In this document: positions 1-21,130 of the stretch, piece by piece
Layout of the letters: every line of letters begins with the position of its first letter
Position numbering within the stretch: the first letter of the stretch is position 1
IMG/VR virus record: IMGVR_UViG_3300034200_000366
Location: 1-21,130 of that record
Strand: one strand, 5' to 3'
DNA: 21,130 nt
From: a virus
The notes under the pieces: generated by a model
What the model saw: only the letters and a program-made list of their open reading frames with translations
Told to the model about the DNA's origin: nothing
The model's database searches: none
Translations under genes and position numbers: made by a program

Positions 1-38
1 AGTTAGTTTTTTAGGTTCTCGTAACCTGACGGCTAACT
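1..38. repeat. Nested inverted repeat (hairpin) at left edge
   Basis: AGTTAG (1-6) pairs with CTAACT (33-38), and inside it TTAGGTT (11-17) pairs with AACCTGA (23-29, one G-U pair) around a 5-nt loop. No T-run follows, so it is not an obvious terminator. Its outer arms share AGTTAGTT and ACGGCTAA with the terminator hairpin at 16139-16181. The outer stem may extend beyond the window edge. Function unknown. Confidence 0.5.
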
Positions 39-72
39 ACGTAATATACGCAATTCAATAAATTGAACCATT

Positions 73-306
73 ATGCAAACCACTGAAAACACTACTAAAC
101 TTTTAAAATTTACAGCTGAAAATTTTGAAAAACGTAAACTAGACAATGATAGTTTAGTGCAACTTATTGAACTATGCGGAAACTATCTAAATATTCAATC
201 AATAGCAGATTACGCTAAAGCTAATAAAATGTCTTATAATGGCGTAAAAAACCATAGACAAATAGTAAAAATATTTAACCAAAAATTTATAATAGACAAT
301 AATTAA
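73..306 (+). CDS. Small HTH-like hypothetical protein
   Basis: A 77-residue basic, soluble protein that I do not recognise as a named family. Residues about 43-62 (SIADYAKANKMSYNGVKNHR) have the pattern of a helix-turn-helix: an alanine-rich first helix, a short turn, then a recognition helix with Asn/Lys/Arg. A DNA-binding or regulatory role is therefore plausible but inferred. It is the first complete gene of the window. It is preceded by two small inverted repeats (CGTA/TACG at 40-50 and TTCAAT/ATTGAA at 54-67) that could be an operator for a small regulator. The ATG at 73 is the first in frame and has no Shine-Dalgarno sequence. Confidence 0.6.
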   Translation: MQTTENTTKLLKFTAENFEKRKLDNDSLVQLIELCGNYLNIQSIADYAKANKMSYNGVKNHRQIVKIFNQKFIIDNN

Positions 307-336
307 ATTAGTTAATGCCTTTACCAATAAAATTTT

Positions 337-759
337 ATGAAATTAATAACTATAGATTTAGACGTTGATTTTGTTTTAGGTTTAAGTTCCAAAGAATTAC
401 TTAGACTAAAAGAAATTATTGATGCTTCTTTACCAAAAAAAGTAGATAATAATAAATTAGACTTTAATGCTTTAAAAGAATATTACAATCTTGTTTTTAC
501 TAAATCAATGAGGGTTGTTAGCGACAAAACTAAGACAAATTTTAATAAACGAATTAAAGAAGGTTATACAAAACTTGATATTCAAAAAGTAATAGACAAT
601 GCTTCCAATGACAAGTTTCACGAACCAAACGAATTTAAGCACGTAACATTAGAGTTTCTTTCAAGATCAGATGTTTTTAATCGTTACGTTTCAGAAAAAA
701 ATCATCAAGTTCCTAGAAATAAAAAATTACAACAGCAACAAGGACACACAAATCACTAA
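337..759 (+). CDS. Phage replication protein with Phg_2220_C-like domain
   Basis: A 140-residue protein. From about residue 45 it follows the layout of the conserved phage C-terminal domain Phg_2220_C (PF09524/TIGR02220): a tyrosine-rich helix (ALKEYYNLVF), then a run with NFNKRIKEGYTKLDIQKVID, then a 'P-x-T-L-E-F-L' region and a final F-x-x-Y-V (residues about 105-118). In other phages this domain sits at the end of replication-initiation or DnaD-like proteins, so a helicase-loading or origin role is likely. Here the N-terminal DNA-binding part is short or missing. It lies directly before the helicase gene (8-nt gap), which fits that role. The C-terminus is Gln-, Asn- and Lys-rich. Confidence 0.6.
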   Translation: MKLITIDLDVDFVLGLSSKELLRLKEIIDASLPKKVDNNKLDFNALKEYYNLVFTKSMRVVSDKTKTNFNKRIKEGYTKLDIQKVIDNASNDKFHEPNEFKHVTLEFLSRSDVFNRYVSEKNHQVPRNKKLQQQQGHTNH

Positions 760-767
760 AAGACAAA

Positions 768-1727
768 ATGATAAAAGGGTTTCAAATTTTAGAAAATAAA
801 GATTGTTATGAGGATATTTTAAAGTATCGTGAAGAAGGTGCTATTAGAGGCGTATATTTAGGTTTTCCAATATTACACGAATTGTTTACGATTAGTTTGC
901 CTGGAGTAACAGACTTTACAGGATTTCCTCAAAGCGGTAAAAGTGAAATACTATTAGAATTACTTTTAAACACTTCTCTTTTTTACGGATGGAAACATTT
1001 ATTGTACGTTCCAGACGTAGGAGATAAGAACGAGATTATTGCAATTTTAATTCACAAAATAACTGGTAAAACATTTGATAGAAGGTTTGTAAATTCAAAT
1101 TACATATCGGAGCAAGAAGTTACAAGAGAATTAGATTGGGTGCTTTCACACTTTAAAATTCTACATAAAAACGATATGGGAGCAAAGATTACTCCTTATG
1201 AATTTTGGAATATAGCTGTAACAATGGACGTTCAAACTGCAACTATTGACAGTTGGAAAGATATGAAACATGGAGTAGGATTAAATGGAGAGAGTTTTCA
1301 AAGGGATGATAAGTATTTGGAAGATGTTTTGAGTTATCGTAATGCAATGGCTGAAAAATATAAAAAGCATTTTTTTACAGTTATACATCCAAAATCGGGT
1401 ACAGAAAAAGATAAAGATGGAAATCGAAAAGCACCAAAGCCAGATGATTTAAAGGGTGGTTCTGAATGGTGGAATAATGGCAAAACAATGATTACTGTTC
1501 ATAGAGTTGAAGGCCATAAAAACAAAGTTCAATTTATTGTTACTAAAGCAAAACCGAAAACAGTTGCCAAGCAAGGAATGTGCGAAATGTATTTTGACTT
1601 TAAATTAAATAAGTTTTATTGGGATTACAACGGAGTTAATACCTACGCAAAAAAAGAATATTTTAAACCAACAGGAATAGCAATATCAGAGCATTTTGAT
1701 GATGATGATAGTGAAGTTCCATTTTGA
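768..1727 (+). CDS. Replicative DNA helicase, DnaB/Twinkle-type RecA domain
   Basis: A 319-residue P-loop ATPase expected to unwind DNA at the phage replication fork as a ring. Visible motifs are Walker A GFPQSGKS (residues 52-59), a Walker B-like strand TATID ending in D161, the 'IHPKS' strand (206-210), and GGSEWWNNGKTMITVHR (230-246). The last matches the 'GS..W.n.aD..i.v.R' signature of the Twinkle/T7 gp4 helicase half. There is no primase half, and no primase gene is visible in the window. The last nine residues, DDDDSEVPF, resemble the acidic SSB C-terminal tip. The ATG follows the previous stop by 8 nt in an A-rich context. An alternative is another RecA-like phage ATPase, but the C-terminal signature favours a helicase. 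Confidence 0.8.
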   Translation: MIKGFQILENKDCYEDILKYREEGAIRGVYLGFPILHELFTISLPGVTDFTGFPQSGKSEILLELLLNTSLFYGWKHLLYVPDVGDKNEIIAILIHKITGKTFDRRFVNSNYISEQEVTRELDWVLSHFKILHKNDMGAKITPYEFWNIAVTMDVQTATIDSWKDMKHGVGLNGESFQRDDKYLEDVLSYRNAMAEKYKKHFFTVIHPKSGTEKDKDGNRKAPKPDDLKGGSEWWNNGKTMITVHRVEGHKNKVQFIVTKAKPKTVAKQGMCEMYFDFKLNKFYWDYNGVNTYAKKEYFKPTGIAISEHFDDDDSEVPF

Positions 1728-1738
1728 TGTAAAAAACA

Positions 1739-2179
1739 ATGGAAAACCTAAAAGACAAAAGACAAGAATTAAAGGAAAAAGAAATGCAACAGCTTTCATT
1801 GCAAAATAAAATATTAGAACAAGAACGAGAGCGATTTGACTACGCAGATACGTCACAATGGATATTAGATCAAAAGTTTGATACTGATTTAATATTTATG
1901 CAGGATAAAATATTAGAGTGGCTTAAATCGGCTAAAAATGAAAATCAGAAAAAAGTATTAAATGAAATGCTGTTGGTTTCTTATCGTATTTATACTTACA
2001 CAGAACAGATGCGCACATTAACTAAAGCAACAGTATCTAAGTTTATGACTTTTGAAAAAACCAACTATGAATTAAATTCTACTAACAGAATTTTAAAATT
2101 AGAGTTAACACAATTAGATAACAAAAAAAACAAAAAAATAGATGCCCTTAAAAAAGAAATCGAGTTTTTATCAAAATAA
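1739..2179 (+). CDS. Coiled-coil hypothetical protein
   Basis: A 146-residue charged protein, not recognised. Residues 1-33 and about 110-146 are heptad-like, rich in Lys, Glu, Gln and Leu, and probably form coiled coils. The middle (residues about 38-95) is a helical segment with Trp and Tyr. No enzymatic motif is visible. It sits 11 nt after the helicase and its 3' end overlaps the next gene by 38 nt, so it is translated as part of the replication operon. A structural or accessory role in replication is a guess from position only. Confidence 0.6.
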   Translation: MENLKDKRQELKEKEMQQLSLQNKILEQERERFDYADTSQWILDQKFDTDLIFMQDKILEWLKSAKNENQKKVLNEMLLVSYRIYTYTEQMRTLTKATVSKFMTFEKTNYELNSTNRILKLELTQLDNKKNKKIDALKKEIEFLSK

Positions 2180-2393
2180 GTTAACACCAGAGCAATTTAA
2201 GTTTCTGCTTCAAAACGAAGTAAAGGTATATCCAGTAACTTTAATTTCAAGAGTAGGTTGGTACATAGAAGTATCAATACATGGTAAAATAAAAAGATAC
2301 GATAAGCAGTTAAAACAAGATGAAATTCAAGAAGCAATTGACAAAACACAATTGTATTACTTTGACAAATTAAAAAACCCAAAAAATGATTAA
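2142..2393 (+). CDS. Small conserved phage-type hypothetical protein
   Basis: An 83-residue basic protein with no recognised family. The chosen ATG at 2142 overlaps the previous gene by 38 nt in another frame. It is the only good start before the ordered region LTPEQFKFLLQNEVKVYPVT (residues about 14-33). The middle looks like a small beta sheet (VGWYIEVSIHGKIKRYDK) followed by a helix with two tyrosines. It overlaps the following HTH gene by 8 nt. The overlaps on both sides support it as a real operon member, but its function is unknown. Confidence 0.6.
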   Translation: MPLKKKSSFYQNKLTPEQFKFLLQNEVKVYPVTLISRVGWYIEVSIHGKIKRYDKQLKQDEIQEAIDKTQLYYFDKLKNPKND

Positions 2394-2610
2394 GTATTTT
2401 ACTAAGCGTGACATAATGGAGTTGATTTGCATAAGCGCAGCAACTTTTGAGTGGCATATAAAAAAGCTAAATATAGTACCATTAATTATTGGTGAAAGGT
2501 TGTATTTTTACTCTATTCAAAATATGATACAGTTGTATTATTCAGTTTACAGTCAAAATACATTAGCCACAATAGAAAGTAAAATGAACTATAAAAAAAT
2601 GAAATTATGA
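2386..2610 (+). CDS. Small excisionase/MerR-like HTH protein
   Basis: A 74-residue protein. Residues 6-45 (starting FTKRDIMELICISAATFEWH and ending in 'IGERLYFYS') follow the winged-helix pattern of excisionase/MerR-type DNA-binding domains: a 'T.rdi.e...is..t...hi' helix-turn-helix, then a wing with a readout strand. A DNA-binding role is likely; the target is unknown. It overlaps the preceding gene by 8 nt and the next by 4 nt (ATGA), so translation is probably coupled. It might be a transcription factor or a replication accessory protein. No integrase is near, so a true excisionase is not supported. Confidence 0.6.
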   Translation: MIKYFTKRDIMELICISAATFEWHIKKLNIVPLIIGERLYFYSIQNMIQLYYSVYSQNTLATIESKMNYKKMKL

Positions 2611-3146
2611 ATGATGATTTTGTATTGATAAAGGAGATTGTTATAGAAAATCCTCCAACTTTTTATCAGATAAAGAAAGTAAAAAAAAGCAAGGAAGCTG
2701 GAGTAGATGTTTACGATAAATACTATTTAACTTCTAATCTTTTTTTTAACAATGCTACATCATTTCACATCATATCAAAAATAGTTTATGACTGCAAATT
2801 GTTTCTTAGAGATAAAATTGTTTATTTGCCTCCGCTTGAAAAAATGAGATTGGAAATTGAGATACACGCATCAAAACATATTGACTTAGACAACCGAAGT
2901 TATTTCTGGAAGAAGCTATTGCTTGACATTTTGAAAACTCCAACCCAACGACAGTTGGCAAAAGAGTTTAAAAAAGAGGAAAAATACAGAAAAGAAATTA
3001 TTACGCTAAATGTTATTTATGATGATACAACACAATACATTGATGATATTCGGGAAACATTTAAGTTCGGTGGAAACTTTTTAATTTTCAGAATTTACGG
3101 CAGAGCCAAAAGTGAGCAAAAGTCTTTGGATTTATTTTTTAAATAG
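2607..3146 (+). CDS. RusA-like Holliday-junction endonuclease candidate
   Basis: A 179-residue protein that may cut branched DNA. The core looks like the RusA fold: a strand LEIEIHASKHIDLDN (D93, D95, N96), then a helix with K102/K103 and D107 (WKKLLLDIL), then VIYDD (D139, D140), then a helix and a final strand LIFRIYG. This order of Asp-x-Asp-Asn, Lys/Asp helix and Asp-Asp matches the metal-binding carboxylates of RusA resolvases. Such enzymes are common beside phage replication genes and trim replication or recombination intermediates before packaging. The N-terminal 70 residues are longer than in Escherichia coli RusA. It starts within an ATGA overlap with the HTH gene. Family assignment is by motif only. 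Confidence 0.5.
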   Translation: MNDDFVLIKEIVIENPPTFYQIKKVKKSKEAGVDVYDKYYLTSNLFFNNATSFHIISKIVYDCKLFLRDKIVYLPPLEKMRLEIEIHASKHIDLDNRSYFWKKLLLDILKTPTQRQLAKEFKKEEKYRKEIITLNVIYDDTTQYIDDIRETFKFGGNFLIFRIYGRAKSEQKSLDLFFK

Positions 3147-3173
3147 AAATATTAAACACTAAATAATAATAAA

Positions 3174-3743
3174 ATGAACAAAAAATTAGCAGTAAAAGAC
3201 TTTGAGTTGCGACACTTAAAGTTAAGCAGTAAAGGTTGTCCTCAAATCGATTGGTTTGATTTGACACAAACGAATGAGTTGTTTTCAGTAGAAAGCGATT
3301 CTCAACCGCACGAAGATTTAGTTGAAAAGCTAAATGAATTAAAACAAGTATTCGCAGAGTCATTAGGACTGTTATCGGGATGGAATTTCGCAAGAGAAAA
3401 CAACCGTAAGAACGAAGAAAAACTACAAGAGGCAATTAGATGTTACAACGAAGAAATTATGCGCTGTAAAGTATCTGGAGTAACAATTACAGATAAAGGG
3501 GTAAAGATTAGCGGTTCTTTGATTTGTGATGAAGGAACAGTAGTTTTGGCTTCTCCATTGATAAAGTTTGAAAACGAAGATGATGAAGTTACTATTGGAG
3601 AAACTGCCAAAGTAATTGTAGAAGAATTGCAAGTTGAAGTTTGGAAATTTATCTATCAAGGCAAAAGAGCTACTGATTTATTTAGTGAACAACCTAATGA
3701 AAGTGGATTAGGTACTGGAGCAACAATGCAAAAAGTTAGCTAG
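3174..3743 (+). CDS. Conserved phage hypothetical protein (recombination region)
   Basis: A 189-residue acidic protein, function unknown. The N-terminal half is helical and includes a possible coiled coil (EDLVEKLNELKQVFAESLGL, residues about 47-66). The centre is a beta-rich patch, GVTITDKGVKISGSLICDEG (residues about 101-120). After it comes a helix ending in 'EVWKFIYQGKRATDLF'. The layout recalls small conserved proteins found near SSB and recombinase genes in Bacteroidota phages, but I cannot name the family. The ATG at 3174 follows a 27-nt A+T-rich gap. The stop codon overlaps the GTG start of the next gene. Confidence 0.6.
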   Translation: MNKKLAVKDFELRHLKLSSKGCPQIDWFDLTQTNELFSVESDSQPHEDLVEKLNELKQVFAESLGLLSGWNFARENNRKNEEKLQEAIRCYNEEIMRCKVSGVTITDKGVKISGSLICDEGTVVLASPLIKFENEDDEVTIGETAKVIVEELQVEVWKFIYQGKRATDLFSEQPNESGLGTGATMQKVS

Positions 3744-4150
3744 TGCCAAATTTTAACGAAAAAATTTGTAAGTTATCGGGAGTTGTATGGAAGCAATACA
3801 ACTCCTTTTCCAAATGCCAATGTGAGCAATGTAAGGCAGTTCAAAAAAAGCCACAACCAAAGCAAAAGAAAGTTTATAAAATACCACAAGTTTCTAAAAA
3901 GCGAAAGGTAGAAATGTTGAAGTACTCTGTATTGAGAACAGAGTTTTTGGCAAAGAAAGAAAATCAAATTTGTCCGATTACAAAGCAACCTACAACAGAC
4001 ATTCATCATAAACGAGGTAGAGTAGGCAGTCTTTATTTAGACACAAAACATTGGATTGCATTAAGCAGAGAAGGACATAAGTTTGTAGAAGAAAATCCAG
4101 AATGGTCAAAACAAAACGGCTATTCAGAAAACAGAATAAGTAATCATTAA
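3743..4150 (+). CDS. HNH/NinG-like zinc-binding nuclease candidate
   Basis: A 135-residue basic protein starting at a GTG that overlaps the preceding TAG by 1 nt; no ATG precedes the conserved part. Residues C9, C25, C27 and C30 form a cysteine cluster. The basic middle (31-60) resembles a nucleic-acid-binding linker. The C-terminal half carries CPIT (C77), DIHHKRGR (H88, H89), then LYLD and SREGHKF (H112), which fits a degenerate HNH layout. Comparable HNH-type proteins such as NinG occur in phage recombination regions. The second Cys pair of a classical zinc HNH is absent, so nuclease activity is uncertain. The SSB gene follows 12 nt later. Confidence 0.6.
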   Translation: MPNFNEKICKLSGVVWKQYNSFSKCQCEQCKAVQKKPQPKQKKVYKIPQVSKKRKVEMLKYSVLRTEFLAKKENQICPITKQPTTDIHHKRGRVGSLYLDTKHWIALSREGHKFVEENPEWSKQNGYSENRISNH

Positions 4151-4162
4151 AAAAAAGTAATT

Positions 4163-4588
4163 ATGCAAAGATTAACAATAATTGGTCATTGTGGCCAAGA
4201 TGCAGAGGTAAAGGACTTAGGTCAAAACCAAGTTATAAATTTTTCAGTAGCAGTATCGGAAAGCTACATTAGTAAACAAACCAACGAAAAGGTTACAAAC
4301 AATACTTGGTATGAAATAGCAAAGTGGGGAAACAGTACTGCAATTGCTCAATACCTAAAAAAAGGTACGCAAGTATTAGTTGAGGGCAAACCAACTGCTA
4401 GGTCATGGCAAAAAGAGGATGGTACATTGGTTTCTGTATTAGGAATAAATGCTTTTGAGGTTAAGTTGTTGGGCGGAGCTAAAACAGAAACAACTCCAAC
4501 CGCATCTGCACCACAACAAGCAGAACCAAGTCAAGCCAATAGTTCTCCTATTGCATATAAAGAAGAAGAAGATGATTTGCCATTTTAG
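4163..4588 (+). CDS. ssb: Single-stranded DNA-binding protein
   Basis: A 141-residue SSB. The OB fold spans residues 1 to about 105, starting MQRLTIIGHCGQDAEVK and including NFSVAVSESY, the WYEIAKWG strand and YLKKGTQVLVEGK. A disordered linker rich in Thr, Pro, Gln and Ser follows. The protein ends in the acidic tip EEEDDLPF, which in cellular SSBs recruits partner proteins. It should coat single-stranded DNA during phage replication and recombination. It is the last gene before the promoter at 4639-4671, so it probably ends the first early operon. Size and domain order are typical of phage and bacterial SSBs. Confidence 0.95.
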   Translation: MQRLTIIGHCGQDAEVKDLGQNQVINFSVAVSESYISKQTNEKVTNNTWYEIAKWGNSTAIAQYLKKGTQVLVEGKPTARSWQKEDGTLVSVLGINAFEVKLLGGAKTETTPTASAPQQAEPSQANSSPIAYKEEEDDLPF

Positions 4589-4603
4589 TGATAAATTTAT
4601 CAC
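4588..4603. promoter_or_regulatory. 16-bp perfect palindrome, operator candidate
   Basis: GTGATAAATTTATCAC is a perfect 16-bp palindrome beginning at the last base of the ssb stop codon and ending 35 bp before the TTTG box of the promoter at 4639. No T-run follows, so it is a poor terminator. A site for a dimeric regulator is more likely, perhaps the HTH protein encoded just downstream. This function is inferred. Confidence 0.45.
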
Positions 4604-4638
4604 ATTTACAAAATAAACAAAAAAAAGTTTGTTATAAA

Positions 4639-4671
4639 TTTGCACCATAATAATTAAATGTTATATATTTG
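4639..4671 (+). promoter_or_regulatory. Bacteroidota-type promoter upstream of recombination operon
   Basis: TTTG (4639-4642), a 21-nt spacer and TATATTTG (4664-4671) match the Bacteroidota -33/-7 consensus TTTG and TAnnTTTG. Transcription would start near 4678, about 15 nt before the ATG at 4695. The same spacing and the same 11-nt -7 region (TTATATATTTG) recur in the promoter at 8994-9026. Confidence 0.7.
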
Positions 4672-4694
4672 ACACAACTTAAAAAACAAATATC

Positions 4695-4937
4695 ATGGCA
4701 GAAAAATTAAGAAAGGAAATCTATTTGGATATAGATGGCACAATGGAAATTATTAGAAGTCGAGGGCGCAAGATTTCGGTAAAGGAAACGGCAAAGGAGT
4801 TGGGATATTCTACTCCAGGAATGATGAACTTACGCAAGAAAGCACCAAAGCAAATTGAAGCGTTGTATTGGTATCTTAAAGACAATATGTTGACTTTTGA
4901 GGATTTGGTAAAAGAACGACAAATCGAGAAATTATGA
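4695..4937 (+). CDS. Small HTH DNA-binding protein, possible regulator
   Basis: An 80-residue protein. Residues about 27-50 (ISVKETAKELGYSTPGMMNL and following RKKAP) form a clear helix-turn-helix: 'S.ketA.eLGys..g...lrk'. The C-terminal part (IEALYWYLKDNMLTFEDLVK) is a helical pair typical of small phage regulators. It is the first gene after the promoter at 4639-4671, and a 16-bp palindrome lies upstream. Autoregulation or control of the recombination operon is therefore a reasonable inference. Its TGA stop overlaps the next ATG (ATGA at 4934-4937). No named family was recognised. Confidence 0.7.
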   Translation: MAEKLRKEIYLDIDGTMEIIRSRGRKISVKETAKELGYSTPGMMNLRKKAPKQIEALYWYLKDNMLTFEDLVKERQIEKL

Positions 4938-4943
4938 CACCAC
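4921..4943 (+). repeat. Imperfect 23-bp direct repeat, left copy (gene junction)
   Basis: This stretch and 5109-5131 match at 21 of 23 bases. Each copy covers the last codons of one gene (Ile-Glu-Lys-Leu-stop), the ATGA overlap and the first codons of the next (Met-Thr-Pro). The pair brackets the small gene at 4934-5125 in the same reading phase. Confidence 0.75.
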
Positions 4944-5125
4944 CACAAGACAAAGCAAAAGAATTAGTTTGTAAATTTTCAAAGGACGCAATTCGAGATT
5001 ATAAATGCGCTTTAATAGCAGTTGACTTAGTGTTGGAAGAATTGCATTTTTCTGATACAGATTATAATTTAATTGAAAGAATAGATTATTATAGCAAAGT
5101 TAAACAAGAAATCGAAAAACTATGA
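4934..5125 (+). CDS. Small hypothetical protein, helical
   Basis: A 63-residue protein in the style MTPPQDKAKELVCKFSKDAI followed by 'KCALIAVDLVLEEL' and ending 'YSKVKQEIEKL'. Short proteins with this outline (KAKEL...F..., KxCAxxAVDxxL, Y...VKxEIEKL) recur in Bacteroidota phages and mobile elements, but have no known function that I can name. It overlaps both neighbours by the sequence ATGA, which implies coupled translation. It is bracketed by the imperfect 23-bp repeats at 4921-4943 and 5109-5131, so it may be an exchangeable cassette. Confidence 0.65.
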   Translation: MTPPQDKAKELVCKFSKDAIRDYKCALIAVDLVLEELHFSDTDYNLIERIDYYSKVKQEIEKL

Positions 5126-5131
5126 CACCAC
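5109..5131 (+). repeat. Imperfect 23-bp direct repeat, right copy (gene junction)
   Basis: Partner of 4921-4943, starting 188 bp downstream of it, with two mismatches (copy positions 8 and 12). It again spans a gene end, an ATGA overlap and the next gene's Met-Thr-Pro start. Confidence 0.75.
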
Positions 5132-5304
5132 AAGAAAAATTTTTAGTAAAAGGAATTGCAATTGGTGACGTTCAAGCTAAAGTAGTTGGATATTATATTT
5201 ACGATAGCGCAATTGATAAGCATTACATTTGTTCTCAAAAGACTTTATTTCGATATGAAGTTTATGGCGGAAGTGTAGAATTTGCAAATGAAATTCATCC
5301 TTAA
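5122..5304 (+). CDS. Tiny hypothetical protein
   Basis: A 60-residue protein with no recognised family. It begins MTPQEKFLVKGIAIGDVQAK and continues with a beta-rich region containing many Tyr residues (GYYIYDS, HYICSQKTLFRYEVYGG). This suggests a small folded beta domain with no catalytic motif. Translation is probably coupled to the previous gene through the ATGA overlap at 5122-5125. It is followed by 45 nt before the ATG of the coiled-coil gene. It is short enough that its reality rests mainly on the tight overlap and the sensible amino-acid make-up. Confidence 0.55.
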   Translation: MTPQEKFLVKGIAIGDVQAKVVGYYIYDSAIDKHYICSQKTLFRYEVYGGSVEFANEIHP

Positions 5305-5349
5305 TTGCTTAAAAAAAATAGAAAATCAATATTAAAAACAGAAAAAAAA

Positions 5350-6693
5350 ATGATTGCAGAAAACACAGCATTAGAATTATTCGGAACAAAAGAAGTTTCC
5401 GTAAAAGAGTTTATGGGTTCAAGCGATAAGAGTTTAGTACTTTTATCTGACTATGAGAAAGCCAAAGAAAACTTGGAGGAGTTAAAAACGAAGTATGAAG
5501 CAAGGGTTGAAGAACTTGTTTCTATTGATAAACTTTCTCCAGAAGAAAATAAAGAATTGAATAGTATTCGTGCCGAACTTAGAGAGCCACGATACCTAAT
5601 CCAAAACATTGAGAAAAATAACATTTCAGTATTTGAAGCATATAAGAAAACTGACAAGGCAAATCTTAAATCGCTAATTGAAATTAACGTTTCTTTAGAG
5701 GACAAAGCAACCTCAAAACTTCAAGCAGAAGAACAACGTAAAAGAGAAGAAAAGGAAGCGGAAGCAAAGGCAGAGGAGTTGCGTGTTGAAAGAATAAAAA
5801 CTCAAATTGACAACATCGAAACTTATTGCTATGAAGTCATACAAAAAATGAATTTTGAAAACCTTAAAATTTCTACTGACATAATTGAAAAAACTTTAAA
5901 TGCCGAGAATGATTTTGAGGAATACGATTTACTTTTAGACCAGGTAAAAGAACGAGTAGCAAAACAGTTGCTTGACAAAACAAATGACATTACTGCAAGG
6001 GAAAATCAGCGTTTGGAAAACGAGGCAATGAAACAAGAGATTTTTCAAGTTAGAGTTAATCGATTAAAGGAAGTTGGTTTTGAATTATTTAATGATTTAT
6101 TTAAGTCAAATGAGTTTGATTATTCAATAGTCAAAGCAGATATTTTTAATATAGATTCTGGAGCATTTGAGAATGTGCTTTTAGGAATAAAAGAATCTAA
6201 AGAAAAAGCAGAACAAATTAAACGTAATGCTGAAATTAAAAAGGAAAAAGACGAGCAGTTTGTAATTCGTAAAAATAGACTTGCGGAGATTGGATTGTAT
6301 TTTACTAATACAAAATTTGTTCATGCTGAAGAATGTATTGAGTTGCTAAAAGACTATGTTTATAATGCAACAATATTTGAGTTTGAGCAAATATTATTGG
6401 ATAGTAAAAAAGTTATATCTGATGCAAAAGCAAAATACGAAGCGGATTTAAAAGCCAAAGAAGAAGCAAATAAAAAAGCTCATGCCGATTTAAAGAAAAA
6501 AGAAGCCGAAAACAAAGCTAGAGTAAAACGTTTGGCAAAAGACAAGGCAACAATATTGAAATCTTTTGAAGTATATTTTTCTGATTTACATTTAGAAACA
6601 GAAAACGAAGAAACAAAGCATTTTATTTCTTTTGCTAATTTACAGATTAAACAACTTAAAGCAGATTTATTAACTCAATTAAACGAAATGTAA
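5350..6693 (+). CDS. Coiled-coil protein with internal repeats, partner of ATPase?
   Basis: A 447-residue protein starting at the ATG at 5350. An upstream TTG at 5305 would add 15 residues but has poor context, while the ATG follows an A-rich run. The N-terminal part (1-115) is helical, with a motif EPRYLIQNIEKNNISVFEAYK. A long charged coiled coil follows (120-150). Three or four imperfect units of about 55-70 residues come next (about 147-202, 235-290, 307-361 and weaker 391-441). Each starts R-x-x-R/Q-L/I..., has an aromatic middle and ends in 'F...LL...K'. Lys-rich linkers separate them. It ends 1 nt before the Sak4-like ATPase, so a scaffold or partner role in recombination is inferred from position. 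No family recognised. Confidence 0.7.
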   Translation: MIAENTALELFGTKEVSVKEFMGSSDKSLVLLSDYEKAKENLEELKTKYEARVEELVSIDKLSPEENKELNSIRAELREPRYLIQNIEKNNISVFEAYKKTDKANLKSLIEINVSLEDKATSKLQAEEQRKREEKEAEAKAEELRVERIKTQIDNIETYCYEVIQKMNFENLKISTDIIEKTLNAENDFEEYDLLLDQVKERVAKQLLDKTNDITARENQRLENEAMKQEIFQVRVNRLKEVGFELFNDLFKSNEFDYSIVKADIFNIDSGAFENVLLGIKESKEKAEQIKRNAEIKKEKDEQFVIRKNRLAEIGLYFTNTKFVHAEECIELLKDYVYNATIFEFEQILLDSKKVISDAKAKYEADLKAKEEANKKAHADLKKKEAENKARVKRLAKDKATILKSFEVYFSDLHLETENEETKHFISFANLQIKQLKADLLTQLNEM

Positions 6694-6694
6694 T

Positions 6695-7756
6695 ATGTCA
6701 GTAGTAAACATTAGACCAGTTGAAAGCGGTCAATCAAAAGCCGTTATTGCAATAGCAGGTCAAAGCGGTGACGGAAAAACATATACAGCACTTCTTATGG
6801 CAAGAGGTATGGTTTCAAAAGCATCCGAAATAGGATTTTTAGATACCGAGAATAAAAGAGGTTCTTTGTATGCAGATATACTTGATGGAAAATTTATGAT
6901 TGGAGATTTATATCCTCCATTTAGTCCAAGTAGATACTCACAAGCAATACAACAATTTCAAGATGCTGGGGTAAAAGTTTTGGTTATAGATTCTGTAACT
7001 CATGAATGGGAAGGAACTGGAGGATGTGATGAAATTGCTAATGCTCCAAAAGCAGATGGTTCACAAAGAAAAGTTGCTAATTGGATTGAAGCAAAACGAG
7101 AGCATAAAAAGTTTATGAATGTTCTTTTACAAGCAAACATGGATATTATTTGCTGTATTAGAGCAAGAGAGAAAACTGATTTTAAAGATCCAGCAAAACC
7201 AGCTTCTTTAGGTATTCAACCAATATGTGAAAAGAATTTTATGTTTGAAATGACAGCGTCTATTATGATGGGTAATCAAGGTAAAACTCAATTTCATTCA
7301 AAAGTACCTACGTTCCTAAAAGAAGCATTTGGAAGTGGTCAAGATTACTTAGGAATTGAAACTGGTAAAAAAATTCGTGCTTGGCTTGACAAAGGGAAAA
7401 AAGAAAATTCAGAAATTACTCGTATCAAATCGGAAGCATTGTTGATTTGTGAAAAAGGATTTGAAGAACTTAATTCATATTGGAAAACAATACCAAAAGA
7501 ATTAAAATCAGACCAATCATTGTTAGACCATTTTAAATTGTGTACAGAAAGCGCAAAATCATATGATGCTCAAAACTCAACTGATTATTTTGATAAACTA
7601 GAGAAAATTCAAGAACTGTTTGAAGCTAAAAAACAATTATTAGGAGTTGCTGACCAAACATTTATTCAAGGAGTAATTGACGATAAGGACGAAGCGAACT
7701 ACGATAAAGTGATTTATCAACTAAATAAGTTGAAAGATGAACAACAAGCCAAATAG
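6695..7756 (+). CDS. Sak4-like RecA-type recombinase ATPase (AAA_24-like)
   Basis: A 353-residue P-loop ATPase of the phage Sak4/AAA_24 type, a shortened RecA core that assists single-strand annealing and recombination with SSB. Walker A is GQSGDGKT (residues 22-29). Walker B is VLVIDS with D99, followed by the characteristic 'VTHEWEG'. Next come 'WIEAKREHKKFMNVLLQANM' and 'IICCIRAREK', matching the family's sensor strand. The family's usual core ends near residue 235. The C-terminal 110 residues are an extra helical region, perhaps for partner binding. Its neighbours, SSB upstream and an exonuclease just downstream (20-nt overlap), support a recombination system. ATPase confidence is high, Sak4 sub-type moderate. 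Confidence 0.8.
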   Translation: MSVVNIRPVESGQSKAVIAIAGQSGDGKTYTALLMARGMVSKASEIGFLDTENKRGSLYADILDGKFMIGDLYPPFSPSRYSQAIQQFQDAGVKVLVIDSVTHEWEGTGGCDEIANAPKADGSQRKVANWIEAKREHKKFMNVLLQANMDIICCIRAREKTDFKDPAKPASLGIQPICEKNFMFEMTASIMMGNQGKTQFHSKVPTFLKEAFGSGQDYLGIETGKKIRAWLDKGKKENSEITRIKSEALLICEKGFEELNSYWKTIPKELKSDQSLLDHFKLCTESAKSYDAQNSTDYFDKLEKIQELFEAKKQLLGVADQTFIQGVIDDKDEANYDKVIYQLNKLKDEQQAK

Positions 7757-8474
7757 AGTAGCAAGATTGACGAGTAGTAACGCTTCTATTCTTACTGTTA
7801 GCGGAAATGGAGAGTATGGTTTTGGTGCTAGAGCAATAACTTATATTAACAAAAAAAAGAGAGAACTTCGATGGGGTAGAGGAATGGATTTGCCAGTTAA
7901 TAAGTGGGAAATGAATTGGGGCAAATTATGGGAAATTTGGGTTCATTGGCAATTGGGTTCGGAGTATGAATTGATTGTTGACCAAACTACTATTCATCCT
8001 AAATATGAATTTTGGAGTGGTTCAGAAGATTTTAAAGTAAAAGTTGATGGTGGTTGTATTTCTGAATTAAAATGCTATCAAATGAATAATCACGACGAAT
8101 ATTCTATTTGCTTACAAAAACAAGATGTTGAATTGTTTAAAAAGAATTTTGCTGTAGAGTATTGGCAAATTATTTCAAACAGTTGTATTCACAATACAAA
8201 ATATGGAGAAGCAATAGCATTTATGCCAACAGAAGAAAATCTTATTGAAATGCGAAAGTTAGTTGAAGAAACTGATTACATTGAAAAGCATTTGAAAGAT
8301 GATCCTTTTAAATATAGATTTATTGTTGACAGACCATTGTGGGAGTTACCATTTATTCCAAGTCATTGTGAAATTGAAAGTATGACAAAGTTTAGATTTG
8401 AAGTTCCAATTACAGACAAGTTGTTTTTAACAAAGCGTTTTATAGATGCAAATAAACTTTTAAATCAAATGTAA
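7737..8474 (+). CDS. PD-(D/E)XK exonuclease, YqaJ-like viral recombinase
   Basis: A 245-residue nuclease expected to resect double-stranded DNA ends, giving single strands for the Sak4-like protein and SSB. Motifs fit YqaJ/lambda-exonuclease folds: 'LTSSNAS' near the N-terminus, a helix with WGKLWEIWVHW (61-71), the acidic GSEDF (D98), SELK (E110 and K112, the E-x-K core) and a following helix with EYWQ (Q144). It starts at an ATG 20 nt inside the ATPase gene, so the two are translationally linked. The C-terminal 80 residues are helical and unassigned. The length is within the usual range for this family. Confidence 0.8.
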   Translation: MNNKPNRVARLTSSNASILTVSGNGEYGFGARAITYINKKKRELRWGRGMDLPVNKWEMNWGKLWEIWVHWQLGSEYELIVDQTTIHPKYEFWSGSEDFKVKVDGGCISELKCYQMNNHDEYSICLQKQDVELFKKNFAVEYWQIISNSCIHNTKYGEAIAFMPTEENLIEMRKLVEETDYIEKHLKDDPFKYRFIVDRPLWELPFIPSHCEIESMTKFRFEVPITDKLFLTKRFIDANKLLNQM

Positions 8475-8476
8475 TT

Positions 8477-8842
8477 ATGGCAAAAGAAATCCAATCAAAA
8501 GAAGAAGCAATTGAAAGCGTTATGTATGGAAACAAACATGACTTCAATAAAATATTTAGCTTTGCTGAATTATGGGTAAAAAAGCAATTTAAGGTTTTTA
8601 GTGCTGACGATTTGAAAGATGCTTATTATTCAGAGGGAAATCAACCTCCACAACAATTAAATGTATTTGGAGCAGTCTTTAGCAATCTAGCAAAAGCAAA
8701 ACTTATATTTCATCATGGATTTACAAAGTCAAAACACAAAGTTGCTCACGGACGAGATTTGAAAACGTGGATTTCGCTTGAATTTAAACAACGTCAAGCG
8801 AACAATGCAAGTAATAAATCAAATTTAAAATTAGAATTATAA
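8477..8842 (+). CDS. Winged-helix-like phage hypothetical protein
   Basis: A 121-residue protein, last gene before the non-coding gap. The central part reads like a small winged helix: 'FSAELW' type helix, then ADDLKDAYYSEGNQPPQQLN, 'VFGAVFSNLAKAKLIFHHGF' and an end with HGRDLKTWISLEF. The pattern 'PP...NVFG.VF..L.K..LI...G' is common to short proteins in Bacteroidota and other phages that accompany replication or recombination genes. I cannot name the family with certainty. A DNA-binding function is inferred. The C-terminus is Asn- and Ser-rich. It starts 2 nt after the exonuclease stop. Confidence 0.6.
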   Translation: MAKEIQSKEEAIESVMYGNKHDFNKIFSFAELWVKKQFKVFSADDLKDAYYSEGNQPPQQLNVFGAVFSNLAKAKLIFHHGFTKSKHKVAHGRDLKTWISLEFKQRQANNASNKSNLKLEL

Positions 8843-8891
8843 TCGAGTAGTAGGTTTTCTCATGGTAAACCGAGAAGTAGATTATAAACTT

Positions 8892-8940
8892 GAAACCCTT
8901 TCCTGATAACACAGAGAAAGGGTTTCTGCTTATTATAAGC
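8892..8940 (+). terminator. Hairpin ending the recombination operon
   Basis: GAAACCCTTTC (8892-8902) pairs perfectly with GAAAGGGTTTC (8916-8926) across a 13-nt loop. A second small hairpin GCTTAT/ATAAGC (8928-8940) follows directly. The T content after the main stem is modest, so termination may be partial. It lies 49 nt after the last early gene stop, a fitting place to end that operon. Confidence 0.65.
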
Positions 8941-9018
8941 CATTAAAAAATAATTTTATATAAAAATGATAAAAAATAAAAAATAATTCATGATTTGTTT
9001 TTTATTCAAATAAATTTA
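8941..9018. other. Extremely A+T-rich intergenic stretch
   Basis: Between the terminator and the -7 box the sequence is nearly all A and T. I count 8 G or C in the 90 bases 8941-9030. A-tracts just upstream of the TTTG box would suit an UP-element or DNA bending. No ORF or protein-coding pattern is seen here. An origin or unwinding element is possible but has no iteron-like support. Confidence 0.45.
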
Positions 9019-9026
9019 TATATTTG
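8994..9026 (+). promoter_or_regulatory. Bacteroidota-type promoter for late (head/tail) genes
   Basis: TTTG (8994-8997), a 21-nt spacer and TATATTTG (9019-9026) give the same layout as the promoter at 4639-4671. Transcription would begin near 9033, giving a leader of about 113 nt before the ATG at 9147. No other promoter candidate was noticed before the head genes. Confidence 0.7.
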
Positions 9027-9086
9027 TATCGAATTAAATAATCAATGTTGTGATAACATCGGTAAATATTTCGGGTAAAAAATTAC

Positions 9087-9125
9087 AAAACAGTCTTTCT
9101 GCATAAAGTGGAAAGACTGTTTTTT
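9087..9125 (+). terminator. Strong intrinsic terminator in the late leader
   Basis: AAAACAGTCTTTC (9087-9099) pairs perfectly with GAAAGACTGTTTT (9111-9123) around an 11-nt loop, and a T-run covers 9120-9125. It lies downstream of the promoter at 8994-9026 and only 21 nt before the protease ATG. Transcripts from that promoter must therefore read through it. This suggests attenuation or antitermination, though it might also simply insulate the late operon. Confidence 0.8.
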
Positions 9126-9146
9126 GTTTAAAAACCAAAGTAAAAT

Positions 9147-10394
9147 ATGAATTTCGCACTAGCAAGAGAAGTATATGGTATAGGAACGTGGAGTATAGAT
9201 TCAAAATCTTTACCAGCAATGCTTCAAATCTTAGCAAATTCTAAAAATGGTCAAACATTAGAATTACCAGAAGTAAAATATAATTCGATTTCCGTTCTTA
9301 AATTTAAAAGTAGTGATCAAGATGATGTTGAGGACTATGTAGAAGAAGAATACGAACCAACAAACGAGGATATTCAAGGTATAGCAATTATAAACTTGAA
9401 TGGAGTTATTACAGTTGACGGAGGAATGTCAAGCTATGGAATGACAGACTTATCAGAAATGATGTTGAGTTTGAGCAAAAATGATAATATTAAAGGATTT
9501 ATTATTTATGCTAATTCTGGAGGAGGTTCTACAAGTGCTGTTGAAATAATGACAGATGCAATTTCCGAAGTTAAAAAGACAAAGCCAGTTTACGGATTGG
9601 TAAAAAAAGGAGGTATGGCTTGTAGTGCTTGTTTCGCAATCTTAGCTTCATGTCAAGAGATATACGCTGAAAATGAAATGAGCATAGTTGGAAGTTGTGG
9701 AACTATGGTTCAGTTTGAAGGTAGAGCAGCTAATACGGAAGATGGTGAAGGAGAAAAGTATGTTAGACTTTATGCAAGTAAATCTACTAAAAAAAATGAA
9801 GAAGTAGAAGAAGCATTAAACAACAATAATTATAAAGTTATAACGGATAAATTATTAAATCCAATTAACGAAAGGTTTTTAAATTTAATTGAAACAAATA
9901 GACCTATTTTAAAAGGAACAGATTTTGATGATGGTCATACGGAGTTTGCGAAAGATACGGTAGGAAAATTTATAGATGGAATTGCAAGTAAGTCCGAAGT
10001 AATCAAAAAAGTTATAAATAAAACGAGAACAATTAATACTAATACTAATCAAAATTCTAATTCAAAAATGAACAGAACAGAATTAAATCAAGCGCATCCC
10101 GAACTGGTACAAAGTATCATTCAAGAGGGTGTTATTGCCGAAAGAGAGCGAGTAGCTTCTTGGGAGGCGTACAGAGAAGCAGATAGTAAAGCTGTTTCTG
10201 ATGGAATTGCTAGTGGTCTAAAAATCACAGAATCACAATCACACGTTTTTCGAGTGAGTTTAGCTAACAAAGGAAAAGTTGATGCCTTAAAATCTGACAA
10301 TGCAGTAGAAGTTGTTACACCACAATCTACTACTGTTGAAAAAACAGAGGAAAAAAATAATGAAGCGAAAGCCGCTTTTGACTTTGAACTTTAA
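9147..10394 (+). CDS. S49-family head maturation protease with scaffold domain
   Basis: A 415-residue head-maturation protease of the SppA/lambda gpC type. It should cleave scaffold and capsid parts during prohead maturation. The ClpP-like core spans about 75-285. It begins at GIAIINLNGVITVDGG, then ANSGGGSTS (residues 122-130), then KKGGMACSACFAI with the predicted nucleophile S160, then 'SIVGSCGTMVQF' and 'YVRLYASKSTKK', which holds candidate catalytic lysines. The acidic region 58-72 precedes the core. After an Asn/Thr-rich linker (295-306), M308 begins a helical, charged tail that looks like a scaffold protein. This is the first gene behind the promoter at 8994-9026. Neither terminase nor portal is next to it. 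Confidence in the family is high. Confidence 0.85.
   Translation: MNFALAREVYGIGTWSIDSKSLPAMLQILANSKNGQTLELPEVKYNSISVLKFKSSDQDDVEDYVEEEYEPTNEDIQGIAIINLNGVITVDGGMSSYGMTDLSEMMLSLSKNDNIKGFIIYANSGGGSTSAVEIMTDAISEVKKTKPVYGLVKKGGMACSACFAILASCQEIYAENEMSIVGSCGTMVQFEGRAANTEDGEGEKYVRLYASKSTKKNEEVEEALNNNNYKVITDKLLNPINERFLNLIETNRPILKGTDFDDGHTEFAKDTVGKFIDGIASKSEVIKKVINKTRTINTNTNQNSNSKMNRTELNQAHPELVQSIIQEGVIAERERVASWEAYREADSKAVSDGIASGLKITESQSHVFRVSLANKGKVDALKSDNAVEVVTPQSTTVEKTEEKNNEAKAAFDFEL
10068..10394 (+). CDS. Nested scaffold protein candidate (internal start in protease)
   Basis: An in-frame ATG at 10068 (residue 308 of the protease) lies in the A-rich context ATTCAAAAATG. It would give a separate 108-residue protein equal to the C-terminal tail. 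The region after it is helical and charged ('ERERVASWEAYREADSKA') and ends in a Glu/Lys-rich stretch. In lambda, the scaffold Nu3 is made the same way, from an internal start inside gene C. Whether the internal start is used here is inference. Confidence 0.5.
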   Translation: MNRTELNQAHPELVQSIIQEGVIAERERVASWEAYREADSKAVSDGIASGLKITESQSHVFRVSLANKGKVDALKSDNAVEVVTPQSTTVEKTEEKNNEAKAAFDFEL

Positions 10395-10405
10395 ATTTTA
10401 AAAAG

Positions 10406-11173
10406 ATGCCAATATACGGAACACAACGTAATGCTGACAGAAATCAATCAACAGTTGATTTTACATCGCAAAATATCTTTACCTATGGTAATAGATATAA
10501 TACAGGAATTTTAGTAAACAATCTTGGAGAAACTATTAATGCACAAGATGGATTTCTTGTAGTAAGAAACTCTGGAACGTTTGAAACTGCAACTGCTAAA
10601 TTTGTTGCTTTGACTACAGGTCAAACAATGATTATTGCAGGGTTAACTTATACTTCTACCGCTGCTTCAACTGCCGCTCAAGTAGCTACTGCTTTTGCAA
10701 ATTTAGCTGTTGGAGCAACAACAGGGGCGGGTACTGCAACAGGTACTTATTCTGGCACATTAACTGCTTATTCTACAAGCGCAGCACAAGGAGCTAGTTT
10801 AGATACAGTAGTGTTTACTGCTAGTACTGTTGGAAACAAAACTGATTTAACTGCTACTGGTACAGGAACTTCTCCAACATTTACAATAGTAGGAGGTACT
10901 GCTGGAGTTGACGAAGGGTTTAGCCCAGCCACATCTGCTAATTTAGCAAATGTAATAGGTATTCTTAAAATTGAGGATATTAATACATTAGCAAATGGAG
11001 CAAGTATAAAAGCAAATTATTGTACTGCTGGTGACATTGATGCTGGAATGTTGATTTTACCTTTAGGAGTTACGCTTGATACCATTGTAGGTAGCAAAGC
11101 ATTAAAAGATGTATTAACCGCAATAGGTTTCGTTTTAAACAACGTAACTGAATTGTCTAAATTTGATAACTAA
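10406..11173 (+). CDS. Head decoration protein with inserted beta-rich domain
   Basis: A 255-residue protein placed between the protease and the major capsid protein, the usual place for a capsid decoration or stabilising protein. Flanking parts (residues 1-57 and 169-255) carry the expected outline: 'NTGILVNNLGETINAQDGFL' and 'NVIGILKIEDINTLANGASI', ending in a compact helix. Between them, residues about 58-168 form a Thr/Ala/Gly-rich insert with strand-like segments and 'STAAQVATAFANLA'. It reads like a small surface domain that could project from the capsid. Similar domains occur in phage surface proteins. The decoration role is inferred from gene order, as I cannot confirm the family by search. 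Confidence 0.6.
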   Translation: MPIYGTQRNADRNQSTVDFTSQNIFTYGNRYNTGILVNNLGETINAQDGFLVVRNSGTFETATAKFVALTTGQTMIIAGLTYTSTAASTAAQVATAFANLAVGATTGAGTATGTYSGTLTAYSTSAAQGASLDTVVFTASTVGNKTDLTATGTGTSPTFTIVGGTAGVDEGFSPATSANLANVIGILKIEDINTLANGASIKANYCTAGDIDAGMLILPLGVTLDTIVGSKALKDVLTAIGFVLNNVTELSKFDN

Positions 11174-11175
11174 AA

Positions 11176-12261
11176 ATGCCAATTTCAATTCAAGAACACA
11201 GTAATATGCTTACCCACAAAGTTGTGGGCAAGTTTGAAGAAATGATACCAGTACGTTCTGGTTTCTCAGCTTGGTTTCCAGAAGAAACTACTCCTTCTTT
11301 ATTAGTAGATGTAGAGGTTCAGCGTGACAACGATTTAATCGCAGTTGATGTTGTTCGTTTTACCGAAGGTAATAAAAATAAATCTTCAAGAATAACCGAG
11401 CATGTTTATCAACCGCCTTATTTTAAAGAGGATTATGATTTTCAACGTGATCAAGTTTACATGAACACTATTGGAAATGGAGTTGGTTTAAATAGTCCAG
11501 CAGTAAATCGAATGGTTGCTGCAAATGCTTTAAAAGGAGTTGTAAAAAACAGAGATAAAGTTATTCGTGCAATTCGTAAGCAACAAGCTGACGTTTTACA
11601 AACTGGTATTGTCACATTAAACAATGGAGATAATATTGATTACAGACGTAAAGCTGCTTCAATGGTAAACGTTTCTGTTGGAGGAAATTATTGGTCAACT
11701 TCCGCTTCTGCTACACCAATGGTAGATATTCGTAAAGGAATGGACTTTTTGCGTGATGTAGGTAATTCTGGTGGATCAGCAGTAAATGTTGTAATGCGTT
11801 CACAAGCGTATGAGGCACTTATTAATACTTCCGAAGTAAAAACACAGGGGGTAAATACTCTTATTAGACGAGTTGATATTGGTATGCCACAGTTTTCAGA
11901 ATCAACTGGGTTTTCATTCAAAGGACAAATTGATGGAGGAGATTTCGCTGTAAACCTTTGGACTTACAATGAAAAATACACTGATGCAAATGGTGCTACA
12001 CAGTACTACTTAGCAAACAATTTGGTGGTAATGATGCCAGATGATTTTCAAGGAAAAACTGTATTTGGTGGATTACCAACGTTAAATGAAACTACTGTTG
12101 GTGGTGTTACTACACAGATACCTGGAATTGTAGAAGCCAACTTCTTAATTCGTGCTTATAGCGATAAGAAAACAATGTCTAGTACATTGGAACTTACTTC
12201 TGCTCCTTTGGTAATTCCTTTTACTATTGACAAGATTTACACAATGCAAGTATTAGCATAA
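11176..12261 (+). CDS. Major capsid protein (lambda gpE-like, family E)
   Basis: A 361-residue capsid protein that should assemble into the HK97-fold icosahedral shell. The layout fits phage major capsid protein E (PF03864): 'VYQPPYFKEDYDF' (residues 77-89), then the helix 'QQADVLQTGIVTLNNGDNID' (136-155), then a beta-rich middle with 'NLVVMMPDDFQGKTVFGGLP', and a C-terminal 'SSTLELTSAPLVIP'. The size is close to lambda gpE. No HK97-like N-terminal scaffold segment is seen, in line with a separate scaffold from the upstream protease gene. It begins 2 nt after the decoration protein stop, giving balanced high expression. Capsid role is well supported by both motif and order. Confidence 0.85.
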   Translation: MPISIQEHSNMLTHKVVGKFEEMIPVRSGFSAWFPEETTPSLLVDVEVQRDNDLIAVDVVRFTEGNKNKSSRITEHVYQPPYFKEDYDFQRDQVYMNTIGNGVGLNSPAVNRMVAANALKGVVKNRDKVIRAIRKQQADVLQTGIVTLNNGDNIDYRRKAASMVNVSVGGNYWSTSASATPMVDIRKGMDFLRDVGNSGGSAVNVVMRSQAYEALINTSEVKTQGVNTLIRRVDIGMPQFSESTGFSFKGQIDGGDFAVNLWTYNEKYTDANGATQYYLANNLVVMMPDDFQGKTVFGGLPTLNETTVGGVTTQIPGIVEANFLIRAYSDKKTMSSTLELTSAPLVIPFTIDKIYTMQVLA

Positions 12262-12280
12262 TCTTAAAACAAAGTAAATT

Positions 12281-12550
12281 ATGGCAAAGTACGAGGTTAT
12301 CACAATTGCAATAGCTGTTAAAAACAACAGAATTGCTAAGTTTGGAGAAACAGTTGACGATTCTGAATTAACTGTAAATGGAAGTGCTTTGATAGAAGCA
12401 GGTTCATTGAAATTAATAGAAGCAGATACTATTGAAGTGGAAGCCAAAACAGTTGAAACTCCAATTGAAGAAGTTGTTGAAGAAACAGCTACTGAAGAAG
12501 TGGCTAAAACTAAAAAAGCTCCAACTGCTGCTGAAAAAGCACAAAAATAA
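12281..12550 (+). CDS. Small head-region protein with acidic/basic tail
   Basis: An 89-residue protein between the capsid and neck genes. The first half (residues 1-55) is ordered and beta-like: 'VITIAIAVKNNRIAKFGETV' followed by 'NGSALIEAGSLKLIEAD'. The tail (56-89) is low complexity: Glu, Val and Thr repeats (EEVVEETATEEVAK), then Lys and Ala. Comparable short proteins next to capsid genes in other phages are head-completion or virion-associated proteins of unknown role. It follows the capsid gene by 19 nt and precedes the neck gene by 2 nt. Function not assigned. Confidence 0.55.
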   Translation: MAKYEVITIAIAVKNNRIAKFGETVDDSELTVNGSALIEAGSLKLIEADTIEVEAKTVETPIEEVVEETATEEVAKTKKAPTAAEKAQK

Positions 12551-12552
12551 AA

Positions 12553-12948
12553 ATGCCTAGCTTATTCGATATTATTAAGCGTGATGCAAAGTTTATAGTC
12601 AATTCTGGGGGTTATCAAGTCGATATTGAAATGATAACTCCCGATGGCTACAAAAAAGCTAATATTAGTGGATGGGCAGTAAAAACATCAGGTTCTTTTG
12701 ATTCGGATGGAAATCAAGTTAATACTAAAAACGTTCATTGCACTATTGATGAAAATGCTTTAATATCTTTAGGTTATCCAGTTAGGACTAATAAAAAAGG
12801 AGGTATTTTAGAAGTTGACTTAATGCAACACAAAGTTAGTTTTAAAGACAGCACAGGCGAATTAAAGCACTATCAAGTTCGAGAAAATATGCCAGATGAA
12901 AATTTAGGATTAATTACACTTTGGCTTGGTGATTATAAAAAATCATAA
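12553..12948 (+). CDS. Head-closure/neck protein candidate
   Basis: A 131-residue beta-rich protein. It starts 'MPSLFDIIKRDAKFIVNSGG', then has a two-strand pattern 'IEMITPDGYKKANISGWAVK' and 'NVHCTIDENALISLGYPVR', ending in 'VRENMPDENLGLITLWLGDY'. The motif 'TPDG...I.G......D.DG....K.V..TID' and the closing 'D..GLITL.L' resemble head-tail joining and stopper proteins of the Bacteroidota and Mu/P2-like types. Position between capsid and tail terminator supports a neck role. Exact family is not certain. Confidence 0.55.
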   Translation: MPSLFDIIKRDAKFIVNSGGYQVDIEMITPDGYKKANISGWAVKTSGSFDSDGNQVNTKNVHCTIDENALISLGYPVRTNKKGGILEVDLMQHKVSFKDSTGELKHYQVRENMPDENLGLITLWLGDYKKS

Positions 12949-12950
12949 CT

Positions 12951-13571
12951 ATGGCTTCTATTTTAACAGAAACTATTGGTGTTCAAAACTTTGAGATTGT
13001 TGCTAATCGTATAGGTTCTATATTATTAGAAGAAATTAACAATCAAATAGACAAACAAGGTTTTGATGATACAGTAGAGATATTTAATGAGAGAATAGAA
13101 CCTTTTAGTAAAGAGCAAGATGTAATGATTACAATTGCTTTTCGAGAAGCTCAATATGGTGGTCAAACTACTAGAGATTCACAAGGCGAATATCTTTATT
13201 TCATTGACATATTTGCATCAGGATGGGGAGAAGGAGAAACAACACCAAGTATAGTTTCTAAAAACAAACTATTCAGATATGTTGGATTAGCACGTTATAT
13301 TTTAAGTTCTGGAAAATATTTGACATTAGGTTTTCCTCCAGGATTTATAGGTGGCAAGTACATTGAAAAAATGACGTTAGATACAGATTACTCAAACTTT
13401 GGTAATCATAGTAATTATGATGGTTCTTACATAAGATTTGCGAGAATAATTTACAGAGTAAGAGTTCAAGAAAATCAAGCGTTATGGGAAGGAATAGCAT
13501 TGAATGGAAATACAACTAATGTTAGTTTAGATAATACAGATCAAGGCACAAAATTCATATTTAATAATTAA
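12951..13571 (+). CDS. Tail terminator / tail completion protein
   Basis: A 206-residue protein. It has an N-terminal helix, then the strand-rich centre 'YLYFIDIFASGWGEGETTPS' (residues about 80-100), a helix containing 'RYVGLARYILSSGKYLTLGF', and further strands ending 'FARIIYRVRVQENQ'. The pattern of F-x-ID-x-F, then 'R....ARYIL', then a paired final beta strand with E residues is what I expect for tail terminator proteins that cap the tube and join the head. It lies directly before the sheath gene with an 11-nt gap. The function is inferred from layout and gene order. Confidence 0.6.
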   Translation: MASILTETIGVQNFEIVANRIGSILLEEINNQIDKQGFDDTVEIFNERIEPFSKEQDVMITIAFREAQYGGQTTRDSQGEYLYFIDIFASGWGEGETTPSIVSKNKLFRYVGLARYILSSGKYLTLGFPPGFIGGKYIEKMTLDTDYSNFGNHSNYDGSYIRFARIIYRVRVQENQALWEGIALNGNTTNVSLDNTDQGTKFIFNN

Positions 13572-13582
13572 AAAAGATACAG

Positions 13583-15106
13583 ATGAGTACAATATCTACA
13601 GCCGTTGGACTTGACAGAAATTCAAGAGTAAGCGGTTATAATGTAAAACGAGGAGTGTTCACCACAGGTACACAAAATTTACCTCAAATCATTGCTGTTT
13701 TTGGTGAAGCAAATACCGCTAATCAATCAGGTTTGACTGTTACGAAAAGAGAAGTTACAAGTGCAGCAGAAGCGGCACAGTTGTATGGTTATGGTTCTCC
13801 TATTCACAGCCAAATGCGTATTTTAAGACCTTTATCTGGTGATGGAGTTGGAGGAATACCTACAATTGTATTTCCACAAATTACTGCTGGAGGTGCAACT
13901 GCTACTGTAAGAGCTTGGACTGTTGTAGGTACTGCCACAGCAAATACTACTCACTATATTATAGTTAATGGTAGAACAAATATTGATTTTCAAGAATATG
14001 CTGTAAACATTGTTGTTGGAGATACTCCTACAATCGTTGCTACAAAAATAAGAGATGCTATAAATTCAGTTTTATCATGTCCTGCAACCGCTGCAAATAC
14101 GGCAGGAGTTGTAACCGCAACTACCAAATGGAGAGGTATAACAAGTGCTGAATTTAATCTTAGTATTAGTTATGGGGCTAACGTTGCTGCTGGATTATCT
14201 TATAGTCAAACAACTTCTACAAATGGTGCTGGAGTAGTTGATTTAGCACCATCATTAGCACAGTTTGGCGATGATTGGTACACAATGGTAACTAATCCTT
14301 ACGGAACTGCTCATTTGGCTGTTTTAGAACAATACAATGGATTGCCTAATGACGTTAATCCAACTGGACGTTATTCTGGATTAGTTTACAAACCATTTTG
14401 CGCATACTTTGGAAGCGTTCTTTCAGACAAAGATGATTTAGTTGCCATAACTGATGATGCTGCAAGAAAATCAGAAGTAACTAACGTTGCTTGTGTTGCT
14501 CCAGGTTCTTTAGGTTTTTCATGGGAAGCCGTTGCCAATGTTGTTGCTTTAGCTTCAGTTGTTTATCAAAATGCACCTAATTTAGACGTAAACAATTTGT
14601 CTTATCCAGATATGCCAATACCTTCAAATGGTGATATTGTAGATATGAGAGATTACAATAACAGAGATTTTTTAGTGAAAAAAGGTTGTTCAACCGTATT
14701 ATTAAAAAATGGTGCTTATGTAATACAAGACTTGGTTACAACTTATCATCCTGACGGAGAAATTCCATTACAATATGCTTATCCAAGAAACTTAAACATA
14801 GACTGGAATCTGGCAGATTCATACAGAACTTTTGAAACATTGTACTTGCAAGACAAGACATTGGTTGCTGATGGTCAAATAGTAGATGTAGATGGTTGTA
14901 TTAAACCTAAAGAGTGGAAAGGATTAGTTTATGAATTGTTTGACAACTTAGCTGAAAAGGCATTGATTAATGATCCAGAGTTTTCTAAATCAAGCATGGT
15001 TGTTCAAATTAGCACCTTAAATCCTAATCGATTTGAAACTACTTTTAGTTACAAAAGAACAGGAATTGCGAGAATTGAAAGTACAACTGCAAAGGCAGGA
15101 TTTTAA
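13583..15106 (+). CDS. Contractile tail sheath protein
   Basis: A 507-residue sheath protein that would form the contractile outer tail tube and drive injection. The N-terminal arm has 'VFTTGTQNLPQIIAVFGEAN', then 'TVTKREVTSAAEAAQLYGYG' and 'RPLSGDGVGGIPTIVFP', typical of Mu gpL-type sheaths. Residues about 103-220 are an inserted Thr/Ala/Val-rich beta domain (starting AGGATATVRAW). The core resumes with 'FGDDWYTMVTNPYG'. The C-terminal section holds 'NNRDFLVKKGCSTVLLKNGA' and 'RNLNIDWNLADSYRTFETLY', also typical. Its presence shows that this is a myovirus-type phage. It precedes the tube gene, as is usual. Confidence 0.9.
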   Translation: MSTISTAVGLDRNSRVSGYNVKRGVFTTGTQNLPQIIAVFGEANTANQSGLTVTKREVTSAAEAAQLYGYGSPIHSQMRILRPLSGDGVGGIPTIVFPQITAGGATATVRAWTVVGTATANTTHYIIVNGRTNIDFQEYAVNIVVGDTPTIVATKIRDAINSVLSCPATAANTAGVVTATTKWRGITSAEFNLSISYGANVAAGLSYSQTTSTNGAGVVDLAPSLAQFGDDWYTMVTNPYGTAHLAVLEQYNGLPNDVNPTGRYSGLVYKPFCAYFGSVLSDKDDLVAITDDAARKSEVTNVACVAPGSLGFSWEAVANVVALASVVYQNAPNLDVNNLSYPDMPIPSNGDIVDMRDYNNRDFLVKKGCSTVLLKNGAYVIQDLVTTYHPDGEIPLQYAYPRNLNIDWNLADSYRTFETLYLQDKTLVADGQIVDVDGCIKPKEWKGLVYELFDNLAEKALINDPEFSKSSMVVQISTLNPNRFETTFSYKRTGIARIESTTAKAGF

Positions 15107-15125
15107 CCTTAAAAAATAAAAAGAA

Positions 15126-15533
15126 ATGGCAAATTTTGTATTCGGGGATTGTGTAAATATTACTTGTTCTCACTTAGGCCAAACATATCGGTTTTCTCCA
15201 AAAGCCAACGAATCATTTAATGTTGATAAAGGCGGTATTCGAGGAAATGACGATATGAATCAAGTAACATCAAACGGTCAAATGATGTCACAATTAAACA
15301 ACGCAAGATGGGCTGTTGATGGTCTTATTGCGGTTGATCAAAATTCTGATTTGGAATTATCATCTTTGAATTTAATGGCAGGTTCTCCTTCATTAGGAAG
15401 ATGGCAGTTTGATATGATTTCTGGAGCAATCTACGTTGGAACAGGCAGACCAGTTGGAGATATTGCTACAGATTCAAATGCTGGAACTTTGCCTTTAAAA
15501 GTTTCTGGTGGCGGTATTCTACAGAAAATATAA
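15126..15533 (+). CDS. Tail tube protein (Mu gpM-like)
   Basis: A 135-residue protein in the tube position after the sheath. It has the tail-tube beta-barrel outline: 'FVFGDCVNITCSHLGQTYRF', an aromatic 'NNARWAVDGLIAVDQNSDLE' middle and a C-terminal 'GTLPLKVSGGGIL'. It should polymerise into the inner tube inside the sheath. The ATG lies in the A-rich sequence AAAAATAAAAAGAAATG (15112-15128), which also precedes the fibre gene at 20663. The length is typical for Mu/P2-type tubes. Identity rests on order and fold pattern. Confidence 0.8.
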   Translation: MANFVFGDCVNITCSHLGQTYRFSPKANESFNVDKGGIRGNDDMNQVTSNGQMMSQLNNARWAVDGLIAVDQNSDLELSSLNLMAGSPSLGRWQFDMISGAIYVGTGRPVGDIATDSNAGTLPLKVSGGGILQKI

Positions 15534-15549
15534 TTTTTAAATAAGCAAC

Positions 15550-15966
15550 ATGAAAAACACAGCAGTAAGTAAAGAAGTAGCATTGGATGAATTAGAAAAC
15601 TTTGTAAACAAGTTTGTAAAGAAACCAGTTGCTAAAAATGAATTGGAAGAAACATATCCTGACGTTTTAGATGCAATAATTGATGGTTATTTGTCATTTG
15701 ATGCAGAGGGATTGCCAAAGTTAAAGTTGAAGTTTCCAGTATTAGACGAAAACAAAAATCCAGTTTTATCTGAAATAACGTTTAAGACTAGAATTAAGCC
15801 AACAACGTTAGCAAATTTGGCAAAGGGATTACATCCTCAAAAAGAAGTTTTCCAATTGCAATTGAATATGACTTCGTATATTATTGACCAATCTGTAGCA
15901 ATGCTAGATAAGTTTGAGCGATATGATTACGATGTAATTAATCAAGTTTCTTCGGTTTTTACATAG
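15550..15966 (+). CDS. Tail assembly chaperone, zero-frame product
   Basis: A 138-residue helical and acidic protein between tube and tape measure. Its place marks it as the first tail-assembly chaperone (lambda gpG, P2 gpE, Mu gp41 analogue), which binds the tape measure during tail building. It begins 'MKNTAVSKEVALDELENFVN', has the motif 'LKFPVLDENKNPVLSEITFK' (residues about 58-77) and ends 'INQVSSVFT'. The stop at 15964-15966 lies just after a G GTT TTT run. A -1 ORF that starts overlapping it continues to 16136, so a share of ribosomes should make the longer product. Confidence 0.8.
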   Translation: MKNTAVSKEVALDELENFVNKFVKKPVAKNELEETYPDVLDAIIDGYLSFDAEGLPKLKLKFPVLDENKNPVLSEITFKTRIKPTTLANLAKGLHPQKEVFQLQLNMTSYIIDQSVAMLDKFERYDYDVINQVSSVFT

Positions 15967-16136
15967 ACTGGTGTTACGATGGTTTAGACAATATTATTAA
16001 AAGTCTAGTAGATTATCATCATTGGAATATCAGCGAAGTAAAAAAAATGTATTGTGACAGTTTTGATTTTGAAGGATTGTTATATTGGTACGATGAACTT
16101 ATAAGAATGGATAAAGAATCCAAAAAGAAAAAATAA
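15550..16136 (+). CDS. Tail assembly chaperone -1 frameshift fusion product
   Basis: If ribosomes slip by -1 on TTT at 15958-15960, the first 137 residues of the chaperone join a 58-residue extension (15960-16133, stop TAA at 16134-16136). The result is a 195-residue protein. The extension starts YIDWCYDGLDNIIKSLVDYH and includes 'HHWNISEVKKMY' and 'LLYWYDELIRMDK', ending in Lys residues, much like the second part of gpGT-type chaperones. The -1 frame is open only from 15942 and has no usable start until an ATG deep in the extension. A separately translated gene is therefore unlikely. The terminator at 16139 begins 3 nt after the stop. Confidence 0.75.
15954..15960 (+). promoter_or_regulatory. 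Candidate -1 ribosomal frameshift site (GGTTTTT)
   Basis: In the zero frame this reads G GTT TTT, with the stop TAG two codons later (ACA, TAG). It is the only slippery-type run within the 25-nt overlap (15942-15966) of the zero and -1 frames. The Phe codon re-pairs perfectly after a -1 slip, while Val would pair imperfectly. The hairpin at 16139 is too far to act as a stimulator. Confidence 0.6.
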
Positions 16137-16138
16137 TT

Positions 16139-16181
16139 AAAATCCTCTTAGTTAGTTGTAGAACGGCTAAGAGGATTTTTT
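16139..16181 (+). terminator. Strong intrinsic terminator before tape measure
   Basis: AAAATCCTCTTAG (16139-16151) pairs perfectly with CTAAGAGGATTTT (16167-16179) over a 15-nt loop, and a T-run spans 16176-16181. It is 17 nt before the tape-measure ATG, so it may reduce the tape-measure transcript relative to upstream sheath and tube genes. It shares AGTTAGTT and ACGGCTAA with the hairpin at 1-38. Confidence 0.8.
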
Positions 16182-16197
16182 ACTAAAACAAAGAATT

Positions 16198-18189
16198 ATG
16201 GCTATAGCTGCAATGCGTGTTCCTACTATATTTACTGCTGTAGATAGATTTAGCGATGTTGTTTCCAGAATGACAGCTAAGACTTCTGCTTTTGGAGCTA
16301 CTGCTGAAGCTGCTGCAATGCGTACTTCGAGGTCATTTAATCGAGCAGGAACAAATATGCTTACTGCTGGTGTTGGAATGGCCGTAGGAATAGGATATGC
16401 AGTTAATGAGGCGGTAAAGTTTGAAAAAGCTATGGCCAACATTAGCACTACTATTGATAGTACACCACAATCAATGAGAGTGATGAGCGATTCTATTTTG
16501 AAAATATCAAAAGATATACCCGTTTCTATTTCTGAATTGACCTCTGGAATGTATGATGTTGTTTCTGTTGGAATTGAAGGAACGGCAAATCAATTGTCTG
16601 TTTTGAAAAATTCAAGTTTATTAGCCGTTGCTGGTTTGGGAACAGTTAAAGAAGCTGTTGACATAACTACATCATCAATAAATGCTTTTGGTAAAGAAGC
16701 TGGATCAACAGCAGAGGTTACAAATAAATTATTTAAAGCGGTTAAATATGGTAAAACTACTGTTGCTGGAATTTCTGAAAGTTTTGGTGCTTTTGCAGCT
16801 ATAATGAAAAATTCTGGAGTAACATTAGATGAATATTTAGGTTCTGCTGCTGCTTTGACTACTACTGGTATGACTATGAGTAGAGCGCAAACGCAAATTT
16901 CATCAGCCACAATAGCACTTATTAAGCCAAATTTAACGATGGCAAAAATATATAAAAGATTAGGAGTAAAAGACGTTCCTACTTTTATAAAACAAAGTGG
17001 TGGTTTAGTTGGAGCATTGCAAAAAGTAAATGATGTTTCTCAAAGCATGGGATTGAAGTTAGGTAGTGTGATGGGGAGAAAAGAAGGACTATCTGCATTG
17101 TTATCATTGTTGGGTGCGCAAAGAGGTAAATTTGGAGAAATTATGAAAGACATGGCTTCTGGAACAAATGTTTTAGGAGAAGCGTTTTCCAAACAAGAAG
17201 CCACACTTGCTACAAAAATTCAATTAATGAAAAACAACTTAACTATTTTAGCAATAAGAATAGGAGATGTTTTAATTCCTAGAGTAAAAGATTTGGTAGA
17301 TTCTATTTTGCCAGTTGTTCAAAGTGTTACTGCTTGGGCGCAAAGAAATGAAGGATTAGCAAATACGCTTTTAACTGCTGCCAAATGGTTGTTAATATTG
17401 GGGGTTGCATCCAAAATAACAGCATTTTTATTCTATGGATTAGCAAAGGCAATAGCTTTTGTTAAGTGGGCGCAAATAGCATATACTACCGTTGTTGAAC
17501 TTTGTACTGTAGCAACGTATCTAGCTGCTTCTGGTCAAGCTACATTTGCAGCTAGTTTGTGGGCGGTTGCTAGTGGATTAATGGCGGCTTATTGGCCAGT
17601 ACTTTTAGTAGTTGCTGCTTTAGGCGGATTGGCTTATGCTTTTTCTAACAGCAAAAAATCTACTGATTTTATGGTTAACGGACAAATAATGGCTTTAGGA
17701 AAAAGCAATAGAGCTTGGGAAAACAACACAAATACAATAAAAGTTGAATTAGCAAAACAAAGAAGTGCTGTTGAATCTGTTTTTAAAAGAACAAATTTAC
17801 AAGTTAATAGTCCTTATGATAAGAATAATTTATATGATTTAGGTGCTAACGGAATTGGAATGATAAATCAAAACGAAAAGAATAAATATTTATCTCAATT
17901 TAAAGGACTTGATGCAAGAACTTTAGCGAATATTTCTAAAAATTATGACATGAGCATGCAATCTGCTACAAAAAAATATTCTTTACCAAGTTCAGAAAAT
18001 GCTCCAGCCACTAATTTAGCGGGAAATCTATATTCAAAAGATGTTGAAATGATGGATTTTATGAAAGCTAATGAAAAAAGATTTAATTTAGATTTGAATG
18101 TTACTGCACCAGATGGTTATGGTGTTGAAGCAGGAAAAGCACCCGAAGGAATTACTGTAAAAACTACTAAAAATCAAGGAAACCGATAA
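16198..18189 (+). CDS. Tape measure protein (TIGR01760-like)
   Basis: A 663-residue tape measure protein that sets tail length. The N-terminal half has the classic outline: 'AVDRFSDVVSRMTAKTSAFG', then 'GTNMLTAGVGMAVGIGYAVN' and 'FEKAMANISTTIDSTPQSMR', then 'SISELTSGMYDVVSVGIEGT', matching the phage tail tape measure family. Two hydrophobic stretches (about 391-425 and 432-482) are typical membrane-contacting segments. The C-terminal part is charged and probably disordered. At about 0.15 nm per residue the tail would be near 100 nm, an estimate from the known ruler rule. It is preceded by a terminator. The stop TAA shares its last base with the next ATG. Confidence 0.9.
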   Translation: MAIAAMRVPTIFTAVDRFSDVVSRMTAKTSAFGATAEAAAMRTSRSFNRAGTNMLTAGVGMAVGIGYAVNEAVKFEKAMANISTTIDSTPQSMRVMSDSILKISKDIPVSISELTSGMYDVVSVGIEGTANQLSVLKNSSLLAVAGLGTVKEAVDITTSSINAFGKEAGSTAEVTNKLFKAVKYGKTTVAGISESFGAFAAIMKNSGVTLDEYLGSAAALTTTGMTMSRAQTQISSATIALIKPNLTMAKIYKRLGVKDVPTFIKQSGGLVGALQKVNDVSQSMGLKLGSVMGRKEGLSALLSLLGAQRGKFGEIMKDMASGTNVLGEAFSKQEATLATKIQLMKNNLTILAIRIGDVLIPRVKDLVDSILPVVQSVTAWAQRNEGLANTLLTAAKWLLILGVASKITAFLFYGLAKAIAFVKWAQIAYTTVVELCTVATYLAASGQATFAASLWAVASGLMAAYWPVLLVVAALGGLAYAFSNSKKSTDFMVNGQIMALGKSNRAWENNTNTIKVELAKQRSAVESVFKRTNLQVNSPYDKNNLYDLGANGIGMINQNEKNKYLSQFKGLDARTLANISKNYDMSMQSATKKYSLPSSENAPATNLAGNLYSKDVEMMDFMKANEKRFNLDLNVTAPDGYGVEAGKAPEGITVKTTKNQGNR

Positions 18190-18668
18190 TGAACACAACC
18201 GATTTATTATTATACGAAGCTGGAGCAGGAGGTGACTTTGCTATTATTGATGATGATTTGGTTATGGGAGAAAGTCTTTACCAACAAATATTTTTAGCAT
18301 TATTTGGAGGTAATATTGAAGCAAGTACCAAAGTAAATTATTTACCAACTGAAGAACGATTTGACTATTGGGGAAATCAACTAATTTGGAAAGATGAAAA
18401 GACAAAACAGTTTAATTCAGAAACCGAAAGAACAATACAAAATAATGCTTTAAATAGTTCTGGAAGATTGTTAATACTTCAAGCTGTTGATTTAGATTTA
18501 GCGTATTTGAAAACAATGTTAGACTACACTATTGACGTACAAATAACTGGTAGGGATAATTTGCGAATAATAGTTAACTTTACAGAAAAAACAAATCAAC
18601 AAGACAGAGTATTGCAAATGGTTTACGACAATGCAAAAAATGAAGTAATAATTGAAAAAATAATCTAA
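18189..18668 (+). CDS. Mu gp46-like baseplate protein
   Basis: A 159-residue baseplate component of the GP46 family (PF07409-like). The key outline is 'EAGAGGDFAIIDDDLVMGES' (residues 10-29: GGD and DDDL), then 'QIFLALFGGNIEAST', then 'LPTEERFDYWGNQLI' (residues 52-66), where family members have a GWWGD-like motif. The C-terminal half has a strand pair. In Mu it precedes gp47 and gp48, as here. Its ATG overlaps the tape measure stop by 1 nt, so no hub, spike or LysM gene lies between tape measure and this gene. Confidence 0.75.
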   Translation: MNTTDLLLYEAGAGGDFAIIDDDLVMGESLYQQIFLALFGGNIEASTKVNYLPTEERFDYWGNQLIWKDEKTKQFNSETERTIQNNALNSSGRLLILQAVDLDLAYLKTMLDYTIDVQITGRDNLRIIVNFTEKTNQQDRVLQMVYDNAKNEVIIEKII

Positions 18669-18669
18669 A

Positions 18670-19845
18670 ATGCGACCAATTCCAACCATACAGCAATTAA
18701 AAGCAAACATTTCAGGAGATTTTAAGAACAAATTAAATTTGGCCAACGATGCTTTAAAAAGAGTTCTTAATGCGTTCTCTTTAGTTATTTCTGCACAATT
18801 TCATTTGGCTTATTTGTATTTAAGAGATATTCAAGATAACATTTTTCCTGATACTGCCAATAGTGAAAGTGTTGGAGGCACACTTGAAAGACAAGGTAAA
18901 ATTTATTTGAATAGAGATAGGTTTCCAGATTCAGTTGGTTCGTTTAAAGTTTCAGTAACAGGAGTTGCGGGTTCAGTTTTACGTCAAAATATTACTTTTA
19001 AGTCAAATGAAGGAACACTTAATCCAGGACAAGTTTATGTTTTAGATACTCAATATACTTGTACAGGAACAGCAGATATAATTACTATTCGTTCACTAGG
19101 TGCTGGTTCAACTTTTAATTTAGCAGTAGGAAATAATTTAACTATTACAGAGCCAGTAATAGGCGTAAATCAAACTGTAAGCGTTACCGAAGTTGTAACG
19201 CAACCAACGGCAGGAGAAACAGAAGAATTGTATAGACAAGCTATTTTAAATGCAATTCAATTAGAACCGCAAGGAGGTTCAAGAGCTGATTATAGACAAT
19301 GGGCTACTGATGCGCAAGGTGTAAGATTAGTTTATCCTTATGTTACGGATGTTACCACTGGAATAGTAAGTATTTATGTAGAAGCGGTTTTAATAGACAG
19401 TACTGATGGATTAGGCACTCCAACAACTGCAATTTTGAATGATGTAGTGGCAGTTCTTAATTTAGATCCAGACGTTACGAAACCAACCTATGAAAGAGGT
19501 AGAAAACCAGCACAAGCATTTTTAAATGTTTTACCAATTACTTTAGTTCCAGTAGATATAACCATAACTGGATTAAATGTAAGCACTACTGATATTGAAA
19601 ATACAATTCAAGAAAGTATAGAAGCATTGCTTTATAGAGTTCGACCTTTTATATCTGGTGCGGATTTATTGAGAAATAAAAATGACATTTTGTACTATGG
19701 CAGAATGCAGTCAGCAGTAACAGAAAGTTTAACAAATGGAAATTTTTACGACAATTTAGAATTGTTTGTTGATGGAAATGTTGAATTGTCATATCAATTT
19801 ACTTTAGGAAACATTCCTTATTTAAGAAATTTAATATTCAGTTAA
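18670..19845 (+). CDS. Baseplate J-like wedge protein (Mu gp47-like)
   Basis: A 391-residue baseplate wedge protein (PF04865 outline). Features are 'NSESVGGTLERQGKIYLNRD' (residues about 64-83), the beta-rich middle 'GSVLRQNITFKSNEGTLNPG', 'GAGSTFNLAVGNNLTITEPV' (typical 'G..GN....G..L' pattern), and 'ETEELYRQAILNAIQLEPQG' followed by 'GGSRADYRQWA'. The last is the well-conserved helix and D/Y/W segment of J-type proteins. The C-terminal section has a second beta domain. It starts 1 nt after the gp46 stop. The length is normal for this family. Confidence 0.85.
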   Translation: MRPIPTIQQLKANISGDFKNKLNLANDALKRVLNAFSLVISAQFHLAYLYLRDIQDNIFPDTANSESVGGTLERQGKIYLNRDRFPDSVGSFKVSVTGVAGSVLRQNITFKSNEGTLNPGQVYVLDTQYTCTGTADIITIRSLGAGSTFNLAVGNNLTITEPVIGVNQTVSVTEVVTQPTAGETEELYRQAILNAIQLEPQGGSRADYRQWATDAQGVRLVYPYVTDVTTGIVSIYVEAVLIDSTDGLGTPTTAILNDVVAVLNLDPDVTKPTYERGRKPAQAFLNVLPITLVPVDITITGLNVSTTDIENTIQESIEALLYRVRPFISGADLLRNKNDILYYGRMQSAVTESLTNGNFYDNLELFVDGNVELSYQFTLGNIPYLRNLIFS

Positions 19846-19847
19846 AA

Positions 19848-20642
19848 ATGTACGAAGTAACAGAAAAAAGTACTGTTTTTGGATTAAAAACACCTTTTGG
19901 ATTGAGAACACCTTTTAGGTTTCCAAATCCTAGTGGTGTTTCTTTGACAGATTTATTTTCAAGTTTAGCATTACAACTTTACCCAACAGGAAGGGCTTTT
20001 AATCTACTTAAAAATAGCATAATGGATAAGTTTCATTCTGCTATAAATATGAGCTTTATTAGATTATTAAACGATGCCAAATCAACTATAGATTCGTGTT
20101 TTCCAGATAACGAGAACTTTGACGAAAATGATTGTGCTTTATGGGAGTATAGATTTGGGATTACGACAAACGAATTACTTGATTTGCCAAATAGAAGATT
20201 AGCGATTTATCGCAGAATGTCAAGAGGTAGAAATATACCCGCAAGACAACATATTCTCTATTTAGAGTATCAATTACAATCAGCAGGTTTTGATGTTTAT
20301 GTTTATGAAAATGGATTTATAGAAGGTGGCGTATTAGTACATAAAAGACCTAATGAAATATTAGCACTTATTCCTCCAACAACCCAACATGGAGGAAGTT
20401 CGCAACATGGTATAGGATTACAACATGGAGGAGTAAATTCGGAAGTCATTGCAAATTCCTATAAGCCAAATGAATTGTATAGTGTTGGAGATAATTATTT
20501 GTCAAAGACATTTTTTATTGGTGGATCAAGTTTAGGAACTACTGCTATTGTACCAGAAAACAGACAAGAGGAATTTAGAGAACTTGTTTTAAAATTGAAA
20601 CCAGCACATTTAGTTGTTTTCACATTTATAGATTATTTGTAA
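19848..20642 (+). CDS. Mu gp48-like tail protein (DUF2313) with hexapeptide repeats
   Basis: A 264-residue baseplate/tail protein. The DUF2313/gp48-type signature is 'LYPTGRAFNLL' (residues 44-54), a helical 'IRLLNDAKSTIDSCFPDN' (71-88) and 'DCALWEYRFGI' (95-105), then the 'RRLAIYRRMSRGR' helix. A beta-rich C-terminal half follows, ending 'LKPAHLVVFTFIDYL'. Two stretches of three 18-nt repeats occur: residues 11-28 (FGLKTPFGLRTPFRFPNP) and 180-197 (QHGGSSQHGIGLQHGGVN). Such repeats are unusual for gp48 itself but common in fibre-connecting parts. The gene follows gp47 as in Mu, with a 2-nt gap. Confidence 0.8.
   Translation: MYEVTEKSTVFGLKTPFGLRTPFRFPNPSGVSLTDLFSSLALQLYPTGRAFNLLKNSIMDKFHSAINMSFIRLLNDAKSTIDSCFPDNENFDENDCALWEYRFGITTNELLDLPNRRLAIYRRMSRGRNIPARQHILYLEYQLQSAGFDVYVYENGFIEGGVLVHKRPNEILALIPPTTQHGGSSQHGIGLQHGGVNSEVIANSYKPNELYSVGDNYLSKTFFIGGSSLGTTAIVPENRQEEFRELVLKLKPAHLVVFTFIDYL
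19877..19930 (+). repeat. Three 18-nt imperfect tandem repeats in gp48-like gene
   Basis: Units start at 19877, 19895 and 19913 and encode FGLKTP, FGLRTP and FRFPNP. The first two units are highly similar, the third diverged. Each keeps the frame, so the repeat count could change without breaking the gene. Confidence 0.75.
20385..20438 (+). repeat. Three 18-nt imperfect tandem repeats (QHGG-type)
   Basis: CAACATGG recurs at 20385, 20403 and 20421, exactly 18 nt apart, encoding QHGGSS, QHGIGL and QHGGVN. The His/Gly-rich units could form a beta-turn or metal-binding spacer. This is an inference. Confidence 0.8.
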
Positions 20643-20662
20643 TATTGTAAAAATAAAAAGAA

Positions 20663-21130
20663 ATGAGAGCATTAAACACAAACTCAAATATTGATAATTC
20701 AGATTTAACAAATTATCCAGATGGTAGAGTTAGAAATAACACAGGGACAGGTAATGGTACTCCAGTAAACGAAAGAGTTTATGGTGACATTCATCAAGCG
20801 ATAGCAAAAATGATGCGATTGTATGATATTGTGCCAAACAATTTACCAGATAATGAAACGAATGGATTTCAAATCATAGAGGCCATAATGTCATTGGCTT
20901 CAAAAAATGATTTTATTTTGCCATTAAGTTTAAATACTGGAGTTTTGTCAGTTCCTATAAAATTAGGTTTTATGCGTACTGGAGAACAAGTAGTTTGTAA
21001 AGCATCTTTTGATTTAGCTTCACAAACGCAAATAAAAGGTTCAGATGCCACAACTTTTACTTTTACTGCAAATGGTACATTTAAAACAAATGAGTATGTC
21101 AGAATAATTAAAACTGTTTCAGGAGTAGAT
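20663..21130 (+). CDS. Tail fibre/adhesin-like protein, partial at right edge
   Basis: An open frame of 156 codons from the ATG at 20663 that runs off the window without a stop; the 3' end is missing. It starts 'MRALNTNSNIDNSDLTNYPD', with a glycine-rich hinge 'NNTGTGNGTPVNERVYGDI', then a helix 'HQAIAKMMRLYDIVPNNLPD', and a beta-rich part starting 'NDFILPLSLNTGVLS'. The 'NGTPV.E..YGDIHQAI' and 'LPDNE.NGFQIIEA' pattern is common at the N-terminus of tail fibre or baseplate-attached adhesin proteins of Bacteroidota phages. Position after the gp48-like gene supports a receptor-binding role. The A-rich leader (20649-20665) is identical over 17 nt to that of the tail tube gene. Confidence 0.65.
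   Translation, partial: MRALNTNSNIDNSDLTNYPDGRVRNNTGTGNGTPVNERVYGDIHQAIAKMMRLYDIVPNNLPDNETNGFQIIEAIMSLASKNDFILPLSLNTGVLSVPIKLGFMRTGEQVVCKASFDLASQTQIKGSDATTFTFTANGTFKTNEYVRIIKTVSGVD

Follow-up and report, generated by a model that had tools for sequence, protein, structure and literature searches.

A probable -1 frameshift in a phage tail assembly chaperone gene, whose second part lies in another frame in some close relatives

How could a reading frame be translated that opens inside the end of another gene and has no start codon ahead of its conserved domain? Such a frame is found in the DNA of a flavobacterial phage analysed here, a stretch of 21,130 nucleotides (the window). On its + strand, the tail tube protein gene (15126..15533; PHROG 4699, E 2.7e-43) is followed by ORF A (15550..15966; PHROG 4648, E 5.9e-38), which has 138 codons, ends with the TAG at 15964-66 and would code for a short, gpG-like chaperone of 138 aa. 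ORF B (15942..16136, + strand; PHROG 5697, E 1e-13), putatively of the gpT or P2 E' kind, lies in the -1 frame, which stays open between 15942 and the TAA at 16134-36, and it is followed by the tape measure protein gene (16198..18189, + strand; PhageMin_Tail PF10145, E 3.7e-25; PHROG 28). A first-pass annotation, made from the letters of the window, had given the same end for A and the same limits for the -1 frame, and the ORF coordinates confirm both. A tail sheath gene precedes the tail tube gene and baseplate genes come after that of the tape measure protein, a neighbourhood which indicates a phage of the contractile-tail type; the position of A, between tail tube and tape measure, is that of gpG/gpGT chaperones. 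Further upstream, ahead of an ORF that starts at 9147 and precedes the capsid gene, the window holds early genes and no terminase or portal gene was recognised there; about 300 bases (8842-9147) are without a called + strand ORF, and the record may be a fragment.

At the junction the A frame reads TCG GTT TTT ACA TAG, and the overlap contains, as had been noted earlier, a single slip-type run, G_GTT_TTT (15954..15960, + strand), with the core tetramer T_TTT at 15957-15960. A -1 slip at the TTT of 15958-60 would leave 15960-16133 to be read as a 58-residue extension, and the long product would have the 195 residues (137 + 58) proposed in the first-pass annotation. The earliest ATG, GTG or TTG in the B frame of the window is the ATG at 16048, already within the conserved domain, and the warning that ordinary ORF calls would miss the extension for want of an early start proved right: the frame adds to the genome a part that ordinary gene callers pass over, and B is unannotated in the GenBank/RefSeq records of FL-1 (L007), FCL-2 (L010) and FCOV-F56 (L146).

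The first set of relatives consisted of 49 distinct junctions, from IMG/VR scans plus isolated phages, among them FL-1, FCL-2, FCV-11 and phi3:1. A, B, their overlap and the junction NTT_TTT are kept in all 49, and B is present in 86/86 phage records with A (Flavobacterium and Cellulophaga phages). Median dN/dS is 0.45 for A and for B alike, and near pairs of B give 0.08-0.25, that is, purifying selection. B is an ORF beyond chance, since it has its own PHROG 5697, accompanies A in all these records and is under purifying selection. Homopolymer runs being prone to error, one could suppose that a single gene was split in two by sequencing or assembly; the split, however, has the identical position in the 49 distinct relatives and is carried by isolated phages, which refutes such an error and leaves it a practically negligible probability. 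It is very improbable too that B is a separate gene with its own start, translated by coupling or by re-initiation at the stop of A. Two GenBank annotations, those of FCV-11 and phi3:1, do treat B as an ORF of its own, with a start ahead of the run. Against this, the first start codon of the window's B frame falls within the conserved domain, 15/49 relatives have no ATG, GTG or TTG in the B frame before the HHW motif, no start position is shared by all (the most widespread is common to at most 13/49), and a separate gene would explain neither the fixation of NTT_TTT nor the hairpin described below. What is found is an overlapping second ORF in another frame lacking a conserved start of its own, as in gpG/gpGT chaperones; relatives devoid of the overlap, or with an independent start for B, either of which would have spoken against the frameshift, were not encountered among those compared.

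What the two parts may do is suggested by their likeness to known proteins. The viral fold matches of A (AlphaFold pLDDT 92.8) include a tail assembly chaperone (probability 0.99) and the tape measure chaperone of Burkholderia phage Mica (0.97), the named matches having E values of 0.05-0.19 and three stronger ones carrying no name. Among 41 relatives of A compared with Pfam, five match Phage_TAC_7 (best 1.9e-4), two TAC_4 (7e-5) and one TAC_3; the A protein of the window gives, alone, no significant match to a chaperone family. Nothing significant came from PDB sequence and fold searches, and the best phage-type protein in the non-significant fold search of A is YqbN (3klu), which we take to be prophage-derived. 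A appears, in sum, to resemble known tail assembly chaperones in its predicted fold and, weakly, in its sequence. B aligns with E' of phage P2 (hhalign probability 76.6, E 2.1e-5; YHHWNISEVKKM / IFHWPPSELYPM), and one B member matches PHROG 9001, tail assembly chaperone, at 0.002. Likeness to known chaperones, by homology or by fold, is another trait of the gpG/gpGT type, as is a conserved slippery site in the overlap.

That site shows the strongest conservation of the junction. The first base of NTT TTT in the A frame is G in 40, C in 6 and A in 3 of the 49 junctions, whilst this Val, Leu or Ile codon always ends in T (49/49; comparable columns of the codon alignment of A range over 0.22-0.74) and Phe is always written TTT (49/49, as opposed to about 0.8 in other columns). 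The counts are inflated by relatedness, which the comparison columns share; codon usage falls far short of explaining such fixed third positions at the junction. NTT TTT is present too in all ten members that were held out from this count and lack a canonical heptamer. In some members the stop of A comes 4-5 codons later, yet the distance from the run to the conserved Trp of B is constant, this Trp being placed exactly 3 codons past the slip in nearly all of them; the conserved feature is the run, not the stop of A. Later scans, with B and of bacterial genomes, added 33 further junctions by sequence, 25 of which have a scored site and differ in their downstream regions. Fifteen distant homologues have a textbook heptamer, T_TTT_TTT, T_TTT_TTC or T_TTT_TTG, and one member of the later set (L130) has C_TTT_TTC at the slip site. 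The inclusion of unambiguous -1 heptamers in the family supports ribosomal slippage for its remaining members.

The window itself has no canonical X_XXY_YYZ heptamer, as its Val codon GTT would be mismatched on GGT, and tandem slippage in the P and A sites was rejected as a general rule, the base before NTT varying between G, A, C and T among relatives. The first-pass annotation was right about the mismatch; what it had thought a possible unusual variant is better read as a U_UUU tetramer, of a class known in E. coli. According to PMC4066793, U_UU.Y is among the tetramers most prone to shift in this bacterium and involves only A-site re-pairing, which removes the worry over the Val codon. The A-site codon is cognate one base back, UUU to UUU, in all members, and the working motif is a U_UUU tetramer of the bacterial -1 kind in which the A-site tRNA alone re-pairs. 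The codon before NTT_TTT is TCG in 20/30 of its Ser codons, compared with 5% of background Ser codons. A G (TCG) just before NTT_TTT occurs in 26/42 members of the first set with B in the -1 frame and in 0/7 of those with B in the +1/-2 frame; G is preferred before CTT as well, although no pairing is gained there.

Downstream of the run lies an RNA hairpin, absent from the first-pass annotation and a likely stimulator of the frameshift. In the window it occupies 15968..16033 of the + strand (about 66 nt), with an MFE of -17.2 kcal/mol and a z of -2.53. Over the relatives, dinucleotide shuffles are far less stable than the 80 nt after the run (z -2.86 on average; below -2 in 34/49), and the 75 nt after it are more stable than synonymous-codon randomisations in which the B protein is unchanged (average z -2.49, with 35/49 below -1.64). 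RNAalifold found no common structure on a 33-row alignment; in place of its consensus, the analysis relied on folds of single members, on synonymous randomisation and on counts of covariation. Covariation exceeds all 500 shuffles in score, in cells paired and in pairs with changes on both sides, and every slid version in score and cells paired. The consensus stem extends from the pair 7-70 to the pair 33-44, counted after TTT, and its spacer from TTT is 6 nt, or 7 in the window. Stimulators usually begin 5-8 nt downstream of the slip site (PMC4066793), and a structure at this distance is found in most, not all, members; the hairpin is absent from L033, L051 and L077. In four relatives (L006, L023, L025, L074) a compact 6-bp hairpin 5 nt past the run, CGCUGG-GUAA-CCGGCG in the first of them, replaces the long one, and the stop of A is displaced. 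Tetramer members have the stronger hairpins (median -2.9, as against -1.13 in heptamer members; p 0.005, relatedness not corrected), as if these compensated for the weaker motif.

The conserved run, the overlap and B itself, all universally kept, the lack of a conserved start for B, the likeness to chaperones and P2 E', and the selected hairpin after the run can be read from the sequences, and together they make a -1 frameshift the best explanation. It is very probable that the phage makes a tail assembly chaperone of the gpG/gpGT or P2 E/E+E' type in two lengths, A being the short form and A-B the long one, in the manner which the first-pass annotation had thought probable; the occurrence of slippage, its rate and the chaperone activity we infer from comparative data. 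Most ribosomes would terminate at the TAG of 15964 and release a product of 138 residues. In a minority of them, made to pause by the hairpin, which starts 7 nt past TTT, the tRNA-Phe on UUU (15958-60) would re-pair with the identical UUU (15957-59) one base back, whilst the Val tRNA in the P site would re-pair poorly; these ribosomes would then read Tyr-Ile-Asp-Trp and onwards to the TAA at 16134 and make the long form of 195 residues. The analogy with lambda would assign binding of the tape measure protein to the A part and recruitment of tail tube subunits to the B part. PHROG 4648 and 5697, both families without a known function, would in this way receive a putative one.

The first-pass annotation had also proposed comparing related phages for conservation of the run and of the -1 frame. 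The run is kept in 49/49, but the frame is not always -1: eight distinct relatives carry B in the +1/-2 frame, which would be entered at this same run. Seven of these are among the 49 of the first set (L004, L005, L007, which is FL-1, L021, L047, L050 and L052) and one, L101, was found later; all carry NTT TTT TC[A/G], and a -1 slip in them would terminate after 5-11 codons. L017, with B in the -1 frame, and L005, with B in the +1/-2 frame, have in common 15 identical nucleotides, ACAGTTTTTTCATAG, and are separated by an indel further on. The tree of members requires three changes of frame state; a single clade for the +1/-2 state is not rejected by the AU test (p 0.151).

The trick is known from other phages, and a B in the other frame after the same slip site in close relatives is less expected. 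Transcriptional slippage on the T-run, by which mRNAs with added or lost U would supply both frames, would naturally yield -1 and +1/-2 frames from one run. We nevertheless regard it as very improbable, for the runs are merely T5-T6, short for slippage of RNA polymerase, the selected hairpin is downstream of the run and hence untranscribed when the polymerase passes it, and distant members keep the ribosomal heptamer T_TTT_TTY in register. With ribosomal slippage preferred, the +1/-2 subset could be due to +1 slippage of the P-site tRNA-Phe on TTTTTTC or to -2 slippage, and the chances seem to us evenly divided. T6C, needed for +1 and not for -2, is present in 8/8 distinct +1/-2 members, their hairpins are weaker (p 0.004), and known access to this frame is mostly by +1 (PMC5009743). 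On the other hand, with a -2 reading the number of residues from Phe to the conserved Trp stays 3, as in the -1 members, and the length of the product is constant; there is precedent in the animal arteriviruses PRRSV and SHFV, in which G_GUU_UUU serves for both -1 and -2 shifts (PMC6675879), and in the -2 shift of phage Mu (PMC5009743). Tentatively, and with less than even confidence, we suggest that the short T-run is a slip site promiscuous in direction, left in the -1 and the +1 (or -2) frames, and that one-base indels downstream set which of them each phage uses, so that the direction of the frameshift would change between close relatives with the slip site unchanged, as between L017 and L005. 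Different tailed phages are known to use -1, -2 or +1 (PMC5009743); in the literature searched we found no description of a switch of direction within one close family on the same site, nor a report of frameshifting in this phage group. The family amounts to a natural experiment, in which three kinds of site, a canonical heptamer, a U_UUU tetramer with a supporting hairpin, and a run with its second frame at +1/-2, would yield the same product, and the evolutionary change of a site's frame direction becomes directly testable in it.

Among known systems, P2 gpE/gpE+E' occupies the same gene position and shifts by -1 at a T-run close to the 3' end, but its slip site is the canonical T_TTT_TTG, whereas that of the window is G_GTT_TTT, interpreted here as a U_UUU tetramer; gpE has no significant similarity to A. 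Lambda gpG/gpGT, likened here by its description, likewise has a short chaperone and a frameshifted long form before the tape measure, from which the role is taken by analogy (PMC5009743), though its slip motif differs. Mu, another contractile-tail phage, has a shifted tail chaperone, gp41, before the tape measure; its shift is reported as -2 (PMC5009743, PMC2628397), as opposed to -1 in the window and to +1/-2 in only a subset of the window's relatives, and hhalign of A against gp41 gives a negligible match. The nsp2 site of PRRSV and SHFV has the identical 7 nt, where the tRNA-Phe of the A site is able to re-pair in the -1 as well as the -2 frame (PMC6675879), but it belongs to eukaryotic viruses, and its stimulator is a protein complex on a C-rich motif instead of a hairpin. 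Closest in mechanism are the Z_ZZN tetramers of E. coli (U_UU.Y), with A-site-only re-pairing and a hairpin 5-8 nt downstream; the available portions of PMC4066793 describe them mainly for IS elements and do not name the chaperone family of the window.

A scan of bacterial genome contigs with A gave no match, and one with B matched four bacterial-genome contigs. Three relatives (L142, L144, L145), which may be prophages, come from contigs in genome records of Ulvibacterium, Mucilaginibacter and Bacteroidetes and share the site TCG GTT TTT with the window. Finally, between B and the tape measure gene the window has a hairpin followed by a T-run (16140..16181, + strand; -18.0 kcal/mol), which resembles an intrinsic terminator and, like the change of frame among relatives, had escaped the first-pass annotation. 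A terminator scan with a loop limit of 8 does not list it. In phi3:1 it is absent and the tape measure gene comes directly after B; a similar one is present in 32/49 relatives. The hairpin could reduce the expression of the tape measure protein relative to the chaperone.
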